This document shows, in pieces, positions 1 through 64,000 of a stretch of 64,000 bases of DNA (the first letter of the stretch is position 1; each line of letters opens with the position of its first letter). A program made the position numbers and the translations under genes. Source of the stretch: Chondrosia reniformis (taxonomy: Eukaryota; Porifera; Demospongiae; Chondrillida; Chondrillidae); assembly GCA_947172415.1 (NCBI GenBank), contig OX359194.1, positions 1,860,001-1,924,000 of the forward strand, given 5' to 3'. The notes beneath the pieces are model-generated. The model did no database searches and was not told the DNA's origin. It worked only from the letters and a program-made list of their open reading frames with translations.

Positions 1-3000
1 TATAAGAACTGGTTCACTGATGGAACTGAAGTAACTCCCACTAATGGAGAACTTACTACTACATCTGGAGCTATTAGAACACTATCTATCTCATCATTCA
101 GTCCATCTCATACTAAAGGATACACATGTACTGTTAGTGCCACTCCACTTAGTACTTATCCAGTAATACTAGGTGAGTGATACAGTAGAGTAATGTGTCC
201 TATTTTTGTACAAAATGAACCAAATTAAAACTGTGTGTAATGTACGTACTTCATATTTTAATTTAAAAACTGGTTATCCATTTATGAAATATGGGAATTA
301 AGGACACTCAGGTAATTCAAGGTATATATCCCTATATATATTTCAAGATGGCTTCTTATCTGTATACACGTACTTGTATGATATACATGTTGCAATTATT
401 TGGACATGAACCTTATAAGTTTGTATATTCTTAAGATTAAAAAAATACTAAATATATATATATAATGACCACTATTATATTATATTGATAGTTTATACGT
501 GTCCAGGTATAGCCCTGTACCCCTTAACCAGAACTGGTTGACATTTATCTACACCTTAATGTATGTACAATGCATTGGCACTTTAATAATAATAATAATA
601 ATAATATAATATATACTTTTCTTAGCATTCTTTTTAGCTATGTGCAGGAAGTTTGTGAAATTGTGTACAAATTGATTCACTCTGTTAAATTTTATACTAT
701 ATAAAAAGAACTCTTAATGGATTAGTTATGTAGAAATGTCTAATGATTTCTTACACTGTGTTAATAGTTAATCCATCTTGAAATTAATTCCCAAATTTCA
801 TAAATGTAAACGTTTCTTTTTATCAGCTTCAGTGGAAACAATCACACATACCATCTATTATTGTATTCAGAATTTGCTTGCTGTATATAATAATATAAAT
901 CTGTGGCAAACTGGCCCATGTGTTGTACGTATATAGCTTGTCAATTACATTTCTCTATATGCATATGAAGCTGCAGACTTGTCAGCCTATCGATTTATTT
1001 AATTAGTTTGCTTTGTTTTGTTGGTGTATCGATCCAACAGTTTCTGTGGAATCTCAGTGGTAGTGTTCTATCAATAATTAGTGTTATTAAGAAGCTGTGG
1101 GTTTGTTTGAGAATAAAATAATGTTGTCTAAATTAAACATCTGTACAGGCAGGTGATAAATATTTCTTCTTATCCTTGAGATGGTTCATCTTTTAGCTTT
1201 TTGAATTTTCTAGAGAGGTATATAGTTGGTTCTTTCAGGGATTCAGACATTTTGACCCTGGGGGTCTTCAGCAAATGACTCGAACCATGTCAAAAATAGG
1301 AATTTTCAATTCAATATATGTATACTTTATACATGAACTATATACTTACATGAGTTTGTCAGTACGTATATAAAGTAAATTGTGTGTAAATCATTACATT
1401 ATCAATTTCAACCTTGTAATTCTAAAATAGTGATATTTTTAATCACATTTTATTATTCATTTACTTTTCTTACAGAAACTCCACCTCCTGTACCAGAAAT
1501 AACTCCACCATCTCAAGTACAAGGAGTCATGTTAAGTGGAAGTGGAACATCCTTGAATGTTTCATGGACTGCAGTAACTATTCAAATGTATATATATAAT
1601 ATATTATATGTAGTTAGGTATTCAACTGATAGTGGTACTGAAACAGATCCACCATCTGATGCTATGAAGAGATCAGGAATTACAGCTACATCAACAACAC
1701 TGACTGGACTTCAATCAGGTACCACCTACTATGTTTGGGTAGCAGCTGAAATCCTTGGTGCTGGAGTTCAAGGACCTTACAGTATGAGATCTACAGTTTC
1801 AAGTAGAGGTGAAGTAATAATTTTATATATTCGTAGATTATATGCTTTATTGTTTACATAATATATATTAACCAATTGTCAATAAGGATAACATACAGGA
1901 ATTTCAAATGTTTACTAATTAGTTATCTGTTATATTACAAATATGTACAAGTATATACGTATATATACCTCCTTTTAACAAGAATGTTGCCTATATAGTT
2001 GATACTGCCAATTTGCCCAACAAACCAGCATTCATATAAACCATTGTTTTATGTTATCCTTTTTAAGTATAATAAAAACTTGTTTATAGGTTTATCTAGA
2101 AATAATTTTTAATTTACATCACATAATATTCTAACTATATTTACTCCATTACATTTATAAGCACATATATGCATTATATTATACATTATGTTTATGTACA
2201 TAGTTCCATTACAAGTGAGTAATATTCAGATTACTCAGACAGTATCAAATGGAATGATCAATTTAAGAATTACATGGAATCAGCCAACCAGTGATCATCC
2301 CATACAACACTATGAATTACAGTACAGGAAACAAGGTGTATCCAGTTGGACCTCGGTAACACCAAACCCAACCACCAGACAGACTATTATAAGGAATGTG
2401 GATAAAGGTAGTGTTTATAATGTTCAAGTGAGAGCTGTGTCTGATGTTGGAACTGGACAGTGGAGAAGTGCTACTAGTCAGAGGACATATAAAGGTATGA
2501 ATAAAATTGTATATAACTGTTTATTCACTATACTTTGTTACAGTATATATGTTCCCACACATATTCAAACTATACCCCTGACAATTACACGTTTACGTAT
2601 GTGTATACGTACATATAAAGAACACACTGCCTCAATTCTACCATTTTACTAATTTATTCACAAATAGAAATCCATATTATGTTTGCCGTTTATATGATAC
2701 GTAATTAATATAATTTCTTTGGTCTACCAACCCGACTAATCCACCACATTTTTCATTGAACCAATTGTGGTGGTTTATCAGAATGATACTATATATATAT
2801 ACAACAACAATATTTAGCTTTCCATGAGCTATAATATTATACAAATATGTCTAGTGCTTCTTGCTATTAAATGTACATATATGTACATAAATGCAATGTC
2901 AAAAAAATTATCACTTAAAAATGCTTTTATCTAATTATGATTTCTTAGTTCCAGCTGCTCCTACTAACCTCATGATATCTCCTCCATCTGGATCATGTGA

Positions 3001-6000
3001 TCAATTGATGATTACTTGGACAGCACCATCTAACACTGGAGGACTACCAGTCAAGTATAAAGTGTACAGAGATAGTACATTAATACATTCAAATAGAACT
3101 ACTACTGCTATTACATGGAGTGGTCTAACAGCTAACACACAGTACACAGTGAGAGTAGTAGCTTTCAATGAGTTGGGAGATGGAGGAGATGTGTCAGGAA
3201 CAGGAAGAACTAGACCACAAGGTAATAATTTTATTTTTGATTATGTGTCAAATAGACTCTTTGAAAAGGATCATGTAGCAAGTGAAACTCATTATATATA
3301 TATAGCTAACTATATGTATTTGTGGACATTTGTTAAACATTACCAATATTCTCTATGTTCTATAATCTTATTATATGCATGCTCCATCCATGTATGTATA
3401 GCTCCTTTAATATCTTCACTGTCAGCCAGTTTCTCAACACAACTCATCATCACACTCACTGCACCAGCTAGACCATCTTCTCTTACTTACAAGTGTACTA
3501 TATCTACAACTGTGAGTGGTCTGTCTCCAAAGACTGTAACTGGTACAGTGTTACAGTATACAGTAAATGAATTAAGTCCTTATGTTAATTACACTGTTGA
3601 ATGTACATCTTCAAATGGAGAAAACTCTTGTGATTCCCACACTAACACTATAAGAATGCCATCAGCAGGTGAGTGTGTTCATTCACTGAAGCATATACAT
3701 GTATTCCTTATGTGTATATAGTTCATATAGATCTAAATTTAGTTGATGTTTTTATATAACAGTTTTTACAATATTTCATTTAGAAACTGCAAATAATCCA
3801 TGTCTTACATATGTACTTAATTTATAATCTTTACAGTTCCAAGTGGATCTCCACTAAATTTAAGAACAGTACCACTCAGTAAGTCAGCCATTTTAATATG
3901 GGATCCACCAGCTGAAAAAGACCAAAATGGAGTTATGATGGGATATTTGATTAAGTACCAGATAAGTGTTGATCCATCAAGTCAAATGACAAGAACAGTT
4001 GGAGCAGTAACTCAATTATTATTGGATAATCTGATGACTGGAGTGACATACAGTTTTTCTGTAGCTGCTATTAATAGTGATGGAACTGGACCTGATGCTG
4101 ACATGGTGATGTTTGCGACAATTGCTGATAGTAAGATCTTGTAGTTAGATTAATGCATTTTCAGTACATATACGTACATATATACGTACATACGTCTTAC
4201 TTAATGTTTATAGTTCCAGGTCCAATACGGAATCTAATGAAGACAGCAAGTTCTGCTTCTTCTATAACAATCTCTTGGGATCCTCCAGAACCATCAGATG
4301 GATACACAAATATTAGTATATATATCATCAGATATGGTATACTGGACACAACTGGTGAAATTGTAACTAGTGAAAACACTCAAAAAACAATTATTAATTT
4401 AGGTATGTATAATCATTATGAACGTACTCATACTATATATCTATATGTACGTATTATCATTAAAATATTTCAACATATCATGCCATAGAACCGGGAATAC
4501 CATATTATGTTGCTGTGTCAGCTAGTACTACTGGTGGAAATGGAAATGAAACAGGACTTCTTGTCTTTTCAAAAGAAGAAGGTTCTTAAAGTGCTTAAAT
4601 TATACTATTATTGGTATTATTGTTAAAACAATATATAATTATTTAATCACAAGTGGTACTTCTAAGGCTAACTATTATGTTTAATTAAATTTGTAAATAA
4701 TCATGATCCAGTATACTACACATACAAAAAATGTTTCAATAAAATCTTAAAATATACCATGGCCAGTCTCGCAGAAACACATATATGTACATATTACATA
4801 GCTATACGTAGTTAGGATACTATTCTTTATATATAATATTGAAATCATAATTTTAGCTCCAGTTAAACCAGTAAAGACCTCTTCAATCAAGACTGTATGG
4901 AGTGGTAATTCACTCACTATCAGTTGGGAACCATTAACTCTGCATGAAGCAAGAGGATTTCCAGTGTACTATATATACCTCAATAATGATAGTGGAGCTG
5001 TTGATAGAGAAATAGAACCAACAGCTAACACTACAGAATCAAGTATAGTGATTGATGGATTGGATTCATCTCGTCCGTACATTGCTGCTGTTGAAGTTGC
5101 AACTGGTACTGATCATGAAGATGATAATCTATTTGGTCCAGTGAGTGAGCCAGGTAATTTTCATGTGATTAACTATAATAATGTATATACCCATATATAG
5201 CAGGTTTATAATTGTTAAAGGGCTTGTCCATATAGAAATATGAGGGAAGCATCAAAGATTAGGAATTAAGGAAGAAACTATTTATTGTGGAAAAGAAACA
5301 TCTCACATCAATTATAAAGTGATGACTTTTATACCTTCGCCTTGTATATAACATGTAGTGCTACATGAGGTACTTATTGTTTAAATAATATGCATATGAT
5401 TGACATGCATGTCCAAGGCCAAGAAGATCAAGGAAAAGACAAAGACTCCCAGGATCACTGATGAAGGGTGGAATTCCCAGAAATGGTTGTCTGACCCAGT
5501 GGAGAAGATGAAAGAAGGGAAAAGAAGGAAGAAAATACTCCTGTATCTTCATCCAAAGCTCTCTTCAGGTTTAGTTCCCCTATAGGCTCTTTTACAGGAT
5601 AGGCATACAGCATGTAGGAAAATGGTATCTTTTTCATGTATATACATGTTATGTATACTCAAACTTCTACATTTAATTATTCTCATATAATTTGCTATTA
5701 TTTATATAGTCTTGATTTTGGGTCAACCAGTAGAAGTTCAAGAATCTAATGCTACAAGTGCTCCATGCACTGCATCAAATATTGGAGGAACTATCGGAGG
5801 AGTTATAGGAGGATTAGTGGGAGGTATAGCTATTGGAGGTGTAACCATGGTAATCATGTATAAGATCATATGTGCACCTAACAAGGATACTTGTAGGAAG
5901 AGGAAACAAAATAAAGGGAAGAGAACACCAGCAACTAAACAGTAAGAGAATCTCATGAAAAACATTCAAAATATATATTGTTCCAGAATTATTTAAATTA

Positions 6001-6375
6001 CACCTGTAATGTACCTGTATATGACTTTGGGTATATATACCTTAATTGTGTAAGTAAAGCCAATACATACATATATGGTTTGGTCTTATTTTCACAGTTT
6101 TAATGACTTTGGGAGTCACTTTGGGAGTGTTTCACACATTCAAGTCTATAATAATTAGGTGTATATACAGTAATTGCAATCAATCATAAGTTATATATAT
6201 GTGTATGCCTGGAAAATGTATATTCATGTGTAAAAAGGAGACATTTCAATGTCCTTCATGTAGGAGTGAATGTAATGTGGAGGGTGACTATGAAGCTCCA
6301 GGTATACCATTGGATACCAATCCAGCCTATAATGCAGTCAATACTTACGACACTATTGGAGAAAAGTCCATATAA
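1..6375 (+). CDS. Ig/FN3 type I membrane receptor, paralogue 1 (5' end outside window)
   Basis: Reconstructed exons: 1-172, 1476-1808, 2204-2494, 2949-3221, 3402-3668, 3837-4130, 4214-4402, 4489-4581, 4857-5153, 5710-5941, 6264-6375. They give 850 codons in one frame. The first exon is the end of an Ig domain (Trp then GYTC). Seven FN3 modules follow, each on one phase 1-1 exon except one split at 4402/4489. Exon 5710-5941 encodes a Gly-rich membrane segment followed by a basic KRK stop-transfer stretch. The last exon (phase 2 join) encodes a short tail with YEAP, NPAY and YDTI, ending at TAA 6373-6375. A likely role is cell-surface adhesion or recognition. Without the last splice the protein would stop at 5945, but the tail exon is conserved in paralogue 2, so splicing is favoured. 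The donor at 4582 (GTTCTT) is weak. No kinase or phosphatase domain is present. Family identity is certain at domain level; orthology is unknown. Confidence 0.82.
741..777 (+). pseudogene. Relic of an Ig exon boundary in intron 1 of paralogue 1
   Basis: This stretch matches the intron end plus the first codons of the Ig exon at 8612 (the shared text runs through TAATGATTTCTTACACTG to GTTAATCCATC). The similarity stops abruptly and no Ig coding sequence follows. It is therefore the broken edge of a lost Ig exon copy, lying downstream of the surviving Ig exon that ends at 172. Confidence 0.6.
1236..1290 (-). repeat. R3 motif copy (GAAGA-CCC-AGGGTC type)
   Basis: On the minus strand this reads as a short conserved block around 'agacccccagggtcaaaatg'. 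Near-identical text occurs at 28455-28505 (+) and a variant occurs at 63221-63285 (-). It looks like the tail of an old dispersed element inside the first intron of paralogue 1. Confidence 0.45.
5405..5640 (+). repeat. R1 interspersed repeat, near full length
   Basis: About 235 bp shared with ten other places in the window. Landmarks in order are 'gatcactgatgaagggtgg', 'ttcccagaaatgg', 'gacccagtgga', 'ccaaagctctcttcaggttt' and 'catgtaggaaaatgg'. It sits in the intron before the membrane exon of paralogue 1 and is absent from the equivalent intron of paralogue 2, so it inserted after the receptor duplication. I see no terminal inverted repeats and no ORF. It could be a SINE or a MITE. Confidence 0.75.
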
Positions 6376-7881
6376 ATACTTACACAATTACATATATTTT
6401 TTTGTAATTTAAACGCAAACATTTCAAAGATCTAGGAATAACTTTTTGAGGCCAATATATAAGACTGTATATTATACAGTACAAATTACAATATACTAAG
6501 GTAATCTAAATAATAAATCTAAATAATTCATATGGCTCCAGGAAAGGACCTAGCAACAGAATGGGCATAATATAAAGTTTAGGGTATAAAACTCATTTTA
6601 AATTAAGGGATTTTTTATTTAGGTCTCCATTTGGTTGAAAACGGAGGACAAAGTCTGCATATAAAATGCCATAGGACTATAGAAAATTTATATTGAAACC
6701 AAGTGTTATATATATTGATAAAAATTTAAAGGCCAAGGCCTTTATATATGTATATGTCATATGATGTCCCGTGTGTGCAAGTTACAAAATGGTCTATAAC
6801 CCTGTTGATTATGCGAATGCATGCAACCAACCATCGGTATTCTTAGCTCCCTCACAAGGCAAATCAAATCTGCTGTGGTTATAAGCTGAGACCCCTTTAA
6901 TACTGGAGCCTTTATACATTTTCCAATTTCTGTAGCAAACATCATATTGTATGTATATTGTATGTATATTGTATATATTTGGATGCAGGGTGATCAAGTG
7001 AAAAGCACTGACGTCAGAAGAGGCATACTGAAATTATGTACTTAAATCACATCACTTCTGTGTTGGGTATACTCATCCCTACTTCAGCTTTACTATATAA
7101 GCTCCAGTCACTAAAGTGGATTGTATATAGAAAATAACTGTAATAAAATAAGTTTAAACAATCATGATTGTGGGTCCACTTAGGAGTTATCTTATTAAGT
7201 CATTAGAAAAGCTGTTTTCAGTTTCTTTAAGAGTGGTTTGAAAACAACATGTATGTATTACTATGTTTTGGCTACTACAATTTCTGCATATACTACAAAG
7301 ATTATATATATACAGTACAAGTTACAATATATATATATATATTAATTATAAACATGATATGGCAATATATAATATACATGTTATATATAGCAGTAATCAT
7401 AAGGTTTGAGTGGATAGGTGCAATATATATATTATATGTATATGTATACCAAGAGGCTAGTATACTACTTGCTGACAAGAAATTGAGTTAATTTAATATT
7501 AGCTCTCAGTTAGGGAAATATATATGGTAAGCTATATATACAGTATACGTAGTATAGCCTGATAACATAATAGATTTGATCCTTCCATGGCAATTTCCTT
7601 GAAACAGCTGTCTTGGTTCTTTGTTGAATTTTGTTTCCATCTTGGGTGGCTGGGAGGCAATCACTGGTTGCCAATTTAATAGGATTTTGGTCCCCCAGCC
7701 AAGATTAGACTGTGATCACTTGGCTGGTTTGGTATAAGACTTCCAGTGATTATTTTTGCTTACCATTATAGCCTTTGCACAGGTGCAATTATATACATAC
7801 TCCAGTATATATATACAAACCAACCTCTGTGTATTCCTTGATATTTGATTTATATAGTACTTGATTTCACACGAAAAGACA
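6376..7881. other. Intergenic spacer between the two receptor paralogues
   Basis: AT-rich spacer of 1.5 kb. A possible polyadenylation signal (aataaa, about 6512) follows paralogue 1. Around 7650-7725 a block beginning 'ctgggaggcaatcactggtt' resembles the minus strand of 43820-43886, which suggests a minor dispersed repeat. A TATATA at about 7851 lies 30 bp before the ATG of paralogue 2. No gene is visible. Confidence 0.5.
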
Positions 7882-10800
7882 ATGATCACAGTATCCAGAT
7901 CTTTCTTTATCACAGTCCTTGTCCTATTACAGTCATTTTTGATGAGTAAGTATACATGCATGTGTGTATGTATATGATGCCTAGCTGATAAACTTAATGT
8001 ATATGTATTAATCACAAATATAGTCTAACCTATTATGCTCTAAAAGATTTTGTGATTGATTTAATTCCACTCCAAAATGCTAACTTCTTAAAAATTTAGT
8101 TTGCGTTAATTTTTTTGAAGTTGAGTAGACATTGATCCATGAATGACTTTTATTTCTTACAGTTCAGGTAACCAAATCTCAAGCAACTACTATTACAGTA
8201 GCAACCACTCCTTTTCAAACTACTACCATCACTGTAACACCTACCATTAGTCAATCAGTTGAACTACAGTGTGCTAGGACTAGTGCAATATGGTACACTA
8301 CAGGAAGTGTTGTAGCAGCCACTGGAACTGAAGTAACTGTCAGAAGTGGAGCTACTAGGATATTGGCTTTCTCTTCATTCACTCCAAGTCATGCTGGAAC
8401 ATACACTTGTTTGGTATCTTCTCGTGGTGATACTCAGACAAAGACAACCTACCCTGTGGTACTTGGTGAGTGTCAATGAGTGAATATATATGCAAACAAA
8501 TATAATAACCTCTCAAATTGAATATAAACAACTTGCATGCACAGTAACATCAATTTCTTCTTGAAATGTGTTACTAATGATTTCTTACACTGTATTATTC
8601 TATAATAATAGTTAATCCATCAGCTATCAACACAATTAGAGTTGGAAGGACTGATGATCCGACTACTCCTATCACTATAACACCTACCCTCAGTGAACCT
8701 GTAAAGTTAGAATGTGAAAGGACCATTATAGGAAAGAACTGGTACACTGATGGAACTGTAGTAACTAACACTAATGGAGAACTTGCTACTACAGCTGGAC
8801 ATATTAGAACACTATCTATCTCATCATTCAGTCCATCTCATGCTAAAGGATACACATGTATTGTTACTTCAAGTTCACTTAGTACTTATCCAGTAATATT
8901 AGGTGAGTGATACAACAATTTTTTAAATGAAATGAGAATATATACTATAATGCTTCTTTGAAGTTTCATTGACCAAGCCATGTTTGACATTTTGATAATT
9001 AGTGAATTATCTAATACACCATATTCCAAAAGCTATTGTTATCAGCTGAGGAAAGAAAGAGAATAGACTGAAATACAATTTTCTTGTGAATGCCTTCTTT
9101 TCTTCCTTTCTCACTGTGCTAGACAGTTGTTTCAGTGAATTTCACCCTTCAGCAGTGATCCTTTCTTCTTTGTCTTTTTGAGTGAATAATCATAGTTAAC
9201 ATTGTAAAAGTAGACAATTCAATTACTATGAATGGCTAAGATAAGATGCTTACTTTCCCATTATGACTTTATCTATTGACATTTGTACAATGTAAACAAA
9301 ACACTGCCTTTACAAACAAATATTAAATCGTTTTTATATACACTGCATGTGTATTATAACTGTTCTCACTGGCTGTCAAAAGGTTACCATTTAATTAATG
9401 GCAACACACTAGTTATGATATTTTGTTTGTCGTTTATGCCCATATAAGGCAGTCAAAGTGTAACTGATAAGCCAAAGCAGAATAAAGGCTGTTAGTCTTG
9501 CGAGGAGCATATTATAAGTACAGTTCAATAATCAGTTCCAGTTTGATTGATTATGTTATAACAAGCCAAAGCAGAGCATTTTTATCATTTTCCTTTACAC
9601 AGAAACTCCACCTTCTGTACCAGAAATAACTCCACCATCTCAAGTACAAGGTGTCATGTTAAGTGGAAGTGGAACATCCTTGACTGTTTCATGGACTGCA
9701 GTAACTGGAACTGCAATAGGCTATGTAGTTAGATATTCAACTGATAGAGGTACTGAAACAGATCCACCATCTGATGCTATGAAGAGATCAGGAATTACAG
9801 CTACATCAACTACACTGACTGGGCTTCAATCAGGTACCACCTACTATGTTTGGATAGCAGCTGAAATCCTTGGTGCTGGAGTTCAAGGATCTTACAGTGT
9901 GAGAGTTTCAAATTCAGGTAACAAGGACTTAGAAGAATTTTGCAATGTAATCACTGTATATGTCACAACTGTAAAGATTAACTATACATACGTATATCTT
10001 TAGTACAGTGCTCCACATTTAGAAAATTCACTCTACCAATAATGATGTTTGCACTCTTGCAGTCTTAAAAGTGTTTACATAATTAATAAAGTAGAAAACT
10101 AGCTTTCACTGGTTTGTTTCTCTTTGATTTGATAGCTTGTATGGTCCAGTTTTTCACTAACACCTAAATTTCTCTCTTCTCCCATTTGTACTTTCTAGAT
10201 GTAGAATCAAATGCCTTCTTAAAATCTTAAAATCGACAAAACAGACAAAGGTATCCAAACCCTGCTTCAAGTAGTGTACTAATTGTAAACAGGTGGTCAG
10301 CACAACCTCTAAGTCTAATATATAAGTCGCTAGGACACAGAAAAAAGGGTTCAATGTAGCACATGTCAGACAACATAAAAATAAAGAAACACTTAAACCA
10401 CATAATACATAATAACTTTAAAACAAACAGCAGCAACACACCAAATATGGCACACCACATGGAACTAAGATAGGTTAGAATAACATGATTAGTCCATGTC
10501 ACGGGTAATAGGCAATCTGCTTAATGTCTGTCCTTAAAAGCCATCACAATGACGGACTTCTTCCACCAGGGGCAGCCAGAGGTGGTATATGTACAATCAG
10601 TGTAGTAAATGGAAATTCCTTAAAAATTTAGTTTATACATTTATCATTTTGAAGTTGAGTAGACATGCACTGCCCATGCATGAATGACTTATATTTTCTT
10701 ACAGTTCAGATAACCAAATCTCAAGCAACTACTATTACAGTAGCAACCATTTCTGATCAAATTACCACCACTACTGTAACACCTACCATTGGTCAATCAG

Positions 10801-13800
10801 TAGAACTGCAGTGTACTGGGACTGGTGTAGCTAAACAATGGTACACTACAGGAAGTCAAGTAACACCCACTCAAAATGAAATAAGTACATCTCCTGGAAT
10901 TACTAGGATATTGGCTTTCTCTTCATTCGCTCCAAGTCATGCTGGAACATACACTTGTTTGGTATCTACTCCACGTGATACTCAGACAAAGACAACCTAC
11001 CCTGTGTTACTTGGTGAGTCATTATGTGATAATCTTACTATGATTTGATGTAAACTGGTATCATTAGTGTTGAATTGTGTCTGTACATGCTTGACACTTA
11101 TATAGTAACAGTCATTAGAAATTTAATTTTTAGTCTTCATCTATTGTTTTTATTCTAACTACTGGTGGTGTCATATATACGTATATTTATATTTATAAAT
11201 AATAAGGATTCAAACACAAAAACATTTATATATCAGATTCTGTATTTTTGAATGGCAGCTTTCAGTAAGCTCAAGTTTATTTCTTTTTTTCTGCCTTTCT
11301 TTATTATATTACAGTATTAAGATTAATTGTCTTGATTTAATGGAACTGACTGAATTATTGTCTCTGTTGACAAATTCTGTAGTCAATCCTTCAGCTATCA
11401 ACACAATTAGAGTTGGAAGGACTGATGATCCAACTACTCCTATCACTATAACACCTACCCTCAGTGAACCTGTAAAGTTAGAATGTGAAAGGACCATTAT
11501 AGGAAAGAACTGGTACACTGATGGAACTGTAGTAACTAACACTAATGGAGAACTTACTACTATAGGTGGACATATTAGAACACTATCTATCTCATCATTC
11601 AGTCCATCTCATGCTAAAGGATACACATGTATTGTTACTTCAAGTTCACTTAGTACTTATCCAGTAATATTAGGTGAGTGATACAACAATTTTTTAAATG
11701 AAATGAGAATATATACTATAATGCTTCTTTGAAGTTTCATTGACCAAGCCATGTTTGACATTTTGATAATTAGTGAATTATCTAATACACCATATTCCAA
11801 AAGCTATTGTTATCAGCTGAATAGACTAAAATACAATTTTCTTGTGAATAGTTTCTTTTCTTCCTTTCTCCACTGAGCCAGACAACTGTTTCAGTGAATT
11901 CCACCCTTCAGCAGTGATCCTTTCTTCTTTGTCTTTTCGAATCAATAATCATATAGTTAACATTGTAAATGTAGACAATTCAATTACTATGAATAAAAGA
12001 TAAGATGCTTACTTTCCCATTGTGATTTTATTTATTGACATTTATACAATGTAAACAAAACACTGCCTTTACAAACAAAATATTAAATTGTTTTTATATA
12101 CGTACACTACATATTATGCATTATAACTGTTCTCACTGGCTGTCAAAAGGTTACCATTTAATTAATGGCAACACACTAGTTATGGTATTTTGTTTGTTAT
12201 TTATGCCCATATAAGGCAGACAAAGTGTAAATGATAAACCAAAGCAGAAGAAAGTCTGTTAGTCTTGTGAGGATAATATTATATGTGTACAGTTCAATTG
12301 TTTATCAGTTCCAGTTTGATTGATTATGTTATATAACAAGCCAGCATTTTTATCATTTTCCATTTACACAGAAACTCCACCTTCTGTACCAGAAATAACT
12401 CCACCATCTCAAGTACAAGGTGTCACGTTAAGTGGAAGTGGAACATCTTTGACTGTTTCATGGACTGCAGTAACGGGAGCTGCAATAGGCTATGTAGTTA
12501 GATATTCAACTGATAGAGGTACTGAAACAGATCCACCATCTGATGCTATGAAGAGATCAGGAATTACAGCTACATCAACTACACTGACTGGACTTCAATC
12601 AGGTACCACCTACTATGTTTGGGTAGCAGCTGAAATCCTTGGTGCTGGAGTTCAAGGACCTTATAGCATGAGAGTTTCAAATGCAGGTTAGAAAAGATAT
12701 CTTGTTTTTGTAAATGGAAATGTCATATACGTGATAACTGTATAAACAATAACTAGCTACAGAAAATGATATTTGCATATATAAACAGACAATTTGATAT
12801 ATATCAATAGTTAGTAAATTGTGTTACTTTTACATTTTCTACATACGTATATCCTAAGTACAGTGTTCCACACTTAGATTCACTCTACCAATAATGATGT
12901 TTGCACTCTTGTAGTCTTAAAAGTGTTTACATAATTTATAAAGTTGAAAATTAGCCTTCACTGGCTTGTTTCTCTTTGATTTGACTCAAAAGAATGTAAC
13001 TTTTGAATTACATACAATGGGAAAGTAGTAATGTCTTTTGAACATCATTAATTTATGAATGAGAACTTGCAGGAAACTTTGTTGTTACATAATGTTTGTT
13101 GCTACTCAGTACAATCTCTACAAACCAGTAATAAGGTTTCTAGGTTGAACCCCTATCCAAAAATATCTTGAACTTAAAAACAAAAAATAGCCTTTTCAAA
13201 TATTTTTCCTTTAAGTTAACTCCATGTGTGCTTATCACATGACCCTTCCTCATTTGACCCACACATAACTTTGGATATTGATATTGACCGTAATTATTTC
13301 ATTCCAATACATAGAGTTCAATGTGGTTTAAGGAGCTATATATGCAATAGCGGCATGCAGATCCTTCAAATATCGGTGCTTTACATAAAATATAAATTGG
13401 TACATATTACATATATTGATCTCATTTAATTGACGTCTTAGAATAATTAAAGGTTATATTTTTAGCTGGCACCCTTAAGAAATAGAGTACATATGCATCT
13501 TGATGTTTATAGGCATTCAAGCAACTTCAGAGTACATCTATGCTGATGTATGTATACACATGTACCTGAGGGGGTGTACAGTTTACTAAGGTCATTTTAA
13601 AGAGAACGTTTTACAAACCTTTTGTACAATTGTTTTTTTATAGCTAAATACTTTTATAAATGAAGATGAACTAGTCTACCCTTCAAATTTCATTGCAATT
13701 AATTATACTGACTGAATTGAAAATGAATACTACGTATATATTGTATACATAGCCACTGATCAATGAAATACAGTTTGTCTCCTTAGCTAAATGTGATTTC

Positions 13801-16800
13801 CTTTTCACTTAATTAAAAAATCATTTTCTTTCTAATATATATATATATATATACAAAGGCTTAAAACACTCAAGGCAAAGGCATTGTAATACTTTATGTA
13901 ACAGAGTAGAAGGCTTCTTTAGCATATTTTCAGTAAACCCTTATTGTAGATTGTTGCTGATTGTCACCGCAATATTCCCTATCAACTGATTCATTAGTCT
14001 CTTTGAAGTCATTGGACTCATTAAAACTCTCATATAGCAGACGATTACGATTAACATTATGGAATATCCTATTTCTTATGTACTCTCTTGGTATTAGCTA
14101 TCAGTCCTATATGATGTATTAGTTTCATCTAAAGTTACTGGATTATCAGTGTCCTCATCCGTGACTTCAAATCAACCATATAGACTTTATATACTTGCTT
14201 TGTCATCTGAATCAAGAAGTGCTACATTTTATTACTTAGTCTCAGTCCCGTCTAAAGTTACTGGAGTGACACTGTCCCCAATGGTGACTTCAAATCAACC
14301 ATCACTTTATGTCACATGGTCAGCTCCTTCAAGTGATCGTCCCATACAACACTATCAAGTAGACTACAGAGTGGGTACCTCTGGTAGTTGGAGTACATGG
14401 AGTCCAAATCCTACATCTACTTCAGTGACACTGACTGGTCTTCAAAGAGGAACTACCTACCAAGTGAGAGTGAGAGCTGTGTCTGATGTTGGAAATGGAG
14501 AATGGAGTAATACAGTTAGTAGGACTACTTATGATGGTATGTTTCTATATAGCTAATAATATTTACAATATAGATTGATAATTGTTTACTCATTTGAGAT
14601 CCAATGCAAGTTAATTATATACCATGCTTATGATGATGTTAATATTAGGTGTTTTGTATAGTCCCATCTAAAGTTACTGGAGTGTCCATGTCAGCATCAG
14701 TGACATCAAATCAACCATCACTTCATGTCATATGGTCAGCTCCTTCAAGTAATCGTACCATACAACACTATCAAGTAGACTACAGAGTGGGTACATCTAG
14801 TAGTTGGAGTACATGGAGTCCAAATCCTACATCTACTTCAGTGACACTGACTGGTCTTCAAGGTGGAACTACCTACCAAGTGAGAGTGAGAGCTGTGTCT
14901 GATGTTGGAAATGGAGAATGGAGTAATACAGTTAGTAGGATTACTTATGATGGTATGTATATACATATATGTATATTAAATTATTTGAAATCATGATTGA
15001 TTAACACTTCCTCTATATAGCATAATGTCATCATGCATATGTATACATGTATAGTTCCAGGGGCTCCCACTAACCTCATGCCATCTCCTCCATCTGGATC
15101 ATGTGACCAACTGATGGTTACTTGGACAGCATCATCTAACACTGGAGGACTATCATTCAAGTATAAAGTGTATAGGGATGGTACATTAATACATTCAAAT
15201 AGAACTACTACTACTACTACATGGAGTGGTCTAACAGCTAACACACTGTACACAGTGAGAGTAGTAGCTTTCAATGACTTGGGAGATGGAGGAGAAGTGA
15301 CAGGAACAGGAAGAACTAGACCACAAGGTAATATGGATTGATTTTTCATGTGGAAAGATATATATTGCATGTGTGTCAAATAGACTCTTTTAAAGTGGTG
15401 TTATATATCATGTGTATATACCAAATGAAACCTACACTCATTGGTACATTATGTATACAATACATTGAATATATATATAGCTAGCTAAGGCTACTGGTTA
15501 AACAATACTTGCCATTACTCTCTGATACGTATATATGTTCTTCATATATGCTTCCTCAATATATATACGTATGTACGTATATAGCTCCCTCAATATCTTC
15601 ACTGTCAGCCAGTTCCTCAACACAATTCATCATCACACTCACTGCACAAGCTAGATCATCTTCTCTTACTTACAAGTGTACTATAGCTACAACTGTGAGT
15701 GGTCTGTCTCCAAAGACTGTAACTGGTACAGTGTTACAGTATACAGTGAATGGTTTAAGTCCTTATGTTACTTACACTGTTGAATGTACATCTTCAAATG
15801 GAGAAGATTCTTGTGATTCTAACATGGACGCTATAAGAATGCCTTCAGCAGGTGAATGTGTTTATTTACTGAAGCATACAAATGTATTCTTTATGCATAT
15901 ATAGTTCATGTACATCTAATTAATTTTGTTGAATATTAAATAAATAAATATTTTTAATTGTATTTTCAGCTAAAATGTTTTTATAATATTAGTCTAAATA
16001 TTGCATGTCTTACATGAGATAGCATAGAGAGCCAAGGATTCACAAACGATCAAGAAGGCATAGACTCCCAGGGTCACTGATGAATTAAGGGTTGAATTCC
16101 TGTCTGACCCAGTGCATGGAGCAGAAGAAGAAACAAAAGAAAAGTCTCCTGTATTGTCATCCAAAGCTCTCTCCAGGCTTAGTTCCCTATAGACATTTTT
16201 ACAGAGAGGGCATAGCATGTAGGAAAATGGTGTATTAGAATTTTCATATGTACGTATGTATGTACTTAATTTATAATTTTTACAGTTCCAAGAGGACCTC
16301 CATTTAATTTAAGAACAGTACCATTCAGCAAATCTGCCATTTTAACATGGGATCCACCAGCTGAGAAGGACCAAAATGGAGTAATTATTGGATATTTGAT
16401 AAAGTATCAGTTAAGTAGTGATCCATCAAGTGAAATGACAAGGATAGTTGGAGCAGTAACTCAATTTTCATTGGATAATCTGATGAGTGGAGAGACATAC
16501 AGTTTTTCTGTAGCTGCTATTAATAGTATTGGAACTGGACCTGATGCTACCATGGTGATGTTTACAACAATTGCTGATAGTAAGATCTTGCAGTTAGACA
16601 AATGCAATTTCATTATACATATACATATATATGTTATATACGTATATATGTGTGTGTACATTTATAGTTTGGCTATCTTGCTTCATGTATATTATATAGT
16701 ACCAGGTCCAGTACGGAACTTAATGAAGACAGTAAGTTCTGCTACTTCTGTAACAATCTCTTGGGATCCTCCAGAACCATCAGATGGATACACAAATATT

Positions 16801-19120
16801 AGTATATATATCATCAGATATGGTGAACTGGACACAACTGGTGAAATTGTGACTAGTGAAAACACTCAAGAAACAATCAATGATTTACGTAGGTATAATC
16901 ATTGTATTATACATCTACAGTATGTACGTATATACACATCTAATATTTCATGCCATAGAGCCAGGAATACCATATTACGTTGCTGTGTCAGCTAGTACTA
17001 CTGGTGGAAATGGAAATGAAACAAGACTTATTGTCTTTTCAAAAGAAGAAGGTTCTTAAAGTGTTTATTAATTGTTATAACAAATAAACTAAAGCTATAT
17101 ATACACAGAGGTAGATCCATGGCTATAACTAATTACATAATATTTTTGAAGGTTTACTTAAATGTGTAAATGTTATGAACCCAGTATGTACCAAAGATGC
17201 TTGACATGTATATATAAGTATCTTGAAAATACAAGTCTCACAGAAATAATACATATTAGTTATAGGGTTATTAAACTGAAATTATAATTTTAGCTCCAGT
17301 TAAACCAGTAAAGACCTCCTTAATCAAGACTGTATGGAGTGGTAACTCACTTACTATCAGTTGGGAACCAATAACTCTACACGAAGCAAGAGGATTTCCA
17401 GTGTACTATATATACCTCAATGATAGTAGTGGACCTGTTGACAGAGAAATAGAACCAACAGCTAACACTACAGAATCAAGTATAGTAATTGATGAATTGG
17501 ATTCATCTCGTCCGTACATTGCTGCAGTTGAAGTTGCAACTGGTACTGATCATGAAGATAGTAGTCTATTTGGTCCAATGAGTGAGCCAGGTAATTATCA
17601 TGTGATTAATTATAATAATGTATATACCCATAGCATGTTTATAAATGTTAAAGGGCTTGTCCATAGATATATATGAAGGCCACTATATCAAGAGTAAAAA
17701 TTAAGGAAGAGTTACGTATTCAGTGAAAGGAAGCATCTGACATCAATTAATCAATTATAAAATTATGACCTTTAACCTTTGCTTTGTACCTGCATTGCTA
17801 CATGAGACATCTATAGCCTAAGTATATATCATGCGGCCATCAATGACCTGATACAGCAATCACTGGCCACAGTTGGAGTTCAAGCACAACTGGAACCTTC
17901 TGGCATTTACCAATCTGATGCCGGATGGTGCCACTGTATTAGCTTGGAGGTGTGGTTGTATGGGATGCCACCTGCCTAGACACCTTTACCCCTTCTCACT
18001 TGCTGTTGGCAACAAGTGGAGCTGGTGCTGTTGCAGACCATGCAGGCGGAAGCTGAAGTATGCCGAGATACAAGCTAGCCATCATTTTTTCCCAATTGCT
18101 GTTGAGACATCTGTGGTGTTTGGGCCAGAGGCCATTCTTTCTTAAGAGAACTTGGATGCTGTTTGAGCGTGAAGACAGGAGAACTCCATTCACACCATCG
18201 CTTGCTTCAGAGATTGCGGTGGCCATGCAGCGGGGCAACACAGCTGCTGTGTTGGGTACAACAGGTAGTGATGACAATGTCTTCCTCTTTTGACTGGTCA
18301 ATTGTTAATTTTAGTTCTAATTATATTCTGATTAAATGGTTATATTTAGTCACTTATTGTTTGTAAAATTTGATTTTTTTATATTATATTAGTATATATG
18401 TATGTATATACTCAAATATATACTCAAATTAATAACAATAATATATATATATGTTCTCATATTAGTCTTGATTTTGGGTCGACCAATAAGAGTTCAAAAA
18501 AGTAATGCTACAAGTGCTACATACGCTGCAGCTAATATTGGAGGAACTATCGGAGGAGTTATAGGAGGATTAGTGGGAGGTATAGCTATTGGAGTTGTAA
18601 CCATGGTGATCATAAACAAGAGCATATGTGCACCTAACAAGAATAATTGTAGGAAGAGGAAGGAAACTGAGAGGAAGGGAAGAACACCAACAATTAAACA
18701 GTAAGAGAATCTCATGACAAAATATACATGTTCCAGAATGACCTGAAGTGTACCTGTGTATACTGTATATATATGACTTAAAGTATTAGACAAATGCACA
18801 ATCTTAATTGTGTAAATAAAATATCATTCATTTTTCATACAGCTTAATGACTCTGGGATTCTGTATATATTAATCCTTTGAAAGTTAGGGCTTATTAAGT
18901 AATCACAATATATATATATCATGGTAATAAGCTCTTTTAGTTACATGTTTTATACTTGCAAAATGTATGTGCATATGTAAAAGACATGCATATCAATGTC
19001 CTTCATGTACGTAGGAGTGAATGTAATGAAGAGGGTGATTATGAAGCTCCAGGTATACCATTGGATACCAATCCAGCCTATAATGTAGTCAATACTTACA
19101 ACACTATTGGAGAATCATAA
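7882..19120 (+). CDS. Ig/FN3 type I membrane receptor, paralogue 2 (complete)
   Basis: Exons: 7882-7945, 8163-8465, 8612-8902, 9603-9917, 10705-11013, 11383-11673, 12372-12686, 14246-14536, 14662-14952, 15055-15327, 15585-15851, 16286-16579, 16700-16888, 16959-17051, 17294-17590, 18466-18700, 19015-19120. The sum is 4224 nt, or 1407 aa. Exon 1 encodes a signal peptide of about 21 aa with a hydrophobic VLVLL core and ends in phase 1, matching all following exons. Domain order is Ig-Ig-FN3-Ig-Ig-FN3, then seven more FN3 modules, one of them split by an intron. Next come a Gly-rich membrane helix (about 1300-1325), a basic stop-transfer stretch and a tail of about 45 residues with YEAP, NPAY and YNTI. 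The Ig exons keep Cys, Trp and YxC. A surface recognition or adhesion role is inferred. Compared with paralogue 1 it has one extra FN3 of the SKVTGV type. Exons 2-4 and 5-7 are a recent internal duplication. Confidence 0.87.
8091..9930 (+). repeat. Ig-Ig-FN3 exon block, copy 1
   Basis: Contains exons 8163-8465, 8612-8902 and 9603-9917 plus introns. It is nearly identical, introns included, to 10621-12700. Intron identity shows a recent DNA-level tandem duplication rather than selection on exons. Confidence 0.85.
9090..9185 (-). repeat. R1 fragment
   Basis: Minus-strand partial R1 ('tcttttcttcctttctcac', 'cagcagtgatcctttcttc') in the intron before exon 9603. The same insertion is at 11845-11940 in the duplicated block, so it predates the block duplication. 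Confidence 0.6.
10165..10345 (-). mobile_element. Relic of a non-LTR retrotransposon reverse transcriptase
   Basis: On the minus strand two short frames read as reverse-transcriptase blocks: RGCADHLFTISTLLE, then a frame change, then LDTFVCFVDFK followed by KKAFDS after a small in-sequence duplication. Together they resemble the RT segment leading to the first catalytic Asp (FVDFKKAFD) of LINE-type elements. It is frameshifted and truncated, so dead. It lies in the intron between the two Ig-Ig-FN3 blocks of the receptor, where it may mark the duplication junction. Confidence 0.65.
10621..12700 (+). repeat. Ig-Ig-FN3 exon block, copy 2
   Basis: Contains exons 10705-11013, 11383-11673 and 12372-12686, paralogous to copy 1. 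The intron between its two Ig exons is about 370 bp, against 147 bp in copy 1, because of extra AT-rich sequence. Otherwise the alignment runs through the introns. Confidence 0.85.
11845..11945 (-). repeat. R1 fragment (duplicated with the receptor block)
   Basis: Counterpart of the R1 fragment at 9090-9185, carrying a few substitutions and a short deletion. Confidence 0.6.
14121..14190 (+). pseudogene. Truncated FN3 exon relic just upstream of a functional FN3 exon
   Basis: 'ttag' followed by 'tctaaagttactgga' and 'gtgacttcaaatcaacc' repeats the first third of the FN3 exons at 14246 and 14662. The match then ends and the frame degenerates. This is a third, broken copy of the SKVTGV-type FN3 exon in the same array. 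Confidence 0.7.
16030..16250 (+). repeat. R1 interspersed repeat
   Basis: Diverged near-full-length R1 ('cccagggtcactgatga', 'ccaaagctctctccaggctt', 'catgtaggaaaatgg') in the intron 15851/16286 of paralogue 2. It is absent from the homologous intron of paralogue 1. Confidence 0.7.
17833..18292 (+). mobile_element. Relic of a retrotransposon 3' coding end
   Basis: Three frames carry pieces of one protein end: DLIQQSLATVGV, then VWDATCLDTFTPSHL, then KYAEIQASHHFFPIAVET and finally IAVAMQRGNTAAVLGTTG. This order matches the C-terminal region often seen in animal non-LTR retrotransposon polyproteins, as far as I recall that family. Frameshifts and stops show it is inactive. The base composition is visibly more GC-rich than its surroundings. 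It lies in intron 17590/18466, where paralogue 1 has R1 instead. Confidence 0.6.
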
Positions 19121-19375
19121 AAGTCTATATATACAGACATATGAAGGCAAACATTTCAAATTAGACTGTAGTGTGTGCATCAAGATATATAGTACTAGTG
19201 TGCCATTTGTTATTGTAATGGTTTTGTTATGATAAATGTTCTAGACTTTGAGGTGTCTGATTTCGTAATACTAAAATTGCATTGCTCAAGATCGAAGCCA
19301 TAAGACATTTTCTAGGAAAAGGCCACTTCTTCGAAGAAGCTCAATTGTTGATTAGTTGAAAGCCTTCGCAGGAGT

Positions 19376-19423
19376 AAACAGTTTATATACCGCCAGGGAA
19401 CAGAGCTGAGTCACACTAAACTG
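19376..19423 (+). promoter_or_regulatory. Possible TATA-type core promoter of the channel-like gene
   Basis: TTTATATA at about 19382 lies some 35 bp before the ATG at 19424, and TGAGTCAC, an AP-1-like octamer, is at about 19407. If used, the 5' leader would be only 10-15 nt. The assignment rests on position only. Confidence 0.3.
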
Positions 19424-22400
19424 ATGGCTAAAGTTACTTCCTTTCAAAATGCAGATCTTGAAGATCTGGGTCCGGGAAAATATTTCAAAGCATCCAAAGA
19501 CGAATTAGCCTACAGTGACTTTTTCTGGGACAGAGGAGTCGTTATATCTGCAACTGTGATTATTGCCCTGAGCATTTTAGATTTCTCTTCTGCTATAACT
19601 AGAGAATCCGTAAATTGTCTGACACCGAACAACTTTACTCGTGATCAAGCAGCTTTCGTTAATAGTTTCTGTAGTGAGTATACACCATCAACTGACTACT
19701 TCCCTATCTTTCTTGCTGGAGAGGGGTTGGTTTTAGGAGGACTACATTTCTTGTGGTTGATTTTGATGTTTGGAAGAATTCAATCGTTTGCCTCCGTCAT
19801 TGATACTCTTGATAGGCATAAGGATAGAGAAGTAGGAGATTATGCGGATAGAAACTATATTAAAATGACCCAACTAAAGAATTCTTTCAAAAGCCGATAC
19901 GTCTACATATGTTATCTCATCAAACTTCTAGGTCAAATTTTTTTGACCTATTTCAGCATGGTAATATGTGCAGCAGAATTTAACGATTTTAAACCCGTAT
20001 TTGATTGTCCACGAAACCTGCCAGATCCAGATATCGACCCGGATCTGTGGCTTTTAAATGCTACGGTGCCTTGTGTATTGGAAGTGTTAAGATCCCATTT
20101 TGTAGCTTGGAGCGTTAACTATGTGCTGGTTAAAACTATTTTTGCACTTTCTTGCTTTGGGTTAGTTAAATGTCTTTGGACGCATTCTAGAGAGTTAAGC
20201 TATGAAGAGTCGGGAGAATTTTGTTTCAAGTACGGCTTGCCACAGGAGCACAGCTATTTTCCTAAAATGATTCCTTTTCGATGGTTTTCACTGAATTATC
20301 GCATCACCAATGACTTTGATTTTCTCCTAGTAAGATTATACAAACGAGACATTGGTCAAGGCGGAGTTCTTAGAGAATTACTTGTTTCGCAGTATGTAAA
20401 AGATAAAATTAATGAAGTTCAAGAAGCTTTAACACTGCTGGAGGCTACAGGTGACTACATGACCAATTAACTTATCTTCTAGGTCAATATACATGGGTTT
20501 ATGTGTCTGTTTAAAAACGGTGGTTATTTTTTCAAGCTAAGGAAAAATAGATTTAACACAATTTTCTTGAACTTAGTCTAATGATTTAGGTCAAACCTAT
20601 AGAGCTTTGAATGAGCATACAGTTAGGCTTCTTTTCTTCCTTTCTCCTTTGGGCCAGACAACTGTTTCTGGGAAAGCCATGCACCCTTCATCAGTGAGCC
20701 TTGGTCTTTTGTGACTCTCCAGATATATAATGCATGCTTTAGAAGCCTCGTTATAGATATATCACAAAATTGTATTTAACAATTTCTCTATCCTTACATG
20801 TGTAGATGCTGTAGATAAAAATTTGATCAAAAAATTAAAACTACCAAAAGGTAAGGAGTCAGATGATAATGATCCAGAAATCTTTTCTCACTTCTTGACA
20901 AATTTGATGTTTTGCAATGAACAACGTGCACCTGAAGACTCTCCTCAAAACGATAACATCATGAAAAGTATGGCCGCCTTTGAAGCATGTTTTGGATCAC
21001 AAGGGTTTGCATATAAATTGGCATTAGCTACTAATCGGGTAAGTTCGAATTTACAAGACAAGTGGATACATTACTTGTGGTCTATTATCACTTTGATTAT
21101 TATATTAGACATAATAGTATATTCATAAGGCCACACCAAGTAAATTTCCTGTTTCTCATCATCCGCCCTCATGCACTTCCTGGCAATGGAGCTATCAAAA
21201 ACACAATGTATTAATATATGTTACGTACTTCCGCATTGAATATTGTACATTGAAGTTTTAGAAAACGCAGACATAACATTATATGGTGATGGTCATTGTC
21301 CCTAGGTCGAATATTTTATCTGCTGCGATTGATTGCACAACAGCTGTTAACAAGGGGGGCGAGTGCAATCGATTTATAACGCTGTGTAATTGTTTTCTGT
21401 GTTATTTGCCCTCCCGCCTGCGTGGCTTTGAAGCCACTTCTTTGGATGAGAAACAGAAAATTATCTTGCTGTGGCCTAATAATCAATACACCGTTTTTAT
21501 TACACGCTACATCTACTTTAGAGTAAAGGCCTATAGAGTGAGAGATTAGGGATGAGGATACATATATGAGGTTTATTTTTTCTTTGTTTTCTATGGGGCC
21601 AGACAGCTGTTTCTGGGAATTCCACCATTCATTGGTGACCCTAGCTGGCCTGGGAATCTTTGTCTTCTTCTTGATCTTTTGTGAGTCATTTACATTAATA
21701 TTTTTATACATTATTGGGGCCTTCTCTTACTTTTATATATACCTATGTATTGTAGATAATATCATTGCGATTTGATCCATTTTACAAGAATGAGAAGGTT
21801 CCAGTTAAATACAGCACATTCACATCTGGGATTTGTGTTATCAGAACATACACGAATATATACTCCCAGCCAACGTGTGTAAGAAGCAAGGTTGGTATTT
21901 TTCCATGTATATTATGTACTTTTACCGATTGCCATCGCAATGGGCTAACAATTGAAGGAGGGGCATTATCTATTGTAAACATAGTGAATTGTTGAATAAG
22001 ATTTTCATACAAGCAAATCTCATGCATTTCTACTCTTATGCCATATTGATCCTAGTTATCTTGGTAATAGAGTATAAAATGGTCATAATAGTCCACTGAC
22101 TTTGAATTCCACTGAAATATAGTTATTCAGTTATAGTGCTTACCTCTGGACCACCACTATTACCTATGTATATTTATACAACAACTAATGTTTCTTAACA
22201 TTTGCTACATAGATTTATAATAGATATTCCCTTCTTTTTCAGGTTGATGAAATGTATACTCAATACGTTAAACATGGACCTAACAAGCCTCCAGCAAGGG
22301 AGCGAGAAGAAATTACTAGCACTAATCAAAATCGTATTAAATTTATAATGATAGGTCCTTTTGTTAATAAAGATCGAGTCATGACACTGCATATGCTACT

Positions 22401-23347
22401 ATATACAATTGAAAGCAGCCAGCTTCTTGATCAAAAGGCCCGTCTGATAATAGTCAGACCAGTAAAAATTAACGGAAATGATGTATCGAAACTATTTTAC
22501 AGGTTTAATCCCAATCTAACAAGGTGAGTCTTATGTATTGCTGGTAATCTATATATATGTCTCATTATCTATAGTTAGTCGTAGTACAGTATAGCCATGG
22601 CCAGAAATTTTGGCAGTAAGAATATATTTGGTAGATTGCTCAAAGTATGGCATTTAGTGGATTTTACTTTAAAGATTTTACTGACAAGACAGCTGTTCAC
22701 CTACGTATGCTTGGTGTAGTTTGGCAGTTGAAATACCGGCAGATTGCTCTCAAAGCTGCCAATCTGCCAAAATAATATATTTGCCGCCAAACTTTCCGGC
22801 TATACATATATATTACAATGAAAGAGTAGATGGGTTGCATGTAGAGAATTGGAATCTAATATTGACATTAAATTAATTAAGCTTTGTTTTACTCCTTAAT
22901 ACTTAGCAATGTATATGCATATGTATGTATCTTAGATTTTTCATGTATTAGACACTAATACATGGATGTAGTATAGACATTTACTGAAGAGAGTAAAATA
23001 ATAAAAAGACAATCAAAAAGTTTTTTCTGATTTGGAATGATGTGTTGACATACAATGTGATGCCATAAAATAATTACTTTATTAGATTTACAGTACGTAG
23101 ATTGTATGTAGTACATTCATCTATATAACACTAATATTTGAATTTTCCTTTTACTCTTAGAAAAACTGACAAAAATGATAGAGACACTGCTAGAAATACT
23201 GCATCTGAAGTAACCAGAAACCTTACAACATTACAGAACCACTTTCGAATCAATGAATTTGGTAGCAGGTTTCATAAAACCCACCTGTTTTGTTCTGTCT
23301 ATCGATATGAACCTGGATTAACACTTAAATGGGTAGCCCTGCAGTAA
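19424..23347 (+). CDS. Innexin/pannexin/LRRC8-superfamily channel-like protein
   Basis: Exons 19424-20450, 20806-21038, 21756-21890, 22243-22523 and 23161-23347 join in frame to 620 aa. The alternative donor at 21879 (GTAAGA) is also in phase and would remove four residues. The first exon has four hydrophobic segments at about residues 38-58, 96-117, 160-183 and 226-252. The first outer loop has C65 and C83 around a FTRDQAAFVNSFC stretch, close to the pannexin loop-1 pattern. The second outer loop has C195, C217 and an NAT sequon. After the fourth segment, ITNDFDFLLVRLYKRD resembles the LRRC8/pannexin post-TM4 motif. This layout fits a large-pore channel subunit at the plasma membrane. The C-terminal 275 residues are not recognised and show no leucine-rich repeats. 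Family placement is by eye; CALHM-like four-pass proteins are the main alternative. Confidence 0.68.
20630..20722 (-). repeat. R1 fragment
   Basis: Minus-strand partial R1 ('cttcttttcttcctttctcc', 'gggccagacaactgtttctg', 'cttcatcagtgagcc') in intron 1 of the channel-like gene. Confidence 0.65.
21560..21695 (-). repeat. R1 fragment
   Basis: Minus-strand R1 ('ccagacagctgtttctggga', 'ttccaccattcattggtgac', 'tcttgatcttttgtgagtc') in intron 2 of the channel-like gene. Confidence 0.7.
22590..22804. mobile_element. MITE-like element with ~55 bp inverted ends
   Basis: The left end ('tatagccatggcca' through 'ttttggcag' and 'atatttggtagattg') is the imperfect reverse complement of the right end ('caatctgccaaaat', 'atatttgccgccaaa', 'ccggctata'). 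It is about 215 bp, has no ORF and carries TA at both edges. It lies in the fourth intron of the channel-like gene. Confidence 0.6.
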
Positions 23348-25093
23348 CTTCTCCCTCATAACTCTGTTTGTATATCATAATTATTACTATTACAATTTAA
23401 AATATCACTGCCTTACTGAGTGCATAAATGGTCTATATATGTATATTTACTCACCTTATTTGTTGTATATATACAACCACACCCACATACACCACACCAA
23501 ACACTTATTATCACTTATATGATGCACCACCTCCGAACTCGGTGCTTGTATGTAGCTGTCTGGGAAGTGCAGCCTGGTAGCCTTAAGTGGCGATGGCTTA
23601 ATGCACCCAGGCAGATCAGGCTATGTACCTGGGCGGACGGCCTGTGCCCCTTTGCTTTTTATATATACATTCATTATATGCATGGGCACTCTAATAATAC
23701 ATTTGAACCAGCAGTGATAAATACACAGTAACCATGGCCAGTATATATCCAAAAGTGTTTTTTGCTGATTTATGAATGATAATTGCATGATGATAAGGCA
23801 GCCATCAATGTAGATAAATTAGGGATGGCCTGTACCTATATATACTTTAGCAGCTATTTCTATAACTATTTATCAGACATACGTATATAGCCTGTTATGA
23901 AAATGTTATATACTGACTTTACCAAATGGGATGATTCAATCATCCAGGATTACACAGACTGATGATCAAAGGGTAATGGGATTATATATACAGTTGAATC
24001 AGTGGATCACACCTTGTATGAGTAGCTGTGCATGTCATGATCAACCATTGGCTATCAGACACTTTGTGTAAGGTATCCAGTGTTTACACAGTTTGGAGAC
24101 AGAGATCTAATCTGAAACCCGATTGCAAGGTGAAGAATTTCTGCCCTTGCTAGGCGACCTTACTATGTACATATGTGTATATATAAATGAGAGTTTATAG
24201 AGTTTCCAAATAAACTTATAATTATACTGATAAGTTTTGTAGTATATATCTCATCATTTTGACTCTGGATTTAGCCTGCCCACTAGTATATGTCTGGACA
24301 CAAAGAGACATGAGCTAATGATTAATTAGGAGGCGGAGTCACTTGACTCTGTCACCCGCCCATGTAATTTGCTTTTAGTTTTTGTAACCTGTTGGTCCCC
24401 AACATTAGAAATGTTCTAAGATGCAATCCAGCTATATTTTACTCACACCAAAAAGTAAAAAACATGCACTATGTTTGATCTATATATATACATAATTATA
24501 TATCAGCTAGGATTATGGCCATTTGTGCACCAATTAAGCCCTTGGCCTCCTCTAGCACTAAATGAACAATGAACTTGTGTATATACAACATAGTATGATG
24601 TGGTTATTAACAACATGATATACCCTGTCTGGACACTGTATAACATTACAACCACCAGGTGGGAAAATTCCATAAGTTGTCTGATCTGCATAGTGCTAAT
24701 ATGCTTTATACTATAATACCAATCACTTGTAAGGCTTCCTAACAGTATTAAGTATATATATAGCTATATAGTATGATATCTTTATCCACTATATGTTCAA
24801 TAGTTACTGTATATATATGTAATTGCTATACTTACTATTATATAATAACTGTGGTTTTGTGTTATATTGTAATAGGTGAAGGTAATTAGGTCTTAACTAT
24901 ATATATATCATGCATGGCACTAGCAAATTATGGTATGCTGGCACTCATGAAATTCAAGTAATAAATTGTAAACAAAATGTAAAATGCAAAAACGTATAAG
25001 TCACAATTTTTACTTTTAGGTTTATACAACTGAAACTCTACAACTCTTAATGATGCATAACTACTGGATACTTTACTTCAGTTCAGTTAAACC
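23348..25093. other. Intergenic region between the channel-like gene and the oxidase
   Basis: Mostly AT-rich. A GC-richer stretch at about 23525-23660 ('cctgggcggacggcctgtgc') is unlike its flanks and may be an old insertion; I could not classify it. Repeat R2 copy A occupies 23954-24175. No exon-like structure is convincing. Confidence 0.5.
23954..24175 (+). repeat. R2 dispersed repeat, copy A
   Basis: About 220 bp shared with 27811-28025 in the same orientation. Anchors are 'actgatgatcaaagggtaat', 'ggctatcagacactttgt' and 'gcaaggtgaagaatttctgc'. There is no ORF. The two copies bracket the multicopper oxidase gene. Confidence 0.75.
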
Positions 25094-27397
25094 TTATTTC
25101 TTCTTTAGCTCTACATCTCCACCTTCAGATGCAGGCTTTGAATTTGAACTTTTGCAGCATTTGCCTTGCTTGCTATTACAGATTAGCAGTACAGCAAAGA
25201 TCACAAGAGCCAGCAACAAAATACCACATATTGCACCAAGAACTATTGTGGTAATCCTGAACGATTTTACTTCTCCTTCAAGCTGTGATATCTTCTGGTC
25301 TTGGGTATCATCCATATCGCTTGGACTACTTGAATCAGCTTCATAGGCCCCACATTGGGGAAACCCCTGTGGAATGGGTTGTTCATTAGGAGCAGATGTC
25401 GCATTGACAAGCATGGCCATTCCTCCTAAATGATGTGGTTCGTTGTGACAGTGTATCAACCACCAACCCCAATTGTTGGACTGAAAGCGAATAATGACAT
25501 AACCTCCATAAGGGACGATGATTGTGTCCTTTAGAGGAAGGGTGTCAACTAAAGGAGTTTCAGGTCGTGTACCATTGGTCCAAGAAACATTAGCATGGCA
25601 TCGATAAGATATTTTACTGCCGCATGTTATATCTTTGGTGGATTCACCAGCCTTTCCATCAGATGAATAAGAAGGCCATCCAATTTTTAATACCCGAAAA
25701 TGGTGACCATGAAGATGAATGGGATGGGATTCTCTTATGTCAGGATTAATGAAAACTATTTCAACGGTGTCAGTAGTAATTGTGTAGGTATAAATGCATG
25801 TTTCCCCATATCCAAATTCATTAGGATCTTGTGAGTACTGACAGAATGGTTGACTTGCTGGTATGGTGTCTTCTTGTGACAAAGGTGGGCTTCCTGGAAG
25901 TAGAAACCCTCGATTATTTATACTAGCCCCTATTCTAGTGAATTGAAAGTTTAGAAACACATCTTCATTCAGAGGTCTGTCATTGGGTACACGTTCAGGG
26001 ACTCTCAGCAGCAGTTTATCAACATTAATACAACTAATGTTGTATGAACTTGGATAGTCCTCAAAGAGACAATTCACCGCATAACAAGTGCTCTCCATGC
26101 ATCGAGTGATGGGATCATACGTATCATCAAAATCAGCAGGAAGTTGTTCAATTGCTCCACTGTAATGTAGTACAGCATACCCTCGATGAGCTTTGATGCA
26201 GTAACCTCTTTCTTCCAATATAACTGGATCTTCAAGTGTTTCTATGACAATTAGGTAGTTGCCATCTGTTTGATTTGCATCCAAAATGAAATCATAGCGT
26301 TCACCGGCAGTTACAATAATGTAATCTACAAGGATATCATTTGGTGTTCTGACATCTATTCCATCAGTTGCAGCTAATTGAAATTTGTGATTGTGAATTG
26401 AGAACCTGTAAGCATAATTCACTTGTGCCCCAACCAGTCTAAAGCGATATTTCTTTCCCGATTCAATGCTAAAGAAAGGAAGTGCTACATTAGCTCTTCT
26501 TTGACATGTGGTGCTATCCGGAGTGTATTGCCAACCTGCACTGTTGATTAAGCCAATAGGGAAAGGCACAAATGCAGCAGATACTCCATCAATCATTGGA
26601 ACACTTTTATAAGAAATTGAATTGTTTACTGGATCAGAAAAACCCACTCCATTTAAGTCTTTTTCAAATATCCAAATATCCGAGTTTACAGGGAACAATT
26701 CAAAGAAAACTAAAGTATGGAGACTTGGCATGTCTTCATATGTTGGATTTGGAGTAGTTTTAGGCCAATCCAGTACAACAAAGCCACCATACATTCCGTT
26801 ACTCCTCTGACCTGCAACATGGGAATGATACCAATATGTTCCAGCAGGAAAGAAGTGGAAATCATACACAAACTCATTGCCTGGCAGAATGGGACACTGT
26901 GTGACATACGCAGTACCATCTGAGTAAGGACTCCCTCTGACATGTTGACCATGCCAGTGAATAGTGATGGCCTCTGTATGCAGGTTATTGATAACCCTAA
27001 TTCTCACTCTCTGGTTTTTATATCCGATGATTGTAGGTCCTGGAAGCTGGTGATTGAATACAACCAGATTTCTTTGAGTAACTCCATCCACAACTATTGG
27101 TGGAAGCACAGTAGCATCATCAGCTGGTCTCTTATCGACAAAGTCAAGGCCTCCGGTGTCATTGACAAACATTGGGTAACCTTTGACCAGAAGTCCTGTA
27201 TTACTATCAAAGGTATAGGCTGTGAGAGTATGCATGGAAGAGACAGTCAAATTCAGCTGGCAAACAGTATCAATGTCTGGACTTTGACAGGTTAAACTTC
27301 GTTGCAGCTCCATAAAACTGAATCCTTCAGAATAATGAATGCTCAATAGTAAAACAGCCAGAAGACTACAGAATAATTCAGAACTACTCATTGCCAT
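25094..27397 (-). CDS. Membrane-anchored laccase-like multicopper oxidase, intronless
   Basis: 767 aa from the ATG at 27397. The in-frame ATG 78 bp upstream would bury the signal peptide, so the internal start is preferred. A signal peptide (about 1-24, SLLAVLLLSI core) is followed by three cupredoxin domains. Copper motifs are HWHGQH (147-152), WYHSH (189-193), HPIHLHGHH (about 558-566) and HCHNEPHHLGGM (about 649-660). These supply the trinuclear cluster and the type 1 site with Met in the axial position. A C-terminal helix (about 715-739) and a basic KKK-ending tail make it type I, so the enzyme would face outside. Such enzymes oxidise phenols, amines or metals with reduction of O2 to water; the substrate here is unknown. 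It has no introns, unlike most neighbours, which may reflect an intronless ancestor or retroposition. Confidence 0.9.
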   Translation of the reverse strand: MAMSSSELFCSLLAVLLLSIHYSEGFSFMELQRSLTCQSPDIDTVCQLNLTVSSMHTLTAYTFDSNTGLLVKGYPMFVNDTGGLDFVDKRPADDATVLPPIVVDGVTQRNLVVFNHQLPGPTIIGYKNQRVRIRVINNLHTEAITIHWHGQHVRGSPYSDGTAYVTQCPILPGNEFVYDFHFFPAGTYWYHSHVAGQRSNGMYGGFVVLDWPKTTPNPTYEDMPSLHTLVFFELFPVNSDIWIFEKDLNGVGFSDPVNNSISYKSVPMIDGVSAAFVPFPIGLINSAGWQYTPDSTTCQRRANVALPFFSIESGKKYRFRLVGAQVNYAYRFSIHNHKFQLAATDGIDVRTPNDILVDYIIVTAGERYDFILDANQTDGNYLIVIETLEDPVILEERGYCIKAHRGYAVLHYSGAIEQLPADFDDTYDPITRCMESTCYAVNCLFEDYPSSYNISCINVDKLLLRVPERVPNDRPLNEDVFLNFQFTRIGASINNRGFLLPGSPPLSQEDTIPASQPFCQYSQDPNEFGYGETCIYTYTITTDTVEIVFINPDIRESHPIHLHGHHFRVLKIGWPSYSSDGKAGESTKDITCGSKISYRCHANVSWTNGTRPETPLVDTLPLKDTIIVPYGGYVIIRFQSNNWGWWLIHCHNEPHHLGGMAMLVNATSAPNEQPIPQGFPQCGAYEADSSSPSDMDDTQDQKISQLEGEVKSFRITTIVLGAICGILLLALVIFAVLLICNSKQGKCCKSSNSKPASEGGDVELKKK

Positions 27398-27810
27398 AAT
27401 AAAGAACTTTGCTTTAAATAGCTTGTACACAAATATATTATTTTGTAACTTGCAGTCTATATATATGTGTAACATTATACTTGTAATCTATAAATAGAAG
27501 GCACCAATATAGAACTTTTTGAAATGTTAAGTGTTGAAATTTGCAGCTTTTACATAAAATAGTGCTGCTTACTGATTGATTAAATAGGTGTACTTGTTTA
27601 GTTGCCTCTAAGTTCATTTGGATATAACTTGTGGGTTAGCGCTGTCACCCCTAGCTTGAACGCTTTGTTGGGCTTATATATATTCATAATCCTAACGATT
27701 CTTTCTGCTTACTAGCAAGTAGATATCTTAGTTGGCGCCATTTGTGTATTTACTTCATGAATATCATTAATTTATGATGCAATAGGCTGAAAGTAATGTG
27801 GAACCAGATC

Positions 27811-28025
27811 ACAGACTGATGATCAAAGGGTAATGGGGTAATGCAGTTGTATAATCAATCAGTGGATCATACCTTGTATGCCTAGCTGCCAACACAATGG
27901 GCTATCAGACACTTTGTATCCTGTGTTTAAGTTGTGACTGTTTGGGGACAGAGAACTCCAACCTGAAACCCAATTGCAAGGTGAAGAATTTCTGCCCTTG
28001 ATAGGTGACCTTACTATATGCATAT
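27811..28025 (+). repeat. R2 dispersed repeat, copy B
   Basis: Same orientation as copy A at 23954 and roughly 80% alike by eye, with small indels. It lies just upstream (5') of the minus-strand oxidase gene. Confidence 0.75.
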
Positions 28026-28454
28026 TTGTTGATCAGGCAGTTACAAACTACGTACGTAGATGGTTCTCGCTTCCAGTGGTTATAACAAGACAAAAATTGC
28101 AAACAAGTAAAAGGATAGTGAATATAGTAACATTAAAAATGACCCTCAATGAATCTTAAACTTTTGCTTACAATTATTATTACTACTTCATTTGCATGTT
28201 TTGTTAAAGTGATTGATAAATATAAAACTTATCAATTAATACAGAACCAAATCTTTTTGAAATTTTTGAACTGCCAGTATTCAAAGGGTATGTACGATAT
28301 GACTATTTTGTGTATATAAATTCTGAAATGGGCTAGATTAAAAACAGAAAACCTATGAATTCATTCATCAATGCATATACTTGCTTGAGGATCCTTTGAC
28401 ATCAATAATGGATACCATATCACCAAACGGAACAACACTACTTGGACACTTCCC

Positions 28455-28505
28455 ACTCCAACCATCAATCACTGAAGAAGACCCCCAGGGTCAAAATGTC
28501 TAACT
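28455..28505 (+). repeat. R3 motif copy
   Basis: 'tcactgaagaagacccccag' followed by 'ggtcaaaatgtc' matches 1236-1290 and 63221-63285 on the opposite strand. It is possibly the conserved tail of an old SINE-like element. Confidence 0.45.
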
Positions 28506-28750
28506 AAAGTTTAACAATAACTCGTGTCTCTAGTGCTCAAAAAGTCGAATTAAGGATGAGCCATCCAAAAGATAATCATGCAATGTGTTAATGTGTGTAT
28601 ATCACGTGTGTGCTATATATGCATTAATCAATTCTCATATAATACGAGTATATATACTTAGATATTTTGCTGTTAGGAGAAATAAATTTTGTCAAAAGAT
28701 ATTGCAAAAGTGAATGATTTCAAACCAGCCTAGGAATACAATTAATATGA

Positions 28751-29758
28751 TTATGACTTTGAACTGCTTTCACTGCTCTCCATTAATTCAACTTCTATTG
28801 CAATCACCCGATTCTTCTTCAGATGGTAGCAGGTTAACCATTTAAAGTACCTTTCATACACCTTTTTTCTGATTGGCTTGAAATAGAGGATTATAAGAAT
28901 AGGTGTAGGATAGAGGGAAATAAAAATGACATATGCCTCAATTATGCCAGCAACAACTTCAATAACATTCATCTCCTTGGTTTCTGGTATAGCAGTAGCA
29001 ATTGTTGGGGCAAAATGACCAATGGAGTTTATAGAGTTTCCAATTAACAAAAACAGACCAAATTTTATCAAAGCTTTAAGTGCTGATGTATCTCCGGTAA
29101 TGCTATTCTTTTTAATACTGTAAAGTGCAATAGCCGGGGCTCCAATGGTTATAATGTAGACCAGAATTCCAAACACAACAATGTAAACGACAACTAATAA
29201 ATACGCTATTGCTGTATCAGGGACATGTGGAGAACACTTTACATTACCTACTGAATTTATCTCCAATGCTGCTTGAAACAAAAGGCCAATATTTTCAATT
29301 ATAACCAAAATCCATACTAAAAATGAGCCCAGAATGAGATACTTCCATCTGACAGCTCTTTCTCCCCTTCTTACCATGATGTACACAACTACAGCAAATT
29401 CAGCCATAAAACTCAAGCGACAGGCACCACCAGCAACAGTTAACCACACCGTTATACGACAAATAGTATCAACCGGTTGGAGGGATGGAAGAACTGCTAG
29501 TAGGAATATATATAAGTGAAATGCGATTATGGCAACAGCTACAAACACAGAAGCAGCCAACAGGTTCACCAGTACAATCCTTATAACCTTTGCCATGCTC
29601 TTCTCCATTGCTACTAAAAAGATAACAAATAGGTTCAGCAGTAATGCCAGGGTGGGCATTAATGGGAAATATACTGCAGGATGGATATATGGTGCTTCTG
29701 AAATTTCCTCCTGGCCTGAAAAATTACTCCAGTTCAAGTTCATTGCTAAGAACCTCAA
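28751..29758 (-). CDS. Orphan seven-transmembrane receptor, paralogue A
   Basis: Single-exon ORF of 335 aa; M6 (29743) is an equally good start. The short outer N-terminus has NWS and NFS sequons. Seven hydrophobic segments follow. A Cys before TM3 (TICRITVWL) and one in the second outer loop (VKCSPHV) can form the class A disulphide. TM3 carries GGACRLSFMAEF and ends VVYIMVRRGE instead of DRY. The third inner loop has IKKNSITGDT, and TM7 ends YPTPILIILYF in place of NPxxY. These features suggest a divergent rhodopsin-like receptor of a lineage-specific family; the ligand is unknown. It is first in a tandem trio on one strand with 31886-32893 and 36352-37362. Confidence 0.82.
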   Translation of the reverse strand: MRFLAMNLNWSNFSGQEEISEAPYIHPAVYFPLMPTLALLLNLFVIFLVAMEKSMAKVIRIVLVNLLAASVFVAVAIIAFHLYIFLLAVLPSLQPVDTICRITVWLTVAGGACRLSFMAEFAVVVYIMVRRGERAVRWKYLILGSFLVWILVIIENIGLLFQAALEINSVGNVKCSPHVPDTAIAYLLVVVYIVVFGILVYIITIGAPAIALYSIKKNSITGDTSALKALIKFGLFLLIGNSINSIGHFAPTIATAIPETKEMNVIEVVAGIIEAYVIFISLYPTPILIILYFKPIRKKVYERYFKWLTCYHLKKNRVIAIEVELMESSESSSKS

Positions 29759-30164
29759 ATAAATGATTTTGATATTCTTTAAAGTTGTTGAGTTATTGGC
29801 AAATGAGACTGGATATTAATATAGTAATATTCTTCTATATACGTATATAACTAGTAACTTGCAAAACTGCTGCTCCTACTAATCATTGTAAATATATAGT
29901 ACATATGTCAAATTACTGCAATTGATACAATAATTGTGTTGATTCATGATCAAACATATTAATCACCTCTCAATTTCCCCCTTAAATAAAAAGTGACATT
30001 ATCACCTAGAATACAAGTAAACTATATATTGAGATTCTCTAAAGTTTAGCGTAAATGAAATAATAACTTAACAATTCCAATCAAATCTACCAAATTAGTA
30101 ACATGCTGTCATGGCAACAGAGTATGGTATTTTTATACAAAGTAGACTTATACAAAGGTCAAAA

Positions 30165-30350
30165 AGGTCAAAAAGAATACAAAGGATTCCTAGGGTCACT
30201 GATGAAGGGTGAAATTCTCAGAAATAGATGTCTGGCACAGTGGAGAGGATAAGAAGGAGGAGAACACTATTGTATCCTCACCCAAAGTTCTCACTATATA
30301 GGTTTAGTTCCTCCTATAGGCCTTATTTTAAGGTAGATGTGGCATGTAGG
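30165..30350 (+). repeat. R1 interspersed repeat
   Basis: Matches R1 from 'cctagggtcactgatgaagg' to 'tggcatgtaggaaaaatgca'. Confidence 0.7.
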
Positions 30351-31564
30351 AAAAATGCATAGTATATACATACATTATTCATATATATATACGTACCTGC
30401 ATGAGTACTTCTATAATAATTATACACACACATATATATATATGAACAACTTATCCAATGAATTTGAAGCAAACACTAGTCAAGAGAAAATTGCGGTGTT
30501 AATCAGGATCATTGGTTAGGTCCATTGTTGTGCATTATCTTTGTAAGTGTAGGGTGATGTTTTTAGAGGTGTAACATTACACCAAGTGTACTCATAAACA
30601 TAGTGGATATGTAATAAAAGAAAATATTATATCTATATAGCTTATAATTACTAATCTGTACAATATGAAAAATATGCGACTACATACATGTGACTGCCAT
30701 TGTATTGAAACAATGTGAAATTGTACAATTGTCTAATTATTGTGGTTATATACTGTAACTATGCTGGTTTTATTGCTGTCAAAATTATACATCAATCCTC
30801 ATGATCAATGTTAGAAGAACTATACAGTATTAGGAATTGAATGCAAGGGTAATAAAATGTACAAATTGTGGGTATACTAAGTTAACACTGTGTTAAGAGG
30901 GTATTTAATATGTATAGAGTGCATGCTACAATATATAAATGAATAATTAAACATGCACTTTCCCTGGCTTCAGGGAGGGTCATCAACACATGTGAGCCAA
31001 ATGGACAGATTTTATAAATTTCAGATAATTTTAAGAGTTTTAAATGAAAAATATTTAGGTTTCCATTTCTATGTCAAATGTCAAGTAAAAAGTTCCATAA
31101 TATAAGTTAAAATTTATATTCAGAATAGGTGTAGCTTGCATGTATAATTATATAAAAACAAAGCAATTGTCATAGAAACATTAAAGTCATGTTAAGTAGA
31201 TGTTATATACTTACGTACTGCAGTGGTGGCATTTAATTAATTACTATAAGGTATTATCTTTAAAAAACAGAATGCTTTTTAACAAATTTCCTTTCTATAT
31301 AAACATAATACTAGTGGCCGCCTGAGAGATAACATCATATTGATCTCTGAAAAAACTGACTTTAAATGAATCTATCCTAGTTCGTTCTAGCTGCTGAAAA
31401 CTGTAGTGAAGTAGTTCACGGTGAAAGTTATAAAATGCTGCAATTACTACTACGTACAAGACTACATTCAAGTGTACTACACCGTGCACTACAAGGACAT
31501 AAAAATCTTACAGTGTTACTTTTGAGTAAAAGGTCTTTAGGGAACTAGACCTATAGTGTTTAAT

Positions 31565-31637
31565 CCAGAATTGTCTACAGTCATTCTGCTATCTGTAAAT
31601 TAGTTCCACTATACGCCATTTAGTTTCTACATGGATG
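31565..31637 (-). pseudogene. Relic of a 7TM-receptor C-terminal end
   Basis: 'gaattgtctacagtcattct' and 'agttccactatacgcc' repeat, with changes, the last codons of the 7TM gene at 31886-31960 ('gaactgtctacagtcatccc', 'agctccactattcc'). It covers only about 70 bp, so a fourth receptor copy or a partial duplication once lay here. Confidence 0.55.
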
Positions 31638-31885
31638 GGATGTGTATCATCATTCTTTCAAATTGCATGTATCAGTAAGTTATTTAAACTTACATGTTAT
31701 AGTCCATTACATGTTACATGTTATCCTTTCCTGTTGAAATATCATTCATTCATTCATTCATACAAAATATAGGATCAATGTACGTACGTACATGCATGTG
31801 TGATAATTCTAAGTATATATATACAAATAGCAAATTTAAATCAAAATGGACGGATGTATATATAAAATGTAATAATGCATTTCAT

Positions 31886-32893
31886 TCAAGAACTGTCTAC
31901 AGTCATCCCACTAGCTGTAGTCTTAGCTCCACTATTCCTTTCAGCTTCTACACGCTGACATTCTCTGCAGCATCTTGTTGCAATACTAAATACCTTGCTT
32001 CTGATTTTGCGAAAGTATAGCACAATTAGTACGGGAGTTATAAGGAGAGATACATAAACAAAATATCCTTCAACTATTCCAAAGATGATTTCAGATTTCT
32101 GCATATTTTTGCTCTTGGGTGCCGCAGATGCTATTATGGGAACAACATGTCCAATGAAACTTATAGTATTGCCAATCAAGAGGAAAAGGGAGAATCGGAC
32201 TAAAGCTTTCTGTGACCCTTTATCCCCTGTTATATTGTTCTTCTTAATGTAAAACAATGCTCTAATTGGAAATCCAATAGTTATTGCATATACTACTACA
32301 CCAAATACTAGAATGTATATGGAAGTAAAAAGATATCCTCCGACTGAATCTTGAACATGAACAGAGCATTTAAATCCGACAAGTGAGTTTACTAACACAA
32401 CTTGCGGTGAGAAGAGTACACTGCTATAGGCTGCTACAGTAATCCAGATGACTGCTATGGATAACACAAGGAATGGCATTCTGAGCTTGGTATCACCATA
32501 CCACACAAGAATAAAGACTACTGTAGAGAACAATGCCATAAAACCAAGACGACAAGCTCCTCCTCCAAGTACTAGCCAAACAGCAAAGTGGCAAATCCCA
32601 GGGTCTGGATCTCTTAGAGGATCAAATGTGAAGACTGCATCCACTACGTCAAACACTATACCACCAGCCGCAATCACAATACAAGAAAGAAGAACACTAA
32701 TGAGCACTAGACGTATAGTCTTGTGTAAGCTCTTCTCTCGTATCACCAAAAATATGACTAGGCCATTCAGTACTAATGACAAAGTTATTATGCATAGTCT
32801 TACAATGGCATTGCCAAATACTGCATAATTCTTCGTCCCTTGTCCTTCTAGCACTGAAAGATCAGGTACTGTACTATTAGTAGAGTTACTCAT
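31886..32893 (-). CDS. Orphan seven-transmembrane receptor, paralogue B
   Basis: Taken from the ATG at 32893 (335 aa, starting MSNSTNST with clustered sequons). The open frame continues upstream to 33013, but that part is not receptor-like and a splice acceptor-like CTAG precedes the ATG. Seven hydrophobic segments are present, with GGACRLGFMALF in TM3, Cys in GICHFAVWL and FKCSVHV, IKKNNITGDK in inner loop 3 and ITPVLIVLYF at TM7. It is clearly a paralogue of the receptors at 28751 and 36352. The C-terminal tail is Arg/Glu-rich with CC near RCCRECQR, a possible palmitoylation site. Confidence 0.82.
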   Translation of the reverse strand: MSNSTNSTVPDLSVLEGQGTKNYAVFGNAIVRLCIITLSLVLNGLVIFLVIREKSLHKTIRLVLISVLLSCIVIAAGGIVFDVVDAVFTFDPLRDPDPGICHFAVWLVLGGGACRLGFMALFSTVVFILVWYGDTKLRMPFLVLSIAVIWITVAAYSSVLFSPQVVLVNSLVGFKCSVHVQDSVGGYLFTSIYILVFGVVVYAITIGFPIRALFYIKKNNITGDKGSQKALVRFSLFLLIGNTISFIGHVVPIIASAAPKSKNMQKSEIIFGIVEGYFVYVSLLITPVLIVLYFRKIRSKVFSIATRCCRECQRVEAERNSGAKTTASGMTVDSS

Positions 32894-34639
32894 TTCAGCT
32901 AGCAACTGAAAATAGTTTAAATTAGTCTGAACCTGAAGTTTAATATAGTTTATGTTACTATAAAAGGTAATGCTCCCAGAAACCACTAAAATTGATTGGC
33001 AATATTTGAACAAGTGGTATTCCTGAATACATACAAAATGCTTATTGGAAGGGTTTCAGATTATATCAGAGGAAATGGTAGGTGAAATAAGAGTTAATTT
33101 GTAGGTATTAACAGTTTCCTATTGACTTCATTTCAATTATTAAACTGTAAAAATTTTACATTTAGCTTTGCCTTCGAAGGATGTAGATAACCTGATACTT
33201 CCCTTGAACCTCTTATCCCCTCAATGGGATTACCATATTTGTATCTCTACCAGCCCCTAGTAACTCCTAGCTACACTCAATTGGGAGAGGCATAGTGTAG
33301 ACTTTGAACAAACATGTAAGTCTTAGAATTCATTTGTTTGTTATACATCAATACTAGCAGCAGTAGTAATTAGTCTAGCTGGTTACTTAATTGGTCCTCA
33401 TATGCTTAGAAACTTTGTGGAAAATTCAAGAAAAGTACAATTCAATTAGCCCCCCCATACACAAAATAATTGTCAATAACATGTTATTCTATCAACTGCT
33501 GTCAGGAGCTGTTGCAACTGAACAGTCAAATCAGACAATCAGATTAAGTCTTCTTTATCATGTACCTTTACACTCCTCCCTGACTAGTAGTAACAGTCTC
33601 CTGAAAATGAAGATACAAGTACATAAACACTAGACATGAATGTTATAAGGTACATTGCATGGACATCCACATATGTAGGACACTTGTCTATTGCAAATTT
33701 GGACAACTGACCTCACAAAAACAGGATGCATTCTCTACTCATACTAGAACACTACCCATTTAGGAAGATTACCTCTCTGTGGTTCAATTGCTTTCAAAGG
33801 ACATAAATTTCATTCAACTAAAATATTTCAATTGAAAGACACATGTTACATTCATTTAAAAACAGTTGTATTACAAAGTATGCCTAATAAGAAATAGTCT
33901 GGTAAGTATACACACAAATAGCTGACATTGATAAAAGAACAAGATTAATTCAAAAATCAAATTAATACATTTCTCACAAATGGCTAGATGCAAGAGTGAT
34001 AGCAAGATAACTTACCAATGTGACAGCTTAGAACACGTGCAACACCAACTAAAACGTCTTCAAGCCAAATGGAATCGGAGATACATATCTTAAGGACTGC
34101 CATTTTGTGGGAAATTGTGCAATATTAATGAATTTACATGTACCCAGATAGTCATGTCCGAGTCGAGCGGAAGAATCATAGAAATCTAAGATATACGATC
34201 ATATTACTCCCTATATTTATGTTTGATATGAAGTAATAAATTGTAGTTCCTGTAATTAGGAATTCAATAGCCTATACACTATACTACATCCCAAAGAGAT
34301 GGTTGACAAACTAGGAGAAGCTAGTGCACGGATGCAGAATACAATCCAACTACATGTGAAACAGCACGATACTTCCTCTGAACAATGACCGCAGGCTTGC
34401 CACATGTCACGCACATTCTGAACACATTTAAAGTAAAGCTTAATTTGAGGGTTAGTCCAGGAAGCTTGAGGAAAATTGTATACTGTATTGCATGGATTTC
34501 TTTATTGCTATTCATTAAAACAATGATTCACCAAAGGAACCTTTCATCTATAGCTAAAACAATCTTACTTTGAAAAGCCTGTGCGGTGATTAATGTAATA
34601 AAACAATTAGAACTAATAAGTACATGTAGCTGTTAATCA
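32894..34639. other. Intergenic region between paralogue B and a repeat element
   Basis: AT-rich sequence with short chance frames only. I found no repeat of the families seen elsewhere and no exon-like structure. Confidence 0.4.
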
Positions 34640-35600
34640 CTTCTATTCTACGATTTGCTGTGCGAGCCTGAGCTCAACAACAATAACAACTTGATGAATA
34701 GGCCAGGTCATGTACTACTTGTTGGCTATTGTTCCCGAACATGACATCGAAAACAATTTGGTTCCACGATTTTCCGCCAAGTTCACGATGTTTCCCGCCG
34801 ACAATTTCTAATAAATAGGCAAGGACATTTTCAGTCTTTGGCCTCCGGGCTGTCAACTCTGGAGGTCTACTTTGGTGTGGATCGATGCGCCAACCGTGGT
34901 AGGAGCACAACCATGGTACCATGCGACAAAGGGTCATCGGTGTTCGTATATATAGTGGGGTGGTCTCTCTACCTATGGGTTAGTGCCTGGAGATGTATCT
35001 CACTATTAATCCTGCTTGTGTGTTAAATTGGCACTTGCGGATTCTTGCTATACGACCCGTACCTGGAGGAGCGTGGGTCCAGTGCCACTACGTAGTCGGT
35101 CAGGAACCCTTGTTGTAGGCTGCAGCTTCAGGTTGGTTTGGAAGGCATTTGCATCTGAATTTGTATTCACTTTTGGTATATCCATGCATCAATGCAGAAA
35201 TTCATTGTATATCATGTATTTTCAATTCTTTTCTTATAGTTCATTTAACTGATGGGTCCCTACTCTAAAGCGCCTGGCCGATCCCAATGAGCTAAAGTCT
35301 GTGTACAGTGTTCCCAAGCTACGTTGTGTGCACATGATGATTCTCATTGGTGGGAGTTTGTGGTCCGCCAGGGTCGGGCTTGTTCTGTTCGTAGCGTGGC
35401 AGGGCAAGACTAGTAACTGGTCATAGGTCGGTCAGGTACGCCGGATCGCTCCCGTGCAACTTCTCTTACGACGCAAGTAGTGGAAGTGTCAAACAGAGTT
35501 GAGAAACCGGAGGCCTTTTGGGGCACGAAGTACTTCTACCTCCTCGTGGTGTGCCCTGGGGTCACCTTTACACTCAGTAAAGTGATGCAAAAAGAAGTAC
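34640..35600 (+). mobile_element. E1 repeat element, short form
   Basis: A GC-richer island of about 950 bp with two blocks that recur at 55780-56420 and 59640-59960. Block 1 has 'ataaatag', 'tttggcctccgggc', 'acaaccatgg' and 'ggcatttgcatctg'. Block 2 has 'ggtccgccagggtcgggc', 'ctagtaactggtcata' and 'caggtacgccggatcg'. No protein of a known transposon is seen. The 5' ATAAATAG could be a promoter element. Whether this is an LTR-type remnant, a non-autonomous element or a noncoding gene family is open. Confidence 0.55.
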
Positions 35601-35937
35601 TGCAGCACCGTTCCAGTAACAGAAGAAATAGCAACCATGAAGAACTTGTTTAAGAACTACATTGTTTCAACATTTTTTGTTTAAACATTTTATAATTTTA
35701 AACAATATACATGTATATTTCAGAATTGTCAACCAAAACTGGTATTGTGCAGTGGTTACATACAATCGCAATTGCCGATAATGATGAATTCATAAATGAG
35801 ATGTATATACATACGTAAGCATTCAGTATACTCTTGTAAATTATTGCATAACCGGAAGTATTATAATCATCCGAGGCCGCGGCCCATGGCCCTTAGATTG
35901 CGGCATCGTTGCAGGACATGTATCATAAATGTCGGTA

Positions 35938-36092
35938 AATAGGAATTAAGAATAAAAAGGAAAGTAGGAAAAAAGGAGGAAAGTAAAACGAAAAAGGGAA
36001 AAAAAGGGAAAAAAGGAGGAAAGTGAAACGAAAAAGGGAAAAAGGATGAAAGTGAAACGAAAAAGAAAAAAAGAAAAATGAAAATGTCTTAA
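35938..36092. repeat. Polypurine minisatellite
   Basis: About 155 bp of almost pure A/G on the + strand, built from repeats of a unit like 'ggaggaaagtgaaacgaaaa' plus 'agggaaaaa'. It could adopt triplex structure. It lies between the E1 element and 7TM paralogue C. Confidence 0.75.
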
Positions 36093-36351
36093 ATTTGTTA
36101 CCAAGTGACACGTGCAAAAGGGTGCATCTTCATTTTCTTCTATATTTTTGCTCTTCAAAATTAATCATTACTAATTATATATTGAAGATTGATTTCTATA
36201 ATAATATTTTCCCTATATATATACTTCCCCATATTATTTTATTATTATGTTTGTATATATACTAGAATTATTGAAATAAAGCATAAACGTAACTCCGTTG
36301 TATGGAATTAAATCATGATCAGCCAAGTTTGTTATTAAATTGACAGTTAAT

Positions 36352-37362
36352 TTATTGTTTGATGTTGCTTGAAGCAGTTGACTCGGTGGATTTCTTCATC
36401 ATTGATTCTCTTGATGTATTTTTCACAATGTAATCTTTTTTCCTTCTGAAGCATTTCAGTATGCGATCTCTGATTACTTTAAAGTACAATAGAATGAGAA
36501 TTGGAGTTGGAATTAGTGAAATCCAAAAAAGGTAGCCCTGAAAGACATAGAGTGTAATCTCTATAGTGTTCTTATCTTTGGATCCTGGAAGGGATGAAGA
36601 AATCAATGGCACAATTTGACCAAGAAAGCCAATAGAGTTTCCAATCAGCAGAAAAAGGGAAAACTTGACTAAAGCTTTCTTGGCTTTAGTGTCTCCTGTA
36701 ATGCTGTGCTTTTTGATGTAGTACATGGTTCTTATTGGAATTCCAACAGTTATTACATACACAAGTATCCCAAATATAAGAACATACACAATTATAAATC
36801 CAATGCCATATCCATTCTCTTGAGAATGTGGAGAACAGTTAATTTCTGGAAGTGAATTTACTAAAAGAACCTGTTCAGAGAACACAGCTCCATTAAAAGA
36901 TATAGCTGCAATCCATATTACTGCAATACATATTGCTAGATAGCCTAATTTGACCTTTGTTTCTCCATATCTAACTAGATAGTAAACAACTACAGCAAAG
37001 GTAGCCATGAAACTCAGCCTGCATGCTCCACCCGTTAGGAGCTGCCAGACAAAGAAGTGGCAAAAGATGGCATCTGGTTTTATCTCAGGTCTCCAACTAA
37101 TTATGAGTGTAAGTGTATCAATCAAAATGCCACTCAGACCCACAACAATACAGGCAGACAAGATGTTGACTAGCACCAGACGAATTGCACGAGGAAGTTT
37201 ATTTTCCGTGACAACTAAGTAAATGGTAACTGAATTAAACAACAGTCCTGGCAGTAATACGATCAATATCTTTACCCAGCTGTCTGTAACAAAGAGAGTC
37301 ATATCTGGTGGCCTGGATCCTGGAACACTGATACTAGTTGCAGTTAGGTTTGTTTCATTCAT
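36352..37362 (-). CDS. Orphan seven-transmembrane receptor, paralogue C
   Basis: Start taken at 37362 (MNETNLTATS, two sequons; 336 aa). The frame is open to 37494, giving a 380-aa alternative whose extra N-terminus is not receptor-like. Conserved family marks are IFCHFFVWQ and INCSPHS cysteines, GGACRLSFMATF, VVYYLVRYGET after TM3, IKKHSITGDT in inner loop 3, KFSLFLLIGNSI in TM6 and PTPILILLYF in TM7. The Ser/Thr-rich C-terminal tail could be phosphorylated. It is the third member of the tandem minus-strand trio and is separated from paralogue B by the E1 element and the purine tract. Confidence 0.82.
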   Translation of the reverse strand: MNETNLTATSISVPGSRPPDMTLFVTDSWVKILIVLLPGLLFNSVTIYLVVTENKLPRAIRLVLVNILSACIVVGLSGILIDTLTLIISWRPEIKPDAIFCHFFVWQLLTGGACRLSFMATFAVVVYYLVRYGETKVKLGYLAICIAVIWIAAISFNGAVFSEQVLLVNSLPEINCSPHSQENGYGIGFIIVYVLIFGILVYVITVGIPIRTMYYIKKHSITGDTKAKKALVKFSLFLLIGNSIGFLGQIVPLISSSLPGSKDKNTIEITLYVFQGYLFWISLIPTPILILLYFKVIRDRILKCFRRKKDYIVKNTSRESMMKKSTESTASSNIKQ

Positions 37363-37494
37363 ATTCACTGAGTATATTGAAAAACTGATTACTGACCAAT
37401 TTAATGACTGATTTACTGTATGTGTGTTTTTACTGTTGTTGCTGGCCTCCCTGAAAAGTAGTCCCCTGGAGTTCCAGACTAATAATTCAATCAA

Positions 37495-38920
37495 TCAATC
37501 AAATTCGTATTTTTAGGGGCTCCCACAGGCAGCCCCTTATATTGTTTCATTTGCCGATTACGTTGTATTACGGATCAGGTTCATACGCAACTATTATAAC
37601 ACTTAATTATACGTCAATACATCGTTTTTGCAAATGGCGGCGTTCAGGAAAAACTTTTCCATCGTATTTATGCCCACGTGTTTCCTTTAGTAGCACTATA
37701 ACTCTTAGCTAAGACATTGCCATTTATATATTTATTTACGTATATATATGTACTACATCGTGCAACGAATGATTGAAATCTATATACATTCGGTATAATT
37801 ATATTTTTCATAACAGGATCAAATCTCAGGTTTCAGAAGCCATGAAACTTATTTGAAACACTCTTTGAACTGCCAGGTTTCAAAAGTATGTAAACTTGGA
37901 AAGGGGGCTGTAAAAAAATTAAAACCCTTGACAATCTATTAGCACATACTCGCATGAGCACACTTTATCATATAGCTACCTGGCTGTTCCAGAGGTTTCA
38001 AATAGGTTTCATGCCATAATAAACCTCCTATGATATTCAAACAGTTTCACATTCCAATCTATAGGGTTTAGCTTAATGAATGAATGAATGCATGCATATT
38101 GGATTGTTGAGCATACATCAAAACTCTTAATTACTAAACTTTGAACTGCATAATATATTACACCTGTAGTTTGTACTTGAGACTGCTATATACTGTATAA
38201 TAAGCAGGACTGTTTTGGTATGTATAAATATATATATATATATATTCATTTTCTATATGATACTGCTTGTTTTGTATATATGTTTAACATGTATGGAATA
38301 TACATGTACAATAATAGAATAAGGATTTCTTCTAACTGCATCGAACTTATCTTTGGAAAGGGTCATCTTTTGACTTTGTGAGCGTCTAGAGACGCAGTTT
38401 TTCTGATTCTGTATTATGTATTCTGTGGCAGAAAGAAGAATCAGAAAAACTGCGTCTCTAGACGCTCCCAAAGTCGAAAAATGACCCTTTCCAAAGATGT
38501 ACATGTACCCTGACTATATATGTACATAAGAATAATAATAAAAGCGAACAGCCAAGTAATTGACAAGCATGTTATTTATACATCCCACTCAACAGTTTGC
38601 TGGTGTTATTATTTGAATAATAATAATAATTTCATAGATGTATAAAACTGAATATAAGAATTGATTCTTTGAGCTTATGGTATTTAAAAAGCTTGCAATA
38701 TGTCAGTTCACTGCCATAATTAAATCAGTTTTACATTAAATAACAACATGCAGGTGTTATCGAATGAAATATATAGTCAAAGAAGGTTACAAGTTTATTG
38801 TAAGAATTAAGCCAGGAAAAATAGGCTACTTAATATACGTACATTTATATATGCACATGCTAATTGTATACACACATTACTAGGGAAATATAATAGCAGA
38901 AGGAGGCCAAGGTTTAATGT
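37495..38920. other. Intergenic region between 7TM paralogue C and the phosphatase gene
   Basis: AT-rich. It contains the 146 bp foldback at 38351-38496 and otherwise nothing I can name. Confidence 0.45.
38351..38496. repeat. Long foldback (60 bp arms)
   Basis: The left arm 38351-38410 is an almost perfect reverse complement of 38437-38496, with a spacer of about 26 bp. Each arm also contains the inner palindrome GCGTCTAGAGACGC. It is a foldback or MITE-like element; the RNA would form a long hairpin. Confidence 0.85.
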
Positions 38921-41900
38921 TTACACAGCCTTGAAGTTGGCGTAGGCATCAAATGAATCCAGATAAGCCATTAGTATCTCGTGACACAGTTTATATTGTA
39001 CCTATTGTAATAGAATTTATATAAATAAGACGTTTTATGTATATGTTTGAAATTATGTCCATTTAGCACACTGTGTGCGTGGCAAAATGTATATATCAAG
39101 GAAAACATGTGGAGTTATTATGGAATGTAGACATGCTATATTCATCAAGCAATTAACATATGTAAATATGACAATATATATACTTACGGTATACGGTGCA
39201 TACTGTGTGCATGGCAAAATGTATATATCAAGGAAAACATGTATTCATCAAGCAATTATATGACAATTATACATAATACTTACGGTATTAGTGACCATTT
39301 TAGGTCTCTGTATTCTAATGGCTTTTACAGTCTGAAATATGTCTACTTCTCCTTCAACTTTGACTCTCTCAGTCTCACAAATGGCAGTAATAAACACACC
39401 AGTACGACCCATACCATCACTGTGAGGTATACAACGGACATTTTAAAATTAAATTAGAGTATAGTTACAAAAGAATAAACTGTATATTGGAATGATCACC
39501 CATATAATGGATTTCCTGCAAATTTAACTAATATACATATATACTTATACACATGCAATAATGTTGTCTCTATATATGCATAATTAATTGGCTCTGGGAT
39601 GCCAGCCTTTAAAGGTAACTCAAATATATAATTTATTGATAAAAATCACCCATCTATATATATAAATAATACATAGACTTTAATATATAGGGTATATATA
39701 TAATTATGGCTTCATTGTCTAAGTATATAAGACAAACAAACATACTTGCACATAATAATTGCAGGTCGGTCCTGTCCCTTCTGAATCTTTTGCACCTTCC
39801 CAATCATCTCCAGAAGGGGAGGTATCGGAGGAATTTCATTTAACTTCCAATCATTCATGTGAAGCAAAGTTAGGTCCCAAGGAAGAGAAGTTGACTATAT
39901 ATACATACATACAAGGTATTTATATATACGTGCAATATATACATATATATATGTATATGTGCAATAATATTGATATGATTTAAGTATGTACTTAATTGTA
40001 ATATAATATATTTCACCAGAAAACACACATAGCTGTTTAAGAACTACTTATATCTTCATATATTATGTTATTAATATGAAGTATGTTTATTGTTTATACG
40101 TATATGGAATGTAATAATATTATTTTGGGAAAGAACTAGAACCAATCATTATAAATTTAAGCTTAAGCTTACCATTTTTCTGTCAGAAATTCTAAGAGAG
40201 TACTCTTTGTATCCATTGCACTCCTGAAGACCAGTAGTTTCCACATTTAGGAAGCTGTACTCTTCAAATTTCTGTTTCTCAATGGTAATTGGCCAAAATA
40301 TGGAACATGTATCCTATATTCACATAAATGTATGTGCAAGGTTTATGCCCTAAAATATTATTTATTATTTAACAACCTCATATACTGTACTAAGGCACAG
40401 ATATAAAAAAGTTCCATTATACTATAATGTATGCAATTATATAGTTCAAGTACACTGTATATACATATACATGTATCTCTGAATAATATTAATTACTAAC
40501 ATGATTTGACTCAATAAAGTCGCAGAGCAGAACTACAACGTGTGGTTTGACATCCCACACAACCTCCCAGAAATCCTTTCTTGTGTTAGACATAGGAGAC
40601 TGAGCAGCGATAAAGGCTTCATTAGCAGAGTAACTCTAATAAAGCAAACATTATAATATGTACGATTATAAAACACTATATTATAAATTTTATATTTGAA
40701 AATATTTTGCTATTTGATCATCCAAATAGTAATAATATTATGTATTGTTTTTGGCTTACGTACATTTATGTAGGTACCATTGAAATAGTCATTGTCAATT
40801 CTGCCAAAAATCTTGACATATTTGAGGGAATCTATAATATATAATTTAACAGCCATGCACTTCTTCATTTATATATAGGTGTACATATATACGTACGTAA
40901 CTTACATGGATATTTGTCTTTATATCTGTTCTTCTTCATTACTTGATATTTCCTTGAATGTGTTCTATCCTCAGAACACGGTTTCTTACTCATTTCCTCT
41001 AACAACTTAAATTGTATAATAATACCACAATTAATGTCATATATATTAAGACCTATATATGTATTTGTATTATATAAAAAATGGACTATCATAAAAATGC
41101 AAATGTGGAGTCAGCACTCTTTTTCATACTTCATATTGTTTCTCAAAGCCTGATTTCTTGCTTTCTGCAGTAGGCTTTTCCATTTCATAAATCCTGGGTC
41201 TAAGATTGTAGGATTCTATAGCAGTATCACCACTATGTAGATAGTCACTAATAGCCTCATGTATAAAGACATATTGCTCCTACATGTAAAAGACCATGAC
41301 ATGATATAATATATGTACTCTCCATATATAACAGGCATTGCAGAAAAATTGTTAAATAATAAAGATAAAGATTCCCAGGGTCATTGATGAAGGGCGTAGA
41401 AGAAAAGACTCTTGTATATGTATATCTTCACCCAAAGCTCTCTCTAGGTGTTCCCCCTTTTTTACAGAATACGTAGGCATAGTATGTAGGAAAAATGGTG
41501 TATTAGATTTTTCATGTTTTTTGCTGTTTAGACCTACCAAATTCTGGACCATGAACATACGTCTACTTCTCATGTTAGTCACAAACTCATAAATATTGAG
41601 ATCAGTCCTTTCCTTCAGACGCTGCAACATTACATCAATTGCAATAAAAGTACCAGATCGTCCAACTCCAGCACTAATATATATACGTACGTATATACAA
41701 TTAGGGTAAACCTAATATAATATAATAAATACATACCTGCAATGGACCAATATAGGAGCTGTGTTGTCCTTGAGCGTCCTTCTGACGTGTTGACTTAATT
41801 TGACCATGGAAGAGGTGTGCTGAGGAACTCCATGGTCTGGCCATCCAGTGTAGAAGAAGTGATGGAGGGTGTGAGGCTTGTTACCAGGGCTGGTAGACTT

Positions 41901-44900
41901 TAACAAGAGCACAGTCAAAACAGGATGAGGAATGTAACAAATATTTAATTATAATTAGAAGAAACTATAACGATCATTACAGTAAAATGTATATTACGAG
42001 GTAGATATGTACGTATAAACATGCAATAACTTTATTATAGTACAGTACTACTTTGTTTAAGCAGTAACCTTTGAATTCTGGACATCAGCTCTTAAAGTTA
42101 AAGTCTTGGCAAAATGGGCCATAAAGCTTCATTACATAGCTACATACATACACTGTACCTCTCTAATAGGGCCAAGTTGGCCCCATAATTCAATTATAGG
42201 TTTCACTATTATATTAAATGAATGCCTATGTACTATTCAATTATCTTTCAGTGCCATTTTTAGTAACACCAAGATATATACAGAGAAAGTATATTACAGG
42301 TCATTTGCAATTGGAAATTTAACATGCAAGTTTATGCTAGCATTAATACATTATACTCCTCACATTAGTAATTGTTATTTCATTGACCTCGTAGTCAGCA
42401 TACCCCATTGACTTGTTTAGAGTGACAGTAATATTTCTACCAACTTTAAAGCCAGTGGGCAAATCCTTTTTCCAGTAAACTTCACATTTACTCTGAATGA
42501 ATGGAAAGTCAATTAAAACTTTGATATTGTGATTCCACACTCCAGGTTTAAAGTAATTTACACAAATGTCTACATGCCTATATATATATATTCCTTACTC
42601 TTCCCTTTTCTTCAGGTTTTGTTAGCATTACTATTACTATTGCTTTACAATCCCAAATCATTTGCCAAAAGTCTGAGATAGTATTTTTAGTAGGACCTAC
42701 ATAATATATACATATTATTATATGAGTATGATTCTGACAAAAAATGGAGCCTAAAAATGGATAAATATTGTCATTGTAATTTTCACCACATATACGTATA
42801 TACAGTATAATTATACCCATATTTATTACATATGTATGTGTATACAAGACCGGAAAGGGTCAGTTTGGGTCATTAGTATAATTATAATTTTAAGGCTTTA
42901 ATGCAAACACAATGTATAATGACTATGGTTTCAAGCTAAAAAATCAATCGAGTGTCAAATAGGTAAAAATTGCTTGCTTCTTGTTGTTATGGTAAAATGT
43001 AACCCATTTTCTCCGTAATATATGTATATGTGATGACTTAAAGTAACTTTCTCAGACCTGATACACATAAGTACATACATACATGTCATATTAAATAGTG
43101 TATCTTGCTTAGTACTGTAATACTTCAGGCGTATACGAATATTAATGTTACATATTCCAGGAAATCATATAGACACTGAGTATATTCAAAAGATACAATG
43201 TCATAGAAATTAAAAATACAATTACATTATTTAAATTATCTTAATACTTGAATAGCCTATGTATATACATTGAAAACAAACCTTGAGTGGCAATGTATTC
43301 ATTCTGTCTATTATAACCCTGTATAAAGTAAAATAATATATATGTCACCCCATTATAAATCAACTATATATAACAAATTTATATAGAAAAATCACATATT
43401 ATTCTGTTAATTGTACAGTATATAACATCTAAGCTAGTGTCCTCACAAAGCAAACATTTAATAAAAATTAATGGAACATACCTCAATGTAAGATGCATTT
43501 ATATAATCGCTTCCATTTTCATCTGGAACTGATAAAACCACTCTTGCATGGTCAACTATATTAATAATACGTACATGCATGTATATTATGCGTCCACATC
43601 TATATACACAATTAATAAGTCTTACAGGTTAGTATGTTCTTATATCTGTTCTTGTGAGAATGAGTTTCAGCAGCAGTTACAACACCTTTTGGGTCATTTA
43701 TAATAGTCTGAAAACATTTAAGCTTATAATTAACACAATGTAGGATGTTCATAATAAATGAAGATTTTATGTACAGAAATAATCACAGGGAGATATACCT
43801 GACCATTCAAGTAACCAAAGTCTCATCTTGGTTTGGATAATGAAGTCCAATTAAATGACAACTAGTGATTGCCTCCCAGTCATCAAAGTGCAAAAAATCA
43901 TCAAAAGAACCACAGATAATGGTTTTGCCTTCCTTAATATATTAATCATTTAATAATTAAGCCGATTGCTTCTTAAATTAAATTCTGAAAACTTCAATTC
44001 ATATAAAATCTTAATAAAATTTAATGCTACAATATTATAATAATGTATGCGACAGTATTATATACGTATATTATAATAATATATATATATGCCTCATGCA
44101 TTATCAATGTCAGGTATAAACTCAAGATGGTTATATTATACGTATACACACAGACATGAATTTTAGGTCTTACATCAAATTCTGTTTCAAAGCCACAGTT
44201 ATCTTCATGCCTCATTTGCTTAAAATGATTAAAGAAATCATCCTTTGAAATAGGAAGTGCATTTTTTGCTAAAAACAAAATTCATTTGGCAACTTTCAAG
44301 TCAGATTTATAATACATTTGTTCACCTGCAAGTTTCAAATATGTATATGTGTATACGTAAATTAGAGTCAGCAATAATTTATCTCATTAACAACAACGAT
44401 AAAAAAAATTTTTCTTAGATATACGTACCTTTAGTATTTGCAAGCTTGTCGTGAGACTGGTAAGTTTTATATTCAGTCATGCTTAGTTTTGTCAAGTAGC
44501 TTCCTTTACGACTATATTGAAACACATGGCTATATCTTGTAATATAATCTCTAGTATATATATGAAGTTTAACCAAATTAAATATATATTATGTGATCCC
44601 TTACCCTTGTCTTTTCTTCAATGCACAAAGAATAATTGTGATTATTAGTGCAGTAATGATTAAAATTGCTACAAATCCACCAAGAGAACTAGCAACTATA
44701 ATTATGATTTCAGTTTCAATTGGAGGCATGGTACCTATATAAAAGTAATAAGCAGTGCATGCACGTATAATATTTCCTTAATAAATGTTCAAACATTAGC
44801 AGGCTTGTGAGTCATCATAGTACATACAATATTTGACTACAGATAAAATATTTAAATATTTGTATATAAAACAAATGTTTAATTAATACATTTAGTCTCA

Positions 44901-45389
44901 CTATCGGATAAAGAACTTGCAAGAGGACTGGATGTAATAGCCAAGCTAGTAGATTCCTCTAGATCTGATATTGTCATAGGAGATGACTCAGTGGATGAGG
45001 AGGATGGCATTTTTATAGCAGAACTTGATGTAAATATGCTGGAGGTCAGAAAACTTGGAGAACTTGATTCAGAACTTTGAACAACTGAAACAGGACTAGT
45101 TGTGGGCAGTTCCAGTGTTGTATCATTGCTATATGACATGGTTGGAGTGTTACCCACAAAAGGTGATGAACTATTGGAACTTGATAAATCTGGTGATGTT
45201 TCATTTAAAGTTGAGTTTGATGCTGTTAACAAAATGTATTTTAAATCAATTTGAATAATTATATTGGTATATATATCAAGGTATATTATATATTTATATT
45301 ATCTTCTGAATTTTGCCAGCTAGTTAATACTCACATGCAACATCCATGAAAAGCATGAAGCCAATCTTTATCAAGTGATTTAAAATCAT
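38921..45389 (-). CDS. CD45-like receptor protein tyrosine phosphatase, two PTP domains
   Basis: Twenty exons, from 5' to 3': 45389-45335, 45222-44890, 44734-44605, 44511-44429, 44268-44174, 43707-43626, 43555-43482, 43318-43282, 42696-42599, 42492-42364, 41897-41737, 41673-41538, 41279-41130, 41005-40906, 40831-40764, 40635-40501, 40313-40173, 39894-39746, 39419-39284, 39001-38921. All phases agree (2373 nt, 790 aa). The protein has a signal peptide (about 1-18), a Ser/Thr-rich mucin-like ectodomain (to about 130) and one membrane helix (about 140-165). Domain 1 has KNRY (about 252), TGWPDHGVP and the active-site [10 protein letters not shown] (about 423), so it should be a working tyrosine phosphatase. 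Domain 2 keeps Cys in CNDGMGRTG (about 717), but its WPD loop reads HMNDWKL, so it is probably weak or inactive. It would remove phosphate from tyrosines at the inner membrane face. The acceptor at 41005 is the least certain join. Confidence 0.88.
39066..39290. repeat. Tandem duplication inside the penultimate intron of the phosphatase gene, copying a 5' splice site
   Basis: 'gcaaaatgtatatatcaagg' plus 'aaaacatgt', 'attcatcaagcaatta' and 'tacttacggtat' occur twice, at 39082-39193 and 39211-39290. The second copy contains the true donor after 39284. The first carries an identical CTTACGGTA decoy about 97 bp into the intron. Confidence 0.7.
41350..41517 (+). repeat. R1 interspersed repeat
   Basis: R1 with an internal deletion ('cccagggtcattgatgaagg', 'cccaaagctctctctaggtg', 'agtatgtaggaaaaatgg') inside an intron of the phosphatase gene, opposite to its transcription. 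Confidence 0.7.
43820..43886 (-). repeat. Minor dispersed repeat (R4), also at 7650-7725
   Basis: On the minus strand 'ctgggaggcaatcactagtt' and the following 45 bp resemble 7657-7725 on the plus strand. It is intronic in the phosphatase gene and carries no coding signal. Confidence 0.4.
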
Positions 45390-46670
45390 TGCTTGAATGT
45401 TCTTAGATATGTTTACAATTCCTGGATTAAAAACAGGATGTATATAATTATATATATATTTTAAAAGAAGAATGTATAGTGTACATACGTATATATATAA
45501 GGCCATGGAAAGAGCACATAATGCAGCATACCATCTATGTATACCAATAAAATATAAAATACTTTGTTGACAGTTTGTATATAAACCAATGATTGACTAA
45601 TATAATGCAGTCAGTGTATATATACGTACTATGTATAAATAATGTGCATATATTATATAATATTGATCAGTGTTTATAGCCTTACTATTATGTACATTTG
45701 TGAGAGCTACTAATGTAGACAATATACTATTATACATATATGCACGTACATTACCTTGCACCTGTCACTTCAATAAGAGAAGTAACAGGTCACATATGTC
45801 ATATGTAATACTTTTGGTATATATAACTAGCTCCTGTACTGTATGCAGTGACATTATTGATATATATATAATATATCTATTATATCTTCTTAATCAATCT
45901 TAAAATGTACATTTCTAACATAGCCCTTTACTGTAACTCACTTTGTAACCACACCTCTCAGGAAGGATAAACTATATACCCTGCCAATCTCTTGTTCCTT
46001 TATCTTTACCAAAATCTAGTTCCTGTCTGAACTGAATTAAACTAATATATATACATAGTGCATATATAACAAAAATACATATACATATATTATGTAATAT
46101 ACGTATATATATATACTCACTTTGAAATGAAATATATATTCTTATAGAATACATTATAAAAGTGAGTGTATTTATATGTATATTCATTTATATTGAAAAG
46201 AGTGAAAGTGAATTTATAATACGTATTGAATATGCAATATACACTTATAATTTGTTTATGGTGAAGACCTCTGATCCGAGTGTATAATAATCCAGAGAAA
46301 TATTTCAAAATTGGTAGGTACTGTTTGTATAATTTTGTATAGTATATAATTAAACTGTGTGCATTTTATGCTTTAATTTAATTTTATGAAAGGAATGTAA
46401 GTTTTATGAATTAAATCTATTAGTAATCTTGCTTGTATAGGTAAAACAGACTCAGCATAACCATAGACACAAGTAGGACATATTACATAAGTCTACCCTT
46501 AGGTCTTATAGTAGTAACATTTCTTTGGAGATGGGGTAACACAATATGGGGTAACACATGTATATGCATATGAACATATAACATGCATGTTGTAAAAATA
46601 CATATGTAAAGTGTATGTACATACATACGAAGGATGAGGGTTTTTTGTTGTTTTCATAATAAGTATCCTA

Positions 46671-46833
46671 ATTTATTGAGACTCAGCAAAAATTGTATTT
46701 AAAACAAAATTGAACTTTTCGACCCAGAGGTCTGCATCAGCATAAATTTAAAACCATTATGCTGATGAAGACATCCGGGTCGAAACGTTCAATTTTGTTT
46801 TATATACATTTTGTTGCTGAGTCTCAATAAAAT
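46671..46833. repeat. Foldback with ~75 bp arms
   Basis: Arms 46671-46745 and 46757-46833 are imperfect reverse complements around an 11 bp loop. Each contains GAGACTCAGCA, CAAAATTGAAC or its complement, and a CGACCC-GAGGTCT or CCGGGTCG block. The latter resembles the R3 motif, so it may be two R3-type copies in inverted orientation. Confidence 0.8.
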
Positions 46834-47254
46834 AAAATACAAAGGATCTTTTGGGAATTATTATTGCCAAAGAAAAACTTGCCATTAAATTGAAAATGAT
46901 TTGTAAATTCAGTTAGTGTGTATATGTAGACAATGATGTGAGTTTGTAAAGATCTATAGACAGAATAGTGCAGGCCTTCACTATATTAGATCATCAATTA
47001 AAGTAGAATGAAGATTAATATTGTTAATGAAACCATGGACAACAATTGTATTGTCATTATTCACTGATTGGCTGTTTACTGCAAGGCAAATTAGGGCATT
47101 AATTAATTAAATATACTGTATGTATTTGTCATGAAAATAAACAGGTTCTTGTCATTATCATTAGTATCATTAAATTCATTGATTTGTAGCCATCCTTGCA
47201 ACAACATAAATCTAATTAATAATCATGATCAGTTGAAGAATTGTTGTGGATAGG

Positions 47255-47450
47255 TGGATCACTGATGAAGGGTGGAATTCCCAGAAATGGCTGTCTGACC
47301 CAGTGGAGAAGAAATGAAAGAAGGGAAAAGAAGGAAGAAAAGACTCCTGTATCTTCATCCAAAGCTCTCTTCAGGTTTAGTTCCCCTATAGGCTCTTTTA
47401 ACAGAATAGGCATAGCATGTAGGAAAATGGTATCTTAGATTTTTCATAGA
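47255..47450 (+). repeat. R1 interspersed repeat
   Basis: Nearly identical to the R1 copy at 5455-5640 over 'gatcactgatgaagggtgga' to 'catgtaggaaaatggtatct', suggesting relatively recent spread. Confidence 0.8.
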
Positions 47451-47490
47451 TAAAGTGATGATTATATTTAAACACTATAACGTTAAAAAA

Positions 47491-47735
47491 TCGTACTTAC
47501 TAAAACTAGCTAGTCACCGCGAGGTTATTTTCTCTTTCTCTTGCGGCAGTAAGTGGTTATATCCTTTAAGCCGCTAACAAGTTCAAAGAGGTACGCAACT
47601 TTATCGTCCTTTTAACGAATGTCCTTCGTTTTTCCACAATGTTTGAAATCGAGTTTAGCTCTTCATGCACGTTGCATGATGTGTGCTAATAACTGACAAG
47701 ATCACTTATCACGAAGGCGTTCCCAATTAATGTCC
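47491..47735 (-). pseudogene. Degenerate copy of a CARD exon
   Basis: Aligns with 50076-50350, the first exon of the CARD/death-domain gene plus its 5' splice site and adjoining intron. Anchors are 'tcgtacttactaaaact', 'ttattttctctttctc', 'gaatgtccttcgtttttcca' and 'gagtttagctcttca'. Several indels break the frame and the ATG end is missing. It lies just downstream of the gene's stop, on the same strand. Confidence 0.85.
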
Positions 47736-47912
47736 TCCTCTTTGGTAAACAGAATTAAGTGACTATATATGATTATGGCAACTGGACATCTGAAGGGGGG
47801 TCTTTATATACTTAGTATATATTTCTGTACAAAAATACTCAGTCTGTTAGGAAAAAGTATATAAAGTATAAAAAGATGCCTATATACTGTACAATAACAA
47901 ATTATTAGAATA

Positions 47913-50390
47913 TCATGTAGAACTCAGTTCTTTGGCTATTTCCTTTTTAATAGTTTTTGTATACTCAGTTCCAATGTTATCAACAGCACAAAACACTGTA
48001 CTCCAAGTCCTGTCCCTATCCCCTGTCCCATTTCCATGGGATAACCAGAGCTGCAGCATGTCGCTACACAACCGTGACACTGTATGTTCTCTTCCTTCAA
48101 TGCCAGTGAGTGTAGCGCTCTCTATGCCAAGTAGGATTCCAACTTCTTTCCAGTGAGCACCAATTCTTTGAGATGAAATATCCAGTAAAGCAGTACTGGT
48201 ACCAACTGTACAGTCTCTCAATGATATATCTGCACCTGAACATATTAGAAAAAGAAGCAAGTTACTAAATGTATATAAGCTAATTCTTTAGATAGGTCGA
48301 AAGAGGTTGTATGCTTTTGGAAAGTTGATTTTCAGCTTTTGATTATGCAATGACAACAAAATGTCTGCTAATGAAGGGGTTAATAAAAGTTGATGTAGTT
48401 TAGGCAGTATATACATTTAGGTTCACAGGCTGATTAGATTGAAAACCTGGAGACTATATACAGTATATACTTATAATACCTTTCCAAACATAGTAAACCT
48501 AGAGATACATGCTGGTATCCATACTAGTCCATAATATGTACATAAAAGGGAGCTACAAGCTGTAATTGTCAGTAAAAAGGTATGTTTATTCATATTACAT
48601 AAACACGTACATGCACTACCAGGAGAATCTCAAATTACAATTAGCGGTATATATGTAGTTAGTTAGGCAAATAAGGTAAGAGTATGTAGAAGTAGAAAGT
48701 ATGCAATTAGGTTTGCCCCAAGTAACTACTAATTGTCATCACCATTGAACTCTGGATATCTGGTGATGATGTCGATGCTTTAAGATCAGCTTTAGATCTT
48801 AAAGTTCCCCTATTTTTCCAACTACGAATTGTGTTTCAGTCTATTCTCTTTATGCTTCCTTAGTTTCATGATAACCTTATATAGTTTTTGGAATTTAGTG
48901 TTGTTTATACTCTGTGAAGAATACTGTGACAAGTGAGAGAAAGATCAGCAACAAAACTCACATTTTTCTTGTTTTTCAAGCGCCTGCCTCAAATCTTTTG
49001 CCACCTCCTTGCCACATTCCTGACTAACTGCGACCAGAAGGTTGTTCCAAGAGGGAGGTTTGGATCCTTTCCCCTCAATCCACTTTTCCAACATTTCCAT
49101 GCACATTTCTGAGACTGGAGTTTTCTCTCTTTTGTTTAATCCATTGCATACACGTCGTTCTACACCAAGGTGAGTTGCAAATTTCTTCCATTCATGTGAA
49201 ACCAACTTAACCACATGTCTTTGCAGTAAACTCTGGGAAGGTCTCAGGCTTGAAATGTCTACATGTGTCATCAATCAATAATAATATACATGGTTGTGTT
49301 AATTCTATATACAGTACTTTTTAGGTCGGTTGTCCAGACCGAACGTTGCAATTGGTAATCAGTAAAAAGGGTTATCGCTACATGGTGATGTCATTCTAGT
49401 GAGAAAGTTTGTTCATATTATAGTCGTGAGTTGCTAACCAATTACCGATTGCAATGTCCTTTCTGGACAACTGACCCAAAAAGTACTGTAGCCCTTGATG
49501 TATACATGTAAACTACATTATATATCAAGCTAAAAAGCATATGAATATTATGAAACCATCTGCAGTGAATGCTTTGACATGACTATAATCTGAAGTACCT
49601 GTACTTTGATTTCTGCATCATGAAAAATCTAAGATACCATTTTCCTACATGCTATATGCCTATTCTGTAAAAAGAGCCTATAGGGGAACTAAACCTAAAG
49701 AGAGCTTTAGATGAAGATACAGTAGTCTTTTCTTCCTTCTTTTCCCTTCTTTCATCTTCTTCTCCACTGGGTCAGACAGCCGTTTCTGGGAATTCCACCC
49801 TTCATCAGTGATCCTGGGAGTCTTTGTCTTTTTCTTTATCTTGATCTTCTGTGAATCCTTGGATGCATATTATGTAGGTAAACTCACCTTTTGCATTTAT
49901 CTGTTTAGCAAGATCCTCATTATTCTCTCGGCAGCTATTCTGAGTAACATGGTCTGAACCTGTATACAAACCACTTTATTCTAACACGCGCAAGATATAC
50001 ATTCTCCTCATGAAGTGATTACATGATATTGGAAGTATAGAAGATCTATGGTTAAATAATACGGTTACGTATTAAATCGTACTTACTAAAACTAGTCACC
50101 GAGGTTATTTTCTCTTTCTCCTGCGGTAGTAAGTGGCTATATCCTTTTAAGCCGCTAACAATATCAAAGAGGTACACAAGAGCTTTATCGTCCTTTTCCA
50201 AGAAATAATTAACGAATGTCCTTCGTTTTTCCACAATATTTGAAATTGAGTTTAGCTCTTCACGTTGATATGTGCTAATATAACCATCCGCTTCTATTTG
50301 ACTGACAAGATCACTTATTGGAAAGCTTTCCTCCCATTTAACTCTAGTTTGTCTCAAAAACCTTTGTAAGTTGGTCCTTTCTGTCGCCAT
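47913..50390 (-). CDS. CARD plus two death-domain adaptor-like protein
   Basis: Exons 50390-50087, 49959-49888, 49258-48962 and 48235-47913 join in phase 1 throughout and total 996 nt (331 aa). Exon 1 encodes a CARD-like helical bundle (about 1-100; LVSQIEADGYIS, then IVEKRRTFVNYFL and ALVYLFDIV). Exon 2 is a 24-residue linker. Exon 3 is a death domain (about 126-224; HEWKKFATHLGVE, MLEKWIEGKG, WNNLLVAV). Exon 4 is a second death domain (about 225-331; HWKEVGILLGIE, MLQLWLSHGN). Such proteins bridge death receptors or sensors to caspases or kinases in the cytosol; CARD-death combinations are known in CRADD. There are no membrane segments and no enzyme domain. An alternative reading stops at 48945, but the strong donor at 48961 supports joining. 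DED is an alternative label for the N-terminal fold. Confidence 0.8.
49310..49490. mobile_element. Tc1/mariner-like MITE
   Basis: 181 bp with imperfect inverted ends of about 45 bp (left 'tacagtactttttaggtcgg', right its complement ending 'aagtactgta'). The ends have the TA plus CAGT form typical of mariner-type elements. It has no ORF and lies in an intron of the CARD/death-domain gene. Confidence 0.75.
49620..49862 (-). repeat. R1 interspersed repeat, near full length
   Basis: Best-preserved minus-strand R1 copy ('aagataccattttcctacat' to 'gtctttttctttatcttgat') in the second intron of the CARD/death-domain gene. Confidence 0.8.
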
Positions 50391-50739
50391 CTTTTATAAC
50401 AACACCAAAAATTCCCCTTCGTTGTAGAGTCTACTCGTTGTACTAATAGTATGTACAATATGCTCTATATTGTAATGGTTTCCAGAATGTCTATATTGTC
50501 TGGAAACTCTTTCAACCAAATTATATAATAGGCACTTTATTCTTTGTAGTATAGAGATCTACATTAATTTTATTATGTACATGATACACTGTTGGATATG
50601 AATTAATTTCTCAATCCAATTTACAACAATTAATTGAATACTTCTGACTACTCTTACATTTTCTAAACTAAGCTATATGTCCTAGAAGAGTCATATATAC
50701 GTGTGGAGATCCACCGTACTAATTCTCATGTGATATATC

Positions 50740-51763
50740 CTAGATAATTTGCATTCTCTTGACAGTGGAGAGCTCTCCCGCCAACAAAATCATTGTGCTG
50801 GCTGTTGGAACACGGTATGTGTACTTCACAAAAGGCACTCCATTGACCAACACTTGGAAGCAATCCCTTTGATATATAATAACTATGGTGCAGTCTTCAG
50901 ATGGCCTGATGGGCATTCCACCGTCTCTCTCCTCTCTTCCCCATCCCTGTCTTATGAAGGAATTGCGGACAACAACACCAGTAGGCTCGTTAAATCTGGG
51001 GTTGAAGTGGAAAGCAATGTCTTTTGGAGAAGTTGAGGAAAGTTGCTTTTCATCCAAGTTGTACATGTTTAGGGCAAATCGTTCAGAAGGCGGAGTCCTC
51101 ACTTCAACAAACACTCCCCTACCTGGCTGGCAATCAGGAATTTTCTATATAGGAATACACATACTAGGTGGTCTATATTACATACACACATGCTTTAACC
51201 ATATGATATAATAGGGGGATAAACAACCTTTTTTGCTTGTCGGGGCTATATACAATTTAGATGCATAGCAAAACCCTATGAGGATCCTCTTATTATATTC
51301 CTTTAAAGTCTGATGCTGTTTTTAAGGCCCTATATCCCCTCCCATCTACATGCATAAGTCATTGAATTCTATTCTATACCTTTCCAATTGTGATGTCACC
51401 TTCAGACGTGGAGACTGCAGTTATTTCAGTGAGTGGCTTACGGTACTTGTACCCCGACCCAATCTGGGAGCCATTAGCACATATTACAAAAGCAGTATCA
51501 GTAGCTGTTACTGTTATGCAAGTCTTGACACCTGGAGTAATGGGAAATCCAGTTGGTCTTTCCTCCGGTCCCCACCTGCCATCAAGCTGGCTGTTCAGCA
51601 CAATATTCTTTTGGTCATATCGTGGATTTACATGAAGGATGATATCTCCATTAGGTGCAGTGAAGTTTAAGGCCACCCTTCCAGGTGAAGTAGGTGCAGT
51701 GTATTCCAGATACACAACCGTTCCAACAGAGAACTCAGTGATTCCACTAATTGTTCCTGGCAT
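50740..51763 (-). CDS. Tandem-repeat galectin
   Basis: Exons 51763-51380 and 51144-50740 join in phase 0 to 262 aa. There is no signal peptide, as usual for galectins. Carbohydrate domain 1 (about 1-128) has LHVNPRYD, VLNSQ and GRWGPEERP. Domain 2 (about 135-262) has FHFNPRFN, VVRNS and GWGREERDG. Both keep the His-Asn-Arg, Asn, Trp and Glu set that contacts beta-galactosides. The domain split falls exactly at the intron. Likely roles are glycan cross-linking at the cell surface or recognition of microbes. It is transcribed in the same direction as the CARD/death-domain gene, whose start lies 350 bp downstream of its stop. Confidence 0.92.
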
Positions 51764-51799
51764 TTTGAAGTTGAATTTCTAGCCGTAGTGTTAGCAAGT

Positions 51800-51830
51800 T
51801 GAATTTCCCTCTTATATACTCCTCCCAACA
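51800..51830 (-). promoter_or_regulatory. TATA box of the galectin gene
   Basis: On the minus strand 'gagtatataagag' is centred at about 51815, some 50 bp before the ATG at 51763. It is a near-consensus TATA element, predicting a leader of about 20-25 nt. Confidence 0.5.
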
Positions 51831-52280
51831 CGCAACACATTTCCAATTACCTTTGCAGCACATCGTAAGATATAAGTAATATATAATGAGAATAGTCTGA
51901 TTACATATAAAAATGAAGGGTTTCCCATGTATTCCTATGAGAAATCATTTAACTGTAACATAATGTATATATAGTATTGTATTCACAGATGACATGAAAG
52001 GTGACAGCTTACATATATATCGTGGTTAGTCGTAAATGCTTATATGGTGCATTACTACTGGTGATTTTTACAATTTCTCAAGAAGCTTGAATGCAAACAC
52101 ATTTCCTAATTTAATTTCATTCTTTACTACACATCAGTGGTTAGATGTGTAAGGGTTTTTCTGAGAAAATGAATCTCTACAACAAATTTGTTGTGCATGA
52201 GAAGAGGAGAATCTGACAAGGCTTGTGGTATGTCAACACAACCAAGGAGTTAAATACAATACTACAGTTTACAATTAGTC

Positions 52281-53676
52281 TGAAATGCATACACTGTATT
52301 AATTGCCCCATATGCCTTCTTCTTTCCTTTAAATAGTAAATAATATAATATATATATAGATGTCCCACTGTACTTTACCAAACCATCTGTATGTATATAC
52401 CTATGTAAATATGTACCTAAATGTATTTAAAGGCATAATATAAGCATATAATTGTTTTTTAAACCATGCAACACGTATGTACACAGTTTGTAAATACGTA
52501 GGTAGTATAGATGTAATATACTTCTTACACGTTTACATATATTCTCATAAAGTCTTGTATAAGCCTAATTGGCCAAGAATTCCTAATTGTTTTCACAGCA
52601 AATGCTTGCATGACTGTTATTCCGATTCTATTGGTGCCGCTTGGCTGTTATTCTGAAAATGAATTGCTAAATATGGCATGACTTGTGTTGAGCTTGACCT
52701 ATAACAATGCCAACTGGAACATTCTATCTCTATCTAACAGTACTCTGTTAAAAATAGTGAGATATTCTCAACTAGATCTACTTATTGTGGCAATATTCAT
52801 CACTTTTACCATACATAGTGTGAATATCTCACTTTCTTTTTTACAGGGTAGGCAATCATAAACAAAAAAAAAACAAAAAAACATTTAAAAACTAAATCTA
52901 GAAGTATAAGGATGGCAGTGCTGCAAGATAGACTGGTACAAAACTTAACAAAACAAGACATTGATCCTGTGGTAAGTCTAACAATACAGAAGTGGCATAC
53001 TAAAATATTTAATCATACACATCACTTCTGTGTATGGGCTCACCAAGAATGATAGGCTTTGATAACTGCATGAAGCAGGGATGGTATAGGTTTGGCAGAA
53101 ATTCATTCAAATTTTGGGTAGCCTATTCCCTAGTTAGTAAAAATTATTTACAATTTAGAACTAGTACATGCATGCATAAGTTCACATGCTAGTACTATTC
53201 ATTTGAAATAAAGAAGAAAACAATTTCAGAAATTGGCCTCTTATTAACCATTGCAATGCAAAGGTTGAGGACATTGAAACACACTTTGACATTTAGAAAA
53301 TCATGCATAAATGACTGCAAAATTGCTTTGTTGCTGATGGTGTAATTGAAAATACATTGAATAGGGTGGGCAGTCATGCTATGTTTTCATACAGTTTGCA
53401 GTGGCTATAACTACGAACAAACTGTATGAAACACTTTCAGGATTCCTTTGGTTATACCATAAATATAATTCCTTCAGAAATTTAAAACAAAACTTATATA
53501 TAGTAGCTATAGCTCGATCCTAACAAATACAAATTTCCATGGCAACATCTACACAACAACATTGCTACCATTAAGGCTAAAATTCAAAAACTATTATAAT
53601 ATACAAAATATTAACGTCAAGCCTAAAAGTGTGCATAATTAATAAACTGCAAGTGCTTCCCCTAGTTGGCACTTGG
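52281..53676 (+). repeat. 1.4 kb tandem duplication, copy 1
   Basis: Head-to-tail partner of 53756-55090. Shared anchors are 'cttcttacacgtttacatat', 'ttggtgccgcttggctgtta', 'tttcatacagttt' and 'aattccttcagaaatttaaa'. No confident gene is present. A 20-codon ATG-to-donor stretch at 52912-52971 is the only exon-like item. Confidence 0.85.
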
Positions 53677-53755
53677 ACGGAAAAATGTAGAAAAAGAAAA
53701 ATGATTGCTCAAACAACAATTTTATAGTTTGTTCTTTAAAAGTGCATGATTAAGG

Positions 53756-54231
53756 TACACACACACTGTATTTTAGTTGCCCCATATATGTATCTTCCTC
53801 TTCCTTTTAGGATAATATAATAGAGGTTCCACTGTAATTCCCCTAACCATCTGTATGTACCATAATATACATAATTATATACATGCAAAATCCTTTAATA
53901 AAACCATGCAACACATACGTACACAGTTGGTAGGCAGTATGGATGTAATATACTTCTTACACGTTTACATATATTCTCATAAAGTCTTGTATATATAAGC
54001 CTAATTAGCCAAGAATTCCTAATTGTTTTCACAGCAAATGTTTGCATGACTGTTATTCCAATTCTATTGGTGCCGCTTGGCTGTTATTCTGAAAATGAAT
54101 TGCTAAATATGGCATGACTTGTGTTGAGCTTGACTCTAGTCTGCTTTGTTATTGCCCTATAACATGCAGAACATTCTAACGAAGTTCTCTAATCAGTCTG
54201 CACTCTTAAAATTAAAGACTTTCTCAACTAG

Positions 54232-54317
<86 letters not shown>

Positions 54318-55090
54318 CTTATTTAAACTGGGGATGGCTACTAGCCAAAATGGGCTACCATTAAGGCACCCAGTGAATCTACTTATTGTGGCAATATTCA
54401 TCACTTTACCATGATATCATACTTGAATATCTCACTTTCTATTCAACAGTGTAGACAATCATAAACAAAAAAAACAAGTAAAACAAAATGTTTAAAAACT
54501 GAATCTAGAATTAAGTATAGGGATGGCAAAATAGACCAGCGCATCTTCAAAAAATAACACGCATAATAAAGTTTAAGTGCTATAATCCTAAGAAAGAAAC
54601 AAGTATCAGAAATGGACCTATTGCTGCAGCTGGTTAACCATTTTGCAAAGGTTCAAGATCAATGATCAAAGCATGCTTCAACATTCATAAACAACTGCAA
54701 ATAATCAAATGTAACCAAAGTTGCTTTTTTGCTGATTAATCAAGTGCTAATTGAAATACATTGAATTGGGCGGTCATGTTTAAGAGTTTCATACAGTTTG
54801 ACAGTAGCTATATATAACTACTGGCAAATTGTATGAAATGTTTTGGGATTCCTTTGGTTAGCACCATAAATATAATTCCTTCAGAAATTTAAAACAAAAC
54901 TTTTAGTAGCTAGATCCTAAGAACGAACATGTACTTTCATTGGCCTGGACTGAGATAGATAACTCCAAAAACAATTCAATGATTCCAGTCTGACTTGAAG
55001 AAAAATTATCAAAGTATACAAGTATAAATTACCATGACAACAGCCTGAAAGTGTACATAATTGATCAAGTGTTTTAACTAGCTGGTTTGG
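53756..55090 (+). repeat. 1.4 kb tandem duplication, copy 2
   Basis: Diverged by indels from copy 1. It carries a private insertion of about 145 bp (54231-54376) that includes the (GGGTAT)n array. Confidence 0.85.
54233..54317 (+). repeat. (GGGTAT)n microsatellite
   Basis: About 14 perfect tandem hexamers. The G-runs could form G-quadruplexes. The apparent VW or GM repeat peptides are chance readings of the array, not genes. Confidence 0.95.
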
Positions 55091-56486
55091 ACTAGTCATA
55101 CACATACAATGTAGCTACATACAGCGTAGTTTTGGTAAAATACGACTCCCATCATTTCGTCCACTATCAATTTCTCAGTCAAAATCTTTCAAACGACTTA
55201 AGAAGTGCTTAATTAACGCCATTGACAGTATAATAAAAGCTGGGAATGTGGTTCCTAAACAACTGTAATTGCAAAAGTAAAAATTTTAATAAAGCCGTAC
55301 CTTCACTTAACTTGACGGCTGCCATCTTATAGATTGCGGGTGTTATTGTACACATTAGATTTCGAATTTTGCAATGCTCACTATAAAATGTAGCACTTAA
55401 ATTGGTAAATTGAAAGAGTTACAATGTCAAATATATATTTGTACATGTATAGGCATTACGAAAGCTACAAAGATGCAAACAAAATACATTTTGTAACTTT
55501 CTTACGAGTTTATAAACGATCTGTAAACTGCTCCATCTTAATATACAAGCATGGTCTCATTGTCTCCGAATGTTAAGTCTGCATGCAGGTATATAGCAAG
55601 AGTACGTACCTAGAGTAAACGGTGCATATACCAAACTGTCTTAATGTTAGAATTTCTGCGATGCATATGGACTTATAGAATGTTCAATATAACTTGCTCT
55701 AGATGTGTGTGTGCAGCGTTCGATTGCAATTGATTACATGTTGTTGTACTGGGTACAATAGATACGGAAGAATGAGTCTATAGAGAAGTTCGTGGCTGAG
55801 CTGTTGTGACTGTCGCCTGCTGATGTTCTTTCTATGGAGGAAGGTTTTGCTGAGCTGTTATTGACTATTCTTTGCTGAATAGCTGAATGGATGTACAACA
55901 CGTACTCATTGTTCTCGAACTTGCCACCAGAAGATCGTTCGCAAAAAAGTCGTTTATTATAAATAGACCATAGCAAATTTCATTCTTTGGCCTTCGGGCC
56001 CCACTCCGTTCCAGCGCCGGAGTATACGGTTCGCCAGCCTCCGGGAATTTGGTGCGACAACCATGGCTTGGAGTACGGTCATGGGACCATGTACTGCTGA
56101 AGGACTTGAGGTTTCTCTGAGGGGGATGGTCTTCTCCAATATGGCCTAGGATCCGGGGTTGTTCCTCCCTACAAACTCGCCTTTGTGCGTTTGTTCTCCC
56201 GAAGATCGAGGCTGATGGTCTGGAGGCAGTGCGTGGGACCAGTACCCACCGACTCGGCGAAGAGAAGCTCTGACCGGAGTCCCTGTTTTAGGCTGCCCGT
56301 TTTAAGGTAATTGCATTTGCATACACTTCAGGCATTTGCATACACTTGGAATTTGGTTATCATTTGGGCATTTTACAAACGTCTGCATTGGTTTGCACAG
56401 GAAATTTGGATGTGTATATTGACAGTAAGATTTTGTGTATGTGATTTAAGGGTAGTATATATGTAGACTTAAGGTAAGTTTGACAT

Positions 56487-56870
56487 TTTCAAGATTTGCA
56501 TTTTTCAAGATTTGCATTTTTCAAGACTTGCATTTTTCAAGACTTGCATTTTTCAAGACTTGCATTTTTCAAGATTTGCATTTTTCAAGACTTGCATTTT
56601 TCAAGACTTGCATTTTTCAAGACTTGCATTTTTTAAGACTTGCATTTTTTAAGACTTGCATTTTTTTAAGACTTGCATTTTTTAAGACTTGCATTTTTCA
56701 AGATTTGCATTTTTTTCGTAAGTGGACTAAGGTAAGTGACATTTTTCAAGATTTGCATTTTTCAAGATTCGCATTTTTCACGATTTGCATTTTTCACAAT
56801 TTGCATTTTTCACGATTTGCATTTTTCAAGATTGCATTTTTCAAGATTTGCATTTTTCAAGATTGGATGC
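56487..56870 (+). repeat. 16 bp minisatellite
   Basis: More than 20 copies of a unit like 'catttttcaagacttg', with variants. Three units make 48 bp, so a fake open frame runs through it with a 16-residue periodic Phe-rich peptide; I do not treat that as a gene. Confidence 0.95.
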
Positions 56871-58639
56871 CAGTGTTCAAATAGAGTAAAGAAAATTCAA
56901 AACCAAAAAAATCAACTTATCACCAATTGCAAGGCAACCAGATCTTCGCCTTTTGCAGGTTTGTCATGTTTATTATACATTATTCAGTTGTATTATATAT
57001 TATTTTTCTATATGCATTCTACAGGTTCTGCAATCTTTGAAATGGCAATCTTTTGAGACTCATTTTCTTTGACTTAATTTGAACTGGATGTCCAAATTTC
57101 TGTGGAGTTACAACTTTGAACTGGCTGCCCTGCTCCATTTTTGACTTGCCACTGAGCTGGCAGTCCCTGGTCTGTTTTATGACTTGTTACTTTGAAGTAG
57201 CTCTTTTTTCAACTTGTAACTTTGAGCTGGCTGTTTTTAAAAGATTTGCCATGCACTTTGAGCTGGCTATCAATCATTCAGTTAACCCAAGGTATGCATA
57301 TGAGATAATTTGGCCTTGTGCATTGCAACGGTTTGCTCAGACATTGGCTTTTGGCTTAAATACACTCAGTAACATGCATTTATAAATTCAGTAAGAAGGC
57401 ATTTTTTCAAACAATTCATCAAGATTGGCATTTTTGCATTTTAAATTTTAACAATTCATTTTGCTTTAAGAAGAAAACATGGATGACTTAAGAATATTAA
57501 TGGTTGCTTAATTTCATCTTTTGAATTTAAAATAACTGCAATATTGTTATGACATAAACTTCAACTTAATGCTGGTATATTACAAGAAAAATCTCAACTC
57601 ATAACTGAAAACGACAAAGAAGAAAACATGGATAACTTTAAATGGTCACTTTCATCTTCAAAATTAAAATAAAACTTGGAAATTTCAACTCAACTTGAAC
57701 AGAAATATCAACTGCAACTTAACAGAAATTTAGAAATATTTATTCAACTTGAATTTCAACTTAAAAATTTTTCAACTTAAATGAACAGAAATTTAGAAAT
57801 TTCAACTCAACTCAACTCAACTTGAACAGAAATTTAACTCTTCAAGAACAGAAAGATGCACCAGGTAATTGCGATCTTTTAAAGGTTTGACACGTTTATA
57901 TGTATATGCACAGTTCAGTTCTATTTATTATATTTTCTACATTCTTTAGGTTCTGCACATGCAAGTTTCCATATGGGGTATGACAATTTTGGACTTTCTT
58001 CTACTTTGACTTATTGTGCTGGATGTCCGAAGTTTTTGAAGTTGTCCATGTAACTTTGAACTGGCTGCCCTGATTCCATTTTTGACTTGCTACTGAGCTG
58101 GCAGTCCCTGGTCTGTTTTATAAGTTGACATTTTGAGCTGGCTGTCTGTATGTTTTTTTTGGATTGCCACTTTGAGCTGGCTGCCTGTTCTGTTTTTTTT
58201 AATTGCTACTTTGAGCTGGCTGCCTGTTCTGTTTTTTTAATTGCCACTTTGAGCTGGATTGCAACAGTTTGCTTGATTAAATTTTGCCTTTTGTATTGCA
58301 ACAGTTTGCTCATGATTAGACATTAATTGGTATTTGGCATTATTACACTGGAATTTTGGCATTTTTGCATTGATGCCGTTTAAGACATTAATTTTGGCAT
58401 ATATATTCAGACATTAACTTTGGTATATATATTCAGCAAGATTGGTGGCAATTTGCTTTATGAAGAAAACATGGAGGACTTTGAAGAGTCACTTAATTTC
58501 ATCTTTGGAATTTAAAATAACATCCTTTCTACTTCAACTTATTGCCATGCAGTAACAAGAAATAAAAATCACAAGTAAACTGTAAAAATAGAGTGCCACT
58601 GTTAAAATGGAGTAATGTAAATTCCAAATCAATTTAACT

Positions 58640-58925
58640 TCAGAACAGAAAGATACATCAAGTTAATTTAACTTCGAATTCTGAACGCATCAAGTCAATT
58701 TAACTTCAGAACGCATCAAGTCAATTTAACTTCAGAACACATCAAGTCAATTCCGAACACATCAAGTCAATTTAACTTAGAACACGTCAATTTAACTTCA
58801 GAACACAAGTCAATTTAACTTCAGAACACATCAAGTCAATTTAACTTCAGAACACATCAAGTCAATTTGACTTCAGAGCACTTCAAATCAATTTAACTTC
58901 AGAACAGAAAAGACATCAAGCAACC
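58640..58925 (+). repeat. 26 bp minisatellite
   Basis: About ten copies of 'aatttaacttcagaacacat' plus 'caagtc', some truncated, inside the E1 core. Confidence 0.9.
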
Positions 58926-60983
58926 AGCTGGATCTCTGTCATGAAGGTTTGACATATTTATATTTTTTCAATTGCATGTATTATAGTATGTTTTACATTC
59001 TACAGGTTCTGCATTCTACAGGTTCTGCCAGGTTATTTTATATTTGACTTGGCAAATTTTCTATTTTCTCTTCTACTTTGAGCTGGATATCATGGATTTT
59101 GCAAATTTCAGCTGGCAGTTCCAAATTTCATCCTTGAACGTAAAATTACATTCTTCGTACATTGATGTAATGCCAGGAGCAAGAGTTATATCAGCACTTG
59201 CAATTGATCTTGTCTTTTGAAGGTTTGCCATATTTATATGTACAATATTCAGTTGTATTTATAGTATTTCCTACATTCTACAGGTTTTACATTTGCATGG
59301 ACTCATTTTAGTTCCTGACTATACTTCATCTACTTTCATCCATTTTGACTTGTCATTTTTGAGCTGGTGGTTCCTGTTCCTGGTCTGTTTTTGGATATAC
59401 AACTATGAGCTTGCTTGTGGCAGTCCCTAATCACTTTGTGCGAGTTGCCTCTGGTCTATTTGGTCATGTTTATAGTCATTTGAGCTGGTTGTCATGTCCT
59501 ATTAATTTTTTCCTACCATGCAAAGTGTGTTAGACTGTGTACATTCTACCTGACAATGTGTTGTTTAGCCATATTTTATTTGTATATAATGTACATGCTT
59601 AAGTTTACCATTGTTTAGTATGATATCCTTTCCATTCCTTTAGTGGTCCCTATCTCATACGAAGGCAGGTCTGATTTGAGGTAAAGTGACGCACTGTTCT
59701 CTGGTGCTACGCCGGTGTGTCATGATTCTCAATGAAGAAGGTTTGAGGTCCGCCAGGGTCGGGTCATTGTACACGTAGCATTTGTACCTTGATCTAGTAA
59801 CTGGTCACAGGGCGGCTAGGTACGCCGAGCCGTTCCCGCGCATCTTCCTCCCCTCCTAGCTGAGAACGTGGAGCACTACTGGGCGGAGTGGGGGGCACGA
59901 TGTACTCCCACCTCCGCGTGGTGTGCCCCGGATTCAACTTTTTCATGGTTGGAAGTTGATACTAAGAGGAGTACAAAACCAAATTGAAGATGAATTATTC
60001 TCAAGTGAGTTTAGATTCAGATTTACCAATATGTATATAAAACTCTAAATATTCTATTTTATATTTTCTCTCTCTTACTGTGTGCAGTTCATCAAAAAGT
60101 CCCTACTTTAAAGGCTGCACTGTTTGGAGACATATCTAAACTTCAATTTACCAGCTGAATAGCATATTGCACTCGCTACTGAGTGGAGATGCATGCAGGC
60201 TCTTTGTAAAGTAAGTTGTATAACCCTTATGAATTTACTGGAATTATAGAATTCATCCAGAAAACAGGCCATCCTTGGCCTAATTTGACAAGTTTTTGGC
60301 CTGATTTGATTTGTCATTTTCAAGCTAGCTATGCTAGCTTTATTCTAACTTGTCAAGTTTAATTGTGTCCTGCAGTGTTAGTCTACATGGCCATATCACT
60401 CTCTGACTGGTCATTTGAGCTGCCACTGTCCCTAGCTCATATGTTTAGACTTACAGCAATTTTAAAAGCTAGTTGTTCCAGCATCTGTAGTTGGAAGTTT
60501 AGTCATTGTGACTTGTACATTAGTGTTTAGCTTGCTATATATATGTTTGTCAGATTTGATTTGTTCTTGAAATTTTTTACATGTGCAGATTGAATCCATT
60601 TTGATGAAAAGTGTCTAGAAACGGACTCAGTAAACTACGTAGATGAACTCACTGGATTGTGCTTTCAAGTTTCCAACAGTGACTATATTTTAATGCTAAT
60701 TTTGAATAAAAATTTACATTATTTGAATGTAAACTTTCTCTTATTTGACAAACATTCCTTGTTTCAATGATCCACAATTTTGTGACTATAAATAAAGCAT
60801 TCTTAAAGTTGATTGAAGATGTATGAACAATTGCAGCTTATTATCGATTCTATTACAGTTGTCGTAATGCCTACAATAAACCTTAGTTTCTCGTAAAGCA
60901 AGCAGTAGTGTTACAAGATCAGCTGCCTATAGCTATAGTGATTTGTTAAATGTATGAAAACTATAATTTGTTTAATTTTATAG

Positions 60984-61061
60984 TTTGAAGTGTTTCATGA
61001 AGTAGTTAGCTTGGATATGTGGAAGAATGTTCTCACGGAAGAGGAGAGGCAGCATTTACAG
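60984..61061 (+). CDS. Isolated NFRKB-like exon (fragment)
   Basis: The stretch is bounded by 'tttatag' and 'cag|gtaccc' and is 26 codons long in phase 0. It reads EVFHEVVSLDMW and VLTEEERQHLQ. The spacing of V-V-S-L, W, V-L, R and H-L-Q matches the N-terminal DEUBAD-type region of NFRKB, an INO80 complex subunit, as I remember it. I could find no flanking exons of that gene on this strand, so it is an orphan exon, a pseudogene fragment or part of a gene with distant exons. Confidence 0.45.
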
Positions 61062-61266
61062 GTACCCATGGAATTATGATAGAGCTAGTATCGATATCAT
61101 TGTATAATTGAGCCAAGGAGAGTGAAAGTGTTTTCTTGGATTGAGACAACAGACTTATTATCTTATCCAGCTCAATATCATTGAACTCGTAATTTAGCAA
61201 CTCTTCAGGGAGACCATCTCCAACCTTCAGAGGCTCATTGGCACAAGCTGGCTTCCCCTTTGCCAT
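61033..61266 (-). CDS. Small hypothetical ORF or first exon
   Basis: 77 aa from the ATG at 61266 (MAKGKPACANEP); an upstream in-frame ATG is at 61281. It contains a polar helical stretch (ELLNYEFNDIELDKIISLLSQ). Possible donors near 61055-61065 could cut it short. It overlaps the NFRKB-like exon on the other strand and is divergent from the two-CARD gene at 61651, leaving a 385 bp shared upstream region. I do not recognise it. Confidence 0.3.
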   Translation of the reverse strand: MAKGKPACANEPLKVGDGLPEELLNYEFNDIELDKIISLLSQSKKTLSLSLAQLYNDIDTSSIIIPWVPVNAASPLP

Positions 61267-61650
61267 CTTATCTTCAAACACTTCAACAAATTTAGATATA
61301 TATAGTATATATGATTACCTTGGTATATTGTAACTTGTACTGTATATATTAATGTTATACAGCATTTCGCATATGTATATAGTATAGTTCAGTAGTATAT
61401 GTAAGAGTTTACATTGTGTAATACCATTGCATATGATCGGTGTAATTTTGGTGCTGTAAAAACATTATATATATATTGTTTATACAGGTACATTTAGTGC
61501 CAATATTCCATGAATACACATACACATTCGAACAACACGCAAAGGTGGAAACCAATAGGAATAAGGGAATTTCCCTTAGTTGACCTGTGGTTACGTAGTT
61601 TAAACACACTATATATCTTGTGAAAGACTAATTAACTGGTAAACGCTAGA

Positions 61651-63675
61651 ATGGCGGAAAACCCGAAAGGTTCGATCTGTATATATAACTCCCAAAAGTG
61701 TATAATTCATGTAATATAGTCCTACCTTTAATTTAACATTTAACAGTACGTTCAGTTTTGAGTTTTCCCCTTTTTCTTTGTCTTTTAATTTAAGATGTAC
61801 GTATTTTATAGTTGAAGCTATATGTACTAGAGTTGAGAAAACTGTGTCCTTTGTAACGCCAAAAAAACGTTATGTCAGAGACGTTATTAAAATTCACGTG
61901 CTGTTCCTGTACCTATATGGGTAGAGTGTAGAGGTAGACCTCAGGACGAGGATGCTGCTTTAGGTTAGTTAGTGCCTCATCATGTCTCGTAATGAACAAA
62001 GGGTGGAACCGAAGTTCACTAGAGTCTCCCCTTGGCCACTCAAAGAGCAACATGAGTGGTGGGGTAATATCCAGAGTCAAGTGATGAGACATCACAGCTT
62101 TAAGATCTTAGAGTCCTCTATTTTCCATATTTAGGTTAGGTTAGATAAGACATGAGGGTCCCATCAGCATATACGTACATATGACTGGTCCATCTGGCAT
62201 TACTGGAAACTTTCTTCTCTTTCTCCTACTGTTGTGTTTAAAATTCAATCCTTCATCAGTGGCCCTGGTCCATATGTACTGTAAATCCTACTGTCTATAA
62301 CTATTGTGGTACCCTATTATCTAAACGGACCTACTTATTGTCAGATGAAAGTGTGTATTCCGATAAAGAGCTATAGGATGTAGCTATGGCACCCATTTCT
62401 GATGGTCCATCGTATAACTATAGATACCTGTTTATAATTATAATAATATAATTTTAATCATCTCGCATATTTTTGGGAACATGTTGACCTATTATCTTTT
62501 CCAATACCATTAACAGGTAAAACTATTGCAGAGATAAAAAATTTCTTGGGAAGAAAAGACTTCCTAGAGCTGCTAAGAGAATGTGACATAAGAAGAGTAG
62601 CTACTGATTTACTGAGAGAAGGTGTGATTGATGTGGGAGAATGTGAGATTATAGGACAGACCAAGGGGCTAAGAGAGGCAGGCGATAATCTTTACATGAT
62701 ACTACAAAAAGACAAGACAACCGTCAAACTGAAAGCTTTGGCAGAAGTTCTCCGTGATGATACCACTAGGGATATTTATAGGCAACTTGCTTTAATGATT
62801 TCAGAGTTCCTAGACAAATCAAGTAAGACGAGCGAATTGCTCTTTTTGTTTATTTAATACATAAATTAACTAACCCTTTAAAATGTGGTAGAAGTACATG
62901 TAACCATGTAAACAAGAATACTTCACCAAACTGAGCCCATCAATCTTGTTTGTACAGTACCAAGAAAAGAAATGGATGACATGGCTACAGAGGTTGGATC
63001 AAGTGAAGAAAGGGATGATATAAGTGAAGGGACTACAATTGTAGAAAGTAAAGCTATAGGTAAGGTCACAGTCTGCTATCCCACTGTATGTAAGATTGCA
63101 TATCTTCATGATATAAATCAATTAATTAATTGATCTAATAAATTGGTCACAAATTCATGATTATCAATTCTTACTACATAATTACATACACATTCCTTTG
63201 AATTCTACTTAAATGTTATTCATATAGTTTTGATTACGTTTCGACTCTGAGGGTCTTCTTCAGTGACTGATGTTGGTCTCTAGGTGTCTACTTTGCTAAT
63301 CATGGTATTATATAAGAACTATTACAGAGATATATACAAGTTATATGTTTATTTATCTTGACAATAGAACTGACTCCAAATGAAATCATTCAATTTTTGG
63401 ACACTCACAAAGCAGAGTACCTTGACCATTGTAATGTTAAGGTGATACGTTTTCCTCTGGAGAAGGCTCATGTTATCAGTAGAGGAGAGAGACAACAGTT
63501 GGAAAATGCACTAACTTCAGCTGCAGCAAATGATCTCTTTTATCAGTTTCTTCATGATAATCCAGCTCCAGAGACGCTGGTAGGAGCTGCCAAAGTACTT
63601 AAGAAGGATCCTGGAACTACTAACATGAATAAGAGATTTGCAAAGGCTATTGAAGAGTTTTTGAATGCTAATTAA
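61651..63675 (+). CDS. Two-CARD (death-fold) protein
   Basis: Exons 61651-61669, 62517-62822, 62958-63059 and 63368-63675 join in phase 1 to 735 nt (244 aa). The first exon (MAENPK) has a weak donor (GTTCGA) and is the least certain part; the others are firm. Residues about 8-108 form a CARD-like fold (FLELLRECDIRRVATDLLREGVI, split here as DIRRVATDLL and CEIIGQTKGL). A Ser/Glu-rich acidic linker (about 109-142) follows. A second CARD-like domain (about 143-244) has EIIQFLDTHKAEYL, VISRGERQQLENAL and LFYQFLHDN. It is a cytosolic adaptor-type protein with no enzyme domain. Such proteins assemble by CARD-CARD contact with caspases or sensors. It may relate functionally to the CARD/death-domain gene at 47913-50390. 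Confidence 0.72.
62195..62275 (-). repeat. Old R1 fragment
   Basis: 'ctttcttctctttctcctac' and 'ccttcatcagtggccctgg' match minus-strand R1; strongly diverged. It lies in the first intron of the two-CARD gene. Confidence 0.45.
63221..63285 (-). repeat. R3 motif copy
   Basis: 'gtttcgactctgagggtctt' plus 'cttcagtgactgatg' is the complement of the R3 core, in the last intron of the two-CARD gene. Confidence 0.45.
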
Positions 63676-64000
63676 ACCTGACATGCTTATACGTATATGT
63701 TTGTACTCTCTCTATATACGTATCCTTGCATAATTTTAATCATAATACGTATATATCAATTACATTGCAGGCCTAGGCATGTATATGTTATATATATGTG
63801 ATCTGAAATGCTACTGCAGGCCTGTTAAAGTACAAATATATACATTTTTGTGTGAATATTTGCCCTATATCTCAGTACATATATACATACATATTGTACA
63901 CATGTACTTCAATTTGATGCATGTGTTTATAGTACCGAAAATGAAGTTTAAACTTTGTGTCTACAGCCCCAGAAATTCATAAAATATAATGTATATCCTC
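63676..64000. other. Downstream flank at the window end
   Basis: AT-rich sequence after the two-CARD gene. An acceptor-like 'tttatag' at about 63930 could begin a further exon that the window cuts, but I cannot support it. Confidence 0.3.

What the first reader, a model, noticed from the sequence alone, without database searches (positions are those of the whole stretch)
19424..23347. Pannexin/innexin/LRRC8-like channel in a probable sponge
The first exon has four membrane segments, two Cys in each outer loop, a loop-1 FTRDQAAFVNSFC stretch and a post-TM4 NDFDFLL motif. These match pannexin and LRRC8 proteins. My understanding is that sponges are usually said to lack innexin-family gap-junction genes, so this could be a deep relative. 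The C-terminal 275 residues have no leucine-rich repeats, unlike LRRC8, and are unrecognised.
Basis: partly seen in the sequence, partly recalled or inferred. Interest (0 to 1): 0.78.

Follow-up and report, generated by a model that had tools for sequence, protein, structure and literature searches.

The report
Pannexin-like channel family in a sponge
This sponge gene is one of a family of about a dozen that look like relatives of pannexins and innexins, the large-pore channels animal cells use to release signals or link to neighbours, which published surveys say sponges do not have.

Summary
In detail: 19424-23347 (+) fits a five-exon gene for a 620-aa protein with four membrane segments and two Cys in each outer loop. 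At least 12 further loci carry a related first exon. A profile of the 13 finds almost only pannexins, innexin-6 and LRRC8A in the PDB (41 of 42 distinct sequences at E<=10; best 8e-9, Pannexin-2). All 13 match Pfam Innexin at E<=0.1; 8 of 13 exceed its cut-off, the window gene does not. Loop 1 aligns with PANX2, with Arg73 at the selectivity ring (R89). Every copy has a loop-2 sequon, so I favour a non-junctional large-pore channel. Of the ~280-residue C-terminal part, two exons recur in most paralogues and match nothing credible in Pfam or the PDB. Passages in seven papers say sponges lack innexins/pannexins. Structure prediction was uninformative. No tree with other animals, no expression data and no electrophysiology were possible.

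The parts
19424..20450 (+). Exon 1: start codon, N-terminal tail, four membrane segments and post-TM4 segment (residues 1-342 plus the first base of codon 343)
   Evidence: matched by 12 other loci of the genome
19541..19597 (+). TM1 (residues 40-58), preceded by invariant W35 D36
   Evidence: hydropathy
19616..19672 (+). Extracellular loop 1 core C65-C83, with sequon N70-F-T and R73 aligned to PANX2 R89
19706..19762 (+). TM2 (residues 95-113), with invariant W111
19916..19972 (+). TM3 (residues 165-183)
20006..20074 (+). Extracellular loop 2 core C195-C217, with sequon N212-A-T
20123..20179 (+). TM4 (residues 234-252)
20309..20329 (+). Post-TM4 NDFDFLL motif; paralogues show a varied form of it
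20806..21038 (+). Exon 2, C-terminal region (cytoplasmic by inference)
   Evidence: counterpart found only in the closest paralogue, L030
21125..21480 (+). Dispersed repeat with 36-nt terminal inverted repeats inside intron 2; not part of the protein
21756..21890 (+). Exon 3, conserved C-terminal block 1
   Evidence: similar open frame after an AG in 11 of 12 paralogue loci, some weak
22243..22523 (+). Exon 4, conserved C-terminal block 2
   Evidence: similar open frame in 10 of 12 paralogue loci, some weak, plus one orphan fragment
23161..23347 (+). Exon 5 and stop codon; least certain exon
   Evidence: splice sites and frame only; no convincing paralogue match

Best explanation
The gene encodes a subunit of a large-pore plasma-membrane channel of the pannexin/innexin superfamily. 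Shown by sequence: four hydrophobic segments, two Cys in each outer loop with the pannexin spacing in loop 1, and homology of the family to pannexins. Inferred: several subunits form a ring; loop 1 forms the outer constriction, with Arg73 as a basic ring as in PANX2 and LRRC8A, favouring anions and possibly ATP. Inferred: sugars on N70 and N212 keep two channels from docking, so it acts in a single membrane (release to or exchange with the outside), not as a gap junction. Inferred: the C-terminal domain is a cytoplasmic regulatory part, and the paralogues (Arg in 6, Ile or Leu in 7 of 13 at the constriction) give channels of differing selectivity, perhaps in mixed rings. ATP release in sponge contraction is a plausible role, untested.
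For: Family profile against PDB: 41 of 42 distinct sequences at E<=10 are pannexin 1/2/3, innexin-6 or LRRC8A (many are versions of the same few proteins); pannexin 6vd7 aligned from TM1 to TM4. Two sub-alignments that share one member and leave out the window gene and L030 also rank pannexins first: 13 of 15 and 31 of 36 hits are pannexins or innexin-6, best E 1.2e-4 and 1.9e-6. Innexin Pfam: 13 of 13 at E<=0.1, 8 of 13 above cut-off. Own-genome Innexin search at E<=1: all 14 matches lie in 11 family loci. Loop 1 aligns to PANX2, whose R89 ring is essential for ion selectivity (PMC10043284 passages). Loop-2 sequons in 13 of 13; a within-loop shuffle gives 2.5e-4 for all of seven subfamily representatives. 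Extracellular glycosylation hinders pannexin docking (PMC8769644 passages). dN well below dS against L030. Gap junctions not identified in sponges (PMC11883242 passage).
Against: The window protein alone is below the Innexin cut-off and its PDB match covers only TM1 and loop 1. Two paralogues searched alone found little in the PDB: L040 Pannexin-2 at E 0.66 next to a polymerase at 0.95, L034 only ribosomal proteins. Seven sequon-bearing innexins are reported in functional gap junctions, so sequons do not exclude docking. The sequon test is weak: I set the loop borders and chose the seven representatives. Structure predictions had mean pLDDT 43.6 and 52.2 and prove nothing. No expression, oligomer, localisation or current data. 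7 of 13 family members lack Arg at the constriction.
Confidence: 0.75

Rival explanations
1. It forms true intercellular gap junctions in the sponge, as innexins do in other invertebrates.
For: Many paralogues (13 loci), as in gap-junction families; a TM2 motif P[HY][FY]xW in 9 of 13 members, not in the window gene (its likeness to innexin TM2 is recalled). Sequon-bearing innexins can take part in junctions.
Against: Each of the 13 copies has a loop-2 sequon. No gap junction has been reported in any sponge lineage (PMC10280926 passage).
Confidence: 0.15
2. It is an LRRC8-type volume-regulated channel that lost its leucine-rich repeats.
For: LRRC8A is found by the family profile over TM3-TM4 at E 0.042 to 0.059. 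The Arg ring is shared with LRRC8A R103. The post-TM4 NDFDFLL resembles LRRC8 (recalled).
Against: Pannexins score far better (8e-9), and the two sub-alignments do not find LRRC8 at all. PF12534: 0 of 13 at E<=0.1, one at 0.18 among five scanned more loosely, nothing in the genome search, which rang in no control either. No leucine-rich repeat hit.
Confidence: 0.07
3. An unrelated four-helix membrane protein that resembles pannexins by convergence.
For: Single-protein hits are weak; structure not shown.
Against: The profile hits are nearly specific to this superfamily and extend from TM1 to TM4; 8 of 13 members exceed the curated Innexin cut-off.
Confidence: 0.03

Closest known systems
Pannexins (PANX2 best by score)
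   Same: Topology; two Cys per outer loop; 17 residues between the loop-1 Cys (11 of 13 members; 18 in L040 and L041); loop-1 NFTRDQ identical to PANX2 with Arg at the selectivity ring; extracellular sequons.
   Different: Low identity outside loop 1; C-terminal exons 3-4 find nothing in the PDB and nothing credible in Pfam; present as a large family in a sponge.
Innexins (Pfam PF00876)
   Same: 8 of 13 family members exceed the Pfam cut-off; innexin-6 found at E 0.0041.
   Different: The window gene itself is below the cut-off; sequon in loop 2 of each of the 13; gap-junction function unknown.
LRRC8 volume-regulated anion channels
   Same: TM3-TM4 region matches weakly; basic ring at the outer constriction in 6 of 13 members.
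   Different: No leucine-rich repeats; PF12534 not matched by the window protein.
CALHM channels
   Same: Four membrane helices, large pore (PMC7108861 passage).
   Different: No profile match in the protein or in the genome search, which rang in no control; TM arrangement differs from pannexins.

Membership tests
Pannexin/innexin superfamily | Significant profile similarity to known members | tested here: met
   Family profile vs PDB E 8e-9; Innexin Pfam above cut-off in 8 of 13 members by hmmscan. For the window protein alone: 17.8 bits, 20.2 for exon 1, below 25.
Pannexin/innexin superfamily | Four membrane helices in a compact domain | tested here: met
   Hydropathy only; helices in the low-confidence model not counted.
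Pannexin/innexin superfamily | Two conserved Cys in each extracellular loop | tested here: met
   C65, C83, C195, C217 invariant in 13 of 13; some members have extra Cys.
Pannexin/innexin superfamily | Large-pore fold and ring assembly | tested here: inconclusive
   AlphaFold2 on exon 1 without an alignment: mean pLDDT 43.6; no fold search made.
Pannexin/innexin superfamily | Groups with animal pannexins/innexins in a tree | not testable with these tools
   No collection here holds cnidarian, ctenophore or other sponge genomes.
Innexin gap-junction proteins | Forms intercellular channels | not testable with these tools
   Sequons in loop 2 of 13 of 13 argue against, not decisively.
LRRC8 | Pannexin_like TM region plus C-terminal leucine-rich repeats | tested here: not met
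   No PF12534 or LRR hit in the window protein at E<=10.
CALHM | Match to Ca_hom_mod profile | tested here: not met
   No hit in the window protein at E<=10.

The most novel reading that the evidence does not exclude
The pannexin/innexin superfamily predates the split of sponges from other animals. Sponges kept it as a large family of glycosylated, non-junctional release channels with their own C-terminal regulatory domain, and these supply the extracellular ATP that coordinates contraction in animals without nerves.
Probability: 0.35. Interest if true: 0.88.

Novelty: new variant of a known kind. Interest (0 to 1): 0.76.

Why it matters
Reviews and surveys state that sponges lack innexins or pannexins (PMC9949713, PMC8769644, PMC6391747, PMC9816575, PMC10280926, PMC4406211, PMC4685580; passages seen), and several argue from that absence about gene loss and the origin of electrical signalling. 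A clear family in one demosponge would overturn the blanket statement and make it testable whether the first animals had these channels. It also offers candidate ATP-release channels for sponge contraction, in which ATP and glutamate act (PMC11883242: start of abstract and passages) although gap junctions are not known.

Tried and rejected
Pseudogene: rejected for the window gene; L039 is broken off at the end of TM4 by a repeat, and L042 is an orphan exon-4 fragment with a stop. Relatives in viral contigs and in prokaryote genomes: none. Fold comparison: not run, because both models were of low confidence. Identity of the C-terminal part: no PDB hit at E<=10; Pfam gave two single-member hits at E 0.15 and 0.18, taken as chance. 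Single-paralogue PDB searches were weak or empty of relatives. Stray Pfam hits taken as chance: Hema_stalk in 2 and Nucleoside_tran in 1 of 13 (about E 0.03), and weaker ones. In the local exon search I dropped second, out-of-pattern hits in L034, L038 and L041 (E 0.69-0.92), and an exon-5 hit in L033 (E 0.01 whole, 0.2 best domain) that lies upstream of exon 1. A reversed-sequence control was prepared but not run; the near-specific hit list is the only control on composition.

Full report
What is there. The window lies at G000:C6:1860001-1924000 in a genome of 117,379,552 bases in 15 contigs. Contig lengths 9,415,654 (C3), 8,954,400 (C4), 8,459,200 (C7), 7,702,672 (C9) and 7,633,987 (C11), 8,731,016 (C6) and 17,451 (C15) agree with the Chondrosia reniformis table: 9.42, 8.96, 8.46, 7.7, 7.63 and 8.73 Mb and a 17.45-kb mitochondrion (PMC12181767 passages); only 8.954 against 8.96 is off by a rounding step. 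No marker gene was examined. So this is almost certainly chromosome 6 of the kidney sponge, a demosponge. The gene model has five exons with GT/AG borders and fitting phases and encodes 620 residues.

A family, not a single gene. The window protein finds related first exons at 12 other loci, 13 in all on six chromosomes. Two further queries, L036 and L040, find the same 13 and no others; the tool scores only its best candidates, so 13 is a lower bound. Identity to the window exon 1 is 76% for L030 and 27-35% for the other eleven. Invariant in 13 of 13 are the four loop Cys, W35, D36, P68, Q75, W111 and others. In seven pairs compared, dN/dS values were 0.138/1.075 (window-L030), 0.179/0.926 (L033-L034), 0.053/0.36 (L040-L041), 0.021/0.096 (L035-L037), 0.043/0.101 (L031-L032), 0.512/2.76 (L035-L036, saturated) and 0.024/0.022 (L038-L039, of which L039 is truncated) (no significance test). 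The family is thus 12 apparently intact first exons plus one truncated.

Homology. The window protein alone reaches Innexin PF00876 at 17.8 bits (E 0.0021; cut-off 25), and in the PDB only Pannexin-2 (E 3e-4) and Pannexin-1 (0.0074), over TM1 and loop 1. As a family the signal is clear. Against Pfam, 13 of 13 exon-1 regions hit Innexin at E<=0.1. Eight of 13 exceed the cut-off: L031 26.9, L033 34.6, L034 30.1, L035 28.6, L037 26.9, L039 34.9, L040 30.0 and L041 35.8 bits. Five do not: window 20.2, L030 12.5, L032 22.6, L036 19.5 and L038 22.2. The genome search, which adds up neighbouring pieces, puts 10 of the 11 loci it finds over the cut-off. Against the PDB, 42 distinct sequences pass E<=10: 41 are pannexins 1-3, innexin-6 or LRRC8A (largely versions of the same few proteins), the other is Lin1840 at E 0.99. 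Two sub-alignments of six and five members, sharing L035 and leaving out the window gene and L030, also rank pannexins first: one search has 13 pannexins among 15 hits (the other two Lin1840), one search has 31 pannexins or innexin-6 among 36 (five others at E 0.13 or worse); neither finds LRRC8. Single paralogues do poorly: L040 reaches Pannexin-2 only at E 0.66, L034 finds none. An Innexin search of the whole genome gives 14 matches at E<=1, all in 11 of the 13 family loci, the window gene and L030 not among them. No other, more standard innexin appeared.

Anatomy and mechanism. C65-C83 encloses 17 residues, as in PANX2 and in pannexin 6vd7, and NFTRDQ is identical to PANX2. From the printed alignment, window R73 corresponds to PANX2 R89 and window N70 to PANX2 N86. 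R89 forms the outer constriction, and R89W makes the channel essentially non-selective; LRRC8A R103 is equivalent and DCPIB blocks both channels; the PANX2 disulphides are C81-C279 and C99-C259 (PMC10043284 passages). By analogy I expect C65-C217 and C83-C195. At the position of R73 the family has Arg in 6 of 13 and Ile or Leu in 7 of 13, so selectivity probably differs between copies. That N86 is the glycosylated residue of PANX2 is recalled; the passage I saw says only that the PANX2 site lies in loop 1. Loop-2 sequons occur in 13 of 13 and loop-1 sequons in 4 of 13, within loop borders that I set. Extracellular glycosylation hinders docking of pannexins, yet seven sequon-bearing innexins have been shown in gap junctions (PMC8769644 passages). 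I therefore favour, without proof, a single-membrane large-pore channel.

The C-terminal part. In a local search of the paralogue loci, exon-3-like frames follow in 11 of 12 loci and exon-4-like frames in 10 of 12, plus one orphan fragment; the weakest accepted hits (E 0.44 and 0.3) rest on position and pattern. In the 12 loci examined, including the window, an AG precedes the exon-3 frame; my donor pattern found no in-phase exon-3 donor in L032, L036 and L040. Ten joined peptides (window and nine loci; L031, L038 and L039 left out) align with invariant P16, G83, P118, G123 and P135 of the first row. No PDB hit at E<=10 and no credible Pfam hit. Exon 2 was matched only in L030, and exon 5 convincingly in none. 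This looks like a family-specific cytoplasmic domain; regulation is a guess.

Structure. AlphaFold2 without an alignment gave mean pLDDT 43.6 for exon 1 and 52.2 for exon 4; neither says anything about the fold.

What is known. Passages in seven papers say that innexins or pannexins have not been found in sponges; one says that the Amphimedon genome and public sponge transcriptomes have no identified pannexins (PMC4685580). The inclusion rules of a 2388-innexin survey (PF00876 assignment or reciprocal hit, four TM segments, not fragmented) would probably admit several members here. Nine library searches on the subject showed no report of a sponge member in the rows listed; five of them listed only part of their hits (20 of 142, 20 of 30, 12 of 13, 15 of 41, 15 of 504). 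Subscription journals, preprints, database annotations and the Ensembl annotation of this assembly were not seen.

Noticed in passing
window 21125-21480: Intron 2 holds a dispersed element with 36-nt terminal inverted repeats (86% complementary). Seven other places match 72-88% over most of the 381-base query, and there are many shorter matches (33 in all, a lower bound): a MITE-like repeat.
   Followed up: partly
window 20642-20679 and 21587-21624: A 38-nt motif (82% identical) is repeated in introns 1 and 2; a similar stretch seems, by eye, to occur in the L036 frame printed.
   Followed up: no
window 28751-29815, 31886-33055, 36352-37494 (-): Three single-frame seven-helix receptor-like genes in a row, by eye related to each other. 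One matches 7tm_1 weakly (21.1 bits, below cut-off), the other two match no Pfam family at E<=0.01: possibly a sponge receptor cluster.
   Followed up: partly
window 25094-27487 (-): Single-frame multicopper oxidase with three Cu-oxidase domains and a hydrophobic C-terminal stretch, next to the channel gene.
   Followed up: partly
L039 (G000:C4:795500-804800): Family member 95% identical to L038 but broken off at the end of TM4 by a run of a five-residue (SNLQL) repeat; dN is about equal to dS over few differences, as in a decaying copy.
   Followed up: partly
L042 (G000:C11:1448500-1455500): Orphan fragment resembling exon 4 of the family with an in-frame stop; the exon-1 searches found no first exon there.
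   Followed up: no
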